NCBI RefSeq assembly: GCF_007290395.2
Contig: NZ_CP041656.2
Location: 2,728,001-2,792,000, forward strand
Reading direction: 5' to 3'
Origin: Bradyrhizobium cosmicum
Lineage (GTDB): Bacteria > Pseudomonadota > Alphaproteobacteria > Rhizobiales > Xanthobacteraceae
Length of the DNA: 64,000 nt
Part shown: one piece after another, positions 1 through 64,000 of the stretch
Layout: every line of letters begins with the position of its first letter
Numbering within the stretch: position 1 is the first letter of the stretch
Position numbers and translations under genes: made by a program
Notes under the pieces: generated by a model
The model's database searches: none
Told to the model about the DNA's origin: nothing
What the model saw: the letters and a program-made list of their open reading frames with translations, nothing else

Positions 1-525
1 GGGGACCTTGGTCTTGATGATCTTGGTCAGCGGCGTGGTGAGCGTGTCGTTCGGCGTGAAGGTCCCGAACAGGTATTTGTAACCCTGGTCGTAGACCTGC
101 GACGACGAGGCGGTCGCGGCCAGCGTTGGCACCTTGTACTTCTCGGACACCGTGCTCGCCGCCTTCGCGGCGCCCGAACCGAAAGCGCCGAACATGAAGT
201 TGACGTTGTCCTGGCTGATCATCTGCTCGGTGGCCTGCACGGCGCGCGGCGTGTTCGACTGATAGTCGGTGTAGACGATCTGCACCTTGTACTTCTTGCC
301 GCCGACCGAAATGCCGCCGGCCTTGTTGGCCTGCTCGGCCCAGAGATCGTAACCCTGTTGCTGCTTGACTGCCTCGGGCGCCAGCGCGCCGGTGATCGGC
401 AGCGGCGCGCCGAAGCGGATGATGTCCTCGGCGGAGGCGGCGGACAGTTGCGCTCCGAGCGCCAGCACCGCGGCGCTCAACGGAAAGGATCGACGAACGC
501 GGCGAGCAACCCACGACTGATTCAT
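1..525 (-). CDS. ABC transporter periplasmic substrate-binding protein, branched-chain amino acid type (partial)
   Basis: The reading frame is open from the ATG at 525 to the window edge (175 codons), so the C-terminal part lies outside. Residues 1 to about 32 form a signal peptide (two Arg-rich stretches, then an alanine/leucine core ending near SAASAED). The following segment (IRFGAPLPITGA, then NKAGGISVGGKKYKVQIVY) has the usual opening of LivK/HBT-type binding proteins, which capture amino acids, aromatic acids or amides in the periplasm. A GGAG lies 10 bases before the start. It is divergent from a LysR gene and near an acyl-CoA synthetase, which suggests uptake of an organic acid that is then activated to a CoA thioester; the substrate is not readable. 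Confidence 0.85.
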   Translation of the reverse strand, partial: MNQSWVARRVRRSFPLSAAVLALGAQLSAASAEDIIRFGAPLPITGALAPEAVKQQQGYDLWAEQANKAGGISVGGKKYKVQIVYTDYQSNTPRAVQATEQMISQDNVNFMFGAFGSGAAKAASTVSEKYKVPTLAATASSSQVYDQGYKYLFGTFTPNDTLTTPLTKIIKTKVP

Positions 526-695
526 CTCAGGAATTCTCCATGGCGGTCTCTCTGCGTTCAAGCATGGCAAATCCACCATTCGAATAAAAGCATTGAAATT
601 AGAGGTCTTAGATCGAATAATTAGAACGCTAGCCAGCCGCCTGCCGTCCCGTTGGGCAGCGCCGGCTGGCTGGTTTCATGAGGGAAGGCCCGCTT

Positions 696-1598
696 GTGAT
701 CGAGTCCGCTGCCATCCGATATTTTCGCGAAGTGACCGAAAGCGGTTCGATCAAGCAGGCCGCGACTGCGCTCCGGATCGCGCCGAGCGCCATCAGCCGG
801 CAGGTCCAGGCGCTCGAGGAGGAGTTGTCGGTCAAGCTGTTCGAACGCGGGGCGCGCGGCATGATGCTGACCGATGCAGGCCGGTTGCTCTATCGCTACG
901 CAGTCGAGAACCGCCACCAGCTCGACGGCATCCGGGTCAAGGTGCAGGAATTCGAGACGATGCGCCGCGGCCAGGTCAAGTTCGCGGCCGTCGAAGGTAT
1001 GGTCACGAACTTCCTGTCCAATTTCGTGATCGATCTGTCCGCCAACTATCCCGGCATTTCGACCTCGATGACCGTGGTGGGCTCGCGCGCGGTGGCCGAG
1101 ATGGTCAGCCGCAACGAGGTCGATCTCGGGCTGGTGTTCGGACGCGCACCTCGCCGCGAGCTGATCGAGCTTGCGCGCATGCGCCAGTCGCTGTGCCTGA
1201 TCGTGTCGCCGAAGCATTCGCTGGCCTATCGCGACAGCTGCTCGGTCAAGGAGCTGGCCGGCCTCCGCGTCGTGGTGCCTGATCCATCCTTCGGCATCCG
1301 GCAGGAGATCGATCGTGCCTGCGCCAATGCCAAGGTGCGGCTCGAAATCTGCAACGAGACGAACTCGCTGGCCTTTGCCCAGACACTGGCCGCGCGCACG
1401 GATCTGGCGACGTTCCTGCCGCGCGATACCGCAATGCCTTCGATCGAGGCGGGCCGGCTGGTCGCCGTCCCCCTGCGCGACAAGCGGCTGGAAGCAACGC
1501 AGGTGACACTGGTTCAGCTTGCCGGCCGCAACATGTCGCCGTCGGGCAGGCTGGTGGCCGATCTGCTGATCGGGCGGATGAAGGCCTCGCGAGAGTGA
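696..1598 (+). CDS. LysR family transcriptional regulator
   Basis: This is a 300-residue protein with an N-terminal winged helix-turn-helix (about residues 8-60; AATALRIAPSAISRQVQALE followed by LFERGARGMMLTDAG) and a periplasmic-binding-like effector domain. I chose the GTG at 696 because AGGGAAGG sits 7 bases upstream and the resulting start, MIESAAIRYF, matches the family. An in-frame ATG at 678 would add six residues and lacks a clear ribosome site. It is divergent from the binding-protein gene ending at 525. The AT-rich gap between them holds two copies of TCGAATAA (579-586, 613-620), a plausible operator region. It probably controls the flanking transport and acyl-CoA synthetase genes. 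Confidence 0.88.
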   Translation: MIESAAIRYFREVTESGSIKQAATALRIAPSAISRQVQALEEELSVKLFERGARGMMLTDAGRLLYRYAVENRHQLDGIRVKVQEFETMRRGQVKFAAVEGMVTNFLSNFVIDLSANYPGISTSMTVVGSRAVAEMVSRNEVDLGLVFGRAPRRELIELARMRQSLCLIVSPKHSLAYRDSCSVKELAGLRVVVPDPSFGIRQEIDRACANAKVRLEICNETNSLAFAQTLAARTDLATFLPRDTAMPSIEAGRLVAVPLRDKRLEATQVTLVQLAGRNMSPSGRLVADLLIGRMKASRE

Positions 1599-1765
1599 CG
1601 GTGCTCGCGTGCCGCCTCTCGATTCGTGCACGGCCAGCCATGGACGAACGCCAAATCATCCATCATTGTACTCTGGCTTGACCGGCCAATCGGTCGAGGC
1701 CTCGCCACACCAAAATGTCAAAAGACAGGGGGCGGGGAAATGCATCTGAGGGAGGACGGAATTCC

Positions 1766-3673
1766 ATGGCGGGCATCCACGCGCTCGATCGCCTTATCGG
1801 CAACGACTATCCGGAGCTTTTGACGGACGAAGAGGTCCGGGCCTTCGAGCAGGTCCCCTACGCGAAACGCGTCGCGGCCGAGAGCACCTATGATGCCATC
1901 AGGCTCGGTGCCGAGCGCAACCCCGATGGCGCGGCGATCCAGTTCCTGCAGAATGCCGACCCGGCCGATACGCCCATGGTGGTCACGTACCGCGACTTCA
2001 TCGCGCGCGTGACGCAAGCCGCCAACATGTTTCACGCCCTCGGCGTGGAAAAGGGCGATGTCGTCAGCTTCATGCTGCCGTTGGTGCCCGACGCCTTCGT
2101 GACGCTGTTCGGCGCGGAAGCCGCGGGCATCGCCAATCCCGTCAATCCGCTGCTGGAGCCGCATCAGATCGCCGAGATCCTGGAAGCTGCGAACACAAAA
2201 ATCCTGGTGGCGCTCGGGCCGATGCCGGGCACCGACATCTGGCAGAAGGTCGAGCAGATCCGCCCGCAGCTCAAGCATCTCAAGGCGATCGTGCAGGTGT
2301 TCGGCGGCGGCGATCCGGCGCAGGGAGTCTTTGCCTTCAACGATTTGATCAGGCAGCAGCCGTCCGACCGGCTGGTCAGCGGACGCAAGATTTCGGGCAG
2401 TGACATCGCCGCCTATTTCCACACTGGCGGCACCACCGGCACGCCGAAGCTGGTGCGGCACACCCACGCCAATCAGGTTTATCAGGCCTGGGCGCTCAAT
2501 CTGCTGCTGAAGTCGAAGCCCGGCGCCAACATGCTGTACGGCATGCCGCTGTTCCACGTCGGCGGATCATTGACGCAGGTGCTCACGACGCTGTCGAGCG
2601 GCGGCTCGCTGGTCGTGCTCTCGCCGAGCGGCTGGCGCAATCCCAATGCGGTCAAGAACATCTGGGGGCTCGTCGAGCGCTATAAGCCGGAGGCGTTGTC
2701 GAGCGTGCCGACGGTGCTGGCCGCAACCCTTGGCGTGCCGCTGGGTAATGCCGACATCTCCAGCCTGAAATATGCAGCCGGCGGCGGGTCGGCGATCCCC
2801 GTCGCGGTCGGATCGGCGATCCAGGCGAAGCTCAAGCTGCCGGTGGTCGAGGTCTACGGCATGACCGAGACGTCGAGCGTGCACACGCTGGCCTATCCGT
2901 CGCGGCCGATCAGGCTCGGTTCGGTCGGGCTTCCCATGCCTTACGCGCGCGTGCGCATCGTGCAGCTCGATGCCGACGGCCGGCTGATCCGCGACTGCAA
3001 GCCGGACGAGATCGGCGTCGTCATCATGGCGGGGCCGGGCGTGTTCGGCGGCTATCTCAACGACGAGCACAACAAGGGCGCCTTCGTCGACGAGGTCTGG
3101 GTCAATTCCGGCGACCTCGGCCGGCTCGATGCCGACGGCTATCTCTGGATCACCGGCCGCGCCAAGGATCTCGTGATCCGCGGCGGCCACAACATCGATC
3201 CGGCGCCGATCGAGGAGATCATGTTCCAGCACCCGGCGGTCGGCTTCGCCGCCGTGGTCGGTCAGCCCGACGCCTATGCCGGCGAACTACCGGTGGGCTA
3301 CGTGCAGCTGAAGCCGGGCGCCAAGGTCGAGCCCGGTGAGCTCGAGAATTGGGTGCGCGAGCGGACGCCCGAGCGGGCCGCCGTCCCGGTCCAGGTCATT
3401 CCGATCGACCCGATGCCGGTGACCGGCGTCGGCAAGGTGTTCAAGCCGCAGCTGCGCTGGGACGCGGCCCAGCGCGTCTTCACCAAGGTACTGACGCCCA
3501 TCATCGCGCGCGGCATCGACTGCAAGGTCAGGGTGGGCGCCCACGGCAGCCACGGCTCGATCGCCACCGTGACGCTCGCGGGCCTGCCGGCGGACCAGCG
3601 CGAGGTCGTCGCCGGCGAGGTGCATACGCTGCTCGACCCGTTCGTGATGCGGCACGAGGTGGTGCAGGGGTAG
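1766..3673 (+). CDS. AMP-dependent acyl-CoA synthetase/ligase
   Basis: This 635-residue enzyme of the ANL superfamily should activate a carboxylic acid through an acyl-adenylate to a CoA thioester. Visible motifs are the phosphate-binding loop YFHTGGTTGTPK (near residue 216), YGMTETSS (near 365), GRAKDLVIRGGHNI (near 465) and the C-terminal lid with the catalytic lysine in PVTGVGKVFKPQLR (near 555). A tail of about 70 residues past the lid is longer than in most family members. The ATG at 1766 follows GGGAGGACGG at 6 bases; an upstream ATG at 1715 has no comparable site. The gene follows the LysR regulator in the same direction. The substrate (fatty, aromatic or dicarboxylic acid) cannot be decided. 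Confidence 0.85.
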   Translation: MAGIHALDRLIGNDYPELLTDEEVRAFEQVPYAKRVAAESTYDAIRLGAERNPDGAAIQFLQNADPADTPMVVTYRDFIARVTQAANMFHALGVEKGDVVSFMLPLVPDAFVTLFGAEAAGIANPVNPLLEPHQIAEILEAANTKILVALGPMPGTDIWQKVEQIRPQLKHLKAIVQVFGGGDPAQGVFAFNDLIRQQPSDRLVSGRKISGSDIAAYFHTGGTTGTPKLVRHTHANQVYQAWALNLLLKSKPGANMLYGMPLFHVGGSLTQVLTTLSSGGSLVVLSPSGWRNPNAVKNIWGLVERYKPEALSSVPTVLAATLGVPLGNADISSLKYAAGGGSAIPVAVGSAIQAKLKLPVVEVYGMTETSSVHTLAYPSRPIRLGSVGLPMPYARVRIVQLDADGRLIRDCKPDEIGVVIMAGPGVFGGYLNDEHNKGAFVDEVWVNSGDLGRLDADGYLWITGRAKDLVIRGGHNIDPAPIEEIMFQHPAVGFAAVVGQPDAYAGELPVGYVQLKPGAKVEPGELENWVRERTPERAAVPVQVIPIDPMPVTGVGKVFKPQLRWDAAQRVFTKVLTPIIARGIDCKVRVGAHGSHGSIATVTLAGLPADQREVVAGEVHTLLDPFVMRHEVVQG

Positions 3674-3706
3674 GCCTTGGCGCCCAAGCTTGTCGTGACT
3701 CGGCTT

Positions 3707-3732
3707 GACGTGGCGTGACCTTTCGCCACGTC
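3707..3732 (+). terminator. Perfect 9-bp hairpin after the acyl-CoA synthetase
   Basis: Arms GACGTGGCG and CGCCACGTC are separated by eight bases, starting 33 bases after the stop codon. There is no T tract, so intrinsic termination is uncertain. Confidence 0.4.
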
Positions 3733-3829
3733 CCGGCGCGCATTTGTGTGAGGATTGTCACATAGGGAAAAATTGGCATCGGGTAAGCTTTTGCATAAAC
3801 TCATGGAATTGCATTCGCGGGGGACACAT

Positions 3830-5668
3830 GTGATTCCGCTTCGGCTATTTGCCTTATTCATATTTGCGATTTGGCTTTCCTGCGCACCGGCCCAGGCCGA
3901 GAAGCGCGTGGCGCTGGTGATCGGCAACTCCGCCTACAAGAGCGCCCTCAAGCTCGGCAATCCCGTCAACGACGCCACCCTGGTCGGTGGCATGTTCAAG
4001 TTGGCCGGCTTCGACGCCGTCGACGTCAGGCTGGATCTCAATGCCAGCGACATGCGGCGCGCATTGCGGGAATTTGCCGGCCGGACGCGCGATGCAGATG
4101 TGGCGGTGGTGTATTATGCCGGCCACGGTATCGAGCTCGACGGAAACAACTATCTCATCCCGACCGACGCAGCACTCGAGAGCGATGGCGACGTTCTCGA
4201 CGAGACCATTCCGGTCGAGCGCGTGCAATTCGCGGTCGAGCCTGCCAAACAGCTCCGCCTTATCATTCTCGACGCCTGCCGCGACAACCCGTTCGCCAAG
4301 ACGATGAAGCGCACGCTGGCTTCGCGCGCGATCGGTCGCGGGCTCGCCAAGGTCGAGCCGACCAGCCCCAACACAATGATTGCCTTCGCGGCGAAGGCGG
4401 GTTCGACCGCGTCCGACGGCGACACCCGCAACAGCCCGTTCGCCACGGCGATCGCTGAGCATTTGCCTAAGCCGGGCCTCGATTTGCGCAAGGCGTTCGG
4501 CTTCGTGCGCGACGACGTGCTCAAACGGACCGGCTACAAGCAGGAGCCGTTCGTCTACGGCTCGCTCGGTGGCGACGACGTGCCTCTGGTTGCGGCCAAG
4601 CCCGCGGTGACGGGACCGCAAGCCAACCCGCAAGATGCCATCCGTCGGGATTATGAGCTCGCGCTGCAACTCGCCACGCGCGATGGCTGGGAGGCGTTCC
4701 TCGCGCAATATCCCGACGGCTTTTATGCCAACCTCGCCAAGGGCCAGTTGAACAAGATCGCCGCCGAGGAAACGCGTGCGTCGGCCGAGCAAAGGGCGAA
4801 GGCGGCCGAACAGGAAAAGGCGAGGCTCGTCGCCGAGCGCGCGCAGAAGGCCGAGCAGGACAAGGCGACTGCGGCGGCCAGGGCGGCCGAAGAGGCGCGG
4901 ATCGCGGCGGAGAAGCAGAAGCAGATCGAGCAGGCTAGGACCGAGGCGGCCGAACAGCAGCGCAAGGTGGCCGAGGCGGCGGCTGCGAAAGCCTTGGCGG
5001 AGAAGCAGGCCGCCGAGAAGGCCAAGGCCGAGCTCGCCGCCAGGCAGGCTGCCGAGAAGGTGGAGCAAGCTGCAAAGCCGACAGCCGATCGGCAGATGCC
5101 TGCAGCAGATCAGAAAGTCGCTGCCCTCTCACCTGCGCCGACATCCACCTTGTCCGCGGCTGACCTGACGAAATCCGTGCAGAGCGAACTGCGCCGTGTC
5201 GGCTGCCTGTCCACCGCTGCCGACGGTGACTGGAGCGCCGCGTCACAGCGCTCGCTGACGCTGTTCAACAAATATGCCGGCACTCAGTTTGACGCGAAGC
5301 TCGCCAGCGTCGATGCTCTCGATGCGCTGAAGGCGAAGCCGGGACGGGTCTGCCCGCTGGTGTGCAATTTCGGCTTCAAGGCCGACGGCGATCAATGCGT
5401 GAAGATCGCGTGCCGGCCCGGCTACCGTGTCGGCGACGACAACGAGTGCGAGAAGATCCAGGAGAAGAAGCCGGTTGCGACGCGTGAGGAATCGCGGCGG
5501 CGTGACGAGGACCGCAAGCGGAGCGACGCGGCAGCGCCGGCTCCCCAAGCGAGCGGGCAGATCATCTGCAACAACGGCGGATGCAGGCCGGTCGCAAAGG
5601 GTTGCCGGCTCGGGTCGGTCCCAAATGCAAACGGCAGCCTCAAAATCACCGGCGAGGTCTGCAACTGA
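3830..5668 (+). CDS. Exported caspase-like (C14) protein with alanine-rich coiled coil
   Basis: The N-terminus is a signal peptide (RLFALFIFAIWLS, cleavage after AQA) followed by a caspase fold. The catalytic dyad is readable: His in YYAGHGIE (near residue 99) and Cys in LDACRDNPF (near 149). From about residue 300 to 430 there is a charged Ala/Glu/Lys/Gln coiled coil resembling TolA. The C-terminal 180 residues contain about ten cysteines in short groups (CPLVCNFGF, CNNGGC), suggesting disulfides and hence a periplasmic or secreted location. I chose the GTG at 3830 (GCGGGGGA six bases upstream); ATG at 3803 is the alternative. It stands alone. Rhizobia carry several such metacaspase-like proteins of unknown role. 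Confidence 0.82.
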   Translation: MIPLRLFALFIFAIWLSCAPAQAEKRVALVIGNSAYKSALKLGNPVNDATLVGGMFKLAGFDAVDVRLDLNASDMRRALREFAGRTRDADVAVVYYAGHGIELDGNNYLIPTDAALESDGDVLDETIPVERVQFAVEPAKQLRLIILDACRDNPFAKTMKRTLASRAIGRGLAKVEPTSPNTMIAFAAKAGSTASDGDTRNSPFATAIAEHLPKPGLDLRKAFGFVRDDVLKRTGYKQEPFVYGSLGGDDVPLVAAKPAVTGPQANPQDAIRRDYELALQLATRDGWEAFLAQYPDGFYANLAKGQLNKIAAEETRASAEQRAKAAEQEKARLVAERAQKAEQDKATAAARAAEEARIAAEKQKQIEQARTEAAEQQRKVAEAAAAKALAEKQAAEKAKAELAARQAAEKVEQAAKPTADRQMPAADQKVAALSPAPTSTLSAADLTKSVQSELRRVGCLSTAADGDWSAASQRSLTLFNKYAGTQFDAKLASVDALDALKAKPGRVCPLVCNFGFKADGDQCVKIACRPGYRVGDDNECEKIQEKKPVATREESRRRDEDRKRSDAAAPAPQASGQIICNNGGCRPVAKGCRLGSVPNANGSLKITGEVCN

Positions 5669-5918
5669 TCGCCAGGCCAACGCTCCGAAACCGCGTCATC
5701 TGGCCTGGGCCCGTTGCCGTCGTCCATGGCGACCAGGCCTATCGCGTTTTCGCCCATGCTGCCGGGGCTTGATCCAGGTTAAGAACACCGATCAAACGGC
5801 CGATTCAAACATTTACCGCAACCAAAGCTGGCGGTCGAAGCTCGGCATGGATGTCGCGATTTTAAGTTCATCTTAGACGGGAGGATGTTCGCATCAGGGC
5901 CGGAGGAGTGAGCTTCTG

Positions 5919-8141
5919 ATGCAGTCATTGAGTCGTTCAGAGAGAACCGGCGGATGGGCGATGCTGTTGGTCGCGGCAGCGGTCGTCCTGCAGATCGGCA
6001 CGGGCACGCTGGTCACGTATGTCCTGCTATTGTGCGCCGTGCTTCTCTGGATCGTGGCACTGGTGGATCGTCCCGATTCAGCGGCGGTTCTCGACCGCGC
6101 CATCGAGATCGTACCCGCTGGCATTTGCGTGTTCGCGCCGGATTTGCGGGTCGTCGCCAGTAACGAGCAATTTGCCAGCATCCATGGTTTGACGCGCGCG
6201 GACGTCGAACCTGGAACGCCGCTGCGTCGAATTGTCGAAACCCGGAAGGCCGGGCAGGACGCGCCGGACGGGGACATCGACGCCATCGGCGAGGCCGGCG
6301 TCGTGAGGACGTCGCGGTCGATCCTTGAGCTTCGCGACGGCCGGTTCATTTCGGTCTCGCGACATCCGATGGCCGGCGGCGGACTGATCGAGGTGCATCG
6401 GGATATCACCAGCGAACGGCTGGCCGAAATCCACGCCAATGAAACGATCCAAGAGCTGATCGAGAAGCAATACGCCATCGATCAGGCCGTGATCGTCGCG
6501 ATAACGGACGTGAAGGGGGGCATCAACTACGTCAATGACAATTTCTGCGCGATCAGCGGCTATTCACGTGACGAGCTCATCGGACAAAATCATCGTCTGC
6601 TGAAATCGGGCGTCCATCCCCGGGAACTCTTCCGCGACATGTACCGCCGCCTGGCGAGCGGGCATGTCTGGCGCGGCGAGCTGTGCAACCGTGCCAAGTC
6701 GGGTAGGCTGTACTGGGTGGATACGGTGATCACGCCGCAACTCGGCCCCGACGGCAAGCCCGTCGCCTACATGGCCATCCGGGTCGACATCACGGCGAGG
6801 AAGGAGGCCGAAGCGCAACTGTCATTCGCCGCCACGCACGATTCCCTGACCGGCCTGCTGAACCGGTGCGCGCTGTTCGATCAGGCGAGAATTGGCCTCG
6901 GGTCCGACGTGCAGCCGAGCGGATTGAGCGTTCATCTGATCGATCTCGACGGGTTCAAGCGCGTCAACGATACGTTCGGACACGATGTCGGCGACGAGCT
7001 GCTCAAGGCGGTCGCCTTGCGGCTGCGGTCGCTCGCTTCGGACCTGGATCTCGTTGCACGATTGGGCGGCGATGAGTTCGCGATGATCCGGCGTGGAGGC
7101 CACGACCTGCGCGAGGCCGCCCTGCATCTCGGTCGCCAAATAGTCGAGACCATTGCCGAGCCATTCGAGATCGAGGGCCATCGGCTCGATATCAGTGCAA
7201 GCGTCGGGATCGTGCTCTGTCCGGAGCAAGGCTCGAACCCCGCCGATCTCTTGAAGAAGGCGGATCTGGCTCTTTATGAAGTCAAGGCGGCGGGCCGTGA
7301 CGGCCATCGCCTCTATCAGCCGGCGATGCTCGAGGCAGTCAAGACTGAAAAGGCCCTGGAGGCGGACCTGCGTCGCGCAATCTCTGCGCGAGAGTTCGAA
7401 CTGCACTACCAGCCCATTCTCGATGTCGAAACCCGCGCGGTCCACACCGCCGAGGCCCTGGTGCGGTGGCGTCATCCCGTCGAGGGTCTCATCGCACCGG
7501 ACCGGTTCATCGCCCTTGCCGAGCGCACGGGCCTCATCCAGCCCCTCAGCGAATGGATCATTCAACGGGCGTGCCTGGATGCGGTGTCCTGGTCGCCCGG
7601 CGTCCAGCTCGCGGTCAATGTGTCCGCTACCCAGTTCAAGCGCGGCAATCTGTTCGATGTCGTCATGCGGGCATTGCTTCGATCGGGCTTGAACCCGCGG
7701 CGGCTGCAAATCGAAGTCACCGAAACGGTCCTGCTGGAGCAGCAATCCGAGCAGCTGCAGACGTTCCGGCGACTGAAAGCGATGGGGGCTACGCTCGTGC
7801 TCGACGATTTCGGTACGGGGTTTTCGTCGGCGAGCTATCTGACGAACTTTCCGTTCGACAAGATCAAGATCGACAAGTCCTTCATACAAGGCCTGCCCAG
7901 GCGGGAATGTGCGGCGGTGATCGCCTCGGCGGTCGTGCTGGCGAAGGGGTTGGGAATCAGCGTCACTGCCGAGGGAATAGAGACCGAGTCCCAGTTCGAG
8001 GACGTTCGTTCGATGGGAATTGATTTCGCGCAGGGATATCTGTTCGGCCGCCCGGTGCCCTATAGTCAGTTCATGTGCGCGCCGGTGATCCAGGACGATC
8101 CAGGCCGGGTCCGCCGAACGGCAGCAGTTGGAGGGGGGTGA
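5919..8141 (+). CDS. PAS-GGDEF-EAL cyclic di-GMP turnover protein
   Basis: This 740-residue regulator has two N-terminal membrane helices (residues about 12-48), a PAS-like segment, a clear PAS domain (about 180-290; GYSRDELIGQNHR), a diguanylate cyclase domain with intact RLGGDEF (near 383) and a phosphodiesterase domain with intact EALVRW (near 512) and DDFGTGFSS. Both signature sites are preserved, so either activity is possible. GGAGGAG lies about 14 bases before the ATG. TTAA-N7-TTAG at 5862-5876 resembles a CtrA box with one mismatch but is not called. It is convergent with the Crp/Fnr gene, 7 bases apart. Confidence 0.92.
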   Translation: MQSLSRSERTGGWAMLLVAAAVVLQIGTGTLVTYVLLLCAVLLWIVALVDRPDSAAVLDRAIEIVPAGICVFAPDLRVVASNEQFASIHGLTRADVEPGTPLRRIVETRKAGQDAPDGDIDAIGEAGVVRTSRSILELRDGRFISVSRHPMAGGGLIEVHRDITSERLAEIHANETIQELIEKQYAIDQAVIVAITDVKGGINYVNDNFCAISGYSRDELIGQNHRLLKSGVHPRELFRDMYRRLASGHVWRGELCNRAKSGRLYWVDTVITPQLGPDGKPVAYMAIRVDITARKEAEAQLSFAATHDSLTGLLNRCALFDQARIGLGSDVQPSGLSVHLIDLDGFKRVNDTFGHDVGDELLKAVALRLRSLASDLDLVARLGGDEFAMIRRGGHDLREAALHLGRQIVETIAEPFEIEGHRLDISASVGIVLCPEQGSNPADLLKKADLALYEVKAAGRDGHRLYQPAMLEAVKTEKALEADLRRAISAREFELHYQPILDVETRAVHTAEALVRWRHPVEGLIAPDRFIALAERTGLIQPLSEWIIQRACLDAVSWSPGVQLAVNVSATQFKRGNLFDVVMRALLRSGLNPRRLQIEVTETVLLEQQSEQLQTFRRLKAMGATLVLDDFGTGFSSASYLTNFPFDKIKIDKSFIQGLPRRECAAVIASAVVLAKGLGISVTAEGIETESQFEDVRSMGIDFAQGYLFGRPVPYSQFMCAPVIQDDPGRVRRTAAVGGG

Positions 8142-8148
8142 GGCCCGC

Positions 8149-8862
8149 TCAGCTCAAGGCACCGAGCCGCTGCAGCTCACGCAGATCGAATACTTCGAGC
8201 ACGCCGTTCGACAGATCCGCGAGGCGGCGTTCCCGGAAGGTACTGAGGACGCGGCTGACATGAACCGGCGTCAGCCCGACGGCATCGGCGATATGCTGTT
8301 GGCGGAGCGGGACCCGGTAGCGCTCGTCGCGGATCACGTTGCGGCTCGCAATTCGCTTCATGAGCTGCAGGAACAGATGGGCGATGCGTTCCTCCGCCGA
8401 GAACTGGCCAAGTGCGGCAATCGTCTCGTCCGCCGTCCTGACCTCGTTTGCACAACACTCCGCTGCGGCCCACAGGATGTGCACGTTCATTGCGATGCGT
8501 GCCTGGACTTCTGTCCGCTTCATCGTGCTCACCTGGATCGCTGTCAGAGCCTTGACCGAAAAGTGCAGGCGCTCATGAAGCAGCGAGCCGACGAGGACGT
8601 CACCTGGCAGCAGGAAGCCGAGTATTTGCCGCCGGCCGTTGGGCATCTGAAGAAAGCGGAATCCCCAGCCGGCGCAGAAAACATAGATGTCGGGAGAGGT
8701 CTGGTTCGCGGTCAGCAACTGCCGTCCGGCCGGGACCACGAGATGATGCTGCCAATCGGATTTGCCGGTCGATTCCGCTGGTACCGTGCTTTCAAAAATC
8801 GCAGCACAGAATCCAGACGTGCCGCTCTTCGGGCAAGTTGCACAAGGCGAGATGTCCTTCAT
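8149..8862 (-). CDS. Crp/Fnr family transcriptional regulator with N-terminal cysteines
   Basis: The 237-residue protein has a cyclic-nucleotide-binding-like beta barrel (about residues 40-150) and a C-terminal winged helix-turn-helix (QQHIADAVGLTPVHVSRVLS). The N-terminus carries Cys7, Cys10 and Cys19 (CATC then GFC), and there are further cysteines at about 64 and 135-136. Such an arrangement could hold an iron-sulfur cluster as in FNR, although FNR spacing is different and the recognition helix has His-Val-Ser-Arg where FNR has Glu at the key position. So the DNA target is probably not a classic FNR box. It is divergent from the globin-coupled chemoreceptor. An oxygen or redox input is an inference. 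Confidence 0.85.
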   Translation of the reverse strand: MKDISPCATCPKSGTSGFCAAIFESTVPAESTGKSDWQHHLVVPAGRQLLTANQTSPDIYVFCAGWGFRFLQMPNGRRQILGFLLPGDVLVGSLLHERLHFSVKALTAIQVSTMKRTEVQARIAMNVHILWAAAECCANEVRTADETIAALGQFSAEERIAHLFLQLMKRIASRNVIRDERYRVPLRQQHIADAVGLTPVHVSRVLSTFRERRLADLSNGVLEVFDLRELQRLGALS

Positions 8863-9241
8863 ATCTGGCTGAAGTCGCCACTGCGCTGCCGCATCGTTGC
8901 GGATCCTCCGGATGTTATCGAACCAATATCATCCGTAACACCTTTGTATAGTCAACAGCTCTTTCGTCGCAAATTTCGGAGGGCAGAAATTTGGAAACTG
9001 TCCGAACGATGCGAGGAGAACATCCGATCGATTGATCTTTGCGAGGGGCGCACGTTCGAGGCGAAACTCACTCCGGGGATGTTGATGTGCGTTATTAATC
9101 TGCATCAAATCTCGCCAACGCGCGTTGATTTGCACTCAGTCAAACTTAACCGAGAGAGATGATACTGCCCGGCATTGAGCTTGCCGCGTGATTGTTCGTT
9201 TGCAGCGTTTCGCCTCCGATGGATTGCAAAGGGCGTTCTCC
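8863..9241. other. Divergent intergenic region between crp/fnr-type gene and chemoreceptor
   Basis: These 379 bases are lower in GC than their surroundings. On the minus strand a TTGACT followed after 16 bases by GATGAT could be the promoter of the Crp/Fnr gene. No TTGA-N6-TCAA box was found. A GTG at 9188 extends the chemoreceptor frame but has no ribosome site. Confidence 0.35.
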
Positions 9242-10597
9242 ATGACACTCGCGCCGATGGTAAATGACGACAGTCAGGATCGTGACGGACGCATGCGCTT
9301 CATGCGCATCGATGCGGACACCGGCGAGCTATTGCGCGGATTCTGGGCGTCGGTCGAGCACGCGCTGCCGGATATCCTCGACGGGTTCTATCGGCATGTG
9401 TCGAGCGAGCCGCGGCTTGCAGCCTTGATCGGCGACGACATGCCGCGGCTGAAAAAGGCCCAAAGCTCGCACTGGGCACGCCTGTTCAACGGCCGGTTCG
9501 ATCGCGACTACCTGCACGGCGTGCGCATGATTGGGCTGATACACAACAAGATCGGCCTGGAGCCGCGTTGGTATATCGGCGGTTACAACTTCGTCCTGTG
9601 CCGGCTGGTGGCCTTGGCCGTCAGCAAATATCGATGGACACCGGCGCGGATGACCAGCGTGCTCGCCGCCCTCAACACCGCCGTGATGCTGGACATGGAC
9701 ATTGCCATCTCCGCGTATCAGGAGGCAATGCTGGCGGAAAGACAGAAGCAGCAGGAGACGATCGCCGCGGCCATTCGAGGTTTCGATGGCCGAATGAAGA
9801 TCGTGCTGGAGAGACTGGGGAGCTCGGCGGCCGGCCTGCAAGGCGTCGCCAACGCGCTCACTGCAAGCGCGGAACGCTCGACCCGGCAATCGAGCGCGGT
9901 GGCTGCCGGCTCGGAAGAAGCATCGACCAATGTCCAGGCCGTGGCAGCTTCGACCGAGCAGCTCACCTCTTCGATCAAGGAGATCGGCCGTCAGGTTTCC
10001 GAATCGACCAGAATGACCGGCGTGGCCGTCGATCAGGCGGCCCGTTCCGGTGCCGCGATCGAAAGTCTCGCCAAGGCGGCGCAGAGGATCGGCGACGTGG
10101 TCGAGTTGATCAACACGATCGCATCCCAGACCAATCTCCTTGCGCTGAATGCGACGATCGAGGCGGCGCGCGCCGGCGAGGCCGGCCGGGGCTTTGCGGT
10201 GGTCGCGTCCGAGGTCAAGGCGCTGGCGGAGCAGACGGCGAAGGCGACCGGCGAGATCGGTCAGCAGATTCTCTCGATCCAGGAAGCGACCAAGGAGTCG
10301 GTCGGTGTCATTCGCCAGATCGGTGCAACCATCTCGTCCGTCGATGAGATTGCTACCGCGATTGCGGCCGCGGTCGAACAACAGGGCGTGGCAACCGCCG
10401 AGATCGCGCGCAACGTCCAGGAGGCGGCGCAGGGGACGCACGATGTGTCCAGCAACATCGGTGGGGTGAGCCACGCCGCGAGTGAGACCGGCATCACCGC
10501 ATCCGAGCTGTTGACAGCCTCTCAGGAGCTTTCGGGCCAGACCGATGCGCTCCGCTCCGAAGTCGAAGACTTCTTTGCGGTGATTCGGGCGGCCTGA
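9242..10597 (+). CDS. Soluble globin-coupled methyl-accepting chemotaxis protein (HemAT-like)
   Basis: The protein (451 residues from the ATG at 9242, preceded by AAGGGCG) has an N-terminal protoglobin sensor domain (about 20-170) and a C-terminal methyl-accepting signalling domain. In the sensor, the segment IGLIHNKIGLEPRWYIGGY contains the histidine expected to bind heme. The signalling tip contains NLLALNATIEAARAGEAGRG, which docks CheA/CheW. No membrane helix is present, so it should be a cytoplasmic oxygen or redox receptor for aerotaxis. The GTG at 9188 would add 18 residues without a ribosome site. No chemotaxis operon is nearby, so it is an orphan receptor. Confidence 0.9.
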   Translation: MTLAPMVNDDSQDRDGRMRFMRIDADTGELLRGFWASVEHALPDILDGFYRHVSSEPRLAALIGDDMPRLKKAQSSHWARLFNGRFDRDYLHGVRMIGLIHNKIGLEPRWYIGGYNFVLCRLVALAVSKYRWTPARMTSVLAALNTAVMLDMDIAISAYQEAMLAERQKQQETIAAAIRGFDGRMKIVLERLGSSAAGLQGVANALTASAERSTRQSSAVAAGSEEASTNVQAVAASTEQLTSSIKEIGRQVSESTRMTGVAVDQAARSGAAIESLAKAAQRIGDVVELINTIASQTNLLALNATIEAARAGEAGRGFAVVASEVKALAEQTAKATGEIGQQILSIQEATKESVGVIRQIGATISSVDEIATAIAAAVEQQGVATAEIARNVQEAAQGTHDVSSNIGGVSHAASETGITASELLTASQELSGQTDALRSEVEDFFAVIRAA

Positions 10598-10610
10598 AAC
10601 CGGAAGGCAT

Positions 10611-10634
10611 CGGGTTAGTCTATCGCCTAACCCG
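10611..10634. terminator. Hairpin between convergent genes
   Basis: Arms CGGGTTAG and CTAACCCG pair perfectly around eight bases. It lies 13 bases past the chemoreceptor stop and 14 bases past the stop of the opposing M20 gene, so it could serve both strands. There is no T tract. Confidence 0.5.
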
Positions 10635-10647
10635 CTCTTCGATCAGA

Positions 10648-11820
10648 CTACCCCGCCGGCATCCGCGTCTCGACCAGCCGCGCCCAGAACGATGCGCCGT
10701 GGCCGAGGATGTTGTCGTTGAAGACATAGGCGGGGTGGTGGCACTCGTTGCCGTCGCCCATGCCGACCAGCACCATCGCGCCGGGACGCGCTTCCAGCAT
10801 GAAGGAGAAGTCTTCGGCGCCCATCATCGGAATGAACTTGTCGTTGACGCGGTCGGTGCCGACGATGTCGCGGGCGACGTCGGCGGCAAGGCCGGCCTCA
10901 CGCGCATGGTTCATCGTCACCGGATACATCCGCGTGTATTTGGTCTCGGCCGAGCCGCCATAGGCGCGGGCGATGCTGTCGGCGACTTCCCCGATGCGGC
11001 GCTCGACGAGATCGCGCACCTCAGGATCGAGCGTGCGCACGGTGCCGCCGAGCTCGGCCCTTTCGGGGATGATGTTGAAGGCGGTGCCGGAGTGGAACTG
11101 GGTGATCGAGATGACGGCGGACTTCAGCGGATCGACGTTGCGCGCGACGATCGATTGCAGCGCGCCCACGATCTGCGAGCCGATCAGCACGCTGTCGACG
11201 GACTTGTGCGGACCGGCGCCGGCGTGGCCACCCTTGCCGTGGACGATGATCTGGATGTTGTCGGAGGAGGCGAGCATCGCGCCGGGCGTGGTGGCGAAAT
11301 GGCCTTCGGGCAGGCCGGGCATGTTGTGCATGCCGTAGACCTCCTGGATGTTCCAGCGCGTCATCAGCCCGTCCTCGACCATGGCCTTGCCGCCGCCGCC
11401 GCCTTCCTCGGCCGGCTGGAAGATCATGATCGCGGTGCCGTCGAAATTGCGCGTCTCGGACAGATATTTTGCCGCGCCCAGCAGCATCGCGGTGTGGCCG
11501 TCATGGCCGCAGGCGTGCATCTTTCCGGGGACCTTGGAGGCGTAGGCGACGCCCGATGTCTCCATGATCGGCAGCGCGTCCATGTCGGCGCGCAGTCCAA
11601 TGGTCTTGCCCGAGGCCGATTTGCGGCCGCGGATCACGCCGACGACGCCGGTGCGGCCGATGCCCGTCACCACCTCGTCGCAGCCGAACTCGCGCAGCTT
11701 GTCGGCGACGATGCCGGCGGTGCGGTGGACTTCGTAAAGTAGCTCGGGGTTCTCGTGGAAGTCGTGGCGCCAGGCGGCCATTTCGTCGGAGAGGGCGGCA
11801 ACGCGGTTGACGATGGGCAT
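10648..11820 (-). CDS. M20 family amidohydrolase (hippurate hydrolase-like)
   Basis: This 390-residue metallopeptidase of the M20D type hydrolyses N-acyl amino acids or related amides in the cytoplasm. The metal-binding motif MHACGHDGHTAMLLG lies near residue 100, the glutamate pair in FQPAEEGGGGGKAM near 140, and the dimerisation domain insert (VHGKGGHAGAGPHKSVD) near 190. The C-terminal MMGAEDFSFML supplies the last metal ligand. Length is typical. It is convergent with the chemoreceptor, and a palindromic repeat separates it from purB. HipO-like is the usual label, but the true amide substrate is unknown. Confidence 0.9.
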   Translation of the reverse strand: MPIVNRVAALSDEMAAWRHDFHENPELLYEVHRTAGIVADKLREFGCDEVVTGIGRTGVVGVIRGRKSASGKTIGLRADMDALPIMETSGVAYASKVPGKMHACGHDGHTAMLLGAAKYLSETRNFDGTAIMIFQPAEEGGGGGKAMVEDGLMTRWNIQEVYGMHNMPGLPEGHFATTPGAMLASSDNIQIIVHGKGGHAGAGPHKSVDSVLIGSQIVGALQSIVARNVDPLKSAVISITQFHSGTAFNIIPERAELGGTVRTLDPEVRDLVERRIGEVADSIARAYGGSAETKYTRMYPVTMNHAREAGLAADVARDIVGTDRVNDKFIPMMGAEDFSFMLEARPGAMVLVGMGDGNECHHPAYVFNDNILGHGASFWARLVETRMPAG

Positions 11821-11853
11821 GGGGGGATCCGTTTTTGTTGTCGTTCGTAGTTT

Positions 11854-11940
11854 GTAGGGTGAGTTAGCGTAGCGTAACCCACCGCGTTGGTTTCAGCGGA
11901 GAAAGAAGGGTGGGTTACGCCTTCGGCTAACCCACCCTAC
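11854..11940. repeat. 87-base double-hairpin palindromic repeat, copy 1
   Basis: The element opens with GTAGGGTGAGTTAGCG and closes with CTAACCCACCCTAC. It contains two internal stem-loops (arms like GGGTTA and TAACCC) joined by a short A-rich middle. Its reverse complement aligns without gaps to 44101-44187, with about 70 of 87 bases identical by hand count. It sits between the divergent-oriented end of purB and the start of the M20 gene. Confidence 0.85.
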
Positions 11941-11944
11941 GACC

Positions 11945-13252
11945 CTACGCTTCCCCGAACACGCGCTTGAAGATCGTGTCGACGTGCTTGAGGTGATAGC
12001 TGAGGTCGAACTGCTCCTCGATCTCGGCGTCGGTGAGATATTTCTTCACCTCGGCGTCCTTCTTCAGCAGAACAAGGAAGTCGCCTTCGCCGCGCCAGAC
12101 CGGCATGGCGTTACGCTGCACGAGCTTGTAGGCGTCCTCGCGGCTTGCGCCCTTCTGCGTCAGCGCCAGCAGCACCCGCTGCGAATGTACGAGGCCGCCG
12201 AGGCGGTCGAGGTTCTTCTGCATGTTGGCGGGATACACCAGCAGCTTGTCGATCAGGCCGGCGAGGCGCACCAGCGCGAAGTCGAGCGTCACGGTCGCGT
12301 CCGGACCCATCATGCGCTCGGCGGAGGAGTGCGAGATGTCGCGCTCGTGCCAGAGCACCACGTTCTCCAGCGCCGGCGTCACATAGGCGCGCACCATGCG
12401 CGACAGGCCGGTGAGGTTTTCCGACAGCACCGGGTTGCGCTTGTGCGGCATCGAGGACGAGCCCTTCTGCCCTTCGGAGAAGAACTCTTCGGCCTCCAGC
12501 ACCTCGGTGCGCTGCATGTGGCGGATCTCCACCGCGATGCGCTCGACCGACGAGGCGATCACGCCCAGCGTCGAGAAATACATGGCGTGACGGTCGCGCG
12601 GAATCACCTGCGTCGAGATCGGCTCGGGCACGAGGCCCATCGCCTTGGCGACGTGCTCTTCGACGCGCGGATCGATCTGCGCGAAGGTGCCGACGGCACC
12701 GGAAATGGCGCAGGTCGCCACTTCCTTGCGCGCCGCGATCAGGCGCTGCTTGGCGCGCGAGAATTCGGCATAGGCATAGGCGAGCTTGAGGCCGAAGGTG
12801 ACGGGCTCGGCGTGGATGCCGTGGGACCGGCCGATGGTCGGCGTCATCTTGTGCTCGAAGGCACGCTTCTTCAGCGCCGCCAGCACCTTGTCGAGATCGG
12901 CGAGCAGCAGGTCGGCGGCGCGGGTGAGCTGGACGTTGAGGCAGGTGTCGAGCACGTCGGAGGAGGTCATGCCCTGGTGCACGAAGCGCGCCTCGGGGCC
13001 GACGATCTCGGCAAGGTGGGTCAGGAAGGCGATGACGTCGTGCTTGGTCTCGCGCTCGATCTCGTCGATGCGGGCCACGTCGAAGGTGGCGTCTTTGGCC
13101 TTGGCCCAGACCGTCTTGGCGGCTTCCTTGGGGATCGTCCCGAGCTCGGCGAGGGCATCCGCGGCATGCGCCTCGATCTCGAACCAGATCTTGAACCGGG
13201 TCTGCGGCTCCCAGATCGAGGCCATTTCCGGACGGGTATAGCGGGGGATCAT
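11945..13252 (-). CDS. purB: Adenylosuccinate lyase
   Basis: This 435-residue enzyme of the fumarase/aspartase superfamily catalyses two steps of purine synthesis: SAICAR to AICAR and adenylosuccinate to AMP. It has the superfamily signature GSSSMPHKRNP and the preceding EEFFSEGQKG loop, SHGIHAEPVTFGLK, and the N-terminal MIPRYTRPEMASIW that is typical of the alphaproteobacterial protein. I chose the ATG at 13252. The open frame extends upstream to 13456, but the added sequence is not conserved-looking and includes likely promoter DNA. The length fits the family. The gene is monocistronic here, with a palindromic repeat after its stop codon. Confidence 0.96.
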   Translation of the reverse strand: MIPRYTRPEMASIWEPQTRFKIWFEIEAHAADALAELGTIPKEAAKTVWAKAKDATFDVARIDEIERETKHDVIAFLTHLAEIVGPEARFVHQGMTSSDVLDTCLNVQLTRAADLLLADLDKVLAALKKRAFEHKMTPTIGRSHGIHAEPVTFGLKLAYAYAEFSRAKQRLIAARKEVATCAISGAVGTFAQIDPRVEEHVAKAMGLVPEPISTQVIPRDRHAMYFSTLGVIASSVERIAVEIRHMQRTEVLEAEEFFSEGQKGSSSMPHKRNPVLSENLTGLSRMVRAYVTPALENVVLWHERDISHSSAERMMGPDATVTLDFALVRLAGLIDKLLVYPANMQKNLDRLGGLVHSQRVLLALTQKGASREDAYKLVQRNAMPVWRGEGDFLVLLKKDAEVKKYLTDAEIEEQFDLSYHLKHVDTIFKRVFGEA

Positions 13253-13470
13253 TGGACGACTCCAGATAGGTGGGCGGGCGGCCCAAGAGGGCTGCGACCC
13301 GCCAAAATGCTTTTTACGCCGTGATTTAGCAGAGCGAGCAGGGCGAAACAAACGGTCTGGGGCCGCGCTGAGGGGGATCGCCGAGCTTTCCACCGGCCCG
13401 GCCACCCAGGAGGGTTCCGAGAGAGGATGGGTCCACCTGCAAATATTCACTGTCAATCACGGATCATTGA

Positions 13471-13494
13471 CTGACAGATATTGAAATCTGTCAG
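13471..13494. promoter_or_regulatory. Perfect 9-bp inverted repeat, likely operator
   Basis: CTGACAGAT and ATCTGTCAG flank six bases (ATTGAA). The repeat overlaps the -35 element of the promoter-like site at 13481-13509, the usual place for a repressor. The size and symmetry fit a TetR-family operator, and a tetR gene lies downstream at 13827; the link is inferred. Confidence 0.55.
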
Positions 13495-13509
13495 CGAGAC
13501 GTGTATATC
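13481..13509 (+). promoter_or_regulatory. Sigma-70-type promoter for the 33-residue ORF and possibly tetR
   Basis: TTGAAA, a 17-base spacer and TATATC make a good housekeeping promoter. The predicted start, near 13516, gives a leader of about 120 bases before the ATG at 13636. Confidence 0.5.
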
Positions 13510-13635
13510 CGTTCCCGGACGCTCCGATTGGGCGTCCCGTGGTGATCCCTCCCGGGGAGCTCGAGGTTCGTAACGACTGCGGATCCAAGGCGTAATTTTG
13601 GGGTGGGGACCGCGGACGAATGGAGATTTAAGACA

Positions 13636-13737
13636 ATGACGACCGAAATCATCAATCTCACCGGCACGATTGGGCATTGGCTCAATTTGCTGGTGGCGCG
13701 CCAGATAGCGGCGCAGGCTGCAAAACTGCCTCATTAA
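13636..13737 (+). CDS. Small 33-residue protein, function unknown
   Basis: A short frame (starts MTTEIINLTGTIGHWLNLL, ends AKLPH) with GGAG 10 bases before the ATG. It sits between a promoter-like site with overlapping inverted repeat and a hairpin beginning 8 bases after the stop. That arrangement is what a real short transcription unit would look like. The sequence has an amphipathic look (hydrophobic ILLV positions alternating with polar residues) but no recognisable domain. It may instead be part of a regulatory leader for the TetR gene 90 bases downstream. I do not recognise a family. Confidence 0.45.
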   Translation: MTTEIINLTGTIGHWLNLLVARQIAAQAAKLPH

Positions 13738-13744
13738 GGCGAGA

Positions 13745-13780
13745 GCTTTCCGAACGACCGGCACGGGCGCTTCGGAAAGC
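13745..13780 (+). terminator. 10-bp stem hairpin between small ORF and tetR
   Basis: GCTTTCCGAA and TTCGGAAAGC pair perfectly across 16 bases. It could end the small-ORF transcript or act as an attenuator or operator for the downstream TetR gene. No T tract follows. Confidence 0.45.
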
Positions 13781-13826
13781 ACCCATCGCCGGGTAACCAA
13801 GCCCTCAACGGGAAAATGGTGTTGGC

Positions 13827-14411
13827 ATGAATGAAGCCGTTATCTTGACGCCGGAGCGGATCCTCGAAGTCACCGAGGACGTGCTGCGGCGCTACGGGCT
13901 TGCCAAGGCCACCGTGGTCGACGTTGCCCGTGCGCTCGATGTGAGCCACGGCAGCGTCTATCGCCACTTCCCGAGCAAGGCTTCGTTGCGCGAGGCCGTT
14001 GCCAAACGCTGGCTTGACCGCATCGACGCGCCGTTGCTGGCGATCGCCGAGGAGCAGGGCCCCGCGCCGGTGCGGCTCGACCGCTGGCTTCGCACGCTGT
14101 TCGCCGCCAAGCGTTCGCGCGTGCTCGACGACCCCGAGATGTTCGACACCTATCTGACGCTGGCGCGGGAAGCCTGTGCGGCCGTGAAGTGCCACAAGGA
14201 CACGATGATCGACCAGATCGCGGCTATCCTGGCCGACGGCGTGACGCAGGGCGTCTTCGCCGTGGACGACGTCAAGGCAACCGCGCGCGCTGTCTTCGAT
14301 GCGACCAGCCGATTCCATCATCCGGGCCATGCCGACGAGTGGAAGGACGCGGATCTGCAGGCACGCGTGGATGCGACCTTGGCGCTGCTGCTGCGCGGGT
14401 TGAAGGCCTAA
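13827..14411 (+). CDS. TetR family transcriptional regulator
   Basis: This 194-residue repressor has an N-terminal helix-turn-helix (about residues 28-50; TVVDVARALDVSHGSVYRHF) followed by FPSKASLREAVAKRW, the standard junction to helix 4. The C-terminal ligand domain (MDNxx-like helices, residues 60-190) is variable and gives no ligand. The ATG at 13827 follows a weak GGGAAAA site. It is convergent with a response regulator gene (16 bases between stops). The inverted repeat at 13471-13494 is a candidate operator. Its target genes are not obvious; the 33-residue ORF upstream is one possibility. Confidence 0.88.
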   Translation: MNEAVILTPERILEVTEDVLRRYGLAKATVVDVARALDVSHGSVYRHFPSKASLREAVAKRWLDRIDAPLLAIAEEQGPAPVRLDRWLRTLFAAKRSRVLDDPEMFDTYLTLAREACAAVKCHKDTMIDQIAAILADGVTQGVFAVDDVKATARAVFDATSRFHHPGHADEWKDADLQARVDATLALLLRGLKA

Positions 14412-14427
14412 ACTTCCTTAACCTCTC

Positions 14428-15081
14428 CTAAATCCTCGTCAGTCCACACGTCGCGGCCAGCCGCACCAGCTGTGCGTCCGTGCGCGCACCGGTCTTGGTC
14501 TTGATCAGGTAGTGATAGTTCTGCACCGTCTTCACACTGAGATTGAGATGCGCCGCGATCTGTTCGGTGGTGGCCCCGCCGGCGAACTGGCGCAGGATCT
14601 CGATCTCGCGCTCGCCCAACTGATCCAGCACTGAGCCGGTCGGCGACAGGCTCTCCTCGGCCAGGATATGTGCGATGTCGTCGCTCATGGCACGTTCGCC
14701 CCGGGCGATGCTGCGGATCGCGGCAACGACCGCGGACGGTTCGCTGCTCTTGGTGACGAAGCCAGCGGCGCCGGCGCCGAAGGCGGCCTTCACCAGCACG
14801 GCCTCGTTGTGCATGGTGAAGACGAGAATCCGCGCCCGCGGGGACCACGCGCGGATGTTGCGGATCGCCTCCAGCCCGCTCGCGCCGGGCATCGAGATAT
14901 CCAGCAGGACAACGTCGGGATCGTGCGCCTTGAAGGCGGTGTAGGCATCCGCGGCGTTGTCGGCTTCCGCCACGACGTGAAGGTTCCCCTGGCTTTCCAG
15001 CACGCGACGGTAGCCTTGCCGCACGATTGGATGATCGTCCACCAGCAGCACGGAGATGCCTGTCGTTGCAACCTCGCTCAT
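14428..15081 (-). CDS. NarL/FixJ-type response regulator
   Basis: The 217-residue protein has a receiver domain (VLLVDDHPIVRQGYRRVLES; phosphoacceptor Asp in VLLDISMPG near residue 61; Lys in FVTKSSEP) and a C-terminal LuxR-type helix-turn-helix (GATTEQIAAHLNLSVKTVQN). It is encoded 7 bases downstream of its cognate histidine kinase in the same direction, so the two form an operon. The pair is divergent from the channel/kinase cluster starting at 16686, which makes that cluster a candidate target. The effector signal is unknown. Confidence 0.92.
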   Translation of the reverse strand: MSEVATTGISVLLVDDHPIVRQGYRRVLESQGNLHVVAEADNAADAYTAFKAHDPDVVLLDISMPGASGLEAIRNIRAWSPRARILVFTMHNEAVLVKAAFGAGAAGFVTKSSEPSAVVAAIRSIARGERAMSDDIAHILAEESLSPTGSVLDQLGEREIEILRQFAGGATTEQIAAHLNLSVKTVQNYHYLIKTKTGARTDAQLVRLAATCGLTRI

Positions 15082-15088
15082 CGAGCCC

Positions 15089-16471
15089 TCATGCGGCGAG
15101 CGGAATGGTGGCGGCGACGCTCAGGCCGCCTCTGGCGGGCAGGATCGACAGCGATCCGCCGGCGGCCGCCACGCGTTCGCGAATACCGGTGAGACCGAAG
15201 CCGGCCGACCGCGCAACGCGGGTCGCATCGCCGCCGCCGTCATCCTCGACGCGGATCAGAAGCGCATCGTCCTCGCCCACGCGCCGCTCGACGCACAAGG
15301 AAATCTCGCGTGCCGAGCTGTGGCGCAGCGCGTTGGTCAGGCATTCCTGGGCGATGCGATAGGCGGTGGTGGCAGCCGCGCCGCTGATGTCGGTGAGATC
15401 GCCCCTGAGATCGAGCTGGATCGTCGGCCGCGCCGTGCTCTGGGAACGCCAGCTGTCGACGAGATTGACGAGGCTGGCCTCGAGCCCGAGCTCCTCGGGC
15501 AGAGGATTGCGGAGGCGCTTGAGCGCATCGCGCAGCGAGGCCATCAGATGATGGGTGGCTTGCGAGATCATGCGCGCGTCCTGCGCGATGCCGATATCCT
15601 TGCCCTCATCCTTGCCTTCCTTCGCGCTCGCCGTCTCGATGGTGTTGGCGAAGGCGAGGATGGCCGAGAGATTCTGCCCGAACTCGTCGTGCAGCTCGCG
15701 GGCGAGCGCGCGGCGCTCGTCGTCGCGGATCTCGATCAGGCGCCGGGTGAGCGCCGCGCGCTGCTCGGTCGCTTCTTCCAACCGGCCGCCGAGCTGGCTA
15801 ACGGCGCCGCCGATCATCGCAAGCTCCATCGAACGGAAGCGCGGCAGCTTCGTGCGGTAATGGCCGCGCGCCATGCGCTGGAGCGCAGTGACGATGGTGC
15901 GCGCCGGCGCCAGCGCATGCGCGATCGCAATCGAGGCCAGAAGCGCGATCGCCACCGCCATCAAGAGCGCAACGTCGATCACGTTGAGGATGTACTCCCA
16001 GGCGAGCGTGATCGCGGCTGCTGCATCCGGTGTCGCGACGACGGCGCCGGCCGCCGCGGCGCGCGGACTGACGGGGCGCACGACCTCGGCGTGGCTGCCG
16101 AGGAAGGTCGGCACGATCGAGGCGAACCAGCGCGGTGGCGTCTTGCCGATGCCCTGGCTCTGGCCGCAGAGCGGCTTTTCGAATGCCGCGGCCGGCTGGA
16201 ACTCGACGCACACGCCGGGGGAGATCAGCTTCATCATATCGAGGGTACGCCAGTCCGGAACCGGCAACAGATGCTCGCGCGCTCTGCTGCTGCGCAACAG
16301 GAGTTCCTGCCAGTACAGCGCTTGAAGCGCATGCGCGACCCGCTGCGCCGAGGCGGCAGTCGCCCGGTCGACACTGCGGTAGGCGTCGAACGTGGCCCAC
16401 ACGGTCGCCGCGCCAAGGCAGAGCGCGACGATGAGAAGCAGACGGGCGACAAGCTGAAGCACGAGGCGCAT
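15089..16471 (-). CDS. NarL-family sensor histidine kinase, membrane-bound
   Basis: This 460-residue kinase has an N-terminal membrane helix (residues 1-28; LVLQLVARLLLIVALCLGAA), a periplasmic sensor of about 130 residues, a second helix near 170, a HAMP-like linker, a HisKA_3 domain (phosphoacceptor His in LARELHDEFGQ, near 260) and an HATPase domain (GFGLTGIRERV). The ATG at 16471 gives a natural signal anchor. The open frame extends further upstream but that part has no protein character. It is the first gene of an operon with the response regulator. Confidence 0.9.
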   Translation of the reverse strand: MRLVLQLVARLLLIVALCLGAATVWATFDAYRSVDRATAASAQRVAHALQALYWQELLLRSSRAREHLLPVPDWRTLDMMKLISPGVCVEFQPAAAFEKPLCGQSQGIGKTPPRWFASIVPTFLGSHAEVVRPVSPRAAAAGAVVATPDAAAAITLAWEYILNVIDVALLMAVAIALLASIAIAHALAPARTIVTALQRMARGHYRTKLPRFRSMELAMIGGAVSQLGGRLEEATEQRAALTRRLIEIRDDERRALARELHDEFGQNLSAILAFANTIETASAKEGKDEGKDIGIAQDARMISQATHHLMASLRDALKRLRNPLPEELGLEASLVNLVDSWRSQSTARPTIQLDLRGDLTDISGAAATTAYRIAQECLTNALRHSSAREISLCVERRVGEDDALLIRVEDDGGGDATRVARSAGFGLTGIRERVAAAGGSLSILPARGGLSVAATIPLAA

Positions 16472-16685
16472 GCGATCACCCTCAACGTTTGGTAGGGTCA
16501 GCCTAACAACGCCGCCGCGCCTTGCCAATTGCAGGGTTCGGGCCGGATCGCAGGTCGGGCAAATTTCCCAAGCCGGATTGGGCATGGCTCTTTGGACGGG
16601 GCGCGGCGACTTTGATCTAATCGGCGAGGAAGCGTTGCAGGTCAGTCCTTGCAAGCCAGTCCCTGCAAGCCAGGAGCAGTGCAGC

Positions 16686-17486
16686 ATGAGTTCGATGACG
16701 ATTGGGCCGATCGCGGGCTCTGCTGCCGACCCGTCCGAGCGCAGCGCGCTGCTGTTCTGGATGATCTTCACCGGGCTTTCGGTCTTCGCCGTCGTGCTGC
16801 TGTGGCGGTTCGGCCTGATCCGTCTGATGCTGGCTTCGGACCGCACCTACATCTCCAGCGTGATCGCGCTGCTCTATGTTCTGACCTGTGGTCACTGCTT
16901 CCTGCGCACACGGGCGATCGCCCGTGAAGGCGCGGCGGCCCGACGCTGCCGCGCGGTGCTCGCGGCGCCCGGGGGCAGCAAGGCGCTGGATGCGAGCGCG
17001 GCGACGCTGCCGCACGGGCTGGTGCGTGACCACATCGAGAGCCTGGTGACCAAGGCCGCTGCGCAGGACTACCGGCGGGTCGACCAGACGCTCCTGCTGA
17101 GGACACTCGCCGACCGCCTGAGGGGCTCCAACGGTTTCGGCGCGTTCGTCTCGGACACGCTGATGAAGCTCGGATTGCTCGGCACCATCGTCGGCTTCAT
17201 CATCATGCTGGCGCCGATCGCGGGGCTCGATGCCGCCGACAAGGTCGCGATGCGCTCGTCGATGGGGCTGATGAGCGACGGCATGGCGGTCGCGATGTAC
17301 ACGACGCTGGCGGGCCTGGTCGGCTCGATCCTGGTCCGCATCCAGTACTACATGCTGGATGCCGCGACCCAGCGGGTATTCTCGGACGCGGTGGTGCTGA
17401 CCGAGACCTATGTGACGCCGGTGCTGGAGCGCCAAGGCGTTGAACCTAAAGGCGTTGAACCTAAAGGCGCTGGAACCTCGTCATGA
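16686..17486 (+). CDS. MotA/TolQ/ExbB-type proton channel protein
   Basis: The 266-residue protein has about four membrane helices: residues 18-40 (LFWMIFTGLSVFAVVLLW), 55-75, 160-182 (LMKLGLLGTIVGFIIML) and 205-230. The last two with the linking ISSMGL-like loop match the ExbB/TolQ/MotA family, which conducts protons to drive a partner protein. AGGAG lies 10 bases before the ATG. The C-terminus ends in a tandem repeat (GVEPKGVEPKG) encoded by two exact 15-base units at 17436-17465. The stop codon overlaps the next start (ATGA). It is the first gene of a five-gene cluster, and its usual ExbD/MotB partner is absent; the next gene may take that role. Confidence 0.82.
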   Translation: MSSMTIGPIAGSAADPSERSALLFWMIFTGLSVFAVVLLWRFGLIRLMLASDRTYISSVIALLYVLTCGHCFLRTRAIAREGAAARRCRAVLAAPGGSKALDASAATLPHGLVRDHIESLVTKAAAQDYRRVDQTLLLRTLADRLRGSNGFGAFVSDTLMKLGLLGTIVGFIIMLAPIAGLDAADKVAMRSSMGLMSDGMAVAMYTTLAGLVGSILVRIQYYMLDAATQRVFSDAVVLTETYVTPVLERQGVEPKGVEPKGAGTSS

Positions 17487-18169
17487 TGGACGACTTTGGT
17501 CTCTATCCGCGCGAGGAGCCGTTCGATCCGCTGGGCGTGATGCTGTTCAAGGCGCTCCAGGTGATCGCGTTCCTGTTCTTCCTGGCGCTGCTCGCGGTCT
17601 CGCCGGATGCCAAGGAAGGCAAGATCGACTCCAAGGCGGAGTTCATGATCACGCTGGACTGGCCAGACAGCCACCCCGACGATCTCGACCTGTTCGTGCA
17701 GGATCCCGCCGGCAACATCGCCTGGTATCGCCATCGCGAGGCCGGCTTCCTCACGCTCGACCGCGACGACCGTGGCGGCGCCAACGATTTCATCATGGTC
17801 AACGGCAAGAAGATCGCCTCGCCCATCCGCGAGGAGATCGTCACCGTGCGCGGCATCGTCCCCGGGGAATACACCGTCAACGTCTCGCATTTCGCCGCAA
17901 CGACCGGCGAGCCGGTGACGGCGAATGTGAAGGTGCAGAAGCTCAATCCGACCGCGCAGGTGGTCTTCGACAACAAGTTCACGCTCGATCATACCGGCCA
18001 CGAGAAGACGGCGGTGCGGTTCCGACTCGATGCCGAAGGCAAGGTGGTCAATGTGGACCAGCGGCCGAAATCGCTGCTGGAGACGTTCCGTAGCAGCTGG
18101 CGCAACGGCGCCGATCTCGATCCGAGTACCGGTGTGAGCAAGAACGCTGCGAGGGTGCGCCGTGACTAG
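17483..18169 (+). CDS. Single-span membrane protein with YfaP-like (DUF2135-like) periplasmic domain
   Basis: This 228-residue protein starts with a short cytoplasmic segment ending in EEPFDPLGVMLFKAL, one membrane helix (about 20-41) and a periplasmic region. PF.D..VML just before or within the helix resembles the ExbD/MotB proton-binding segment. The periplasmic part (WPDSHPDDLDLFVQDPAGN, LDRDDRGG, VPGEYTVNVSHF) looks like the beta-sandwich of YfaP/DUF2135 proteins; that match is from memory of the motif pattern. It overlaps the channel gene by 4 bases, so the two are translationally coupled. I infer that it is the channel's stator-like partner. Confidence 0.65.
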   Translation: MMDDFGLYPREEPFDPLGVMLFKALQVIAFLFFLALLAVSPDAKEGKIDSKAEFMITLDWPDSHPDDLDLFVQDPAGNIAWYRHREAGFLTLDRDDRGGANDFIMVNGKKIASPIREEIVTVRGIVPGEYTVNVSHFAATTGEPVTANVKVQKLNPTAQVVFDNKFTLDHTGHEKTAVRFRLDAEGKVVNVDQRPKSLLETFRSSWRNGADLDPSTGVSKNAARVRRD

Positions 18170-18767
18170 TCTGCAAACGGTCATCCTCACGCTGTCGGTG
18201 GCCTACGCCGCGATAGGCGCGCTGCTGCTGGTCGTGCTGGTCTATGCGCGGCTGCACTGGTCGCTGAAGGCGGTAGCGGTGGTCGTGACCAGCGCCTTCT
18301 ATGTCGTCAGCTTCACGGAAATGCGCGGGCTGCTCGGCTGGGCCAGCGCTGACCGGCTGCCCACGTCCTTCAAGCTGCTCCAGGCGCGCATCGTCGAGCC
18401 GCATTCGCTCGAGGGCGATCCCGGCTCGGTCTATCTCTGGGTCGAGCAGCTGGACGAGGACAATCGCCCGAGCGGCATCCCCCGGGCCTTCCGCATGCCC
18501 TACGAAGACAGGCTGGCCGACAAGACCCACGCAGCGCAGAACGAGATCGCGCTGGGGCATCCGCAAGGCGGGCGCGCGGCCGATTTCGGCGGCGGTGACG
18601 GCAGCCTGATCGACATGGTCCGGGAATACGTGACGCCCAAGACGATCGTGGAGACGACCGGCGGCGATTCCTCGACCGGTGAATTCATTGCGCCGCCGGC
18701 CGGCGCGCAAGGCGCCCTGTTCACGCCACTGCCGCCGCCCCGGATGCCGCCAAAGGACGAGCAATAG
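18162..18767 (+). CDS. Conserved-looking membrane protein of the channel cluster, unknown function
   Basis: The 201-residue product has two N-terminal helices (residues 5-28 and 33-52), then about 150 soluble residues with no recognised domain (for instance SVYLWVEQLDEDNRPSG and IPRAFRMPYEDRLADKTH) and a proline-rich tail (PPPRMPPK). It overlaps the preceding gene by 8 bases, so it belongs to the same transcript. The position suggests an accessory subunit of the channel complex. I do not recognise a family. Confidence 0.7.
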   Translation: MTSLQTVILTLSVAYAAIGALLLVVLVYARLHWSLKAVAVVVTSAFYVVSFTEMRGLLGWASADRLPTSFKLLQARIVEPHSLEGDPGSVYLWVEQLDEDNRPSGIPRAFRMPYEDRLADKTHAAQNEIALGHPQGGRAADFGGGDGSLIDMVREYVTPKTIVETTGGDSSTGEFIAPPAGAQGALFTPLPPPRMPPKDEQ

Positions 18768-18884
18768 CCTCTTCACCATCGCGGGGTGCCCGCGCTGGTA
18801 AACATTCCCGTGCTGGCGCATCCTGTTGACCTCCCTCAATTTGGCCTTATCGGCTTCCAATAAGAAGTTGAGGGTGGAGGGCGC

Positions 18885-19625
18885 GTGCTTCTCGCTGTTT
18901 TCTCGGATATCCACGGCAACCGGCAGGCGTTCGAGGCGTGCCTGAAGGCGGCGCGTGCGAAGGGCGCGGAGCGGTTCGTCCTGCTCGGCGATTTCGTCGG
19001 CTATGGCGCGGATCCCGAATGGGTCGTGGACACCGCGATGGAGCTGGCGGCCCAGGGGGCCGTCGCCGTGCGCGGCAATCATGATGAAGCCGTCAACACC
19101 ACGACCGAGACCATGAATGCCGAGGCGCAGATCGCGATCGAATGGACCCGCGGGCGGCTCGACGTCGCGCAGCGGCGCTTTCTGGCCGAGCTGCCGATGA
19201 CTGTGGACGAGAAGGAGCGCCTTTACGTCCACTCGGAGGCTTCACAGCCGACGCGCTGGCACTATGTCCGTGCCACCGCCGACGCGGCCAAGAGCCTGAT
19301 CTCGACCCCCGCCCATGTCACCTTCTGCGGCCACGTCCATCGCCCCGCGCTCTATTCGATGTCGGTGACGGCGAAGATGACGAGCTTCGTGCCGAAGACC
19401 GACGTTCCCGTGCAGCTCCTGCGCGGGCGGCAATGGCTGGCGGTGCTGGGCTCGGTCGGCCAGCCCCGCGACGGCGATCCATCCGCGGCGTTCGTTCTGT
19501 TCGACACGGAGTCGTGCGAGATCACCTATTGCCGCGCGCCCTATGACATCGCGAGCGCTGCGAACAAGATTCGCGAGAATGGCCTGCCGCCTTGGCTGGC
19601 CGATCGCCTGTCGCTGGGGCGCTAG
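18885..19625 (+). CDS. Calcineurin-like metallophosphoesterase
   Basis: The 246-residue enzyme shows all five metal-binding blocks: FSDIHGN at the start, LLGDFVGYG (near 38), VRGNHDEA (near 65), a TFCGHVH block (near 148) with the preceding His/Pro-rich loop. It starts at a GTG with GGAGG close upstream. This architecture covers diadenosine tetraphosphatases, protein phosphatases and cyclic-nucleotide phosphodiesterases. Because the next gene, 6 bases on, encodes a Ser/Thr kinase, a phosphoprotein phosphatase acting against that kinase is a reasonable inference. A 117-base gap separates it from the channel genes. Confidence 0.88.
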   Translation: MLLAVFSDIHGNRQAFEACLKAARAKGAERFVLLGDFVGYGADPEWVVDTAMELAAQGAVAVRGNHDEAVNTTTETMNAEAQIAIEWTRGRLDVAQRRFLAELPMTVDEKERLYVHSEASQPTRWHYVRATADAAKSLISTPAHVTFCGHVHRPALYSMSVTAKMTSFVPKTDVPVQLLRGRQWLAVLGSVGQPRDGDPSAAFVLFDTESCEITYCRAPYDIASAANKIRENGLPPWLADRLSLGR

Positions 19626-19631
19626 AGACCG

Positions 19632-21053
19632 ATGCCCAAACCTCTGGTCAAATCAGGCGCGGTGATCGACGGCTACACCATCGGCGAATGCGTCCATGCC
19701 GGCGGCATGGCGACGCTGTGGACCGTCACCCATCCCGGCATCGACGTGCCGCTGCTGATGAAGATCCCGCGGGTCTCGGAGGGCGAGGATCCCGCCGCGA
19801 TCGTCTCCTTCGAGATGGAGATGATGATCCTGCCCCGACTCGCTGGTCCGCATGTCCCGGCCTGCTTCGGTACCGGCGATTTCGCGCACCAGGCCTATGC
19901 CGTGATCGAGCGCATTCCGGGCATCACGCTCTACAAGCGGTTGCCGGATTTGCCGCTGCCTTACGAGGAGGCGCGGCTGCTGGTGTCGAAGATCGCGGCC
20001 GCGCTGGCCGATCTGCACCGGCAGAACGTGATCCATCACGACATCAAGCCGAGCAGCATCATGTTCCGTGATAGCGGCGAAGCCGTGCTGATCGACTACG
20101 GCCTGTCGCACCACAACCATTTGCCGGATTTGTTGCAGGAGGAATTCCGACTGCCTTACGGCACCGCGCCCTATATGGCGCCGGAACGGCTGCTCGGCGT
20201 GCGCGACGATCCGCGCAGCGATCTGTTCTCGCTCGGCGTGCTGCTCTACTTCTTCACGACCGGCGAGCGGCCGTTCGGCGAGGGCGAGACGCTGCGCGCG
20301 ATGCGGCGCAGGCTGTGGCGCGATCCGCATCCGCCGCGCGAATTGCGTGCCGACTATCCACCCTGGCTGCAGGAGGTGGTGCTGCGGTGTCTGGAGATCG
20401 AGCCGGTCCGGCGCTACCCCACCGCGTCCCAGCTCGCCTTCGATCTGGCCCATCCGGACCAGGTCAGGCTGACCGCGCGTTCGGAGCGGATGAAGCGCGA
20501 TCCCTGGAGCGTCGCCTGGCGGCGCCGCTTCAACCAGGGCGTCATGGCGCCGCGTGCGAAATCCGACGTTGCCGCCCAGATCGCCTCCAGCCCGATCATC
20601 GCGGTTGCGCTCGACGCCGCGGAAGGCGCGCCCGAATTGAACGAGGCGCTGCGCGTGACGACCGAGCGCATCCTTGCCACGTTGCCGTCGGCGCGGCTTG
20701 CCTGCGTCAATGTGCTGAAGCTCAATCGCCTTGCGGTCGACCGGACGCTGGACGAGCAGGGCTCCAACAAGCATGTCGACCGCCTGGTGGCGCTCAGGCA
20801 TTGGGCGACGCCGCTCAAGCTGGACGAGAGCCGGCTGTCGGTTCATGTGCTGGAAGCGGTCGATCCCGCCTCGGCGCTGCTGGAGTTCGCCGAGGTCAAC
20901 CAGGTCGACCATGTGATCATCGGCGCGCGGCAGAGCTCGTTCCGGCGCACGCTGCTCGGCAGCGTTTCGGCCAAGGTGGCCGCGGAATCGGCCTGCACCG
21001 TGACCGTGGTGCGACCGCCCCGGATGGCTGCGGATGCGGAAGAGGCCAGGTAG
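19632..21053 (+). CDS. Serine/threonine protein kinase fused to a universal stress (UspA) domain
   Basis: Residues about 10-275 form a Hanks-type kinase: a loose glycine loop (VHAGGMATLW), the lysine in LLMKIP, catalytic VIHHDIKPSS (HHD in place of HRD), metal site LIDYGLS (DYG in place of DFG), and APYMAPERLLG. Residues about 320-465 form a UspA-like domain ending in GSVSAKVAAESACTVTVVR, which matches the Usp nucleotide-binding end. There is no membrane helix, so it is cytoplasmic. It directly follows the phosphoesterase. It probably phosphorylates proteins in response to a nucleotide or stress signal read by the Usp part. Confidence 0.88.
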   Translation: MPKPLVKSGAVIDGYTIGECVHAGGMATLWTVTHPGIDVPLLMKIPRVSEGEDPAAIVSFEMEMMILPRLAGPHVPACFGTGDFAHQAYAVIERIPGITLYKRLPDLPLPYEEARLLVSKIAAALADLHRQNVIHHDIKPSSIMFRDSGEAVLIDYGLSHHNHLPDLLQEEFRLPYGTAPYMAPERLLGVRDDPRSDLFSLGVLLYFFTTGERPFGEGETLRAMRRRLWRDPHPPRELRADYPPWLQEVVLRCLEIEPVRRYPTASQLAFDLAHPDQVRLTARSERMKRDPWSVAWRRRFNQGVMAPRAKSDVAAQIASSPIIAVALDAAEGAPELNEALRVTTERILATLPSARLACVNVLKLNRLAVDRTLDEQGSNKHVDRLVALRHWATPLKLDESRLSVHVLEAVDPASALLEFAEVNQVDHVIIGARQSSFRRTLLGSVSAKVAAESACTVTVVRPPRMAADAEEAR

Positions 21054-21080
21054 GCCTCGATCCGGATTGCGGAGAGGAGC

Positions 21081-21272
21081 TCAGGCCGCGTGGGCGGTTT
21101 GGACGGAGCGCTTGCGGCGGATGGGCCAGGAGAACTGGGGACCGGGCTCGCCGTGATCCGCGCTGCCGCCGAAATACTGGATGATCTCGCGGCAGGGCTC
21201 GCAGTTGAACAGGTTGCGCGACGCGGATGTCTTGGTCATTTCCTTCAGGCAGTTCGGGCAGTGCGGTTTCAT
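21081..21272 (-). CDS. Small zinc-ribbon protein
   Basis: A 63-residue protein (from the ATG at 21272) with two CxxC knuckles, CPNC near the N-terminus and CEPC near residue 29, which should bind one zinc. The tail is basic (RRKRS). The ATG at 21299 would add nine residues; neither start has a strong ribosome site. It is convergent with the kinase-Usp gene, 27 bases apart. Function unknown; such proteins often bind nucleic acid. Confidence 0.55.
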   Translation of the reverse strand: MKPHCPNCLKEMTKTSASRNLFNCEPCREIIQYFGGSADHGEPGPQFSWPIRRKRSVQTAHAA

Positions 21273-21479
21273 CAATCTTGGTCCAATCAAGAATTTCAAT
21301 GCTGGCGCGGTGACCGGAACGGATAATCAAGGTCTGCCGTCTCGGCCCCGGTGTCGTCGCGCATCTCGCCTTCGGTGCGTTCGAGCCGGCCGAAGAAATC
21401 ATCGAGGCTCGGATGCGGACGTCGCGGGATGCGACACCGGCGCTTCGGTTGACGCTTCACGAGTACGATCTGCACGGTG

Positions 21480-21614
21480 TCAGATCCGATGGCGACGGAT
21501 GTGACGGGCCGAACGGGCCGGGACTTGTACCGGTCCGGCCGACGGGCCAAACACGACAAACGCACTGAAACCGATCCACAACGCCACGCCAGTCCAAACC
21601 AGGGTCGTCGTCAT
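21480..21614 (-). CDS. Small single-span membrane protein
   Basis: A 44-residue frame: MTTTLVWTGVALWIGFSAF, then a short loop and a basic tail (RSARHIRRHR). One helix spans about residues 5-24. A GGGAG site lies 6 bases before the ATG, unusually good for such a short frame. No domain is recognisable. It is too short for routine gene calls, so the evidence rests on the ribosome site and the clean membrane segment with positive-inside tail. Confidence 0.5.
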   Translation of the reverse strand: MTTTLVWTGVALWIGFSAFVVFGPSAGPVQVPARSARHIRRHRI

Positions 21615-21775
21615 GATGTGCTCCCGCGAAAACAGGCAGGAATCACTAACGGTGATTTGCGCGAATCAGGGAAGCCCGGAGGAGTACGGACCTTAGTTGC
21701 AATTTTAGGCATTGCGCGCCGCAACTCCCTTAGGAGCCGCAGTTCTGCGGGAGCTGGTGTCGTGGCTGACGCGGC

Positions 21776-22477
21776 TTAGATGGCTTCGCCGCGAGCCGCC
21801 AGCGCTGCGCTCCGGATCGCTGCGATGTTGGTCTTATAGGCCTCTTGCGTGCCGCCCTTGAACACGGAAGTACCAGCGACGAACGCGTTGGCACCGGCCG
21901 CGGCGAGGGGGCCGGCGACGTCAGGGCCGACACCGCCATCGACCTCGATGTCGATCGGACGCCCGGCGGTCATCGCGCGGATGTCACGGATCTTGCCGAT
22001 CGCGGAGGGGATGAAGGCCTGGCCGCCGAAGCCGGGATTGACCGACATCACCAGCACGAGGTCGACGAGGTCGATGACGTATTCGAGCACGCTGATCGGC
22101 GTGCCCGGGTTGAGCGAGACGCCGGCCTTCTTGCCGAGTGCGCGGATGGCCTGGAGCGAACGGTGCAGATGGGGACCGGCCTCCGCATGCACGGTGATGT
22201 GGTCGCAGCCGGCTTTCGCAAAGGCCTCGAGATAGGGGTCGCAGGGCGAGATCATCAGATGCGCGTCGAAGATCTTCTTGGTGTGCGGGCGCATCGCCTT
22301 GATGACGTCGGGGCCGTAGGAGATGTTCGGAACGAAATGCCCGTCCATCACGTCGAGATGGATCCAGTCGGCGCCGGCGGCGTCCACCGCCCGGACCTCT
22401 TCGCCGAGCTTGGAGAAGTCCGAGGCCAGGATCGAGGGCGCGATGGCCAGGGGGCGGGGGGCGAAGGCTTGGGTCAT
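21776..22477 (-). CDS. rpe: Ribulose-phosphate 3-epimerase
   Basis: The 233-residue TIM barrel interconverts ribulose 5-phosphate and xylulose 5-phosphate in the pentose phosphate and Calvin pathways. Signature blocks are [49 protein letters not shown] and IEVDGGVGP, with the metal His/Asp residues intact. Length is typical. No cbb or other sugar genes are adjacent. A short gap with a sigma-54 promoter for the opposite gene follows its start. Confidence 0.96.
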
Positions 22478-22659
22478 GGCGCGGTGTCCCGTGGCGGCCG
22501 TGAAAGGTGATGCTCGCCTAACATGGGCCTCTCAGCCGGGCAATGCAGGGGCGGTGAGCTTCCTGTGGGCGGAAATTTCTGCCGCGCCCGGCACGAATTG
22601 CCGGTGTTTCCGGTCCGCCCGGGGCGTAGTGAAGGCGGATTTCATTGAGCTTTTCGCGC

Positions 22660-22675
22660 TGGCACGACGCTTGCT
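22660..22675 (+). promoter_or_regulatory. Sigma-54 (RpoN) promoter upstream of the EF-hand gene
   Basis: The sequence TGGCACGACGCTTGCT matches the -24/-12 consensus TGGCACG-N4-TTGCW at every position. The predicted start is near 22686, giving a 44-base leader with GGAG before the ATG at 22730. No TGT-N10-ACA NifA site was found upstream. Confidence 0.65.
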
Positions 22676-22729
22676 GACTTCACCGCCAGAACATTGGTTG
22701 CGGCGTGCCGCATCGGTTGGAGTTGTGCA

Positions 22730-23524
22730 ATGTTGCTCGCCCTTGGTGCCGTATCGAGCGCGCTCGACGCGATCCAATCGCTGACGAACTCGGAATCGTC
22801 ATCGTCGACGCAGAAGGCCGACTCGGCGCAGAAGACCGGGGCCCGGCAAGGCACGACCAGCGCGTTCGCGGTCGACAATCCCGGCAACATCGTGAGCTCG
22901 CTGACCCCAAGCAAGGGTCCACAGCTCTCGCCGGAGACGATGAACGCGCTGTTCGCCGCGCAGAGCCAGTCGTCCACCAGCACGAACAGCACCGCCAGCT
23001 CGACCTCATCCAGCTCGACCTCCTCGACATCGACCAGTCGGGATGCGTCGCTGAAGGACCTGTTCTCGCAGATCGATGGCGACGGCGACGGCAAGATCAC
23101 CAAATCCGAGTTCGAGAACGCGCTGGGAGCCGGGGGCACCAACCTCGCGAAGGCCGACGACGTCTTCTCGAAAATGGATTCGAACTCCGACGGTAGCGTC
23201 AGCCTGGACGAGATGTCGAAGGCGCTGAAGAGCGGCCATCATGGTCACCACGCGCAAGGAGCCAGCGGTTCGGGCGATGGATCGGATTCCTCGTCGTCGT
23301 CGAGCGGCGGGTCGACATCGACCACGACGACCGCCGCCGACGGCTCGACCACCACCACCGTCACCTATGCCGACGGCTTCAAGATGTCGACGACGGTCCC
23401 CGGCGCCTCCGGCTCCTCCGGCAATTCGGCCTATGATCTGTTCGCGCAGTTGATGCAGCGGCAAGGAGGGCAGGGGCAAGGCGCCTCCGCGGCTGCCGGC
23501 TCGTCGATGTCGATGAGTGTCTGA
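22730..23524 (+). CDS. EF-hand calcium-binding protein with Ser/Thr-rich linkers
   Basis: The 264-residue protein carries two EF-hand loops: DGDGDGKITKSEFE (near residue 122) and DSNSDGSVSLDEM (near 155), each with the Asp/Asn ligands and a closing Glu. It is flanked by low-complexity Ser/Thr runs (SSSTSSTSTS; GGSTSTTTTA) and a His-rich stretch (HHGHHAQG). I chose the ATG at 22730 (GGAG 7 bases upstream); ATG at 22694 is an alternative. No clear signal peptide is seen. It is transcribed from the sigma-54 promoter at 22660-22675. Xanthomonas-type secreted EF-hand proteins are the nearest look-alikes; function unknown. Confidence 0.82.
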   Translation: MLLALGAVSSALDAIQSLTNSESSSSTQKADSAQKTGARQGTTSAFAVDNPGNIVSSLTPSKGPQLSPETMNALFAAQSQSSTSTNSTASSTSSSSTSSTSTSRDASLKDLFSQIDGDGDGKITKSEFENALGAGGTNLAKADDVFSKMDSNSDGSVSLDEMSKALKSGHHGHHAQGASGSGDGSDSSSSSSGGSTSTTTTAADGSTTTTVTYADGFKMSTTVPGASGSSGNSAYDLFAQLMQRQGGQGQGASAAAGSSMSMSV

Positions 23525-23543
23525 CGTTTCAGCATCGCCGCTG

Positions 23544-24551
23544 TCATCCGCCGAACCTGTCCTTCCAAGCAGGTAGCGCGCCGGGGAATGGCAGAGCGGT
23601 GGCGTTGTAGACGCCGCGCGCGATCGCACGCGCAACCACGTTGGCGGCGACCGTGCCGAGCTCGGTGAGACCGACCAGCGGCTCGACCGGTTTCTCGCAG
23701 GTCGCGGCCGCAAACAGCACATCTCCGTCGGTCGGTGCATGCACCGGATAGATCGCGCGTGCGAATCCAGTATGCGCGATCATCGCAAGCCGCTTGGCCT
23801 GCGCCTTGGTCAGCGTGGCATCGGTAACGACGAGGCCGATCGTGGTGTTTTCGCGTGCGCTCGCGGCAGGGCCGCCCTTGATGCGCATCGCCAGCATGTC
23901 CTGCGTGAATTTGGGCGGCAGGCCGCGCCCGCCGAACTCGCCATTGTCTTCGAACGGCGCCGCCCAGAACCACGGCTCTTCGCCGACGGTCGCGCTGCCG
24001 ACGGCGTTGACGACGATGATTGCGGCGACCTTGATGCCATTGGCCAGCACGGCCGAAGCCGAGCCGAGCCCGCCCTTGAAGGTCGCCGTGGTGGCCCCCA
24101 GGCCCGCACCGACGCTGCCCAGCGCGAAATCGTCGCCAGCGGCCACTGCCGCGGCGTAGCCGAGGTCGCGATAGGGCGCAAAGCGCCCCCAATTCTTGTC
24201 GCCGCCATTGAGCAGGTCGAACACGATCGCGCCCGGCACGATCGGGATCACCGCCTCGCGGATGCGGAAGCCGCGGCCCTGTTCGGCGAGCCAGGCCTGG
24301 ACGCCGCCGCCGGCCTCGATGCCGAAGGCGGAGCCGCCGGACAGCGCGATCGCGTCGACGCGCTCGACCGTGCTGGCAAGATCGAGCAACGCGTCCTCGC
24401 GCGTGCCGGGGCCGCCGCCGCGCACGTCGATTGCAGCGACCGCCGGTTGGTCGAAAATGATCGCGGTCGTGCCCGAAGCGAGCTTCGCATCATGGGCATG
24501 GCCGACGCGGACGCCGGCGACATCGGTGAGCAGATTTTTCAAGGCCGGCAC
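23544..24551 (-). CDS. P1 family N-terminal nucleophile peptidase (DmpA-like)
   Basis: The 335-residue protein belongs to the DmpA/BapA group, in which the chain cuts itself just before a serine that then becomes the catalytic residue. The cleavage motif GGLGSAS (Gly-Ser bond near residue 185) is present, as are RGGGPGTREDALLD, LSGGSAFGIEA and MIAHTGFARAIYPVHAP. Members hydrolyse short peptides or beta-amino-acid amides. It is convergent with the EF-hand gene, 19 bases apart, and 45 bases downstream of the hybrid kinase stop. There is no signal peptide, so it should be cytoplasmic. Confidence 0.9.
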   Translation of the reverse strand: MPALKNLLTDVAGVRVGHAHDAKLASGTTAIIFDQPAVAAIDVRGGGPGTREDALLDLASTVERVDAIALSGGSAFGIEAGGGVQAWLAEQGRGFRIREAVIPIVPGAIVFDLLNGGDKNWGRFAPYRDLGYAAAVAAGDDFALGSVGAGLGATTATFKGGLGSASAVLANGIKVAAIIVVNAVGSATVGEEPWFWAAPFEDNGEFGGRGLPPKFTQDMLAMRIKGGPAASARENTTIGLVVTDATLTKAQAKRLAMIAHTGFARAIYPVHAPTDGDVLFAAATCEKPVEPLVGLTELGTVAANVVARAIARGVYNATALPFPGALPAWKDRFGG

Positions 24552-24596
24552 TCCATGCGCTGCAGCCGTCAGCGATAGCGCACCGAGGCCGAAGGC

Positions 24597-27377
24597 TCAA
24601 CTCGCCAGCGCCGTCCTGAGCATCTTGGCGAGCTCGGACTTGCGGTAGGGCTTGGCCAGCAGCAGCACGCCGGAATCGAGCCTGCCGTGATGGACGATGG
24701 CGTTTTCGGTGTATCCCGAGGTGAACAGAGTCTTCAGGTCGGGGCGCCGCCGTGCCGCCTCGTCGGCGAGCTGCCGGCCGTTCATGTTGCCGGGCATGAT
24801 GACGTCAGTGAAGAGCAGGTCGATGTCCTCGTCGGCGTCGATGATAACGAGGGCCTCGGCCGCGTTGGCTGCTTCCAGCGCGGTATAGCCGAGGCTCTTG
24901 ACCTGGGTCATGACGTACTGCCGCACCAGCGCGTCGTCCTCAACGATGAGGATTCTCTCGTCGCCGCCGGTGATGGGCACGTTCTGAAGCGCCTCGAACT
25001 CGGTCTCCTGCACGCCGCTCGAGCGTGGCAGGTAGATCTTCACGCTCGTGCCGTGGCCTTCCTCGCTGTAAATCTTGATGTGGCCGCCCGACTGCTTGAC
25101 GAAGCCGAACACCATACTGAGCCCGAGGCCGGTGCCCTTGCCGACTTCCTTGGTCGTGAAGAAGGGATCGAACACCCGCTCGATCAGTTCGGGCGGAATG
25201 CCCGTGCCGGTGTCGCTGATTGCGATCATCACGTAATTGCCGGCAAGGACATCGGGATTCATGCTGGCGTAGCCGTCGTCGAGGAAGACGTTGCGGGTTT
25301 CCAGCACCAGGGTGCCGCCGTTGGGCATGGCATCACGCGCATTCAGCGCGAGATTGAGGATTGCGGTCGAGAGCTGGCCGGGGTCGACCAGTGCCGGCCA
25401 GGCATCCTCGGTGAGTTGCGGCATGATGGTGATCTGCTCGCCGAGGGTCGGATGCAGCAGCTTGGCGGCCTCGAGCGTCAGCGCGTTGACGTCGATCTCG
25501 CGCGGCTGCAGCGGCTGCTTGCGGGCAAAGGCGAGCAGGTGCTTGGTCAGTTGCGCGCCGCGCTCGGCGGCATCGTCGATCAGCTTGGTGATGGCGGCGA
25601 GCTCGGGGCGGTCGGCCACGGCGTCAGCCAGGATGCCGATCGTGCCGGTGATGACGGTCAGCACGTTGTTGAAATCGTGGGCGACGCCGCCGGTCAATTG
25701 GCCGATCGAGTCCATCTTCTGGACTTGTCGAAATTGGGCCTCGGCGGCCTGCTTGTCGGTCAGGTCGCGGCCGATGAAGAAATGGCGCTTCACCGGCTCC
25801 GACCAGGTGCCCATCCAGTTCAGCGTGACCTCGTGACCGTCGTCGTGATAGTAGCGCGCCTCGAAGCTGCGCTTGACCGCACCACGCCGCGCCGCGCGCA
25901 TCTCGTTGCGTGTCTTGTCGAGATCGTCGGGGTGAATGAACTGGGTCGCGCTGTGCCCGATCATGTCGTCCGGGCTATAGCCGAGAATGTCCTTCACGCT
26001 GGGGCTGACCTGCACGAAATTGCCAAAGCCGTCGGTGACCAGAATCAGATCCTGCGAGGTCTCGAAGATGCGCTGGCGCTCTTCGGTCTCGCGGCGCAGT
26101 TTCTCCCTGGCTTGCTTCTCCTCGGTAATGTCATGGGCGATCTTGGAGGCGCCGATGATCTCGCCGCTGTCCGATCTCAGGGGCGAGACATTCAGGACGA
26201 CGTCGAGTTGGCGGCCGTCCTTGCGAATGCGGACCGTCTCGTGCTGCGCGATCGTCTCGTTGCCGCTGATGCGGTTGAGAATACCCCTGGCTTCGGCTTT
26301 CCGGTCCGGCGGCACGACGAGATAGATCGACTGGCCGATGGCCTCGGCGGCGGTATAGCCGAACAGATGCTCGGCAGCCTTGTTCCAGCCCGTGATGACG
26401 CCGTCGAGCGACTCGGTGATGATGGCATCGTTGGAGGACTCGACCACGGCGCCGTAGAGCGCCAGGCGCTTGCCGTAGAAGTCGCGATCCGAGGCCGATT
26501 GCTGCCGCAATCTGCCAACGAGGCCGATCGTGTGCGCCTGGAGGCGGACGTTCTCGATCAGCAGTACGGCAAGCACGAAGCTCGCAGCGCAAAGGCCGTA
26601 GAGGCGGCCGGCGTAGAAGCCGAGATCGTAGCGGGCGACGTTGACGATTGCCGACAGTGCGATGTCGAACAGCCAGGCGCACATCGTGACCATGAGCCAG
26701 ACGTCGATCACGGTGTGCGGCCTGCGAAACCACAGCGTGATCAGCGCCGCGAAGCTCAGGGACCAGACGAACGAGACCACGCCGATCATGGTGGTGGTGT
26801 AGTGGCCATCCTTCAGCAGGATCGGCAGCAGGCCGTGCTGCGCAGTTACGAGCCAGCCGAACACGGTCATCGTCGCGAGCACGCCGGCAACGGAGAGTGC
26901 GACCGCGGATGCCGTCGGGCCAGCGACCCTGTTCCCGCCATTGCCGTCCTTCAGCCAGCCGTAAGCCAGTACGAACAGCGGGAAGCCGCCATGCCAGATC
27001 ATGTAGAGCCAGACGGTGGTCTGCGAGCCGGCACCGAGCAGTCCCGCCGGGGCGAACAGCCCGGGGAAGGTGAGGGCGTGCGTCGCCGCGGCCGCCGCCG
27101 TGAACAGGTAGCCGGTCGCCAGCAGCAACAGCGCACGGCTGCGCAGCACGGCGAACTGCGACAGCAACAGAACGGCGGTGATGATGTCGTTGACCGCGAG
27201 CGCCGACTGATAGCTCGCCACGAACGCCGGCACCTGCGCCAGCGGCGTGCCCGCAAACGGCACGGCCAGCGCAAACAGGATCGCGGAGATGCCGACGATC
27301 GCCAAGGCTGCCTTGCGATCGCTTTGCGTCGCCGGCAAGGTCGAAAGGAAGGTACTCCGGTCGGCGGGGGCTAGCAC
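24597..27377 (-). CDS. MASE4-PAS-PAS hybrid sensor histidine kinase with receiver
   Basis: This 926-residue protein starts with eight or so membrane helices (residues 25-280, a MASE4-like sensor), then PAS domains from about 310 (VVESSNDAIITESL) and 435 (FETSQDLILVTDG), a HisKA domain (phosphoacceptor His in GGVAHDFNNVL near 565), an HATPase domain (GTGLGLSMVFGFV) and a C-terminal receiver (RILIVEDDALV near 803; Asp in LFTDVIMPG near 855). The start is GTG; no strong ribosome site is visible. It is divergent from the single-domain response regulator at 27645, its likely partner. The signal is unknown. Confidence 0.92.
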   Translation of the reverse strand: MLAPADRSTFLSTLPATQSDRKAALAIVGISAILFALAVPFAGTPLAQVPAFVASYQSALAVNDIITAVLLLSQFAVLRSRALLLLATGYLFTAAAAATHALTFPGLFAPAGLLGAGSQTTVWLYMIWHGGFPLFVLAYGWLKDGNGGNRVAGPTASAVALSVAGVLATMTVFGWLVTAQHGLLPILLKDGHYTTTMIGVVSFVWSLSFAALITLWFRRPHTVIDVWLMVTMCAWLFDIALSAIVNVARYDLGFYAGRLYGLCAASFVLAVLLIENVRLQAHTIGLVGRLRQQSASDRDFYGKRLALYGAVVESSNDAIITESLDGVITGWNKAAEHLFGYTAAEAIGQSIYLVVPPDRKAEARGILNRISGNETIAQHETVRIRKDGRQLDVVLNVSPLRSDSGEIIGASKIAHDITEEKQAREKLRRETEERQRIFETSQDLILVTDGFGNFVQVSPSVKDILGYSPDDMIGHSATQFIHPDDLDKTRNEMRAARRGAVKRSFEARYYHDDGHEVTLNWMGTWSEPVKRHFFIGRDLTDKQAAEAQFRQVQKMDSIGQLTGGVAHDFNNVLTVITGTIGILADAVADRPELAAITKLIDDAAERGAQLTKHLLAFARKQPLQPREIDVNALTLEAAKLLHPTLGEQITIMPQLTEDAWPALVDPGQLSTAILNLALNARDAMPNGGTLVLETRNVFLDDGYASMNPDVLAGNYVMIAISDTGTGIPPELIERVFDPFFTTKEVGKGTGLGLSMVFGFVKQSGGHIKIYSEEGHGTSVKIYLPRSSGVQETEFEALQNVPITGGDERILIVEDDALVRQYVMTQVKSLGYTALEAANAAEALVIIDADEDIDLLFTDVIMPGNMNGRQLADEAARRRPDLKTLFTSGYTENAIVHHGRLDSGVLLLAKPYRKSELAKMLRTALAS

Positions 27378-27644
27378 GTTGAGCTCTGGTAAGCCGGCAT
27401 GGTGACCTCGTACGTCAATCTCTTCCGTCCGGGACAGCAGCTTCCGTCATGGTAGCCGGCTCCGGGCGCGCATCCTGACAGAAAGCGCTTGCGACTCAAC
27501 CGAGGGTTACAGCTTACTTAACTTGGAGGGGGACTCGGAACAGGTATCTGGTAAGGGCTGATTTACTGGACAGACTCATACTGCCTTGCCGCCCTTCTGC
27601 GGTAAATTGAATCAATTAATGATGCGAATTCGGGAGTTGTTCCC

Positions 27645-28031
27645 ATGCCCCGTGTCCTCGTTATCGACGACCAGAAGGGCGTCCGTGCCATGGTCGCGAT
27701 GGTGCTTCGGGTCAACCATTATGACGTAGTCGAAGCCGAAAGTGGCGCCGAGGGGTTGAGGGCGTTCGGCGAGAGCCCTTTTGACGCTGCGATTGTCGAT
27801 ATTTTCCTGGCCGAGACCAGCGGCGTCGATGTCATGGCAACCATTCGGGAGCGTGTTCCGGGGTTTCCGATCGTGGCGGTCTCCGGCATGACCGCGCTGG
27901 ATTTCGTGGGCGAGGCGCCCGATCTGAAGGGCGTCGTCTGTCTGCAAAAGCCGTTTCGGCCGAACGATCTGCTGCAGGCGCTCCGGAAGGCGCAGGCTGC
28001 GGCGGGTGGGGAACTGTCGGCTGCCGTCTGA
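27645..28031 (+). CDS. Single-domain response regulator (CheY-like receiver)
   Basis: The 128-residue protein is a lone receiver: acidic pocket in LVIDDQKG (Asp8, Asp9), phosphoacceptor in AAIVDIFLAE (near 51), Ser in VAVSGMT and Lys in LQKPFRP. It has no output domain, so it would act through protein contact or as part of a phosphorelay. It is divergent from the hybrid kinase gene across a 267-base gap, which makes a kinase to receiver relay likely. GGGAG precedes the ATG. A strong hairpin follows it. Confidence 0.9.
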   Translation: MPRVLVIDDQKGVRAMVAMVLRVNHYDVVEAESGAEGLRAFGESPFDAAIVDIFLAETSGVDVMATIRERVPGFPIVAVSGMTALDFVGEAPDLKGVVCLQKPFRPNDLLQALRKAQAAAGGELSAAV

Positions 28032-28047
28032 CAGTGCCGTCAAACGA

Positions 28048-28071
28048 AACGCCCCGGCGAGCCGGGGCGTT
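28048..28071. terminator. Strong GC hairpin between convergent genes
   Basis: AACGCCCCGGC and GCCGGGGCGTT are perfectly complementary over 11 bases with a 2-base centre. It lies 16 bases past the receiver stop and 33 bases past the end of the liv binding-protein gene, so it can serve both strands. Confidence 0.7.
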
Positions 28072-28104
28072 GGTTGGTCGGGTTAAAAGGTCAGCCTGGC
28101 TGTC

Positions 28105-29223
28105 TCAGGTCCCGTTACCCTTGATCTCGGCGTAGCCGCCCTTGGCGTCCCACTTGTAGACGACGTAGTCGAGCTGCTTGATGTCGCCCTTGGCGTCGTA
28201 CTCGATCGGGCCGATCACGGTGTCCCACTTGCCGGCCTTGATCGCCGCCATCACTTTCTTGGCGTCGGTGGTGCCGGCCTTCTTGGCCGCCTGCGACCAG
28301 ACCTGCATCGCCGCGTAGGTGTAGAGCGTATAGCCTTCGGGGTCGATGTTCTTGGCCTTGAAGGCATCGACGATCTTCTTCGCGGTCGGTTTATTGCGCG
28401 GATCGGGGCCGAAGGTGAACAGCGTACCTTCGCCGGCCGGGCCGGTGATGGAGGCGTACTCCTTGTCGGCCAGCGCATCGCCGGCCATCAGGATCGTCTT
28501 GAGGCCCTGGTCGCGCATCTGACGCAGGATCAGGCCGCTCTCTTGATGGTAGCCGCCGACATAGACGAGGTCGATGTTGTCGCGCTTCAGGCGCGAGACG
28601 ATCGCGTTGAAGTCCTTGTCGCCCTTGTTGTAGGACTCGTACATCTTCTCGGTGATGCCGGCCTTGTTGAGCGCCTTCTTGGTCTCGTCGGCCAGACCCT
28701 TGCCGTAGGTGGTCTTGTCGTTGAGGATCGCGATGTTCTTGCCCTTGAAGTTCTTGGCGATGTACTGCGCCGCGACCAGGCCCTGCTGATCGTCGCGGCC
28801 GCACACCCGTGCCACGTTCCACAGGCCGCTGTCGGTGAACTTCGGATTGGTGGAGGCGGGGGTGATCTGGAGCACGTTGCCGTCGGCATAGGCTTCCGAG
28901 GCGGGGATCGACGACGACGAGCAATAGTGCCCGGCGACGAACGGCATTTTCGCGCTCGCGATCTTCTCAGCGACCGAGCGGGCCTGCTTCGGATCGCAGG
29001 CATCGTCCTCGACGGAGAGCGCGAGCTTCTTGCCGTTGACGCCGCCTGCGGTGTTGATGTCAGCCACGGCCATCTCGGCGCCGTTCTTCATCTGGCGGCC
29101 GAAGGCGGACTCGCCGCCCGTCATCGGGCCTGCGACTGCGACCGTGACATCCTGCGCGAACGCCGCGCTCGACAGCGCGATCGACGCGCCGAATGCCAGA
29201 CCGATGAGCTTCAGTGATTTCAT
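28105..29223 (-). CDS. livK: Branched-chain amino acid ABC transporter, substrate-binding protein
   Basis: The 372-residue protein has a signal peptide (cleavage after SSAAFA, near residue 23) and the Leu/Ile/Val binding fold: VAVAGPMTGGESAFGRQMKN, then VEDDACDPKQARSVAEK and HYCSSSSIPASEAYAD, with the paired cysteines typical of LivK. It is the last gene of the liv run, 160 bases after livF, transcribed in the same direction. It delivers ligand to the LivHMGF permease. Specificity could be leucine, isoleucine, valine or other neutral amino acids. Related to but distinct from the partial protein at 1-525. Confidence 0.93.
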   Translation of the reverse strand: MKSLKLIGLAFGASIALSSAAFAQDVTVAVAGPMTGGESAFGRQMKNGAEMAVADINTAGGVNGKKLALSVEDDACDPKQARSVAEKIASAKMPFVAGHYCSSSSIPASEAYADGNVLQITPASTNPKFTDSGLWNVARVCGRDDQQGLVAAQYIAKNFKGKNIAILNDKTTYGKGLADETKKALNKAGITEKMYESYNKGDKDFNAIVSRLKRDNIDLVYVGGYHQESGLILRQMRDQGLKTILMAGDALADKEYASITGPAGEGTLFTFGPDPRNKPTAKKIVDAFKAKNIDPEGYTLYTYAAMQVWSQAAKKAGTTDAKKVMAAIKAGKWDTVIGPIEYDAKGDIKQLDYVVYKWDAKGGYAEIKGNGT

Positions 29224-29383
29224 GAGATACCTCGCGGGTGGTCGTCTGTGGGAGTTGCCGGGTGCGCCCGGTCCAAACCGGCGCCATTCTTGAATGAATT
29301 CGGTGAGAAGTCACCGGCAAAATACGGGCATTGGCGGAGATATCTCGCCACATTCGGCCGCACTTGATCCGGCTTTGCGCCGC

Positions 29384-30124
29384 TCAGCCGTGCCGGCCGC
29401 CTTCCAGATAGGCGGCGCGAATCTCGGGGCGCTGCAGCAACTCGGCGCCCGTCCCGGCCAGCGTGATCAGGCCGTTGACCATGACATAGCCGCGATGGGC
29501 GAGCTTGAGCGCGTGGTTAGCATTCTGCTCGACGATCAGCACCGTCAGGCCGTCCTGCCGGTTCAGGGTGCGGATCGCGTCGAAAATCTGGCGGGCGATC
29601 AGCGGCGCCAGCCCGAGCGAGGGTTCGTCGAGCAGAAGAAGGCGGGGGCGACTCATCAGGGCACGGCCGATCGCCAGCATCTGCTGCTCGCCGCCGGACA
29701 GCGTTCCGCCGCGCTGGGCGTAGCGTTCCTTCAGCCGTGGAAACAGCGAGAACACGCGTTCCAGTGTCGCCTCGCGTTCGGCATCGGTGCACTCGGTGGC
29801 ATCCGCCCCCATCTGGAGGTTCTCCGCGACGCTCATGCGCGGGAAGATGCGGCGGCCCTCAGGCGATTGCGCGATGCGCAAATGCGCGATCTCGTGGGTC
29901 GGAACGTCGGTAATGTCGCGGCCTTCGTAGAGGATCTGGCCGGCGCGGGCGCGCGGCTTGCCGAAGATCGTCATCATCAGCGTCGACTTGCCGGCACCGT
30001 TGGCGCCGATCAGCGCCACGATCTCGCCGGCATTGATCTCGACGTCGACGCCTTTCAGCGCCTCGATCTTGCCGTAGGCGGCGCGCAAGGACCGGATCGC
30101 GAGCAGTGGATTGGGCGACGTCAC
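29384..30124 (-). CDS. livF: Branched-chain amino acid ABC transporter ATP-binding protein LivF
   Basis: The 246-residue ATPase has Walker A GANGAGKSTLMM, signature LSGGEQQMLAIG, Walker B LLLLDEPSLGL and the switch His in LIVEQNANHAL. It starts at a GTG whose GTGA overlaps the LivG stop, so the two are coupled. A longer open frame running to 30421 is an artefact of the overlapping livG sequence. With LivG it powers import through LivHM. Confidence 0.94.
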   Translation of the reverse strand: MTSPNPLLAIRSLRAAYGKIEALKGVDVEINAGEIVALIGANGAGKSTLMMTIFGKPRARAGQILYEGRDITDVPTHEIAHLRIAQSPEGRRIFPRMSVAENLQMGADATECTDAEREATLERVFSLFPRLKERYAQRGGTLSGGEQQMLAIGRALMSRPRLLLLDEPSLGLAPLIARQIFDAIRTLNRQDGLTVLIVEQNANHALKLAHRGYVMVNGLITLAGTGAELLQRPEIRAAYLEGGRHG

Positions 30125-30954
30125 GACCCGCCCTCCATTACCGCCACGGCTTCGTCTTCGTCGGTGCCGAGATAGGCGGCGATCACCTTGGGATCGTCGC
30201 GCACCGCGCGGGGCGATCCTTCCGCGATCTTGACGCCATGGTCCATCACCACGATGTGGTCGGAGATTTCCATCACCACCGACATGTCGTGCTCGATCAG
30301 CAGGATCGAGGTGCCGAGCTCGTTGCGGATCGAGAGCAGCAGCTCGCTCAGGGCGGCGCTCTCGCGCGCATTGAGGCCGGCAGCGGGCTCGTCCAGGCAC
30401 AGCAGTGCAGGTTCGGTACACATCGCGCGTGCGATTTCGAGCCGGCGCTGGTCGCCATAGGCGAGATTGCCGGCCGCGTCGTCGGCGCGGTCGAGCAGAT
30501 TGACCCGTTTGAGCCAGTCGGTGGCAAGATCGATCGCGTGCTTCTCGGCGTCGCGGTAGACAGGGGCGCCGATCAGGCCGAGCAAGGTGAAGCCGGAGGC
30601 GCGCATCAGCGCGTTGTGCTGCGCCACCATCAGGTTTTCCAGCGCGGTCATGCCGGGAAACAGCCGGATGTTCTGGAAGGTGCGAGCCACCTTGGCCTGC
30701 TTGGCGATGCGGAAATCGTTCAGCCGCTCCAGCGCGATCACCTTGCCGTCGTCATGGGTGAGGCGGATGGCGCCGCCGCTCGGCTTGTAGAAGCCGGTGA
30801 TGCAGTTGAAGACGGTGGTCTTGCCGGCGCCGTTCGGCCCGATCAGCGCGGTGATCTTGTTGCGCTCGGCGGCAAAGGACAGGTCCTGCACCGCAACGAT
30901 GCCGCCGAAGCGCATCGTGAGCCGTTCGACGCTGAGAATCTTCGCGCCGCTCAT
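30121..30954 (-). CDS. livG: Branched-chain amino acid ABC transporter ATP-binding protein LivG
   Basis: The 277-residue ATPase carries Walker A GPNGAGKTTVFN, signature LAYGDQRRLEIARAM, Walker B LLCLDEPAAGLN and IEHDMSVVM. The LAYGDQRRLE form of the signature and the long insert between Walker A and signature are typical of LivG. It overlaps livM by ATGA at one end and livF by GTGA at the other. It forms the nucleotide-binding pair with LivF. Confidence 0.95.
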   Translation of the reverse strand: MSGAKILSVERLTMRFGGIVAVQDLSFAAERNKITALIGPNGAGKTTVFNCITGFYKPSGGAIRLTHDDGKVIALERLNDFRIAKQAKVARTFQNIRLFPGMTALENLMVAQHNALMRASGFTLLGLIGAPVYRDAEKHAIDLATDWLKRVNLLDRADDAAGNLAYGDQRRLEIARAMCTEPALLCLDEPAAGLNARESAALSELLLSIRNELGTSILLIEHDMSVVMEISDHIVVMDHGVKIAEGSPRAVRDDPKVIAAYLGTDEDEAVAVMEGGS

Positions 30955-32276
30955 CCGTGGCCTTCCTTGACGAGGTCGGAGGAGATCGCGTGCGCCTTGG
31001 TCAGGTATACGGTCGGCGCGCGATGGCCGATCAGACCGCGCGGCCGCCAGATCATGATCAGCACCATGGCCATGCCGAACACCAGCATGCGGTAGGTCTC
31101 GAGGCTGCGGAACAGCTCGAAGCCGCCGATCATGGCGAGTGCGGCGAGTGCCACGCCGAGCTGCGAGCCCATGCCGCCGAGCACGACGATGGCGAGCACC
31201 AGCGCCGATTCCTGGAAAGTAAAGGATTCCGGGCTGATGAAGCCCTGGCGCGTTGCGAAGAACGCACCGGCGAAGCCGCCGAACATCGCGCCGGTCGCGA
31301 ACGCCGTGAGTTTCGTCGTCGTGGTGTTGATGCCGAGCGCGCGGCAGGCGACTTCGTCCTCGCGCAGGGCCTCCCAGGCGCGCCCGATCGGCAGGCGGCG
31401 CAAGCGGATCGTCACCCAGTTGGTGAGCAGCGCCAGCGCCAGGATCAGATAGAACAGGAAGACGATGCGATGGGTCGGCGAGTATTCGATGCCGAGCCTG
31501 GCGGCGAGCCCGCTATCGCTGTTGTCGAGCGGGATGCCGAAGAAGGAGGGACGCGGAATGCCGGAGACGCCGTTGGGCCCGCCGGTCAGATCCTGCCAGT
31601 TGATGATGACGAGGCGGATGATCTCGCCGAAGGCGAGCGTCACGATGGCGAGATAGTCGCCGCGCAGGCGCAGCACGGGAAAGCCGAGCAGCACGCCCCA
31701 GAACGCAGCCAGGATGCCCGCGAGCGGCAGGCAGACCCAGAACGACCAGCCGAAATTGGTGGCAAGCAGCGCGTAGGAATAGGCGCCCACCGCGTAGAAC
31801 GCGACGTAGCCGAGATCGAGCAGGCCCGCGAGCCCGACCACCACGTTCAACCCCCATCCGAGCATTACATAGGTGAGCACGAGGATCGCGAGGTCGAGGA
31901 TGTAGCGCTGGTCGTAGAAGATCACGGGCACCAGCAGCGTGAAGATCAGCAGAGCCGGTGCGAGGTAGCGGCCGACGAAGGACATGCCGGTTTGCACCGC
32001 GGGCAGTATGAGCTTCTCAGTGCCCGCCGGGCCGATCCACTGGCGCAACAGCTCGATCACGATCGAGCCGCCGAACACTGCGGCGACGAGCGCTGCGACG
32101 TCGCCGAAGCGCGTCCAATAGGTGAGCTGGCCATCGGAGCCCGCCTCGGTGCGGATTCCGACCATCAACGAGAACAGCACCAGCGCGATCAAGGCGTTGA
32201 CGAAGGCTGTTTTCAGGAGAGCGGGGATGCCGGCGGAGCGGCTTGCGGAAGCGGTTTCTGGCGAAATGACTGTCAC
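30951..32276 (-). CDS. livM: Branched-chain amino acid ABC transporter permease LivM
   Basis: The 441-residue permease has about ten membrane helices and the LivM hallmark VVGLAGLLDLGYVAFYAVGAY followed by the cytoplasmic loop that docks the ATPases (ALREDEVACRALGINTTTTKL). An N-terminal extension of about 130 residues with two or three extra helices is longer than in Escherichia coli LivM but usual in rhizobia. It overlaps livG by 4 bases and follows livH by 9 bases. It forms the channel with LivH in the inner membrane. Confidence 0.94.
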   Translation of the reverse strand: MTVISPETASASRSAGIPALLKTAFVNALIALVLFSLMVGIRTEAGSDGQLTYWTRFGDVAALVAAVFGGSIVIELLRQWIGPAGTEKLILPAVQTGMSFVGRYLAPALLIFTLLVPVIFYDQRYILDLAILVLTYVMLGWGLNVVVGLAGLLDLGYVAFYAVGAYSYALLATNFGWSFWVCLPLAGILAAFWGVLLGFPVLRLRGDYLAIVTLAFGEIIRLVIINWQDLTGGPNGVSGIPRPSFFGIPLDNSDSGLAARLGIEYSPTHRIVFLFYLILALALLTNWVTIRLRRLPIGRAWEALREDEVACRALGINTTTTKLTAFATGAMFGGFAGAFFATRQGFISPESFTFQESALVLAIVVLGGMGSQLGVALAALAMIGGFELFRSLETYRMLVFGMAMVLIMIWRPRGLIGHRAPTVYLTKAHAISSDLVKEGHG

Positions 32277-32285
32277 GCGCGACCG

Positions 32286-33203
32286 TCAGACTTTTTCGAC
32301 TTCGGGACGGCCGAGCAGGCCGGTCGGCATGAAGATCAGCACGACGATCAGGATCGAGAACGCCGCGACGTCCTTGTACTCGACCGAGAAATAGGCCGAC
32401 CAGAACGTCTCGATCAGGCCGATCGCGAGACCGCCGAGCATCGCGCCCGGCAGCGAGCCGATGCCGCCGAGCACGGCGGCGGTGAACGCCTTGATGCCGG
32501 CGACGAACCCCATGAAGAAATCGACCAGGCCGTAATAGAGCAGGTACATCAGGCCGGCGACGGCTGCGAGCGCGGCGCCGATCACGAATGTCATGGAGAT
32601 GGTGCGGTCGACGTCGACACCGAGCAGGGCCGCCATGGTCTGGTCCTGCTCGCAGGCGCGCATGTCGCGCCCGAGCCGCGTGCGCGACACCAGCCATGTG
32701 AAGATCGCCAAGAGCACGATGGTGGTGATGACCACGATGATCTGGATGTTGGAGAGCTGGATCACGAAGCCGTCCGCGCTCTCGTGCAGCGTATAGCCGC
32801 CGGTGATGACGGGCGGGATCGGCTTGACGCGCGCGCCCTGCGCCACCTGCGAGTAGTTGGTCAGCACGAAGGACATGCCGATCGCCGACAGCATCGGGGC
32901 GAGGCGGAAGGAATGACGCAGAGGCCGGTAGGCGATGCGCTCGATGGTCCAGCCATAGAGCGCGGTGATCGCCATCGAGACCAGCAGCACGATGAGCAGG
33001 ATCACCGGGATCGCGGTGAGGCCGGTCGAGATCAGGAGCAGGAAGGTGATGAGGGCGATGAAGCCGCCGATCATGAAGACGTCGCCGTGGGCGAAGTTGA
33101 TCATGCCGACGATGCCGTAGACCATCGTGTAGCCGATCGCGATCAGGCCGTAGATGGAGCCGAGCACGAGGCCGTTGATGAGCTGCTGGGCGAAATAATC
33201 CAT
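32286..33203 (-). CDS. livH: Branched-chain amino acid ABC transporter permease LivH
   Basis: The 305-residue permease has about eight membrane helices. Diagnostic segments are QQLINGLVLGSIYGLIAIGYT and MINFAHGDVFMIGGF at the N-terminus and the coupling loop RMACEQDQTMAALLGVDVDR-like region near 195. It is the first gene of the five-gene liv run. The 277 bases upstream separate it from the divergent Q/G-rich gene; no promoter was resolved. Confidence 0.94.
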   Translation of the reverse strand: MDYFAQQLINGLVLGSIYGLIAIGYTMVYGIVGMINFAHGDVFMIGGFIALITFLLLISTGLTAIPVILLIVLLVSMAITALYGWTIERIAYRPLRHSFRLAPMLSAIGMSFVLTNYSQVAQGARVKPIPPVITGGYTLHESADGFVIQLSNIQIIVVITTIVLLAIFTWLVSRTRLGRDMRACEQDQTMAALLGVDVDRTISMTFVIGAALAAVAGLMYLLYYGLVDFFMGFVAGIKAFTAAVLGGIGSLPGAMLGGLAIGLIETFWSAYFSVEYKDVAAFSILIVVLIFMPTGLLGRPEVEKV

Positions 33204-33431
33204 AAGGCTGCCGTTACCCCAACCTGACGCGACTCAAAGGGAGCTCTTCGAAGATTTTCTCGGGCCCCGGCAGCCCATGAGCATTCACCGGGTTTTGTAA
33301 CAGGAGGGAACTGGCGGCTGCAACTGGCCAAGCCTTGGCATAAAGGCTTGTACAGAGTCATTTCGTTACGGATGTCGTCTTGAGGTTCCGCAGGACGTGA
33401 GGAACCGGGTTCCGCATAGCAACCAAAATCG

Positions 33432-33453
33432 GTGCCGGCGGTTGTCCCGGCAC
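33432..33453 (+). promoter_or_regulatory. Leader hairpin before the Q/G-rich gene
   Basis: GTGCCGG and CCGGCAC pair across eight bases, 27 bases before the ATG at 33481. Upstream, GGTTCCGCA occurs twice (33384-33392, 33408-33416) with GGAACC between. These could be leader structure or protein-binding sites. Confidence 0.35.
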
Positions 33454-33480
33454 TGACGTCCAACAAGGGAGTTTCCCGAC

Positions 33481-33642
33481 ATGACGAAGCAGCAGAACCA
33501 GAATCCGGGCCAGCAGGGCCAGAACCCCGGTCAGCAACAGGGCGGCGGCCAGAAGCCCGGGCAGCAGCAGCAGGATCCGCAGCGCCAGGGCGACAAGCCC
33601 GGCCAGCAGCAGGGCGGGCAGCACCGTCAGGACAACAAGTAA
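33481..33642 (+). CDS. Small Gln/Gly/Pro-rich disordered protein
   Basis: The 53-residue product begins MTKQQNQNPGQQG and consists almost wholly of Gln, Gly, Pro, Asn and a few charged residues in repeats like NPGQQ and KPGQQQ. It has no hydrophobic core, so it should be unfolded. AAGGGAG lies about 9 bases before the ATG, and a textbook terminator follows at 33711. Its composition resembles small stress-related hydrophilins, but the role is unknown. It is divergent from livH. Other frames over the same bases are shadows of its repetitive sequence. Confidence 0.72.
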   Translation: MTKQQNQNPGQQGQNPGQQQGGGQKPGQQQQDPQRQGDKPGQQQGGQHRQDNK

Positions 33643-33710
33643 TCTGGGAGCCCAATAATCTCGGAGCGCAAGATATTTTGGAGCCCAAGACAGAAGGTTC
33701 GTGAAGAGAG

Positions 33711-33735
33711 GCCCCGCCGAAAGGCGGGGCTTTTT
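33711..33735 (+). terminator. Intrinsic terminator of the Q/G-rich gene
   Basis: GCCCCGCC, a GAAA loop and GGCGGGGC are followed directly by five T residues. This is the clearest rho-independent terminator in the window. Confidence 0.88.
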
Positions 33736-33888
33736 CGTGGGCCCGCGTCTTTGGCCCGCTCCTTGGGCCGCGCGGTCCACAGGCAGTTAAGGTAAACAAA
33801 GAGTTTAAATTGCCGCCGCAGTCTGATGCGAGTTAGCTCCCGGCAAGCCTTCTGGCGAGGGCGCGTAGCAGGCGAAGCGGGAAGCGGC

Positions 33889-34413
33889 ATGTTCAGGAAT
33901 TGGCGGATCGGCTCGGTCAACGGCGCGCTGGTGGCCGCTTATTTTATCCCGGCCTGGACGCTGGTTGCCTTCAACATCATGGTCGCGCCGGTGCACGGCC
34001 TCTACGAGCGGCCGAGCGTTGCGGTGGCGCTGTTCCTCAGCGACCATCTCCAGATGGCGGGGATGGAGACGGTGCGCGCGGCCTGGCTGCTGGCGCTTGG
34101 CCGGCTGACCGTCGTGGCGTTCTTCGCGATCTATCTCTTGCTTCTGTGCATCCCGCGCGTCCGCAAGGGCGGCGGCAGCGACGAGGCGCTCGGCATCGCG
34201 CTGGCAATCGGCAGCCTGATCTCGTTTGCCAGCATGGTGATGGCCTCGAAGGTCGGCGAGTTGGCCGCCCTCCGCCTGCACGCCACTGAGTTGCTGTTGC
34301 TGCTCGGCGCTGCCATCGTGGTGGTGATCGAACGGCCCGCGCCGGCGCCGAAGACCGTCGAGGCTCCAGCGCCGCTAGCTCTTGAGCAGGCCGAGCTCCT
34401 GCACAATCGCTGA
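33889..34413 (+). CDS. Four-helix membrane protein, unknown function
   Basis: The 174-residue product has four predicted membrane helices: about residues 13-33, 58-82 (VRAAWLLALGRLTVVAFFAIYLLLL region), 100-120 and 132-152, with short loops and a C-terminal Pro/Ala/Glu tail. The ATG at 33889 is preceded by GGGAAG; upstream frame (to 33826) lacks protein character. It overlaps the opposing pcaC gene by 39 bases tail to tail, so one of the two stop regions may be longer than needed. I do not recognise a family. Confidence 0.68.
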   Translation: MFRNWRIGSVNGALVAAYFIPAWTLVAFNIMVAPVHGLYERPSVAVALFLSDHLQMAGMETVRAAWLLALGRLTVVAFFAIYLLLLCIPRVRKGGGSDEALGIALAIGSLISFASMVMASKVGELAALRLHATELLLLLGAAIVVVIERPAPAPKTVEAPAPLALEQAELLHNR

Positions 34414-34767
34414 GGCTTCCTTGACGGCGTGGTTCACCGCCGGCACGCCGCAATAGATCGCCTGCTGCAGCAGGATTTCCTTGATGTCGTCGGCGGTGAA
34501 ACCGCCCTCGGCGAGCGCCGCGCGCACATGCAGGCGGAACTCGTCCCATTGCCCGAGCGCGACCATGGTGCCGATCACCAGCACCCGCCGCGTGCGCTCG
34601 TCGAAATGCGGCCGTGTCCAGATCTCGCCCCAGGCATAGCGCGTGATCATGTCCTGGAAGTCGGTGTTGAAGGCGTTGCGGCCCGCGATCGACTTGTCGA
34701 CCCAGGCATTGCCGAGCACTTTTCGGCGCATGGTCATGCCGGCGTCGCGGCGCTTCTGGTCGTCCAT
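34375..34767 (-). CDS. pcaC: 4-carboxymuconolactone decarboxylase
   Basis: The 130-residue AhpD-like protein decarboxylates 4-carboxymuconolactone to 3-oxoadipate enol-lactone in the protocatechuate branch of the beta-ketoadipate pathway. Recognisable parts are RRKVLGNAWVDKS, FQDMITRYAWGEIWTRP, LVIGTMVALGQWDEFRLH and IKEILLQQAIYCGVPAVN. The ATG at 34767 has GGAGGATAG just upstream. It follows pcaD, from which it is separated by a palindromic repeat, and completes a pcaB-D-C run. Confidence 0.95.
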   Translation of the reverse strand: MDDQKRRDAGMTMRRKVLGNAWVDKSIAGRNAFNTDFQDMITRYAWGEIWTRPHFDERTRRVLVIGTMVALGQWDEFRLHVRAALAEGGFTADDIKEILLQQAIYCGVPAVNHAVKEASAIVQELGLLKS

Positions 34768-34781
34768 TCTATCCTCCTCTC

Positions 34782-34868
34782 CGTCATTGCGAGGAGCGTA
34801 GCGACGAAGCAATCCAGACTGTCTCCACGGCGGGATTTCTGGATTGCTTCGCTGCGCTCGCAATGACG
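34782..34868. repeat. Long palindromic repeat between pcaD and pcaC
   Basis: CGTCATTGCGAGGAGCG with GACGAAGCAATCC on the left and GGATTGCTTCG with CGCTCGCAATGACG on the right make a long inverted repeat around about 20 unmatched bases. The outer 9 and inner 12 bases pair well. It lies inside the pca transcription unit. Confidence 0.85.
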
Positions 34869-34875
34869 GTTGTTG

Positions 34876-35658
34876 CTAGCGCTGCGTCAGGAATCCCACC
34901 ACCGCGTCGGTGAACGCGTGCGGCTGCTCGACATTTGAAATGTGGGCGGCGTCGATGATGGTCATGCTGGCGCCGGGAATGTTGGAGCGGATCAGTTCGC
35001 CCGCCGAGATCGGCGTCGCCTGGTCGTGGCGGCCGGCGATCACCAATGTCGGGCTCTTGATCTTCGGCAGCAGCGCGCGCTGGTCGAGCGTGGACAGCGC
35101 TTCGCAGCAGGCCAGATACCCCTCGACGGGGGTGGCGAGCAGCATCGATTTCATCTTCGCGGTGATGTCGGGCTCGCGCTCGCGGAAATCCTGCGTCAGC
35201 CAGCCCGCAATGACGGCATCGGCAACGGCGGCGATGCCGCCCTTCTTCACGGCGTCGATGCGCTCCAGCCATTTGGTCGGCTCGGCATAGTAGCAGGAGG
35301 TATTGGCGAGGATGAGCTTGCCGAATCTTTCAGGCGCATTTGCGCCCAGCCATTGCCCGACCATGCCGCCCATCGACAGGCCGCACCAATGCACTTTCTC
35401 GATGTTGAGGTCGTCGAGGATCGCCAGCACGTCGCGGCCGAAGCGCTCCATCGTATAGGGCGCGGGCGGGACGTTCGACTTGCCGTGGCCGCGACGGTCG
35501 TAGCGGATGACGCGGAACACCTGCGTCAACGCCTTCATCTGCGGCTCCCACATCTGCAGCGTGCAGCCGAGCGAGTTGGAGAGCATCAGGGTCGGCCCGC
35601 CGTCGCGGCCCTCGACGGAGACGTTGATCAGGCAACCGTCGGCATCGATCATGGGCAT
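34876..35658 (-). CDS. pcaD: 3-oxoadipate enol-lactonase
   Basis: The 260-residue alpha/beta hydrolase hydrolyses 3-oxoadipate enol-lactone to 3-oxoadipate. It shows the nucleophile elbow WCGLSMGGMVGQWLG (near residue 100), the oxyanion turn SNSLGCTLQMW, RYDRRGHGKS and a late histidine in DAAHISNVEQ. The adjoining pcaB and pcaC genes settle the assignment among many similar hydrolases. It starts 28 bases after pcaB. Confidence 0.94.
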   Translation of the reverse strand: MPMIDADGCLINVSVEGRDGGPTLMLSNSLGCTLQMWEPQMKALTQVFRVIRYDRRGHGKSNVPPAPYTMERFGRDVLAILDDLNIEKVHWCGLSMGGMVGQWLGANAPERFGKLILANTSCYYAEPTKWLERIDAVKKGGIAAVADAVIAGWLTQDFREREPDITAKMKSMLLATPVEGYLACCEALSTLDQRALLPKIKSPTLVIAGRHDQATPISAGELIRSNIPGASMTIIDAAHISNVEQPHAFTDAVVGFLTQR

Positions 35659-35686
35659 GCGGCGTCTCCGTTTTATTCTCGCGCTT

Positions 35687-37042
35687 CTATTCGCGATTGA
35701 GGCTGTCGAGCAGGCGGTCGATTAGCGCCTGCGAAGCCCCTTGATAGGCCATCGGATCGAACAATGCCGCAATTTTTTCCGGCGAAAGATGCGCGGTGAC
35801 GAGCGAATCGGCCGCGAGAATTTCGCGCAGATGCTGCTTTCCGGCAACCGCGCGCTTGCTCGCGGCCTCGATCAGATGGTGCGCGTCGCTCTTGCCGATC
35901 TTGTCGGCGAGCGCAAAGGTGACGGCTTCCGCCATGATCAGCCCGTGCGTCGCGTCGAGATTGCTGCGCATGCGCGCGGCGTCGACTTCCAGCCCTTCGG
36001 CGATGTCGACGATGGCGGCGAGCGCGCCTGATGTCACCAGCATCAATTGCGGCAGCGTCGGCCATTCCGCGTGCCAGGGGCCGGCGCTTCGCTCGTGATC
36101 CTGCACCTGGGCCGCAAAAATCGTCGCGGCGAGCTGCGGAGCCATGGTCGCGCAGCCCAGCGCGCTTGCGGCGGCGACCGGGTTGCGCTTGTGCGGCATG
36201 GTCGACGAGCCGCCGCGGCCTTCGCCGGCGGGCTCGAACGCTTCGCCGACATCGGTCTGCATCATCAGCGAGACGTCGCGCGCGATCTTGCCGCAGCTGC
36301 CGGCGAGAATCGCAAGACACGATGCCGCCTCCGCGATCCGGTCGCGATGGGTGTGCCAGGGCGCCTCGGGGAGCGGCAGACCCAACTCTTGAGCCAGCCG
36401 TTCGGCCACCGCGAGCCCCTTGTCGCCGAGGGCGGCAAGCGTGCCGGCGGCGCCGCCGAATTGCAGCGCGAGGCCCTCGCGGCGCAAGCGCCGCAGGCGG
36501 CAGCGGGCGCGGGCGAGGCTTGCGGCATATTCGGCGGCTTTCAGCCCGAACGGCATCGGCAGCGCGTGCTGGAGCCAGGTCCGTGCCACCATCGGGGTGT
36601 TGCGGTGGCTGCGCGCCAGTGCGGCAAAACCCTTGATGGCACGGCTGAGGTCGGCGTCCAGCGCGTCGATGCCTGCGCGAAGCGCCAGCATGGTCGCGGT
36701 GTCGATGACGTCCTGGCTGGTCGCGCCCCAATGCACGTAGCGCGCGGCTTCTGCATCGGCCTTGCCGACATGGGCGGTCAGCATCTTGACCAGGGGAATG
36801 GCGAGGTTGCCGGAGCGCGTCGCGGCCTCGGCCAGGGCGTTCCTATCGAAGGAATCGGCCTTGCAGGCAGCGCCGATCGGGCCGACTGCAGAGCCCGGAA
36901 TCACGCCCGTGGCGGCCTCGGCCCGTGCCAGGGCTGCCTCGAAATCGAGCATGTTCTGCAGGGTAGACCGGTCGTCGCAGACGGCGCGCATGGCCGCGCT
37001 CGACAGCATCGGCGCGAGCAGGGGGGAGAGGGCTGTGCTCAT
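35687..37042 (-). CDS. pcaB: 3-carboxy-cis,cis-muconate cycloisomerase
   Basis: The 451-residue enzyme of the fumarase/aspartase superfamily converts 3-carboxymuconate to 4-carboxymuconolactone. It contains the signature GGSSTMPHKRNPVAA, the N-terminal block SPLLAPMLSSAAMRAV and HWGATSQDVIDT. The pca neighbours distinguish it from adenylosuccinate lyase. It is the first gene of pcaB-D-C and is divergent from coxG across 185 bases. Protocatechuate dioxygenase (pcaGH) is not in the window. Confidence 0.94.
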   Translation of the reverse strand: MSTALSPLLAPMLSSAAMRAVCDDRSTLQNMLDFEAALARAEAATGVIPGSAVGPIGAACKADSFDRNALAEAATRSGNLAIPLVKMLTAHVGKADAEAARYVHWGATSQDVIDTATMLALRAGIDALDADLSRAIKGFAALARSHRNTPMVARTWLQHALPMPFGLKAAEYAASLARARCRLRRLRREGLALQFGGAAGTLAALGDKGLAVAERLAQELGLPLPEAPWHTHRDRIAEAASCLAILAGSCGKIARDVSLMMQTDVGEAFEPAGEGRGGSSTMPHKRNPVAAASALGCATMAPQLAATIFAAQVQDHERSAGPWHAEWPTLPQLMLVTSGALAAIVDIAEGLEVDAARMRSNLDATHGLIMAEAVTFALADKIGKSDAHHLIEAASKRAVAGKQHLREILAADSLVTAHLSPEKIAALFDPMAYQGASQALIDRLLDSLNRE

Positions 37043-37227
37043 GTTGCGCGCGACCTAACCATCATGGCCCGGCTGTGCCAATCCAAAACCGACTGCACAA
37101 GACTTATTGCGGTTGCGAATATGCATTGCACGTGACCGAGGGCCACCCTTTCCTTTGCGGCCTCCGTGCGTTACTTGAGCACTATTATTCTGACACGGTC
37201 CAAGCTCGATATCCCGGGAGGTACCCC

Positions 37228-37674
37228 ATGGCCATGACAATGAACGGCGAAGTCCAGCTTGCGGCGCCGCGCGAGGCTGTGTGGGAGAAGCTCAACGATC
37301 CCGCGGTGCTGAAGGCCTGCATCCCCGGCTGCGAGGAGCTGGAGAGGACCGACGACGGCGGCTTCCGCGCAACGGCAAAAATGAAGGTCGGCCCGGTCTC
37401 GGCCCGCTTCAAGGGCAAGGTCACGCTGAGCGATCTCGACCCGCCGAACGGCTACAAGATCTCCGGTGAGGGCGAAGGCGGGGTGGCCGGATTCGCCAAG
37501 GGCGGCGCGGTGGTCAAGCTGGCAGAGAAGGACGGCGGCACGCTGCTCACCTACGAAGTCGAGGCGCAGATCGGCGGCAAGTTGGCGCAGCTCGGCCAGC
37601 GCCTGATCAACGGCACGGCCAAGAAGCTGGCCGACGAATTTTTCGCGAACTTCGCCAAGGCGGTACAGGGCTGA
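37228..37674 (+). CDS. coxG: CoxG-like SRPBCC protein (carbon monoxide dehydrogenase subunit G family)
   Basis: The 148-residue protein has the START/SRPBCC fold seen in CoxG: GEVQLAAPREAVWEKLNDP, LKACIPGCEEL, then ARFKGKVTLSDLDPP and GEGEGGVAGFAKGGA. CoxG is linked to membrane attachment or maturation of cox-type molybdenum hydroxylases. GGGAGG lies 7 bases before the ATG at 37228. It leads the cox cluster and is divergent from pcaB. Confidence 0.9.
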   Translation: MAMTMNGEVQLAAPREAVWEKLNDPAVLKACIPGCEELERTDDGGFRATAKMKVGPVSARFKGKVTLSDLDPPNGYKISGEGEGGVAGFAKGGAVVKLAEKDGGTLLTYEVEAQIGGKLAQLGQRLINGTAKKLADEFFANFAKAVQG

Positions 37675-37809
37675 AGGCTATCGCCTTTCGTCATGGCACC
37701 TTGCGTCCGGGGCGATGTTGCCCCCGGGCATAATGGCCCATATGATGGGTTGGAATAATTATAAGAACCGCTTCGACGGGACCCGTCGGGGCGCTGATAG
37801 AGAGTGCTT

Positions 37810-38295
37810 ATGGCAAAAATCTCCCTCATCGTGAACGGCAATCCTGTTACGGCCAATGTCGACCCCCGCACCCTCCTGGTGCAGTTCCTGCGCGAGAATC
37901 TGCGCCTGACCGGCACCCATGTCGGCTGCGATACGTCGCAGTGCGGCGCCTGCGTCGTGCATCTCGACGGCAAGGCCGTGAAGTCCTGCACCACGCTGGC
38001 CGTGATGGCCGATGGCCACGAGGTGAAGACGATCGAGGGGCTGGCCGCCGACGGCGCACCGCTGCATCCGATGCAGGAGGCCTTCCGCGAGCACCATGGC
38101 CTGCAGTGCGGCTTCTGCACGCCGGGCATGATCATGACCGCGATCGACATCGTCCATCGCAAGGGCAACGAGCTCGACGACCACACCATCCGCGAGGAGC
38201 TGGAAGGCAATCTCTGCCGCTGCACCGGCTACCAGAACATCGTCGCCTCGATCTCCGCCGGCGCCAAGGCGATGGCGAAATCCGATCTCGCCTAA
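37810..38295 (+). CDS. coxS: Molybdenum hydroxylase small subunit, two [2Fe-2S] clusters
   Basis: The 161-residue electron-transfer subunit has the plant-type cluster motif [16 protein letters not shown] followed by C at about 60, and the second cluster motif [11 protein letters not shown] and CRCTGYQNI. It passes electrons from the molybdenum site to the FAD subunit. I prefer the ATG at 37810; a GTG at 37804 is in frame. In described CO dehydrogenase and related enzymes it pairs with CoxM and CoxL; here CoxL is missing from the run. Confidence 0.95.
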
Positions 38296-38328
38296 ACCGC
38301 GCACGCATCCCGCGATCAGGACATTCAG

Positions 38329-39135
38329 ATGTACGAATTCAAATATCATCGCCCCGGGACCGTGCGGCAGGCCGCCAATCTCCTGGTGAAGAACGAAGAC
38401 GCCAAGCTGGTCGCCGGCGGCCACACGCTGATTCCCGTCATGAAGCAGCGCCTCGCCAGCCCGCCGCATCTGGTCGACCTCTCCCATATCGAAGGGCTCG
38501 ACGCGATCGAGATGAAGGGCCGCGCGCTCGTGATCGGCGCCACCGCCAAGCATGCCGAGGTCGCAAGCTCCGCGATCGTCGGTGAAGCCATTCCGGCGCT
38601 GGCGAATCTCGCCAGCCAGATCGGCGATCCCGCGGTGCGCCACAAGGGCACGATCGGCGGCTCGCTCGCCAACAACGATCCGACCGCCGACTATCCGGCT
38701 GCCGTGCTCGCGCTCGGCGCCACCATCGTCACCAACAAGCGCCGGCTCAAGGCCGAGGAGTATTTCCAGGGCCTGTTCACGACCGCGCTCGAAGCCGACG
38801 AGATCATCACCAAGGTGATGTTCCCGCTGCCGAAGAAGGCGGCCTACATCAAGTTCCGCAACCAGGCCTCGCGCTATGCGCTGGTCGGCGTGTTCGTGGC
38901 GCGGCGTCCCTCCGACGTGCGGGTTGCCGTCACCGGTGCCGGCTCCGAAGGCGTGTTTCGCGTCACCGCGTTCGAGGAAGCTCTAAAGAAGCGGTTCTCG
39001 GCGAAGGCGCTCGACGGCATCGAGGTGCCGGCGGACGGCCTCAACAGCGACATTCACGGCAGCGCCGAATACCGTGCGCACCTCATCGGGGTGTTGACGC
39101 GGCGCGCCGTCGATGCCGCCAATGCCAAGGAGTGA
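38329..39135 (+). CDS. coxM: Molybdenum hydroxylase medium (FAD-binding) subunit
   Basis: The 268-residue subunit binds FAD: VAGGHTLIPVMKQRL near residue 33 and the TIGGSLANNDPTADYPAA block near 107 match the family, and the C-terminal CO dehydrogenase flavoprotein domain is complete. It accepts electrons from CoxS. The gene begins only 33 bases after coxS, exactly where coxL is often found. Confidence 0.95.
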   Translation: MYEFKYHRPGTVRQAANLLVKNEDAKLVAGGHTLIPVMKQRLASPPHLVDLSHIEGLDAIEMKGRALVIGATAKHAEVASSAIVGEAIPALANLASQIGDPAVRHKGTIGGSLANNDPTADYPAAVLALGATIVTNKRRLKAEEYFQGLFTTALEADEIITKVMFPLPKKAAYIKFRNQASRYALVGVFVARRPSDVRVAVTGAGSEGVFRVTAFEEALKKRFSAKALDGIEVPADGLNSDIHGSAEYRAHLIGVLTRRAVDAANAKE

Positions 39136-39199
39136 GTGATCCTCACGATCTGGCCCAATACTTGCCCCCGGTGAGGGCGTAAGCAAGACTGGCTCTTTC

Positions 39200-40108
39200 A
39201 TGACTCTTGTTGCCCTGCCGGCATCGGTCGATGCGATGCTCGAACTTCTCACTTCGCGCGGTTATCTCGCGGAGCGGTCGCTGGCGACGGTGACGTACCT
39301 CTCGCTGCGCATGGGCCGGCCGCTGTTCCTCGAGGGCGAAGCCGGCGTCGGCAAGACGGAGATCGCGAAGGTGCTGTCGGCGGCGCTGGGGCGCAAGCTG
39401 ATCCGCCTGCAGTGCTACGAGGGCCTCGACGTCTCCTCCGCGGTCTACGAGTGGAACAGCGCCGCGCAGATGATCGCGATCCGGATGGCGGAAGCCGCTG
39501 GCGATACCGATCGCGACCAGCTCTCGTCCGATATCTTCGCCGATCGCTACATGATCAAGCGGCCCTTGCTCCAGGCGCTGGAGCCGGACGTCGCGGGGCC
39601 GCCGGTGCTGTTGATCGACGAGCTCGATCGCGCCGACGAGGCCTTCGAGGCTTATCTCCTGGAAATCCTCAGCGACTTCCAGGTGACCATTCCCGAGTTC
39701 GGCACGGTGAAGGCGCCGAGCCCGCCGATCGTCATCATCACCTCCAACCGCACCCGCGAAATCCACGACGCGCTGAAGCGGCGCTGTCTCTATCACTGGG
39801 TCGACTATCCCGCCGCAGAGCGCGAGCTCGCCATCGTCAAGGCGCGCGTGCCCGGCATCTCCGCGAAGCTGTCGCAGCAGGTGGTGCGCTTCGTCCAGGC
39901 ACTGCGCAACCAGGATTTCTACAAGTCGCCAGGCGTTGCCGAGACCATCGACTGGGCGACCGCGCTGTCCGAGCTCGACGCCCGCTCGCTGACCCCGCAA
40001 GTGGTCGGCGACACGCTGGGCGCGCTGCTCAAGTACCAGGATGACATCACCCGCATGCAGGGCGACACCCTGCAGAAGGTGCTGAAGGAAGCGACGAGCG
40101 AGAATTGA
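39200..40108 (+). CDS. coxD: MoxR-family AAA ATPase, CoxD-like
   Basis: The 302-residue ATPase has Walker A GEAGVGKTEIAK, Walker B VLLIDELDRAD, and the SNRTREIHDALKRRCLYHW sensor segment of MoxR proteins. CoxD helps insert the sulfur and copper or otherwise mature the active site of cox-type enzymes together with the VWA protein CoxE. It follows coxM by 65 bases and is separated from coxE by a palindromic repeat. Confidence 0.92.
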   Translation: MTLVALPASVDAMLELLTSRGYLAERSLATVTYLSLRMGRPLFLEGEAGVGKTEIAKVLSAALGRKLIRLQCYEGLDVSSAVYEWNSAAQMIAIRMAEAAGDTDRDQLSSDIFADRYMIKRPLLQALEPDVAGPPVLLIDELDRADEAFEAYLLEILSDFQVTIPEFGTVKAPSPPIVIITSNRTREIHDALKRRCLYHWVDYPAAERELAIVKARVPGISAKLSQQVVRFVQALRNQDFYKSPGVAETIDWATALSELDARSLTPQVVGDTLGALLKYQDDITRMQGDTLQKVLKEATSEN

Positions 40109-40114
40109 TCTTCC

Positions 40115-40236
40115 CGTCATTCCGGGGCGCGCGTAGCGCGAACCCGGAATCCATCGCGCCGCGCGGATGGTGGAGGAATGGATTCTCAGGTGCGCAATTG
40201 CGCACCTTAGCTCGCGACGTCGTCGCGCCCCGGAAT
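40115..40236. repeat. Palindromic repeat inside the cox cluster
   Basis: Starts CGTCATTCCGGGGCGCG and ends GCGCCCCGGAATG, with internal CCCGGAATCCATCG and GAATGGATTC segments. Same family as 54982-55087. It lies between coxD and coxE. Confidence 0.8.
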
Positions 40237-40257
40237 GCCGACTGAGAGTGCTGAACC

Positions 40258-41460
40258 ATGGCCATCAACCACCTGGCACCCGAGCAAACCGAGCAGTTCG
40301 CCGACAACATCGTCGGCTTTGCCCGTGCGCTGCGTTCGGCCGGCATGCCGGTGGGGCCGGGGGCGGTGATCGATGCGATGAGCGCGCTGCAAGTGATCGA
40401 CATCGGCAACCGCGCCGATGTCTTCACCACGCTGGAGGCGATCTTCGTCAAGCGGCACGAGCATGCGCTGATCTTCAAGCAGGCCTTCAACCTGTTCTTC
40501 CGCGCCTCGGAAGAGTGGAAACACATGCTGGATTCGGTGCCGTTGCCGGACCAGGCCAAGAAGAAGCCGCAGGCCGGCTCCCGCCGCGTGCAGGAGGCGA
40601 TGTCGCAGCCGCGGATGACGGAGACGCCGCAGCACCAGGAGCAGGATCTGCGTCTGTCGGTCTCCGACAAGGAAATCCTTCAGAAGAAGGATTTTGCCCA
40701 GATGAGCGCAGCGGAGATCACCGAAGCCCTCCACGCCATCGAGCGGATGCGGCTGCCGCAGGCCGAGCTTCTGACGCGCCGGCAGCGGCCCGATCCACGC
40801 GGGCTTCGTCTCGACCTGCGCCGCACGCTGCGGGCATCGCTGCGCACCGGCGGCGACATCATCGACATCCATCGCCTCGGGCGGATCGAGAAGCCGGCGC
40901 CGATCGTCGCGCTGCTCGATATCTCGGGCTCGATGAGTGAGTACACCCGCCTGTTCCTGCATTTCCTCCACGCCATCGGCGACGCCCGCAAGCGCGTCTC
41001 GGTGTTCCTGTTCGGCACCCGGCTCACAAACGTCACCCGCGCGCTGCGGCAGCGCGATCCGGACGAGGCGCTGGCGAGCTGTTCGGCCTCGGTCGAGGAT
41101 TGGGCCGGCGGCACGCGGATCTCGGCCTCGCTGCACAACTTCAACAAATTGTGGGCCCGCCGGGTGCTGAGCCAGGGCGCCATCGTGCTCCTGATCTCCG
41201 ACGGGCTGGAGCGGGAAGCCGATTCCAAGCTGGCTTTCGAGATGGACCGGCTGCACCGCTCCTGCCGCCGGCTGATCTGGCTCAACCCGCTGCTCCGGTT
41301 CGGCGGCTTCGAGGCCAAGGCCCAGGGCATCAAAATGATGCTCCCGCACGTTGACGAATTCCGCCCGGTACATAATTTGAGTTCGATCCATGAGCTGATC
41401 AGCGCGCTCTCCCGGCCGCTGCCGCCGCAACACCGCAGCCTGATCCGCTCCGCAGCCTGA
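40258..41460 (+). CDS. coxE: VWA-domain protein, CoxE-like
   Basis: The 400-residue protein has a C-terminal von Willebrand A domain with a full metal site, ALLDISGSMSEYTR (DxSxS) and DWAGGTRIS. CoxE proteins partner the MoxR ATPase CoxD in maturing the molybdenum enzyme. The N-terminal 220 residues carry acidic and Arg-rich helical segments. Gene order D then E fits the known cluster. It is followed by xdhC after 10 bases. Confidence 0.92.
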   Translation: MAINHLAPEQTEQFADNIVGFARALRSAGMPVGPGAVIDAMSALQVIDIGNRADVFTTLEAIFVKRHEHALIFKQAFNLFFRASEEWKHMLDSVPLPDQAKKKPQAGSRRVQEAMSQPRMTETPQHQEQDLRLSVSDKEILQKKDFAQMSAAEITEALHAIERMRLPQAELLTRRQRPDPRGLRLDLRRTLRASLRTGGDIIDIHRLGRIEKPAPIVALLDISGSMSEYTRLFLHFLHAIGDARKRVSVFLFGTRLTNVTRALRQRDPDEALASCSASVEDWAGGTRISASLHNFNKLWARRVLSQGAIVLLISDGLEREADSKLAFEMDRLHRSCRRLIWLNPLLRFGGFEAKAQGIKMMLPHVDEFRPVHNLSSIHELISALSRPLPPQHRSLIRSAA

Positions 41461-41470
41461 GAGGCCACCC

Positions 41471-41794
41471 ATGCTCGATCGTGACGAGGATATCCTGAAG
41501 GCGGCGGAAGACTGGCAGAAGGCCGGCCACGGCGTCGCGCTGGCGACTGTGGTGGAGACCTGGGGCTCGGCGCCTCGCCCCGCCGGCTCGAGCCTCGTCA
41601 TCAACGACGACGGCACCTTTCTGGGGTCCGTCTCCGGCGGCTGTGTCGAGGGCGCCGTGGTCACCGAGGCCATGGACGTGATCCAGAGCGGCAAGCCGAG
41701 GATGCTGGAATTCGGCGTGGCCGACGAGACCGCATGGAATGTCGGGCTGTCCTGCGGCGGCACCATCCGGGTCTTCGTCGAGAAAGTCGGCTAG
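41471..41794 (+). CDS. XdhC/CoxF-like protein, N-terminal domain
   Basis: The 107-residue protein matches the XdhC N-terminal module (ATVVETWGSAPRPAGSSL, SVSGGCVEGAVV). In most bacteria this module and the Rossmann module of the next gene are one protein; here they are two genes separated by 2 bases. XdhC binds molybdenum cofactor and delivers the sulfurated form to the enzyme. A start at 41734 for the next frame is an artefact. Confidence 0.88.
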   Translation: MLDRDEDILKAAEDWQKAGHGVALATVVETWGSAPRPAGSSLVINDDGTFLGSVSGGCVEGAVVTEAMDVIQSGKPRMLEFGVADETAWNVGLSCGGTIRVFVEKVG

Positions 41795-41796
41795 CC

Positions 41797-42498
41797 GTGA
41801 AGCTCGCGATCCTGCACGAACTCAATGCCGAGCGCGCCGCGCGCCGGCCGGTCATTCTGGTGACGGACACCGAGAGCGGCGAGCAGCGTCTGGTGAAGGC
41901 GAAGGACTTTGCGAAGGACCCGCTGGGTGCCGAGCTGGACAAGCAGCTTCGCATGGGCAAGAGCGCCAATGTGGAGGCCGGCGGCAAGAAACTGTTCCTC
42001 AACGTCTACGCGCCGACTGCAAAGCTCGTCATCGTCGGCGCGGTCCATATCAGCCAGGCCCTGGCGCCGCTGGCGCGCTCGCTCGGCTATGACGTCACGG
42101 TGGTCGATCCGCGCACGGCCTTTGCGAGCCCGGAGCGCTTCCCCGACATCCCGCTGGTCGCAGAGTGGCCCGACACGGCGCTGCCGCCGCTGAATGTCGA
42201 CCATTACACGGCTTTCGTCGCGGTGACGCACGATCCCAAGATCGACGATCCGGCGCTGCTGCACGCCTTCGAACGCGACTGCTTCTATATCGGCGCACTC
42301 GGCTCGCGGAAGACGCACGCCAAGCGCGGCGACCGGCTGCGGGCTCAGGGCGCAAAGGACTCCGACATCGCGCGGATCCACGCGCCCATTGGTCTTGCGA
42401 TCGGCGCGGTCTCGCCGTCCGAGATCGCGGTGTCGATCATGGCCGAGATCACGGCGGTGCTCCGCCTGCCACCGAAACAAAAAGAAGAAGCGGCATGA
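41797..42498 (+). CDS. XdhC/CoxI-like protein, Rossmann domain
   Basis: The 233-residue protein is the C-terminal XdhC module: KLVIVGAVHISQALAPL (dinucleotide-binding turn with GAVH in place of the common GAGH), TVVDPRTAFA, CFYIGALGSRKTHAKR and IHAPIGLAIGAVSPSEIAVS. It starts at a GTG 2 bases after the previous stop. It overlaps the next gene by ATGA. Together with the preceding gene it should load molybdenum cofactor. Confidence 0.9.
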   Translation: MKLAILHELNAERAARRPVILVTDTESGEQRLVKAKDFAKDPLGAELDKQLRMGKSANVEAGGKKLFLNVYAPTAKLVIVGAVHISQALAPLARSLGYDVTVVDPRTAFASPERFPDIPLVAEWPDTALPPLNVDHYTAFVAVTHDPKIDDPALLHAFERDCFYIGALGSRKTHAKRGDRLRAQGAKDSDIARIHAPIGLAIGAVSPSEIAVSIMAEITAVLRLPPKQKEEAA

Positions 42499-44096
42499 AG
42501 TTCGGACCGGCGAGCCCCAAGGATGCAATCGGCGGGGTGACCGTCCACACCCTGCGCCAGGGACCGCTGGTTCTGAAGAAGGGTACGACCATTGGTCCGG
42601 CCGAGGTCGAGGCGCTGACGCGTGCCGGCATCAAGGATGTCGTGGTGGTGCGCATGGAGGAGGGCGACGTCTCCGAGGACGTCGCGGCCGCCAGCATCGC
42701 GCTTGCCGTCGGCGGCGAGGGCATCCATGTCGAGCGCGCCTTTACCGGCCGCGCCAACCTGTTTGCCGCGCGCCCGGGTGTGCTGGTGATCGACCGCGCT
42801 GCGGTCGACCGCATCAACAGTATCGACGAGGCCATCACCTTTGCGACGCTCGCAGCCTTCAAGTTCGTGGTCGAGGGCGAGATGGTCGGCACCGTCAAGA
42901 TCATCCCGTTCGGTGTCGAAGGGAGCTTGCGCGATGCCGCGGTGAAGGCAGCGGGCCACGACGTGCTGAAGATCGCGCCCTACGTGATCAAGCGCGTCGG
43001 CATCGTCTCGACCCTGCTGCCGGGCCTGTCCTCCAAGGTGATCGACAAGACGCTGCGCGTTACTGCCGAACGGCTCGCGCCGGCCGGCGCCAGCATCATC
43101 GCCGAGCGACGGGTGCAGCATGAAGAGCACGCGCTGTCGGCGGCCATCAAGGAATTGCTCGGCCTCGGCGCCGAGCTTGTGATCGTGTTCGGCGCGTCTG
43201 CGATCGCCGACCGCCGCGACGTGATTCCCGCGGCCGTCACCCGTATCGGCGGCGAGATCGAGCATTTCGGCATGCCGGTCGATCCCGGCAATTTGCTGTT
43301 GATCGCGCGGGCCGGTGGCGTGCCGGTGCTGGGCGCGCCGGGCTGTGCGCGCTCGCCGGTCGAGAACGGGTTCGATTGGGTGCTGATGCGGCTGCTTGCC
43401 GGCATCAAGGTGACGCGGTCCGAGCTGATGGGGATGGGCGTCGGTGGCCTTCTGATGGAGATCGTGACCCGGCCGCAGCCGCGTGCCAAGCCCGAGATCG
43501 AGGGCAATAACGTCGCGGCCATCGTGCTCGCGGCGGGACGCTCGACCCGGATGGGCGGGCCGAACAAGCTGCTGGCCGAGCTCGACGGCAAGAAGCTGGT
43601 GCGGATTGCCACCGAACAGGCGCTGGCCTCAAAGGCCTCCGAAGTGATCGTCGTCACCGGCCACCAGACCGAGCTGGTTGAGCAGGCGCTCGAAGGCTTG
43701 AAAGTGAAATTCGTCCGCAATCCGGATTTCGCCGGCGGCATTGCAAGCTCGGTCAAATCAGGCATTGCCGCCGTGCCGGAGACGTGTGACGGCGCGGTGG
43801 TCTGCCTCGGCGATATGCCGTTGATCGATGCCGGCCTGATCGATCGTCTCATCGACGGCTTTGCGCCGGACCGTGGCAATCTGATCGTCGTGCCCGTGAG
43901 CGAAGGCCGCCGCGGCAATCCCGTGCTGTGGTCGCGCCGCTTCTTTAGGGAATTGATGACGCTCGACGGCGACGTCGGCGCGCGGCACCTGATTGCCAGG
44001 CATGCGGAGGCGGTCGCCGAAGTGCCCGTCGACGGCGAGAGCGCCTTCCTTGACATCGACACCCCGCAGGCGCTGGAAGCGGCACGGCGGGGATAG
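42495..44096 (+). CDS. Fused molybdopterin-binding (MoeA/MogA-like) and MobA/MocA-like nucleotidyltransferase
   Basis: The 533-residue protein joins two cofactor-handling domains. Residues about 1-335 resemble a MoCF/molybdopterin-binding protein (VIVFGASAIADRRDVIPAAV, PVDPGNLLLIA, APGCARSPVENGFD). Residues about 340-533 form a MobA/MocA nucleotidyltransferase with IVLAAGRSTRMGGPNKLL and LGDMPLIDAGLID. The second half should transfer CMP or GMP to the cofactor, as MocA does for CO and xanthine dehydrogenases. The overlap with the preceding xdhC-like gene shows coupled expression. The fusion itself is common in this cluster type as I recall. Confidence 0.88.
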   Translation: MKFGPASPKDAIGGVTVHTLRQGPLVLKKGTTIGPAEVEALTRAGIKDVVVVRMEEGDVSEDVAAASIALAVGGEGIHVERAFTGRANLFAARPGVLVIDRAAVDRINSIDEAITFATLAAFKFVVEGEMVGTVKIIPFGVEGSLRDAAVKAAGHDVLKIAPYVIKRVGIVSTLLPGLSSKVIDKTLRVTAERLAPAGASIIAERRVQHEEHALSAAIKELLGLGAELVIVFGASAIADRRDVIPAAVTRIGGEIEHFGMPVDPGNLLLIARAGGVPVLGAPGCARSPVENGFDWVLMRLLAGIKVTRSELMGMGVGGLLMEIVTRPQPRAKPEIEGNNVAAIVLAAGRSTRMGGPNKLLAELDGKKLVRIATEQALASKASEVIVVTGHQTELVEQALEGLKVKFVRNPDFAGGIASSVKSGIAAVPETCDGAVVCLGDMPLIDAGLIDRLIDGFAPDRGNLIVVPVSEGRRGNPVLWSRRFFRELMTLDGDVGARHLIARHAEAVAEVPVDGESAFLDIDTPQALEAARRG

Positions 44097-44100
44097 TGCA

Positions 44101-44187
44101 GTAGGGTGGATTAGCCGAAGGCGTAATCCACCACTGTGTCTCGGCGGAAACAAATGAGGTGGATTACGTTTCGCTAATCCACCCTAT
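44101..44187. repeat. 87-base double-hairpin palindromic repeat, copy 2
   Basis: Begins GTAGGGTGGATTAGCC and ends TAATCCACCCTAT. It is the inverted partner of 11854-11940. Where the other copy has GGGTTA/TAACCC stems, this one has GGATTA/TAATCC, so paired changes keep the hairpins. It starts 4 bases after the MoeA/MobA fusion stop. Confidence 0.85.
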
Positions 44188-44285
44188 GGCATCTGCAGAT
44201 CGTCCGATTTCAACTCCCCGTTCACCATCTGGAAACGACCGCCGCTTAGAGTTCTCGCCACCTGCCTGGGGGGAGGGGTTTTTCC

Positions 44286-44675
44286 ATGGCTTCGAACGTC
44301 GTCGCGCGCCGCTGCGCGATGTTTTTCTTTGCGTTATCAGTTTGTGTTGCGGGTGCTCGCTACATCACGGATGCCCAAGCCGCCGGCGCGTTTGCGGTCG
44401 GCAAGTGCGGCGCCTATGGCCAGGCTTTTGATTACGGCGCCGAGCACGAGGCCCGCGCCGCGGCGCTGAAGCAGTGCAAGGGCGATTGTACGACCGTGAC
44501 GATGAAGCGCGCTTGCGCTGCGATGTCGGTCGATATGGCCAATCCCTGCGGCGCCTATGGCTACGCCGTCAAGCCGAAGATCTCCGCCACGCTCAATGCC
44601 GCCACGCGCGAATGCTACAAATACGGCGGCAAGGAATGCGTGATCCGCGCCTGGGCCTGCGACGCCAAGGGATAA
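44286..44675 (+). CDS. Secreted DUF4189-like cysteine-containing protein
   Basis: A signal peptide (MFFFALSVCVAGARYITDAQA, cleavage after QAA or nearby) precedes about 95 residues with the alternating pattern seen in DUF4189 proteins: AVGKCGAYGQAFDYG, ALKQCKGDCTTV, CGAYGYAVKP and ATRECYKYGGKECVIRAW. Eight cysteines suggest disulfides. Function unknown. GGGGAGGGG lies upstream of the ATG. Confidence 0.75.
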   Translation: MASNVVARRCAMFFFALSVCVAGARYITDAQAAGAFAVGKCGAYGQAFDYGAEHEARAAALKQCKGDCTTVTMKRACAAMSVDMANPCGAYGYAVKPKISATLNAATRECYKYGGKECVIRAWACDAKG

Positions 44676-44700
44676 TCCCCGCGTGATGAATTTCTCTTGC

Positions 44701-44741
44701 TGTCGTTCCTGCGATGCGTAGCATCGAGCCCGGAATGACAG
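44701..44741. repeat. Short copy of the CATTCC/GGAATGAC repeat
   Basis: TGTCGTTCCTGCGATGCGTA to GAGCCCGGAATGACAG. A small perfect hairpin (CGATGC GTA GCATCG) lies in the centre. It resembles a shortened 54982-55087 unit. Confidence 0.65.
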
Positions 44742-44753
44742 TCGAGGATATGC

Positions 44754-45164
44754 ATGCAGTTCGACACCAAGATCGCCGTCGTGATCCGCACCGATCTTCA
44801 GGCCTGGCAGAAGCTCAACGTCGCGGCCTTTCTCACCAGCGGCATTGCCGCGGCGTTTCCCGAATGCATCGGCGAACCCTATGAGGACGCCTCAAGCACG
44901 CAATACCACGCGCTGATCGGCCAGCCGATCCTGATCTATGGTGCCGACGGTCCCGCACTGTCGCGCGCGCTCGACCGTGCGTTGACGCGCAACGTCAAGC
45001 CGGCGCTCTATACCGAAGACATGTTCAAGACGACGCATGATGCCGCCAATCGAGAGGCGGTCAAAGCGGTGGCACGCGCGGACCTCAATCTCGTCGGGAT
45101 CGCGATGCGCGCCGAGCGCAAGGTGATCGACAAGATCGTCGACGGGCTGAAGTTCCATAGCTGA
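44754..45164 (+). CDS. DUF2000-like protein
   Basis: The 136-residue protein matches the DUF2000 pattern (peptidyl-tRNA-hydrolase-like fold): [46 protein letters not shown] and [20 protein letters not shown]. No catalytic assignment is known to me. It starts 13 bases after a small repeat and stands alone upstream of an alcohol dehydrogenase. Confidence 0.8.
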
Positions 45165-45307
45165 CGAGTTCCGCGCATCACGGCGCGCTGTCATCGCCTT
45201 GTCACGATGGTACGGGCGCTGCGCAAACTTTGAGCGGTTTGACTCCAATCAAGGGTGAGCTGTCGGGCCAAGCTAGTCTGCCTTGCATATCGCAAGGGAG
45301 CAGACAG

Positions 45308-46333
45308 ATGCCGACCATGAAAGCCGCTATCGTCAGACAATTCGGCAAGCCGCTGGTGATCGAGGACGTGCCGGTGCCGCAGCCCGGTCCCGGCGAGGTG
45401 CTGGTCAAGGTGAAGGCTTGCGGCGTCTGCCATACCGATCTGCACGCCGCCTCCGGCGACTGGCCGGTGAAGCCGGTGCCACCCTTCATCCCCGGCCATG
45501 AGGCGGCCGGCATCGTCGCCGCGCTCGGACCCGGCGTGAAGAATCTGAAGGTCGGCGATGCCGTCGGCGTCGCTTGGCTGCACGATGCCTGCATGTCCTG
45601 CGAATATTGCGAGACCGGCTGGGAGACGCTGTGCGAGCACCAGCACAACACCGGCTACAGCGTGAACGGCGGTTTCGCCGAGTACGTCATCGCGTCGGCC
45701 GCCTTCGCCGCAAAGCTGCCCGCGACGGTCGATTTCGCCGCCATCGCGCCGATCTTGTGCGCGGGTGTCACCACCTACAAGGGATTGAAGGAGACCGAGG
45801 CCAAGCCCGGCGAGTGGGTGGTGATCTCGGGCGTTGGCGGGCTTGGCCATGTCGCGATTCAGTACGCCAAGGCGATGGGGCTCAAGATCGTCGCCGTCGA
45901 TATCGCGGAAGATAAGCTCGCGCTCGCCCGTGAGACCGGGGCCGATCTCGCGGTCAACGCGCTCAACGCCGATGCCGTCGACAAGGTGCTGGCGGCGACC
46001 GGGGGCGGAGCCCACGGCGTGCTGGTGACGGCGGTCTCGACTGCCGCCTTCGCGCAGGCGCTGAAGATGGTGCGCCGGAAGGGCACCGTCAGCCTCGTCG
46101 GCCTGCCGCCGGGCGAATTTCCGACGCCTATCTTCGACGTGGTGCTCAAGCGCATCACCGTGCGCGGCTCCATCGTCGGCACAAGGCGCGATCTCGATGA
46201 AGCCATCGCCTTCGCCGCCGACGGCAAGGTCAAGGCCGAGGTGACGAAGGTGCCGCTGGCAGAGATCAACGACGTTTTCGAGCGGATGAAGGCCGGCAAG
46301 ATCGACGGCCGCATGGTGCTCGATTTCGGCTAG
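45308..46333 (+). CDS. Zinc-dependent alcohol dehydrogenase (AdhP-like)
   Basis: The 341-residue enzyme shows the catalytic-zinc block [23 protein letters not shown], the structural-zinc cysteines in [18 protein letters not shown] and the NAD-binding [13 protein letters not shown]. It oxidises primary alcohols or reduces aldehydes with NAD. The ATG at 45308 follows AAGGGAG at 8 bases; an upstream frame to 45230 is not used. The next gene follows by 20 bases. Confidence 0.93.
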
Positions 46334-46353
46334 TCTCCGGCGGGGAGCAGAGT

Positions 46354-47634
46354 ATGGCCAAGCCAACGAAGATCGTCTTTCTTGGCGCGAGCAGCGCATC
46401 CTTCGGGATGAGCATGTTCCGGGACCTGTTCTCGACCCGCGATCTGGCCGGTTCAACATTGGTGCTGATCGGACGAAATGTCGACCGGCTTGACCGGTCG
46501 ACGCGGCTCGCGAAACTGCTCAACGCGAAATCCGGCGCCGGGTTTGAGATCGAGGCGACGACGGATTGGCGCGCGGCGCTCGACGGTGCCGAGTTCGTCG
46601 TGCATTCCACCGCGATCGATCGCAATCGGCTGTGGCGGCTCGATTTCGAGATTCCACGAAAGTTTGGCATCCATCACACGCTAGGTGAGAACGGCGGACC
46701 CGGAGGTCTTTTCTTCACACTGCGCACCCTGCCGGTGGTCTTCGACTTCGTGCGAGAAATGGAGCTCCGCTGCCCGCGCGCGACCTTCATCAACTTCTCC
46801 AATCCGGAAAGTCGCATCATCCTGGCGCTCGGCCTGTACAGCAGGATTCGCAACCTCGGCCTCTGCCACGGAATATTTCTTGCTCGCGGCAATGTCGCCC
46901 GAATTTTGGGAATGCCGGAAGACCGGGTGGATGTGTTGGGGGCCGGCCTCAATCACTTCCAATGCTTGAGCGAAATACGAGATCGTGAGACGGGCGAGGA
47001 CCTCTATCCGCTGTTGCGTGAGAAGGAGAGGGATTTCGATCCCACCTTCTGCCCCCTGACGCGCAAATTGTTGCATGCCTTCGGCTACTGGCTCGGCTGT
47101 GGCGACAGTCACGTGGGCGAGTATCTCTCGTTCGGATGGGAGGCCGGCGAGGGCGGCTACAATTACGACTGGGACGAGAGCGAACGCACGAAGCTGACCC
47201 GGCTGATCGATGACGTGCTCGCAGGCCGGACCGAGGCGCCGGACTGGTGGTCGGTCCCCTCAGGAGAGCGCGCGATCAGCATCATAGTCGCCATGGTTCA
47301 TAACCGTAAGCAACTCATCGAGTCCGCCGTCATTCACAATCGGCACGTGATCCCGAACCTGCCGGCCGATGCTGCGGTCGAAGTGCCGGTGGTGGCAGAT
47401 ATCGCGGGCATCCACCCTGTCTCGCTCGGGCCGTTGCCCGACGGAGTGGCCAAGCTGATGACGGTCCAGGTTCAGGTCCAGCAGATGGCTGTGGAAGCGG
47501 CGATGCACGCATCGAAGGAAATGGCGCTGCAAGCGTTGCTGCTCGACCCTGTCATCCATTCCGAGGAGGCCGCACGCGGCCTGCTGGAAGAGCTGTGGGA
47601 GATCAACCGACCGTACATCCGGGCATGCATCTGA
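46354..47634 (+). CDS. Glycoside hydrolase family 4 enzyme
   Basis: The 426-residue protein has the Rossmann start [16 protein letters not shown] and the GH4 marks: FSNPES (Asn-Pro), the metal cysteine and histidine in LCHGIF, and GLNHFQC. GH4 enzymes use NAD+ and Mn2+ and split alpha-galactosides, alpha-glucuronides or 6-phosphoglycosides through a redox step. The specificity cannot be read here, though the CHG form is usual in alpha-galactosidase and glucuronidase types. It follows the alcohol dehydrogenase and may be co-transcribed. Confidence 0.88.
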
Positions 47635-47660
47635 CGTCGACCGTCTCAGCGCGCCGGATC

Positions 47661-48074
47661 TCACACCGGCGGCATGCCTGCGAACTTCGGCAGACTGGGA
47701 TCGAGGTGATCCCAGCCATATCCGCGCGCGGCGTAAGTCACCACCTGCGGCTTGTAGCGGGCGGGCTCGTCGAGGCTTGCGGCGCGGATGGTGAAGATGT
47801 CGGGCATCGCCGCGAAGGTCATGTAAACGGGCAAGCCGCACTGGGGGCAGAAGCTCCGCGTCTTCACATTGCCGCTGTCGCCGACCATGTCCCAGTGCTT
47901 CGCCTCGCCCGTCACCGTGACGCCGGCGCGCGCGAACGTGGCGTATGAGCCGTGGCCGCTGCCGCTGTCCCGCTGGCAGTCCCGGCACTGGCAGTGATTG
48001 CTGAACAGCGGCTCACCCGGAATCGAATAGCGGATCGCGCCGCAGGCACAGCCGCCGGTATAGGGCTTGTCCAT
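47661..48074 (-). CDS. GFA-domain protein (glutathione-dependent formaldehyde-activating family)
   Basis: The 137-residue zinc protein has GGCACGAIRYSI, NHCQCRDCQRDSGSGHG and FCPQCGLPVYM, the three cysteine groups of the GFA fold. Related proteins bind glutathione adducts or simply zinc. It is the last gene of an arsR-SRPBCC-GFA operon, 12 bases after the SRPBCC gene, and convergent with the GH4 gene. Confidence 0.9.
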   Translation of the reverse strand: MDKPYTGGCACGAIRYSIPGEPLFSNHCQCRDCQRDSGSGHGSYATFARAGVTVTGEAKHWDMVGDSGNVKTRSFCPQCGLPVYMTFAAMPDIFTIRAASLDEPARYKPQVVTYAARGYGWDHLDPSLPKFAGMPPV

Positions 48075-48086
48075 CGCGATGACCCC

Positions 48087-48551
48087 TTACTTTTCTTCGC
48101 TGCTGATCTCGTCGAGCTGGCGGACAACCTTCCTCCAGCCTCCGCTCATGCCCGTGTAGGCCGACTCGTTCCTGGGCAGGACGAAGCCCGCATGAACCAG
48201 ACGGATCCGCGTGCCGGCTTCGACCGGTGTGAGGGACCAGGTCACGACGGTGTCGAGCGGCGCGCCGTAGCCGGTGTTGCGCGCATCGCCGCCTTTCCAG
48301 GCGTAGACGAGGCGGCGGTTCGGGACGACCTCGAGAACCCGGCAATGAATGATGCCGTCCCAGTTGCCGCCCGGCGTGGTCTGGTAGGTGAAAATGTTGC
48401 CTTCGACGGCCTCGAAACCGGTCGGCGGCATCAGCCAGCGTGCGATCAGCTGGGCGCTGGTCAGCGCCTTCCAGATCGCCTCGGGCGGGTGAGGGAAGAC
48501 CTCGTCGATGACGATGTCCCTTGTTTCAGCTTTCAACTCGGAAGCACTCAC
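48087..48551 (-). CDS. AHSA1/SRPBCC domain protein
   Basis: The 154-residue protein starts at a GTG and shows the Activator of Hsp90 ATPase-1-like pattern: IVIDEVFPHPPEAIWKALTS, LIARWLMPPTGF and VVTWSLTPVEAGTRIRLVH. Genes of this type very often follow an ArsR-type regulator, as here (GTGA overlap). Ligand binding in a hydrophobic cavity is expected; the function is not known. Confidence 0.9.
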   Translation of the reverse strand: MSASELKAETRDIVIDEVFPHPPEAIWKALTSAQLIARWLMPPTGFEAVEGNIFTYQTTPGGNWDGIIHCRVLEVVPNRRLVYAWKGGDARNTGYGAPLDTVVTWSLTPVEAGTRIRLVHAGFVLPRNESAYTGMSGGWRKVVRQLDEISSEEK

Positions 48552-48883
48552 GGATCGATCTCCTTCAAGAGGTCACGCAGGTTCTGGAAGCGCTCGCGCC
48601 AGAACACGCCGTAATGGTCCATCCAGGTGACCAGCGGCTCGAGTCCTTGCGGCGCGGCGCGGTAGTAGACGTTGCGGCCCTCGGCTCGCTCGGTGACGAG
48701 GCCGGCCTGCTTGAGAGACTTCAGGTGCTGCGAGATCGCGCCCTGGGTGACGCCGCTGCCGCGCGTCAGCTCGACGACGCTGATCTCCTTGCTCTCGAAC
48801 ACGCGCTCGAACACGGCGCGGCGGGTCGGATCAGCGAGGGCGCGCATCACGGTGGTGACAGAATTGGGGGCGGCTTCGATCAT
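48548..48883 (-). CDS. ArsR family transcriptional regulator
   Basis: The 111-residue winged-helix protein (VMRALADPTRRAVFERV, VTQGAISQHLKSLKQAG, NVYYRAAPQGLEPLVTW) controls a small operon with AHSA1 and GFA genes. There is no metal-binding cysteine motif, so it is unlikely to be a metal sensor. I chose the ATG at 48883; an ATG at 48892 overlaps the -10 element. No ribosome site precedes either. The promoter at 48891-48919 puts the start of transcription on this ATG, so the message may be leaderless. Confidence 0.88.
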   Translation of the reverse strand: MIEAAPNSVTTVMRALADPTRRAVFERVFESKEISVVELTRGSGVTQGAISQHLKSLKQAGLVTERAEGRNVYYRAAPQGLEPLVTWMDHYGVFWRERFQNLRDLLKEIDP

Positions 48884-48890
48884 GTAAGTC

Positions 48891-48919
48891 ATATTAGTGA
48901 AAACTAATGCATTAGTCAA
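48891..48919 (-). promoter_or_regulatory. arsR promoter with palindromic operator in the spacer
   Basis: Reading on the minus strand: TTGACT, 17 bases, TAATAT, then seven bases to the ATG at 48883. A perfect 14-base palindrome, ACTAATGCATTAGT (48903-48916), overlaps the -35 and spacer, an ideal site for autorepression. Confidence 0.6.
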
Positions 48920-48957
48920 TGCTAATAATTTGACCCGATCGCGCCGCCGCCCCACGT

Positions 48958-48986
48958 TTGACTATGACTGACCAGTCAGTCATAAA
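48958..48986 (+). promoter_or_regulatory. tetR promoter with operator between -35 and -10
   Basis: TTGACT (48958-48963), a 17-base spacer and CATAAA (48981-48986). The inverted repeat ATGACTGAC/GTCAGTCAT (48964-48983, 2-base centre) fills the spacer. The predicted transcript start is the ATG at 48993. Confidence 0.65.
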
Positions 48987-48992
48987 TCGATC

Positions 48993-49682
48993 ATGACAAA
49001 GAAGCCGGTCAAGTCCGTCATGCCATCTGCAGTCCGGGCCAAGGCCCGTGCACCCGCAGCCGGCGAGGCGGCCCCCTCCTCGAATCGCGCCACGCGCGCG
49101 GCTGAACGGCGCGCGGCGATCGTGGAGGCAGCGATGGAGGAGTTCATCGCGCGCGGCTTTGCCGCGACACGGCTCGACGATATCGCCAAGCGAGCCGGTG
49201 TCGCCAAGGGCACCATCTACCTGCACTTTAAGGACAAGGAATCGATGTTCGAGGAGCTGGTGCGCACCGTGATCGTCCCGGTAGTCGCGCGGCTGACTGC
49301 GCTGCCCCCGCCGACCGGCTCGGTACGCGACCTCGTCGAGGGCTTCGCCGGCGACTTCCTCAAAGAGGTGATCGGGACCAGGCGCGGCGATCTGGTGCGT
49401 CTGATCGTGGCGGAGGGGCCGCGCTTTCCGTCCGTTGCCGATTTCTACTACCGTGAAGTGGTTTCGCGCGGGATCGCCGGCATGCGCGCGCTGATCGAGC
49501 TCGGCATCGCCCGCGGCGAGATCCGCGAGAAGAACCTCGCGCGCTACCCGCAGATCCTGGTCGCACCCGCGATGATCGCGGTGATCTGGCAGAGCCTCTT
49601 CGCGCGGCACGCGCCGCTCGACGCGCAGGACATGCTGCGCGTTCATCTCGATTTGATTTTTGGCGAACGGAGGGCGACATGA
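48993..49682 (+). CDS. TetR family repressor of an ABC export operon
   Basis: The 229-residue protein has an extended basic N-terminus (AVRAKARAPA), a helix-turn-helix at about residues 50-75 (LDDIAKRAGVAKGTIYLHF) and a C-terminal ligand domain. It overlaps the HlyD-like gene by ATGA, so it heads the operon and represses it through the operator at 48964-48983. An ATG at 49020 is a shorter alternative start; no ribosome site is obvious for either. The layout matches the ybiH-ybhGFSR type of efflux operon. Confidence 0.9.
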   Translation: MTKKPVKSVMPSAVRAKARAPAAGEAAPSSNRATRAAERRAAIVEAAMEEFIARGFAATRLDDIAKRAGVAKGTIYLHFKDKESMFEELVRTVIVPVVARLTALPPPTGSVRDLVEGFAGDFLKEVIGTRRGDLVRLIVAEGPRFPSVADFYYREVVSRGIAGMRALIELGIARGEIREKNLARYPQILVAPAMIAVIWQSLFARHAPLDAQDMLRVHLDLIFGERRAT

Positions 49683-50467
49683 GGTCGTCGCAGGCATTTT
49701 TTACATTCGCATTGGCCATCTTCCTCGCAATCGGCCTTGCCGGCTGCAAGGAGAAGCGCGATCCCGGCTTCCAGGGCTGGGTCGAGGCCGACATGATCTT
49801 CGTCAGCCCGGACGAAGCCGGCCGGGTGACGAAGCTTGGGGTTCGCGAGGGTGACCAGGTGAAGGTCGGCGATCCCATCTATTCCGTCGACGACGATCTC
49901 CAGCTCGCCGACCTCAACCAGAACAAGGCGACGCTGGCGAACGCGCAGCAGACCTATGACCGTGCGGCCTCGCTGAGCAAGACCGGCTCGGGCACGCAGG
50001 CCAATCTCGACTCCGCCGTGTCGGCCTTGCGCGTGGCTGAAGCGCGGGTGGTGACGTCGGAGACGCGGCTGGCGCGGCGCAGCGGCTTTGCGCCGGTCGC
50101 CGGCACCATCCAGCAGATCTATTTCCGCGAGGGCGAGATGGTGGCGGCGCAGCGGCCGGTGCTCTCGATCATGCCGCCGGGCAACATGAAGCTGCGCTTC
50201 TTCGTGCCGGAGACTGAACTGCCGAAGCTTGCGATCGGCGACACGGTGCGCGTCGCCTGCGACAATTGCGCCGCCGATCTCACCGCGAAGATCTATTTCA
50301 TCGCGACCTCGGCCGAATACACCCCCCCGGTGATCTACAGCCTCGATGAGCGCAACAAGCTCGTCTATCTCATCCAGGCGCGGCCGTCGCGCCCCGATGC
50401 GCTGCGCGTGGGGCAGCCGATCGACGTCTATCTCAATCCCAAAACCCCGGTGGCGGACAAGCGATGA
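49679..50467 (+). CDS. HlyD-type periplasmic adaptor lipoprotein
   Basis: The 262-residue protein has a lipobox (LAIGLAGC near residue 22) and the lipoyl/barrel-sandwich parts of membrane-fusion proteins: GWVEADMIFVSPDEAGRV, REGDQVKVGDPIYSVDD, a short coiled hairpin (about residues 70-115) and FAPVAGTIQQIYFREGEMV. It links the inner-membrane ABC-2 permease to an outer-membrane channel. It overlaps the ATPase gene by 4 bases. Confidence 0.9.
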   Translation: MRSSQAFFTFALAIFLAIGLAGCKEKRDPGFQGWVEADMIFVSPDEAGRVTKLGVREGDQVKVGDPIYSVDDDLQLADLNQNKATLANAQQTYDRAASLSKTGSGTQANLDSAVSALRVAEARVVTSETRLARRSGFAPVAGTIQQIYFREGEMVAAQRPVLSIMPPGNMKLRFFVPETELPKLAIGDTVRVACDNCAADLTAKIYFIATSAEYTPPVIYSLDERNKLVYLIQARPSRPDALRVGQPIDVYLNPKTPVADKR

Positions 50468-51396
50468 GCGGCGGCAACGGCATCGCGATCGACGTCAAGG
50501 GGCTGACCAAGTCGTTCGGCGGCCGCGAGGTCGTGCACGATCTGTCGATGCAGGTGAAGCGCGGCTCGATCTACGGCTTCCTCGGGCCCAACGGCTCGGG
50601 CAAGACCACGACGATCCGCATCCTCTGCGGCCTGCTCACGCCCGACAGCGGCGAGGGCACCTGCCTCGGCTACGACATCCTGAAGGACTCCGAAAAGATC
50701 AAGCGTCAGGTCGGCTACATGACCCAGCGCTTCAGCCTCTACCAGGACCTCTCGGTCCGCGAGAATCTGGAATTCGTCGCGCGGCTCTATGGCCTCGCTG
50801 ATGCGCGCGGCGCTGCGCGCGAGATGATCAAGCGGCTCGGGCTGTCGGGCCGCGAGGAGCAGCTGGCGGGCGAATTGTCCGGCGGCTGGAAGCAGCGGCT
50901 GGCGCTGGGGGCCTGCACGCTGCCCAGCCCGAAACTGCTGCTGCTCGACGAGCCCACCGCCGGCGTCGACCCCAAGGCGCGGCGCGATTTCTGGAACGAG
51001 ATCCACGCGCTCGCGGCCGACGGTCTCACGGTGCTGGTCTCGACCCATTACATGGATGAAGCCGAGCGTTGCCACGAGATCGCCTATATCGCCTACGGCC
51101 ATCTTCTTGCGCACGGTACGGTGGAAGAGGTGATCGCGAAGTCGGCGCTCTCGACCTATACCGTGACGGGCGAAAACCTCAACGCACTCACGGCCGCGCT
51201 TGCCGGCAAGCCCGGCGTGGACATGGTGGCGCCGTTCGGGACTTCGCTGCACGTCTCCGGCCGCGACGTCGCCGCGCTCGAAGCCAGCATCGCGCCGTGG
51301 CGCGAGCGTAGCAGCCTGCACTGGCAGAAGTCGCCGCCATCGCTTGAAGACGTGTTCATCGAGCTGATGGGCCGCTCCAAGGACAATTTTCAATGA
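50464..51396 (+). CDS. ABC-2 type exporter ATP-binding protein
   Basis: The 310-residue ATPase has Walker A LGPNGSGKTTTIR, signature LSGGWKQRLALG, Walker B LLLLDEPTAGVDP and STHYMDEAERC. It drives the permease encoded next (ATGA overlap). The C-terminal 80 residues are the usual extension of drug/polysaccharide exporters (DUF4162-like). Homologous to YbhF-type half; here only one ATPase domain is encoded. Confidence 0.94.
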   Translation: MSGGNGIAIDVKGLTKSFGGREVVHDLSMQVKRGSIYGFLGPNGSGKTTTIRILCGLLTPDSGEGTCLGYDILKDSEKIKRQVGYMTQRFSLYQDLSVRENLEFVARLYGLADARGAAREMIKRLGLSGREEQLAGELSGGWKQRLALGACTLPSPKLLLLDEPTAGVDPKARRDFWNEIHALAADGLTVLVSTHYMDEAERCHEIAYIAYGHLLAHGTVEEVIAKSALSTYTVTGENLNALTAALAGKPGVDMVAPFGTSLHVSGRDVAALEASIAPWRERSSLHWQKSPPSLEDVFIELMGRSKDNFQ

Positions 51397-52556
51397 GCGC
51401 CGTCGATCAACCGGCCCCGGTGCATGAAATCCGCGAGCGCTTCGGCTTCCTGCGGCGTTCCTATGCGATGCTGATCAAGGAATTCATCCAGCTCAAGCGC
51501 GACCGCGTGTCGTTTGCGATGATCGTGATGCTGCCGGTGATGCAGCTCCTGCTGTTCGGCTATGCCATCAACACCACGCCCCACAATCTGCCAAGCGCGG
51601 TCTTGTTGCAGGAGGAGAGCGATCTCGCCCGCTCGGTGCTGAAGGCGATGGAGAACACCGCCTATTTTCGCTTCCTCTACGAGGTGCACGACGTCGAGGA
51701 TTTCGACAATCTGCTGAAATCCGGCAAGGTGCTGTTCGGCGTCGAGATCCCGCGCGGCTTTGAGCGCGCGGTGCGGCGCGGCGACAAGCCGGCGCTGCTG
51801 GTTGCGGCCGACGCCACCGATCCGGTCGCGGCGAGCGCCGCGATCGGCTCGCTCGGCATGGTCGTGCAGACCGCGCTCAAGCACGATCTCTACATCGGCG
51901 ATTCCCCGGAGATGCCGTTCGAGATCCGCGCCCATGCCCGCTACAATCCCGCCGCGTCCTCCAGCCTCAATATCGTGCCGGGCCTCGTCGGTACAATCCT
52001 CACCATGACCATGCTGATCTTCACCGCGCTCTCGGTGACGCGCGAGGTCGAGCGCGGCACCATGGAGAGCCTGTTGTCGATGCCGATCAGGCCGGTCGAG
52101 GTCATGTTCGGCAAGATCATCCCTTACGTGCTGGTCGGCTTCCTCCAGGCCTTCCTGATCATCGGCATCGGCGTGGTCCTGTTCGGCGTGCCCGTGCTCG
52201 GGAACCTGTTCCTGCTGGCGCTGCTCTCGACGCTGTTCATCACCACCAACCTGTCGATCGGCTACACGATCTCGACGCTGGTGCAGAATCAGCTCCAGGC
52301 GATGCAGATGTCGATGATGTTCTTCCTGCCGAGTATTCTGCTCTCCGGCTTCATGTTTCCGTTCGCCGGTATGCCTGCCTGGGCGCAGTATGTCGGCGAG
52401 TGCCTGCCGCTGACCCATTACCTGCGCATCGTCCGCGCCATCATGCTGAAGGGCGCGAGCATGCAGAATTTGCACTTCGACACGCTGGCGCTGGCGACCC
52501 TGATGCTGGTCGCCATGACCGTCGCCGTGACACGCTTCCGCCGCACGCTGGATTGA
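51393..52556 (+). CDS. ABC-2 type transporter permease
   Basis: The 387-residue permease has an N-terminal helix (about 33-55; FAMIVMLPVMQLLLFGYAINT), a large periplasmic loop to about residue 190, and five C-terminal helices (for example FLQAFLIIGIGVVLFGVPVL). The pattern fits YbhS/YbhR-like proteins. It completes the tetR-HlyD-ATPase-permease operon. Substrate (drug, lipid or other) unknown; only one permease gene, so it likely works as a homodimer. Confidence 0.92.
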   Translation: MSAVDQPAPVHEIRERFGFLRRSYAMLIKEFIQLKRDRVSFAMIVMLPVMQLLLFGYAINTTPHNLPSAVLLQEESDLARSVLKAMENTAYFRFLYEVHDVEDFDNLLKSGKVLFGVEIPRGFERAVRRGDKPALLVAADATDPVAASAAIGSLGMVVQTALKHDLYIGDSPEMPFEIRAHARYNPAASSSLNIVPGLVGTILTMTMLIFTALSVTREVERGTMESLLSMPIRPVEVMFGKIIPYVLVGFLQAFLIIGIGVVLFGVPVLGNLFLLALLSTLFITTNLSIGYTISTLVQNQLQAMQMSMMFFLPSILLSGFMFPFAGMPAWAQYVGECLPLTHYLRIVRAIMLKGASMQNLHFDTLALATLMLVAMTVAVTRFRRTLD

Positions 52557-52587
52557 GGCAAGATGCCCCTGAATCGAAGGGGGCGGA

Positions 52588-53895
52588 ATGGTCAGGTTTG
52601 CGAGCAGGAAGAGCCGGCAGCATGCCGTCTTGTCGGAGGAGTTCGAGCGCGAGCTGACCCGGGAAGTGCTGCGCACCGAGCTATTGCGGGTGCGGGCGCT
52701 GGTCATGACGGGCTGCGTCATGATGATCTTCCTCACCGCGATCTACCTGGTCGACCCCGCCATCGTGAACCGGGTCTGGCGCGGGACCGAAGGGCTCGCC
52801 GAGGTGTATGGCCTGCTGATCGGCTTCATCCTGTTCGAGGTCTGGGTCCATACCCAGATCAGGAAGAACCTCCGGCTCGATCGCGACCTGCCGGTGGTCA
52901 GGCGCTACGTCGGCGCACTGATCGAGACGTCGGTGCCGACCGTCATCCTGATCCTTCAGATCCGCAGCATGGGTGCGAGCCAGGCGCTCGGTTTCGTCGT
53001 GCCGCTGATCTATTTCATCTTCGTCATCCTCTCGACGCTGCGGCTCGACTTCTGGCTCTCCACGTTCACCGGCTTCGTCGCCGCGGCCGAACTGTTCATC
53101 GTGGCGTTGATCTACGATTCCGCCAGCGGAAGCGGCGAGCCGCAGACTTATTTTCACGCGGTGCGCAGCACGATCATCCTGATCTGCGGCGTGCTCGCGG
53201 GCTCCGTCGGTGCGCAGCTGCGGCGGCAATTTGCTGCGAGCATTGCCGCTGCCACCGCGCGCGATCGCGTGACGAACCTGTTCGGCCAGCACGTTTCGCC
53301 GCAGGTGGTGGAACGGCTGATGGCGGAGGGCACCAGCGCGGCCGGCGACCTGCGCCGTGTCGCCGTGATGTTCGTCGATTTTCGCGGCTTCACCGCCGGC
53401 GCACAGTCGCGTACCCCGCAGGAGGTTGTCGACCGGCTCGACGGCGCCTTTGCGGTTCTGGTCGACATCCTCGACCGCGAGGGCGGCATTGTGAACAAGT
53501 TTCTGGGCGACGGCTTTCTCGCGCTGTTCGGCGCGCCGCTGGAAGCGTCCGACGCCGCGCATCGCGCGGTCGCTGCAGGCCGCGAGATGCTGACCGCGAT
53601 GGAGCGCATCAATGCCCAGACGACATGGCCGCTGCGCATCGGCATCGGCATCCATTTCGGCGAGGTCGTCGCCGGCAATATCGGCTCGCCCCGGCGCAAG
53701 GAATACACCGTCATTGGCGACACCGTGAACTTCGCTTCGCGCCTGGAGGCGCTGAACAAGGAATTCGGCTCGCAGCTCCTGATCTCCGCGTCGGTGCGCG
53801 AAGCGCTCGGCGACGACGGCAAGGATGCCGTCGCGCTCGGCGAGGTCGGGGTGCGCGGCTATGAACAGAAGGTGGCGGTGTATCAACTGGGCTGA
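52588..53895 (+). CDS. Membrane-bound class III adenylate/guanylate cyclase
   Basis: The 435-residue protein has about six N-terminal membrane helices (residues 38-220) and a cytoplasmic cyclase domain (about 245-430). Catalytic features: VMFVDFRGFTAGAQ (metal Asp), NKFLGDGFLALFG (second Asp), and EYTVIGDTVNFASRLEALN (the Asp/Arg-containing loop). Either cAMP or cGMP may be made. The ATG at 52588 follows GGGGGCGG; it lies 31 bases after the permease gene and may be read through from that operon. Confidence 0.92.
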   Translation: MVRFASRKSRQHAVLSEEFERELTREVLRTELLRVRALVMTGCVMMIFLTAIYLVDPAIVNRVWRGTEGLAEVYGLLIGFILFEVWVHTQIRKNLRLDRDLPVVRRYVGALIETSVPTVILILQIRSMGASQALGFVVPLIYFIFVILSTLRLDFWLSTFTGFVAAAELFIVALIYDSASGSGEPQTYFHAVRSTIILICGVLAGSVGAQLRRQFAASIAAATARDRVTNLFGQHVSPQVVERLMAEGTSAAGDLRRVAVMFVDFRGFTAGAQSRTPQEVVDRLDGAFAVLVDILDREGGIVNKFLGDGFLALFGAPLEASDAAHRAVAAGREMLTAMERINAQTTWPLRIGIGIHFGEVVAGNIGSPRRKEYTVIGDTVNFASRLEALNKEFGSQLLISASVREALGDDGKDAVALGEVGVRGYEQKVAVYQLG

Positions 53896-54048
53896 GAATT
53901 ATTCACGGCGAGCGTAGAAGACGTTCGCTGCGCCATGGCGATTGCTCCGATTGCTCCGAATTTTGGGGCATGACGGAGGATATCGCCGGCTTGTAGATTG
54001 CTGCGCGATGCGGCCGATCGCGGCCGCGACTGTCATGAGGAAGTGACG

Positions 54049-54963
54049 ATGCAGCGCCGCTACATCACCGTCGACGTGTTCACCGACCGCGTCTTCGGCG
54101 GCAACCAGCTCGCTGTGGTGCTTGATGCCGGCGGACTGTCGACGCAGCAGATGCAGGCGATCGCAACCGAGTTCAATTATTCCGAGACGACCTTCGTACT
54201 GCCACCGCAAAACCCCGCCCATGATGCCGAGGTGCGCATCTTCACGCCCGTGAGAGAGCTGCCCTTCGCGGGCCATCCTAATATCGGCACCGCCTTCGTG
54301 CTGGCGACGCGCGCGAAAGAACCGAAGCCGCGGCTGCTGTTCGAGGAGAAGGCGGGCCTCGTGCCGGTGGAAATCGTTCGGGAGCAGGGACGGGTGGTCA
54401 GCACCGAACTCACGGCGCCGCAGCCGCTCTCGCGGCTTGCGCACTGTTCGGCCGAAGAGGTCGCAGCCTGCATCTCCCTGACCGCTGCCGACATCGTGCT
54501 CGATCACCACGCGCCGCAAATTGTCAGTGTTGGAACGCCTTTCGTGGTGGCGGAAGTGCGCTCGCGCGAGGCCGTTCGGCGGGCGAAGCCCGACGCCGCG
54601 GCGTTTGCCCGGATGCTGCCGCGCGACGGCGCGTTCTCGGTCTATTTCTACACCCGCGATGTGGTTGCGGCGGAAGCGCCTTGCGAACGGCAGGCGCGCA
54701 TGTTCTTCCCCGGCGCCAGCGGCCTGATCGAGGACCCCGCCACCGGCAGTGCCACCGTCGCCGCCGCCGCGCTGTTCGCCGATCTCGATCCCACGCGCGA
54801 CGGCGAATTGAAGCTCACGGTCGGCCAGGGTTTTGACATGGCCCGGCCGAGCCTGCTGCTGACGCGCGTACGCAAGCAGGACGGCAAGATCGTCTCAGCT
54901 CATGTCGGCGGTTCTTGCGTGCAGATGATGGAAGGGACGTTCCGGCTGGCGGGGGAGGGCTGA
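54049..54963 (+). CDS. PhzF family isomerase-like protein
   Basis: The 304-residue protein has the PhzF fold with DVFTDRVFGGNQLAVVLDA, EFNYSETTFVLPP (catalytic-region Glu), LPFAGHPNIGTAFVLA and the second-half counterpart DPATGSATVAAAALFA. PhzF in phenazine synthesis isomerises a cyclohexadiene; most relatives have no assigned reaction. There are no phenazine genes nearby. GAGGAAG precedes the ATG. Confidence 0.93.
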   Translation: MQRRYITVDVFTDRVFGGNQLAVVLDAGGLSTQQMQAIATEFNYSETTFVLPPQNPAHDAEVRIFTPVRELPFAGHPNIGTAFVLATRAKEPKPRLLFEEKAGLVPVEIVREQGRVVSTELTAPQPLSRLAHCSAEEVAACISLTAADIVLDHHAPQIVSVGTPFVVAEVRSREAVRRAKPDAAAFARMLPRDGAFSVYFYTRDVVAAEAPCERQARMFFPGASGLIEDPATGSATVAAAALFADLDPTRDGELKLTVGQGFDMARPSLLLTRVRKQDGKIVSAHVGGSCVQMMEGTFRLAGEG

Positions 54964-54981
54964 GAGCACGCTCTCTGCCCT

Positions 54982-55087
54982 CGTCATTCCGGGGCAGCGC
55001 GAAGCGCTGAGCCCGGAATCCATCGGGCTACGGCGTTGCTGGGTGAATGGATTCCGGCTTCTTGCTGCGCACGCCCCGGAATGACAG
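54982..55087. repeat. Palindromic repeat after the PhzF gene
   Basis: Starts CGTCATTCCGGGGCAGCG and ends CACGCCCCGGAATGACAG with CCCGGAATCCATCG and GAATGGATTCCGG inside. Same family as 40115-40236, in the same orientation of parts. Confidence 0.85.
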
Positions 55088-55093
55088 CGGGAG

Positions 55094-55555
55094 CTACGCC
55101 TGCCGTCCCGCCAGATTATTCACCGTCACCCCATCGCGCTCCTCGATCGCCTCCGCGATCATCTGGCGGTGGCAGTGGGTATGGTCGCGCTCGTAGCAGA
55201 GCAGGCACACGGGGCCTGCCTTCTTCACCAGCGCCGAAAGCTCGTCCATCTCTTCGCGGGCTTGCGGCGTCTTCAGGTGCTTCCCGTAGATCTTTTCCAG
55301 CACATCGTATTGTCCGCTGCGCGCGGCGAGGCGGCCCTCCTTCGGCGTGCCGAGCGCTGCGAGGTGGACATAGGCGATGCCGCGCTCGTCGAGCCCCGCG
55401 GCAAGCTGCTTCTTGGAAAAGCCGGGCCGCCGGGATGACGTCACCGCGCGCACGTCGACCACGAGCTTGACGCCGGCCTCTTCCAATTCGTCCAGCACCG
55501 CCTTGGGCGGGGTCTGCTCATAGCCGATGGTGAAGAGCTTCTTCGCCTTTGCCAT
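55094..55555 (-). CDS. DUF488 family protein
   Basis: The 153-residue protein has the DUF488 pattern: KLFTIGYEQTPPKAVLDEL at the start, VDVRAVTSSRRPGFSK, HLAALGTPKEGR and the Cys/His group CLLCYERDHTHCHRQMIAE. The ATG at 55555 is chosen over an upstream frame that runs into the repeat. Function unknown; the cysteine/histidine set suggests metal binding. Confidence 0.9.
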   Translation of the reverse strand: MAKAKKLFTIGYEQTPPKAVLDELEEAGVKLVVDVRAVTSSRRPGFSKKQLAAGLDERGIAYVHLAALGTPKEGRLAARSGQYDVLEKIYGKHLKTPQAREEMDELSALVKKAGPVCLLCYERDHTHCHRQMIAEAIEERDGVTVNNLAGRQA

Positions 55556-55582
55556 TGGACACCTCAGCTCATGACACGGGAG

Positions 55583-55671
55583 GTCGTCATGCCCGGGCTT
55601 GTCCCGGGCATCCATGTTCTTCGTGCCGCGCGGCAAAGGCGTGGATGGCCGGGACAAGCCCGGCCACGACG
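55583..55671. repeat. Palindromic repeat between DUF488 and DUF72 genes
   Basis: GTCGTCATGCCCGGGCTTGT and CATCCATG on the left pair with CGTGGATGGCCGGGACAAGC and CCACGAC on the right. A second short stem (GTGCCGCGCGGCAAAG region) lies in the middle. Confidence 0.85.
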
Positions 55672-55722
55672 TGTTGAGACTGTGGCGTTCCTAGCTGCAA
55701 GCGCCATCGGGCATAGTCTCGT

Positions 55723-56577
55723 TCAGCTTACCCGCGCGATCAGTTCCATGGCGCCGTGCGGGGCGCGGACCTTGCCCTCGTGAATGACATAAGCGAACAC
55801 GTCGCGCGGCTCTTTCTTCGGCTTGGTCTTGTCGACCTTCGGCAGGTCGTCGGGTTCGCCGCCCGCGGCCCAGGCCTGCAGGCGTTCCGCCCAGGCATCC
55901 AGCTGCTTCGGCGGATAGCAGGTCTTGATCTCGTCATTGCCCTTTTGCAGCCGGGCATAGACGAAATCGCTGGCGACGTCGGCGATCGCCGGATATTTGC
56001 CGTGCTCTGCGAACACCACGGGCGTCTCGAATTCGCGGATCAGTGCGATGAAGTCGGGCGCGCAAAAACTGTCGTGGCGGACCTCGACGACATGGCGCAG
56101 CGCGCGCCCCTCGAGCTTGCGCGGCAACAGCTCCAGGAACTTGCCGAAATCGGCGCTGTCGAATTTCTTGGTCGGCGCGAACTGCCACAGCACCGGCCCG
56201 AGCCGGTCGCCGAGCTCCAGCACGCCGGAATCATAGAACCGCTTGATGGAATCGCCGGCCTCGCCGAGCACGCGGCGGTTGGTGGCAAAGCGCGGCCCCT
56301 TGACCGAGAACACGAATCCGTCCGGCACTTCGCTGGCCCATTTGCGAAAGCTCTCCGGCTTCTGCGAGCCGTAATAGGTGCCGTTGATCTCGATCGAGGT
56401 CAGCTTCGACGCCGCATAGGACAGCTCCTTCGCCTGCGTCAGCTTCTCCGGATAGAACACACCGCGCCAGGGCTCGAAGGTCCAGCCGCCGATGCCGATG
56501 AAGATGTTGCCGGACTTTTTGGACGCGGTTTTTGCTTTGGCCACGGAGGATCTCGCATCGTCGGGGAGGGACCTCAT
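55723..56577 (-). CDS. DUF72 family protein
   Basis: The 284-residue TIM-barrel-like protein shows the DUF72 pattern: IFIGIGGWTFEPWRGVFYPE, SIEINGTYYGSQKPESFRKW, GPVLWQFAPTKKFD and DFVYARLQKG. The start at ATG 56577 gives a short Lys-rich tail before the domain; a GTG at 56544 is possible. The role of these proteins is unknown. It stands next to the DUF488 gene, a pair I recall seeing together. Confidence 0.88.
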   Translation of the reverse strand: MRSLPDDARSSVAKAKTASKKSGNIFIGIGGWTFEPWRGVFYPEKLTQAKELSYAASKLTSIEINGTYYGSQKPESFRKWASEVPDGFVFSVKGPRFATNRRVLGEAGDSIKRFYDSGVLELGDRLGPVLWQFAPTKKFDSADFGKFLELLPRKLEGRALRHVVEVRHDSFCAPDFIALIREFETPVVFAEHGKYPAIADVASDFVYARLQKGNDEIKTCYPPKQLDAWAERLQAWAAGGEPDDLPKVDKTKPKKEPRDVFAYVIHEGKVRAPHGAMELIARVS

Positions 56578-56657
56578 CCTAATCAAACGAGTTGTGATTG
56601 GCCAGTTGCCGTGTCCCGTCTAAGCTCGCAAAAGGGTCTGCGAAAAAGGAGAACAAG

Positions 56658-57038
56658 ATGCGGATGCTGATGCTGGGAGCGGCGCTCGTCATGATGACAT
56701 CTGCTGCCACGACACAAGCTGTCATGGCTGACGATGACGATGCGAAGGGGGCGCAGAAGCTCGCCATGCAGGGCCGCGACGATTACTGGCATTGCCTGGC
56801 GCGGGAATATTCGCGCGACAGCAATCAGGGCCTCTCGGAACAGGATTTTGGCCGCTCGGTTGCCGGCGCCTGTCCGTCGGAACGACAATATTACCGGGTC
56901 GCCTTGCTGGATTATCTCACCACGCAATACCCGGCCATCGATGCCGGCGCCCATCTCGCGACCGCGAACAGGGCCGTGGAGTCGGCGCAGAAGGATGTCG
57001 TGACGGCCTTCGTCAAGCACAGGCCGCCTGCCAGGTAG
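56658..57038 (+). CDS. Small secreted protein, unknown function
   Basis: The 126-residue product has a signal peptide (MLMLGAALVMMTSAATTQA, cleavage after VMA near residue 23) and a mature part rich in acidic residues (DDDDAKGAQK) with two cysteines (HCLARE, GACPSER). AAGGAG lies 7 bases before the ATG. I do not recognise a family. It is divergent from DUF72 and followed by a small repeat. Confidence 0.7.
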   Translation: MRMLMLGAALVMMTSAATTQAVMADDDDAKGAQKLAMQGRDDYWHCLAREYSRDSNQGLSEQDFGRSVAGACPSERQYYRVALLDYLTTQYPAIDAGAHLATANRAVESAQKDVVTAFVKHRPPAR

Positions 57039-57040
57039 GG

Positions 57041-57100
57041 AGTGGCGAATAGGGCACGAACACGGCCGCCTTATTCGCTGCTCGCCATTCGCTATTCGCC
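57041..57100. repeat. Short inverted repeat (GGCGAATA type)
   Basis: AGTGGCGAATAGGG at the left and CCATTCGCTATTCGCC at the right, with TTATTCGCTGCTCGCC between. It begins 3 bases after the secreted-protein stop. Confidence 0.6.
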
Positions 57101-57172
57101 CCTTCGGGGCTCTTCCGGCCCCGCGCTCATCCATGATATCAGTGGCCGCATCTGGAATAGGGATGGATTTCC

Positions 57173-57373
57173 ATGTCGTCTGAGTCGGTGGGTGGCATCT
57201 TGGGCGCGATCGTCGCGGCGATCGTGCTTGCGGTCGCCGTCGTCTTCGGGCCGATCGGCCAGTACGGCAAGCCGCCCAAACCGGCGAAAGTTGAGCCTGC
57301 TCCTGCTGCGGCGCCGCCGGCACCCGCCGCACCCGTACCGCGTGGTCCGGTGATCAAGGAAGTCCCGAACTAG
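57173..57373 (+). CDS. Small membrane-anchored Pro/Ala-rich protein
   Basis: A 66-residue protein with one N-terminal membrane helix (about residues 8-28; GGILGAIVAAIVLAVAVVFG) and a Pro/Ala/Lys-rich exported or cytoplasmic tail (KPPKPAKVEPAPAAAPP). No known domain. The ribosome site is weak (GGA). Its composition is simple, so the call rests on the clean helix and codon-like GC pattern. Confidence 0.5.
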   Translation: MSSESVGGILGAIVAAIVLAVAVVFGPIGQYGKPPKPAKVEPAPAAAPPAPAAPVPRGPVIKEVPN

Positions 57374-57650
57374 CGGTGGCCCCAAAGCGGCGGCACCTAA
57401 AATGGGGCCTTTGCCCCCTTGAAAAGCGGTTTTGCCGTCCCCATCTAGCTTGTAACGGCGACGTTGAGCGGAAAACTCCGGCGCTGGGACGACCTTGGAA
57501 TAGCATGGGCTCGCGCCGGATGTACGCGCGGTCCGCCGTTCCGGGGTCGTTGGCATTTTAGGGCCCTTTTTGGGCCGTTTCCCCTCGAAAATCCCGGCTT
57601 CGCATCGCAGAACTTGGCAGCGCAGGACGCGGCGGATATACGCTGCCGTC

Positions 57651-58796
57651 ATGAATGAAGCGATCAGACCGGGCACCGACAACACGCCGCAGGCCCATCA
57701 GGCATCTTTGCCGTCGCCGCAATTGTCGGTCGTCGTCCCGACCTTCAACGAGCGCGACAACGTCACGGTGCTCTACCGGCGGCTGGAGGCGGTGCTTGTC
57801 GGCATCGCCTGGGAGGTCGTGTTCGTCGACGATAATTCGCCTGATGGCACCTGGGACGTCGTGCGCGCGCTCGCCCAGCGCGACAGCCGCGTGCGCTGCA
57901 TCCGTCGCATCGGCAGGCGCGGCCTCTCGGGCGCCTGCATCGAGGGAATCCTGGCCTCCAGCGCGCCCTACGCGGCCGTGATCGACGCCGACCTGCAGCA
58001 CGACGAGACGCAACTGCCGAAGATGCTGTCGCTGCTCGCGAGCGGGCAGGCCGATCTCGTGGTCGGCAGCCGCTATATCGAAGGTTACAAGAGCGAAGGT
58101 TTCAACAAGCAGCGCGCCGGCGCCAGCGCGCTCGCGACCGAACTCGCCAGGAAGGCGCTGCGGGTCGAGATCGCCGATCCCATGAGCGGCTTCTTCATGG
58201 TCCGCCGCGATCGCTTCGAGCAACTGGCGCCGAAATTGTCGGTGCACGGCTTCAAGATCCTGCTCGATCTCGTCGCCAGCGCAAACGGCAGTCTGCGCGC
58301 CGTCGAAATCCCCTACACGTTCGGCGAGCGCCAGCACGGCGAGAGCAAGCTCGATTCCATGGTCGCGCTGGATTTTCTGGGTCTGGTGCTGGCCAAGTTC
58401 ACCAACGACGCCGTCTCACTGCGCTTCATCCTGTTCGCGATGGTCGGCGGCATTGGCCTCGTGGTGCATCTCACCACGCTGTTCATCGCGCTTCGGCTGA
58501 TCAAGGTGCCGTTCGCGGAGGCGCAGGCCGCCGGCGCCGTCGTTGCCATGACCAGCAATTTCGTCCTCAACAACTTCCTCACCTATCGCGATCAGCGACT
58601 GAAGGGTTTTGCGCTGCTGCGCGGCCTGATCGCATTCTACATCGTGTGTAGCGTCGGCCTGCTCGCCAATGTCGGCGTCGCATTCTCGGTCTACGACCAG
58701 GAGCCGATCTGGTGGCTGGCCGGCATGGCCGGCGCACTGATGGGTGTGGTGTGGAACTACGCGATGTCCGGACTGTTCGTCTGGCGCAAGAAATAG
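57651..58796 (+). CDS. Dolichyl/undecaprenyl-phosphate glycosyltransferase with GtrA domain
   Basis: The 381-residue protein has an N-terminal GT2 domain (VVVPTFNERDNV, VFVDDNSPDGTWDV, AVIDADLQHDETQLPKML) and a C-terminal GtrA-like segment of four membrane helices (about 250-378). It should transfer a sugar from a nucleotide to a lipid phosphate carrier at the inner face and help it cross. The upstream frame to 57570 is not used. The next gene, a GT39-type transferase, begins 6 bases later and can use such a carrier-bound sugar. Confidence 0.93.
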   Translation: MNEAIRPGTDNTPQAHQASLPSPQLSVVVPTFNERDNVTVLYRRLEAVLVGIAWEVVFVDDNSPDGTWDVVRALAQRDSRVRCIRRIGRRGLSGACIEGILASSAPYAAVIDADLQHDETQLPKMLSLLASGQADLVVGSRYIEGYKSEGFNKQRAGASALATELARKALRVEIADPMSGFFMVRRDRFEQLAPKLSVHGFKILLDLVASANGSLRAVEIPYTFGERQHGESKLDSMVALDFLGLVLAKFTNDAVSLRFILFAMVGGIGLVVHLTTLFIALRLIKVPFAEAQAAGAVVAMTSNFVLNNFLTYRDQRLKGFALLRGLIAFYIVCSVGLLANVGVAFSVYDQEPIWWLAGMAGALMGVVWNYAMSGLFVWRKK

Positions 58797-58802
58797 CGCC
58801 AG

Positions 58803-60302
58803 ATGGGCGGGGCTGACGCGCGGATCGTCCGCAATACGGCGCTGGTGATACTCGCGCTGGTGGCGCTGCGGCTCGTCGCAGCGGCGTTCACCCCGATCAC
58901 GTTCGACGAAGCCTATTACTGGATGTGGTCGAAGAATCTGGCGGGCGGCTACTACGACCATCCGCCGATGGTCGCCTATGTGATCCGGGCCGGCACCATG
59001 ATCGCCGGCGACACCGAACTCGGCGTTCGCGTGTTCTCGATCCTGCTCGCGCTGCCGATGAGCTATGCGATCTATCGCTCCGCGGCGATCCTGTTCGGTG
59101 GCGCGCGCGTGGCTGCGACCAGCGCCATCCTGCTCAATGTCACGATGATGGCCTCGGTCGGCACGCTGATCGTAACGCCCGATGCGCCGCTGCTCGTTGC
59201 CTCCAGCTTCGTGCTGTTCTTTCTCGCAAAAGTGCTGGAGACCGGCCGTGGCGCCTGGTGGCTCGCGGTTGGTGCGGCGGTCGGCGCGGCGCTGCTGTCG
59301 AAATACACAGCCATGTTCTTCGGGCTGGCGATCCTGATCTGGCTCGCTGCCGTGCCGAAGCTCAGGCACTGGTTCCTCTCGCCCTGGCCGTATCTCGGCG
59401 GGCTCGTTGCGCTGGCGCTGTTCTCGCCGGTGATCCTGTGGAATGCGGATCATCAATGGGTCTCGTTCGCAAAGCAGCTCGGGCGTGCGAAGATCGAAGA
59501 CTTCCGCCCGGTCTTCATCGCCGAGCTGATCCCGACCCAGATCGCGTTCGCAACGCCGCTGGTCTTCATTCTCGGCGCGATGGGGCTGCACGCGCTGACC
59601 TGGCGCCGGGCCGGCGCGCTCGCCTCGCGGGTGCTGATCGAGACGATGTTCTGGACCATCGTCGCCTATTTCGTCTGGCATTCGCTGCATGCCCGCGTCG
59701 AGGCCAACTGGTTCGCGCCGGTCTACCCGCCCTTCGTCGTCGCAGCAGCCGCGGCCGCCAGCCTCGTGCAGTGGAAGCCGCGGCAGCAGCGCCTGGTGGA
59801 GTTTTGCCTGCGCTGGTCCGCGCCCGCGGGCATCGTGATGTTTGCAGCGCTGATCGTGCAGGCCAACACCGGCTGGTTGTCGGGCTATCGCCGCGATGCG
59901 ACCGTGCGCAGCGTCGGTGTCGGCTGGCGCGAGCTCGCCGCGGAGATCGAAACCGTGCGCGCGCGCAGCGGCGCGACCTGCGTCCTCGCGCCGGACTACG
60001 GCACCACCGGCTGGCTCGCCTTCTATCTGCCGCGCGACACCTGTGTAGTGCAACAGAACCAGCGCATCCGCTGGGTCAACATGCCCGAGCCCGATGCAAA
60101 GCTGCTCGCGGGCAAGCTGCTCTATGTCGACGAGCTGCGCGCGGACGGCTCCGCACTTGGCGATCGCTTTGCGAAGGTGACGCAGATCGCGCAATTGCAG
60201 CGCAAGCGCGGCCCGCTCGTGGTCGAGACCTACGGCATCGATCTGCTCGAAGGCGCCAAAGGCGACGTGCTGGATCGCTCGCCGCCGCCGGAAGCAAGAT
60301 AA
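58803..60302 (+). CDS. GT39/ArnT-like membrane glycosyltransferase
   Basis: The 499-residue protein has about eleven membrane helices and the GT39/GT83 signature near the start: ITFDEAYYWMWSKNLAGGYYDHPP, containing the catalytic Asp-Glu. It moves a sugar from a polyprenyl phosphate to a periplasmic lipid or protein target. Pairing with the GT2-GtrA gene supports modification of lipid A, hopanoid-linked lipid or a glycan; the acceptor is not readable. Confidence 0.9.
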   Translation: MGGADARIVRNTALVILALVALRLVAAAFTPITFDEAYYWMWSKNLAGGYYDHPPMVAYVIRAGTMIAGDTELGVRVFSILLALPMSYAIYRSAAILFGGARVAATSAILLNVTMMASVGTLIVTPDAPLLVASSFVLFFLAKVLETGRGAWWLAVGAAVGAALLSKYTAMFFGLAILIWLAAVPKLRHWFLSPWPYLGGLVALALFSPVILWNADHQWVSFAKQLGRAKIEDFRPVFIAELIPTQIAFATPLVFILGAMGLHALTWRRAGALASRVLIETMFWTIVAYFVWHSLHARVEANWFAPVYPPFVVAAAAAASLVQWKPRQQRLVEFCLRWSAPAGIVMFAALIVQANTGWLSGYRRDATVRSVGVGWRELAAEIETVRARSGATCVLAPDYGTTGWLAFYLPRDTCVVQQNQRIRWVNMPEPDAKLLAGKLLYVDELRADGSALGDRFAKVTQIAQLQRKRGPLVVETYGIDLLEGAKGDVLDRSPPPEAR

Positions 60303-60311
60303 GCCTCCGAT

Positions 60312-60452
60312 GTCGTCCCTTCGAACGCAGGGACCCATACCGCGTGATTTATCGATGGGCGCAAGTGTTCGTACCGCCGTGACACCTGTGCACTGGCAGC
60401 CTTCGCCAAACTTCTCCCTGTGGTGATGGGTCCCCGCGTTCGCGGGGACGAC
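60312..60452. repeat. Long palindromic repeat between GT39 and the CHASE2 cyclase
   Basis: Left GTCGTCCCTTCGAACGCAGG with GACCCATACCG; right GATGGGTCCCCGCGTTCGCG with GGGGACGAC. The outer 15-20 bases match well as inverted arms; the 90-base centre is less ordered. Confidence 0.85.
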
Positions 60453-60479
60453 AGCTGAGAATGAGGCGCGCAGTTGCGG

Positions 60480-62366
60480 CTAGTCGATCATCTCGGCCCT
60501 GGCCGCGGTCTGGCTCGGCCCGTTGCGGTCGCGCCAGAACCAGACGGTCACGACGCCGGAGCGGCCGCGGACCTGGGTGAGCAGTGGGCCTGTCAGAATG
60601 CCATCGGGATCGCCCTGGAAGTCGGCCGCATCCAGCAGCGTATCGGTCAGCGCGAGCCGCGCCTTGTTCTGCGCGGCGACCTCCATCAGCCGGCTCGCGA
60701 CGTTGACGGTGTCGCCCGTCGCCGTGATGTGCTGGTGGCTTTCGCCGAGACGAGAGGCGACGATCGGACCAAAATGCGCGCCGATCTTGAAGCCGAGCCG
60801 ACCTCCGATCGCAGGGGGCAGTGCCGCGATCCAGCTTTCGACGCGACGATGCAGGTTGATCGCGCACCTCAGCGCGCGTGCCGCGTCGTCGGGCATCGCG
60901 CGGGGCAGGCCGAACAGGATCATGGCGCCGTCGCCGAGAAAGCCGGTGATCAGGCCGTCGCAGTCGACGGCCGCCTTGTCGATCAGCGCGTGAAACGTCC
61001 TGAGCAGATCCTGGAGTTGGTCCGGATCGATCTTTTCGCTGAACGCCGTGAAGCCGGAGAGATCGATGAAGACCACGGCGGCGTCCTGCCGCACGGGCCT
61101 GGACAGGAAATCGGGATCGCGCGCCAGCCACTCCTGCACCGCAGGCGCCTGGAATTGCGCGAGCGACCGGCTCTTGTCGGCGAAATATTGCGTGCGGCGG
61201 CCGCCCACCCACAGCTGCATGCCTGCGAAGACCACGACCGGCGGCACGGCGGCAGCGAGCGTGGTCGCGGCATTCAGCCAGACGCCATGCGTGAATGCGA
61301 ACAGGTTCAGCCCGCCCCACGCGATCATCACCGCGGCCGCGGCCACGAGGCCGGGTGCACTGCGCCGCCAGGCCAGCAGGCCGACTAGCAGCATCGGCAG
61401 CAGGATCGCGGTGAGCGCATCGGCGATGCGGACCTTGCGGTCGCGCACGATGCCGTCGCCGGCGACGAGATGGGTGATCGCGGTCGAGACCACCTCCACG
61501 CCAGGCATCAGGGAATCGAATGGCGTCGGGTAGAAGTCGCCGCCGCCGGCGACCGCTGCGCCGATCACGACGATGCGGTTCTCGATCGCCGCGCGGTTGA
61601 GCGTGCCATCGAAAATGCTCTGGGCGCTGACGGTGCGGATGGTGCGGCGCGGGCCGTAATAGGTGATCGGCAGTGCAAAGTCGGTATCGGTCGGCACCGC
61701 GCGGTCGCCGAGCATGAGGTGATCCGGCGCGATCGTCAGCGGCTTGTCGAGCGCACGGCTCGCGACGCGCAAGGGGAAAGAGAGCTCGACCTTGTCGGCC
61801 GTCCGGAACAGCATCGGCACCGAGAGCGGCGAGCCCGACTGCCCCGTTGCGACGTTGACGACGCCGACATCGGCGTGGTCGGCGAAAGCCGGAAGCGGCA
61901 GCAGGAAGCGCTCGGCCTGAGGCAGGACGGCGAGGGGGCCGTCGCTGCTCGGCTCCACGGTCTCGCTGGCGCTCGGGAAGATCGCCGCGGCAGCGAGCAC
62001 CATCGGACCCGTGGCCAGCGTGTTCGCCAGCGTGGCGTCGCCGATCGCGGCGCTGCGGTCGACCAGCAGCAGGTCGATCGCGACCACCTTCGGCTTGAAC
62101 TGCACGATGGTGTCGACGACGCGGGCGAGATCGGCGCGCGGCAGCGGATAGCTGCCGCCCCGCTTCACCACGGTGTCGTCGATCGCGACGATGGTGACGA
62201 GATCGGGCGGAACCTGCACGCCGCGGACCTGGGTTCGCCAATCCGTCAGCGTCGCCTCGAGGCGATCGAGAAAACGCAGGTGACCATTGGCATGGCCGGC
62301 ATAGATGCCCGCGCCCCACAGCCCGGTGAGGACGAGTGCCGCCAAGATCTGAACGCGTCTCTTCAT
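60480..62366 (-). CDS. CHASE2-domain adenylate/guanylate cyclase
   Basis: The 628-residue protein starts with a membrane helix (about 10-28), then a CHASE2 periplasmic sensor (LVTIVAIDDTVVKRGG, LPRADLARVVDTIV), three more helices (about 335-400) and a class III cyclase (VVFIDLSGFTAFSEKID, ITGFLGDGAMILFGLP, and ITATGDTVNVASRLMEVA). The ATG at 62366 is chosen; TTG at 62381 is possible. It is downstream of a FecR-domain gene in the same direction, a pairing common in proteobacteria. Confidence 0.9.
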   Translation of the reverse strand: MKRRVQILAALVLTGLWGAGIYAGHANGHLRFLDRLEATLTDWRTQVRGVQVPPDLVTIVAIDDTVVKRGGSYPLPRADLARVVDTIVQFKPKVVAIDLLLVDRSAAIGDATLANTLATGPMVLAAAAIFPSASETVEPSSDGPLAVLPQAERFLLPLPAFADHADVGVVNVATGQSGSPLSVPMLFRTADKVELSFPLRVASRALDKPLTIAPDHLMLGDRAVPTDTDFALPITYYGPRRTIRTVSAQSIFDGTLNRAAIENRIVVIGAAVAGGGDFYPTPFDSLMPGVEVVSTAITHLVAGDGIVRDRKVRIADALTAILLPMLLVGLLAWRRSAPGLVAAAAVMIAWGGLNLFAFTHGVWLNAATTLAAAVPPVVVFAGMQLWVGGRRTQYFADKSRSLAQFQAPAVQEWLARDPDFLSRPVRQDAAVVFIDLSGFTAFSEKIDPDQLQDLLRTFHALIDKAAVDCDGLITGFLGDGAMILFGLPRAMPDDAARALRCAINLHRRVESWIAALPPAIGGRLGFKIGAHFGPIVASRLGESHQHITATGDTVNVASRLMEVAAQNKARLALTDTLLDAADFQGDPDGILTGPLLTQVRGRSGVVTVWFWRDRNGPSQTAARAEMID

Positions 62367-62429
62367 TGCGTCGTACTGCAATCTTCTGTGTTGTCAGGGC
62401 CTGACGGAGCAGGCCTTACCGACCGGGCC

Positions 62430-62954
62430 TCATTGGCCCAGTCTTGCCATCAGCGCGTCGACGCGCGGCTGGCCCCATGTCTTGACGGTCAATGGACCGG
62501 TTGCCTCGACATCGACGCCTTCGCCGGGACCCAGCACGACGCTGCGTCCACGCGCTCTGCGGCTCACGCCGACGCGGCCGTCGGCGACGAAGACCGAAGT
62601 CTTTGCATCTGCGACATCGACCGCCCATTTGGTGCCGCGCACCGCGGCGATCGCTTGCGGCGTCAGTACCTTGAAGGGATTGCCGCCGGGCTTTTTGCGC
62701 ACGTCGACCAGCAGCGCTTTGCTGCTCAACTCTACCGAGTCTATATGTCCGTCGCGGTTGGCGTCCTTTAGTTCAAATCTGGCACCGCTTTCGGCAACGA
62801 TGGTGATGCCGTTGTCGCAGCGCCAAGTCTGCGTGCCCGCGGCCGTCGGCGATGCCGTGCAGCCCGCCGTGGCGGCAGGCTGTGCGCCCGCAGATCCAGT
62901 CAATAGAACCAACCCCGCCAGAGCGAAAAACCCGGCGCGCGCGAACCTTCTCAT
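62430..62954 (-). CDS. FecR-domain exported protein
   Basis: The 174-residue protein has a signal peptide (FARAGFFALAGLVLLTGSAGA, cleavage near 26) and a FecR-like fold (VLTPQAIAAVRGTKWAVDVA, VFVADGRVGVSRRARGRSV, VLGPGEGVDV). FecR domains sense periplasmic signals. There is no FecI-type sigma factor nearby; it is followed by the CHASE2 cyclase and likely works with it. GGAGG lies 8 bases before the ATG at 62954. Confidence 0.88.
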   Translation of the reverse strand: MRRFARAGFFALAGLVLLTGSAGAQPAATAGCTASPTAAGTQTWRCDNGITIVAESGARFELKDANRDGHIDSVELSSKALLVDVRKKPGGNPFKVLTPQAIAAVRGTKWAVDVADAKTSVFVADGRVGVSRRARGRSVVLGPGEGVDVEATGPLTVKTWGQPRVDALMARLGQ

Positions 62955-63131
62955 GCCAGCCTCCGTTTGCGTGCTCGGCACAGTTCAAGGCGATGTTGAT
63001 ACGGCACCGTATCACACGCAGAGGCTGCTGAATAGTGCCGCTCTGGGAGCTATTTCCTCGCTGCGGCATTTTCCAGACAGGCGCGATCAACTTTCAGTCA
63101 GGGACGTCGGACGAGTTCGGCCTGCATCTGC

Positions 63132-63240
63132 ATGGTTCGAGATGCCCGCTTTGGCGGGCTCCTCACCATGAGGGTCTGAAATCTCGTCGCGGAACGCGCC
63201 CTCATCCCGAGGGTCGCCGGAGGCGGGCGTCTCCGAGGAT
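63132..63240. repeat. Palindromic repeat (ATGGTTCGAGA type)
   Basis: ATGGTTCGAGATGCCCGC on the left is answered by GCGGGCGTCTCCGAGGAT on the right, with CTCACCATGAGGG and CCTCATCCCGAGGG units inside. Arms are imperfect. Confidence 0.7.
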
Positions 63241-63476
63241 GGCCGTCGGCGAGGGCGGATCCACCAGCCTCGCACAACGCTTCACCGCTATCGTCCGGGT
63301 ATTGAAGACCACGAAAACGACTTGGTTGGATGGCCTAGAGAGGCGGCTGGAGAGGTTCGCTGACCGTGCCGAACCGGCCGAGAATTATAGTTAACAGATG
63401 CGCCTAAGTCCGTAATTGTGCGGGCGTTTTCTCGAAATGGCACAGCGTTAACGAGCTGCCTCACATCCGCCCGAAC

Positions 63477-63491
63477 TTAATCCGCATTTAA
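63477..63491 (+). promoter_or_regulatory. CtrA-binding box (TTAA-N7-TTAA)
   Basis: TTAATCCGCATTTAA matches the CtrA consensus exactly. It is about 110 bases upstream of the ATG at 63602, a usual distance for a CtrA-controlled promoter. Further TTAA motifs nearby raise the base rate of chance matches. Confidence 0.55.
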
Positions 63492-63601
63492 CTAAAAGTC
63501 GCCTTAATGACGCTCCGGCCCTCTGCGAAATGCTGTTCCCGGATCGTGACCAGCGGCACTTCTAAGGGGGACTTAGTGACACCGTCCTGGACGCAAGGCG
63601 A

Positions 63602-64000
63602 ATGAGTACGAGTATCGCGGCGCAAAGTAACGCGGCACGGAAGTCCGAGAATCTCTCCAGAAAGTCTCTTCGGAAACCTTCCCGGAAAATGACTAACACC
63701 AATTGGCTTGGCGCTGCCGCCATCGGCTGCGCCGTGCTTGGCGCCGGCTGGACCGTCTACAGCAACGTGCTCGGCGCCAGCGTCTATCCGAGCGTCGGCA
63801 GCACCGGCTACGACGAGCCCGTGATCAAGCGAGCGCCCAAGGTGGCGCTGCGCGAGGCGGGCGACGCCATCAAGGAAGCCTTCGCCCTGTTGCCCGACCG
63901 GCTTCAGGTCGCAGCTCCGATCTCGCGCGAAATGTTCAACGAGCGCTTTGCCGCGGCCGCGACCCAGGGTGTGGCGTCGAATGCGGCGGGCGCGGTCACC
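63602..64000 (+). CDS. Membrane-anchored exported protein (partial), unknown function
   Basis: The frame is open for 133 codons from the ATG at 63602 to the window edge. It has a Lys/Arg/Ser-rich cytoplasmic tail (RKSLRKPSRKMTNTN), one membrane helix (about 36-55; LGAAAIGCAVLGAGWTVYS) and the start of a periplasmic region (PDRLQVAAPISREMF). No domain is seen in the part available. The CtrA box upstream suggests cell-cycle control, which fits an envelope protein. The rest of the gene is outside the window. Confidence 0.7.
   Translation, partial: MSTSIAAQSNAARKSENLSRKSLRKPSRKMTNTNWLGAAAIGCAVLGAGWTVYSNVLGASVYPSVGSTGYDEPVIKRAPKVALREAGDAIKEAFALLPDRLQVAAPISREMFNERFAAAATQGVASNAAGAVT

Follow-up and report, generated by a model that had tools for sequence, protein, structure and literature searches.

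A conserved MotA/ExbB-type gene trio of Bradyrhizobium is genomically linked to quinoprotein genes and separate from the neighbouring phosphoesterase/kinase-Usp pair

Five neighbouring genes in a 64,000-nucleotide stretch of Bradyrhizobium cosmicum DNA (the window) form two units, namely a trio encoding membrane proteins (genes 1–3, 16686–18767) and a separate pair (genes 4 and 5; Table 1). The trio has a well-supported genomic link to quinoprotein genes. We consider it probable that its products form one proton-driven envelope complex that serves periplasmic PQQ-dependent alcohol dehydrogenases, and that the pair acts independently of it.

The layout given in the original prediction was confirmed in the window. 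The five open reading frames lie at the predicted positions on one strand; genes 1 and 2 overlap by ATGA, genes 2 and 3 overlap by 8 bases, and 6 bases separate genes 4 and 5. The gap between genes 3 and 4 measures 117 bases. Gene 1 had been called ExbB/MotA-like, and it indeed belongs to the PF01618 superfamily (MotA_ExbB, 35.1 bits against a curated cut-off of 22.9). The metallophosphoesterase assignment of gene 4 was borne out by Metallophos_2 (PF12850, 72.7 bits), with 3rqz as the nearest solved structure (E 1e-28), and the proposed kinase-Usp fusion in gene 5 by Pkinase (PF00069, 93.7 bits) and Usp (PF00582, 52.0 bits). A hydrophobicity scan found no hydrophobic segment in the gene 5 product. 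The Pfam domains of the divergent NarL-type kinase and regulator were likewise found on the minus strand (14428–16477).

Table 1. Features of the locus, with positions in the window.
Feature	Position	Strand	Description
Response regulator, NarL/FixJ-type	14428-15081	-	Response_reg and GerE (Pfam)
Sensor histidine kinase, NarL/UhpB-type	15089-16477	-	HisKA_3, HATPase_c (Pfam)
Gene 1	16686-17486	+	MotA/ExbB-family channel subunit, 266 aa
Gene 2	17483-18169	+	Single-span partner, 228 aa
Gene 3	18162-18767	+	Two-span membrane protein, 201 aa
Gene 4	18885-19625	+	Calcineurin-like metallophosphoesterase; separate module
Gene 5	19632-21053	+	Hanks-type Ser/Thr kinase and Usp domain; separate module

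By hydrophobicity, the gene 1 protein contains four hydrophobic segments (residues 21–39, 55–73, 162–180 and 199–217). Two motifs, GLxGTxxGF with T167 and YTT with T206/T207, are invariant in 32/32 sequences. In profile comparisons the nearest solved chains were 8vvn (E 0.007), a 696-residue MotA/TolQ/ExbB-domain protein that we take to be ZorA, and the MotA chain 8gqy (E 0.02). Against the TolQ model TIGR02796 the protein scored 10.8 bits, below the equivalog cut-off of 221.

Gene 2 encodes a membrane helix (residues 16–39) with an aspartate, Asp15, located just before it at its N-terminal end; this residue is invariant in all 29 sequences compared. The helix is followed by a beta-sandwich (residues ~52–206), and among known structures those of TerD come nearest to its predicted fold. 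The TerD family itself (PF02342) matched none of the 29 members at E ≤ 5, and hhalign of the gene 2 profile against one single TerD sequence gave E 0.28. TerD is present in 1 of 150 genomes of the order. Eight Pfam families match any of the 29 members at E ≤ 5, and ExbD/TolR is not among them. The original description of gene 2 as YfaP-like held up only weakly: DUF2135 (PF09906), presumably the YfaP domain, was detected below threshold in five of the 29 sequences (best E 0.0018), and the protein of the window was not one of them. Gene 3 encodes two spans together with a small soluble domain, and its tail is predicted at low confidence; it matched no Pfam family at E ≤ 0.1, and fold comparison gave no convincing match.

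The trio resembles MotA/MotB, ExbB/ExbD and TolQ/TolR in combining a channel subunit of the family with a single-span partner carrying an invariant Asp. It differs from them in that the partner ends in a domain predicted to be TerD-like and in having a third, two-span protein; gene 1 also falls below the TolQ cut-off, and gene 2 lacks an ExbD/TolR Pfam match. Unlike in the TerD calcium-binding stress proteins, the TerD-like domain of gene 2 is fused to a membrane helix, and none of the 29 members has a TerD Pfam match. The sub-threshold DUF2135 matches hint at a likeness to YfaP, whereas the window protein has none and its predicted fold points to TerD instead.

A conserved channel-type membrane unit of genes 1–3, as originally proposed, was found across genomes: all three genes are present in 101 of the 105 distinct loci with a gene 2 relative. 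The 112 stretches retrieved include seven genomes twice, and the recount to 105 left the gene 3 and gene 4 counts unchanged. Many Bradyrhizobium carry the trio, as do other lineages of the phylum, some of which have genomes as small as 1.4 Mb; most Bradyrhizobium loci occupy one constant purB-rpe site. A mobile-element origin was rejected: one scan of viral_contigs returned no relative, and PLSDB yielded only seven Azospirillum records at 31–33% identity. The kinase-regulator genes are divergent from gene 1 and less than 600 bases away in 72/105 distinct trio loci, and the response regulator adjoins the histidine kinase in most loci that hold this kinase. In a midpoint-rooted gene 2 tree, all kinase-regulator contexts fall into a single 88-leaf clade with a support of 0.996. 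Quinoprotein contexts are spread over many lineages of the same tree, with one quinoprotein subclade nested inside that clade.

Elsewhere, the trio is often found within PQQ-alcohol-dehydrogenase clusters or beside pqqBCE, in two classes. TIGR03075 matches were counted up to an E-value of 1e-50 for the order set and of 1e-140 for the other two sets, family and class. Ignoring relatedness among genomes in both the counts and the naive Fisher tests, such matches were found in 13/13 trio genomes against 42/137 others in the order set (p = 8e-7; one genome, G022, with E 6e-9, was dropped before counting), in 21/21 against 44/128 in the family set, which overlaps the order set in genomes (p = 3e-9), and in 15/21 close-trio genomes against 50/268 others in the class set (p = 8e-7), these others including 19 dropped genomes, of which 14 had E 1e-34 to 1e-43 (4 of them with TIGR03075) and five were weaker.

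The link is also seen in gene neighbourhoods. Quinoprotein markers lie within ~10 kb of the trio in 8 of 32 order and family loci, in half of the class loci (10/20) and in 5 of 80 further loci, mostly Bradyrhizobium, one locus (L072) being the same genome as another, L043. Two loci were kept out of these counts: L199, from another class, with weak marker matches of 48 and 69 bits, and L154, whose ABC and YVTN-type neighbours appear when the threshold is lowered. In L031 the trio follows pqqE on the same strand, as it also does in L201, a locus from another class. In a Rhodopseudomonas MAG and two Bradyrhizobium genomes (L072, L075, L076) it is enclosed by a xoxF cluster resembling the xoxF cluster of the B. 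cosmicum genome, which has lanmodulin, and a genome of the same genus (G283) carries its single trio copy inside such a cluster. In some genomes the trio therefore lies inside xoxF/lut/pqq clusters, which serve lanthanide- and PQQ-dependent alcohol oxidation. For these clusters, the part of the text of PMC7391723 consulted names a TonB receptor, an ABC transporter, orf6 and orf7, and ExbB, TolQ and MotA do not appear in that part.

Alternatively, the trio could be a general, Tol-like complex for envelope stress or outer-membrane integrity that tends to reside in accessory metabolic regions. The MotA/ExbB channel family has several known jobs, no quinoprotein gene lies beside the trio in the window, and in 6 of the 21 close-trio genomes of the class set TIGR03075 gave no match at threshold. 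However, TIGR03075 was present in 13 of the 18 of these genomes that are no larger than 2.5 Mb, so the association cannot be put down to genome size only; it moreover recurs in two classes and in several arrangements. The markers were also found at 0/17 arbitrary stretches from trio genomes and at 0/13 pair loci. We therefore regard a Tol-like role as rather unlikely.

The original prediction had joined all five genes in a single system, a proton-driven complex whose activity would be set by phosphorylation, with the kinase-Usp protein acting and the phosphoesterase reversing it. The genes are co-directional, and genes 3 and 4 are ≤ 200 bases apart in 28 of the 51 loci where gene 4 is near the trio (4 from the own-genus set and 47 titled Bradyrhizobium; among the loci examined, only Bradyrhizobium has this proximity). 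However, in the other 23, all Bradyrhizobium, the gap extends to 1.07–7.3 kb, with a TetR gene between in 17. In the order sample, the trio is missing from 14 of the 18 genomes that have the pair, and the pair from 9 of the 13 that have a close trio. The separate occurrence and the wide gaps led us to reject a single system, which we judge very improbable; conservation of the five-gene order and the company of pair and channel genes, on which the prediction had staked this idea, largely went against it. The pair itself holds together: genes 4 and 5 are less than 200 bases apart in 61/61 stretches with both, and gene 4 adjoins gene 5 in 18/18 order genomes that have the latter at E ≤ 1e-60. Single members near the trio were gene 4 in L123, L139 and L039, the last an incomplete locus at the end of its stretch, and gene 5 in L126. 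As a control outside the own genus, TIGR03075 was found in 5/14 pair-bearing order genomes versus 50/136 others. The pair is an independent unit, which in many Bradyrhizobium is next door to the trio.

A Zorya-like or other anti-phage role is the least credible reading: the top PADLOC matches were ZorA models for gene 1 (25.4 bits) and PD-T4-6 kinase models for gene 5 (173.7 bits), and 8vvn is the solved chain nearest gene 1, but at 266 aa gene 1 lacks the long ZorA tail and scores far below the ZorA cut-offs (17.5 bits against 100 for ZorA_2, 16.0 against 500 and 14.6 against 700), genes 2 and 3 match no PADLOC model, kinase domains match many kinase models, the constant purB-rpe site would be unlike a defence island, and the trio is linked to alcohol-oxidation genes. 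The PADLOC matches listed for the five proteins scanned (for gene 5, the best 25 of 34) include no ZorB, ZorC, ZorD or ZorE model.

Returning to the complex serving alcohol dehydrogenases, we infer its proton flow, stoichiometry and topology, as well as metal binding and the substrate moved. Genes 1–3 would together make up a single envelope complex belonging to the MotA/ExbB/TolQ superfamily, with gene 1 as the channel oligomer, gene 2 as the paired single-span subunit and gene 3 as an accessory membrane protein. An invariant acidic residue beside the membrane helix of the partner is expected of a proton-driven motor, and Asp15, which fits this, would act as proton carrier. The periplasmic TerD-like domain of gene 2 would be the output arm, and the client would be the periplasmic PQQ-dependent alcohol dehydrogenase system, comprising XoxF-type and related enzymes. 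The proton gradient would most likely be used to move or load PQQ or its metal (Ca or lanthanide). The NarL-type two-component pair probably controls the trio in Bradyrhizobium and its neighbours. More tentatively, the trio may be a previously undescribed machine dedicated to quinoproteins, in which the channel passes energy from the proton gradient to a TerD-like arm. This arm would bind Ca or lanthanide and hand metal or PQQ over to the alcohol dehydrogenases, or else would move PQQ across the envelope.

To our knowledge, the route of PQQ to the periplasm and the loading of Ca or lanthanide into alcohol dehydrogenases are poorly understood. If our proposal is true, a dedicated proton-driven complex in alcohol-oxidation clusters would be a testable candidate for the PQQ or metal step. 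It would also extend the few roles known for MotA/ExbB-type complexes, and explain what is done by genes that many Bradyrhizobium and other lineages of the phylum carry.

The original prediction took five same-strand genes for a single channel-kinase-phosphatase system. ORF positions and Pfam matches bear out its description of the five ORFs, and the overlaps of genes 1–3 (ATGA between 1 and 2, 8 bases between 2 and 3) and the 6-base gap between genes 4 and 5 stand; the single unit does not. Genes 1–5 are two modules, a trio and a phosphoesterase-kinase pair, separated by 117 bases in the window. A sample of 150 order genomes yielded gene 2 in 14 (13 with a close match, E 1e-51 or better) and gene 5 in 18 (E ≤ 1e-60), adjoined by gene 4 in all 18; genes 2 and 5 occur together in just four, each from the window's genus. 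All three trio genes were found in 101 of 105 distinct trio loci. Gene 4 accompanies them in 51, lying within 200 bases of gene 3 in 28 and 1.07–7.3 kb away in 23 (with an intervening TetR gene in 17), and four trio loci have one member of the pair alone. Genes 4 and 5 themselves lie within 200 bases of each other in all 61 stretches with both, including 13 pair-only stretches.

In the window, the NarL-type kinase and regulator are divergent, on the opposite side of the trio from genes 4 and 5. The sensor kinase was present in 74 of the 105 loci; in 72 it is divergent from gene 1 and no more than 600 bases from it. Given this arrangement and the variable distance of the pair, the kinase and regulator belong with the trio in the kinase-regulator clade of the gene-2 tree, and the phosphoesterase-kinase pair is a neighbour. 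Redox or metal sensing by two sensor-kinase cysteines is possible.

The trio is conserved, its channel belongs to the MotA/ExbB family, and it is linked to quinoprotein genes. Quinoprotein or PQQ markers lay within about 10 kb of the trio at 8 of the 32 loci from the order and family samples, at 10 of the 20 from the class and at 5 of the best 80 named loci out of 414; this last count rises to 6 if the least specific marker is admitted, and one of the five repeats a genome counted elsewhere. The same markers were found at none of 13 phosphoesterase-kinase loci and in none of 17 stretches taken arbitrarily from genomes with the trio. Genome-wide, the PQQ-dependent alcohol dehydrogenase profile TIGR03075 matched 13/13 trio genomes vs 42/137 others in the order, 21/21 vs 44/128 in the family and 15/21 vs 50/268 in the class, counts that are uncorrected for relatedness; because the sampled sets share members and carry phylogenetic structure, Fisher values are indications only. 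Outside the window's genus, the pair module shows the base rate (5/14). Class gene-2 matches at E 1e-34 to 1e-43, candidate subfamily members, have TIGR03075 in 4/14.

Features of the window, its genome and related loci
Locus	Coordinates	Feature
Window	16686–17486, 17483–18169, 18162–18767 (+)	Trio, genes 1–3
Window	18885–19625, 19632–21053 (+)	Pair, genes 4–5
Window	15089–16477 (−)	Sensor kinase; two Cys in N-terminal sensor stretch, recurring in L026 relative (by eye)
Window	22694–23524 (+)	ORF a few genes downstream; EF-hand-like motifs in translation (by eye)
Own genome	2205001–2245000	Contains xoxF cluster: TIGR03075 enzymes, SoxYZ-like, relay-hydrolase and PedC-type genes, lanmodulin
L171 (own genome)	8408–8797 (about 2233408–2233797)	Lanmodulin; NF053806, 181 bits, cut-off 135
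L027; L031	5465–6598; 7293–8434	Two conserved genes, function unassigned, between SoxYZ-like carrier and trio
L156; L199; L200	11628–12416; 11085–11780; 11142–11855	Similar-looking small exported protein after trio, three distant loci (by eye)
L035; L036	3301–5043; 9776–11077	Distant gene-2 relatives, each with own small membrane neighbours
L031		One strand: relay hydrolase (TIGR04559), pqqB, pqqC (named by similarity), pqqE, pentapeptide protein, Sel1-like protein, trio; TIGR03075 dehydrogenase beyond
L034		TIGR03863 and TIGR03861 adjoin trio
L043 (genome of L072)		TIGR03075 enzyme adjoining cytochrome, glutathione-formaldehyde dehydrogenase and its activator (neighbours by eye)
L148–L152		Genomes of 1.4–1.7 Mb; dehydrogenase convergent to trio
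L149		Convergent dehydrogenase, with cytochrome c domain, ends at gene 3
L201 (another class of phylum)		pqqB, pqqC, pqqE, then trio, same strand
L200 (class of L201)		Within 10 kb: TIGR03075 dehydrogenase, TonB-type receptor, NarL-type kinase-regulator pair

L199, the third locus of the L200/L201 family, gave weak marker matches only. The small exported protein that follows the trio in L156, L199 and L200, without a Pfam match for the L200 copy, may be a fourth member. In eight loci (L027–L034) a co-directional gene for a Sel1-repeat protein lies upstream of gene 1, with a pentapeptide-repeat protein near in some; neither was seen adjoining the window trio.

In Methylorubrum, XoxF function depends on several genes, including those for a TonB receptor and an ABC transporter and two unknown genes, orf6 and orf7, whose numbering adjoins pqqE (PMC7391723). 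No channel gene appears among the 28 genes of that study's table (PMC7391723). The conserved genes of L027 and L031 could correspond to orf6/orf7.

In a midpoint-rooted tree of 125 gene-2 sequences, with leaves labelled by genomic context, quinoprotein contexts are scattered over many lineages, and every kinase-regulator context falls within one clade of 88 (support 0.996). Nested in this clade is a quinoprotein subclade (6 leaves, 0.997), surrounded by branches of low support. The simplest history would be an ancestral quinoprotein context, followed by a move beside the two-component pair and, in Bradyrhizobium, the genus of the named loci most similar to the window, beside the phosphoesterase-kinase pair. 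In three loci (L072, L075, L076) the trio sits inside a xoxF cluster with the same gene order, by eye, as the cluster in the window's own genome (7.27 Mb, single contig), and G283, of the window's genus, has its sole gene-2 copy in a xoxF-type cluster. Given the lanmodulin gene in its own xoxF cluster, the organism probably uses lanthanides.

Gene 2 has an invariant Asp at its membrane helix and a predicted TerD-like fold. By analogy with the superfamily, the trio would form an oligomeric channel with a proton-driven partner, and its context suggests that its work may concern PQQ or the dehydrogenase's metal ion (Ca/lanthanide). A dedicated proton-driven machine that delivers metal or PQQ through the TerD-like arm, or moves PQQ across the envelope, is a tentative and rather unlikely extension. 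A functional link of the trio to PQQ-dependent alcohol oxidation has good odds of being right; with somewhat less confidence, we favour the trio as a proton-driven envelope complex serving the periplasmic PQQ-dependent alcohol dehydrogenases.
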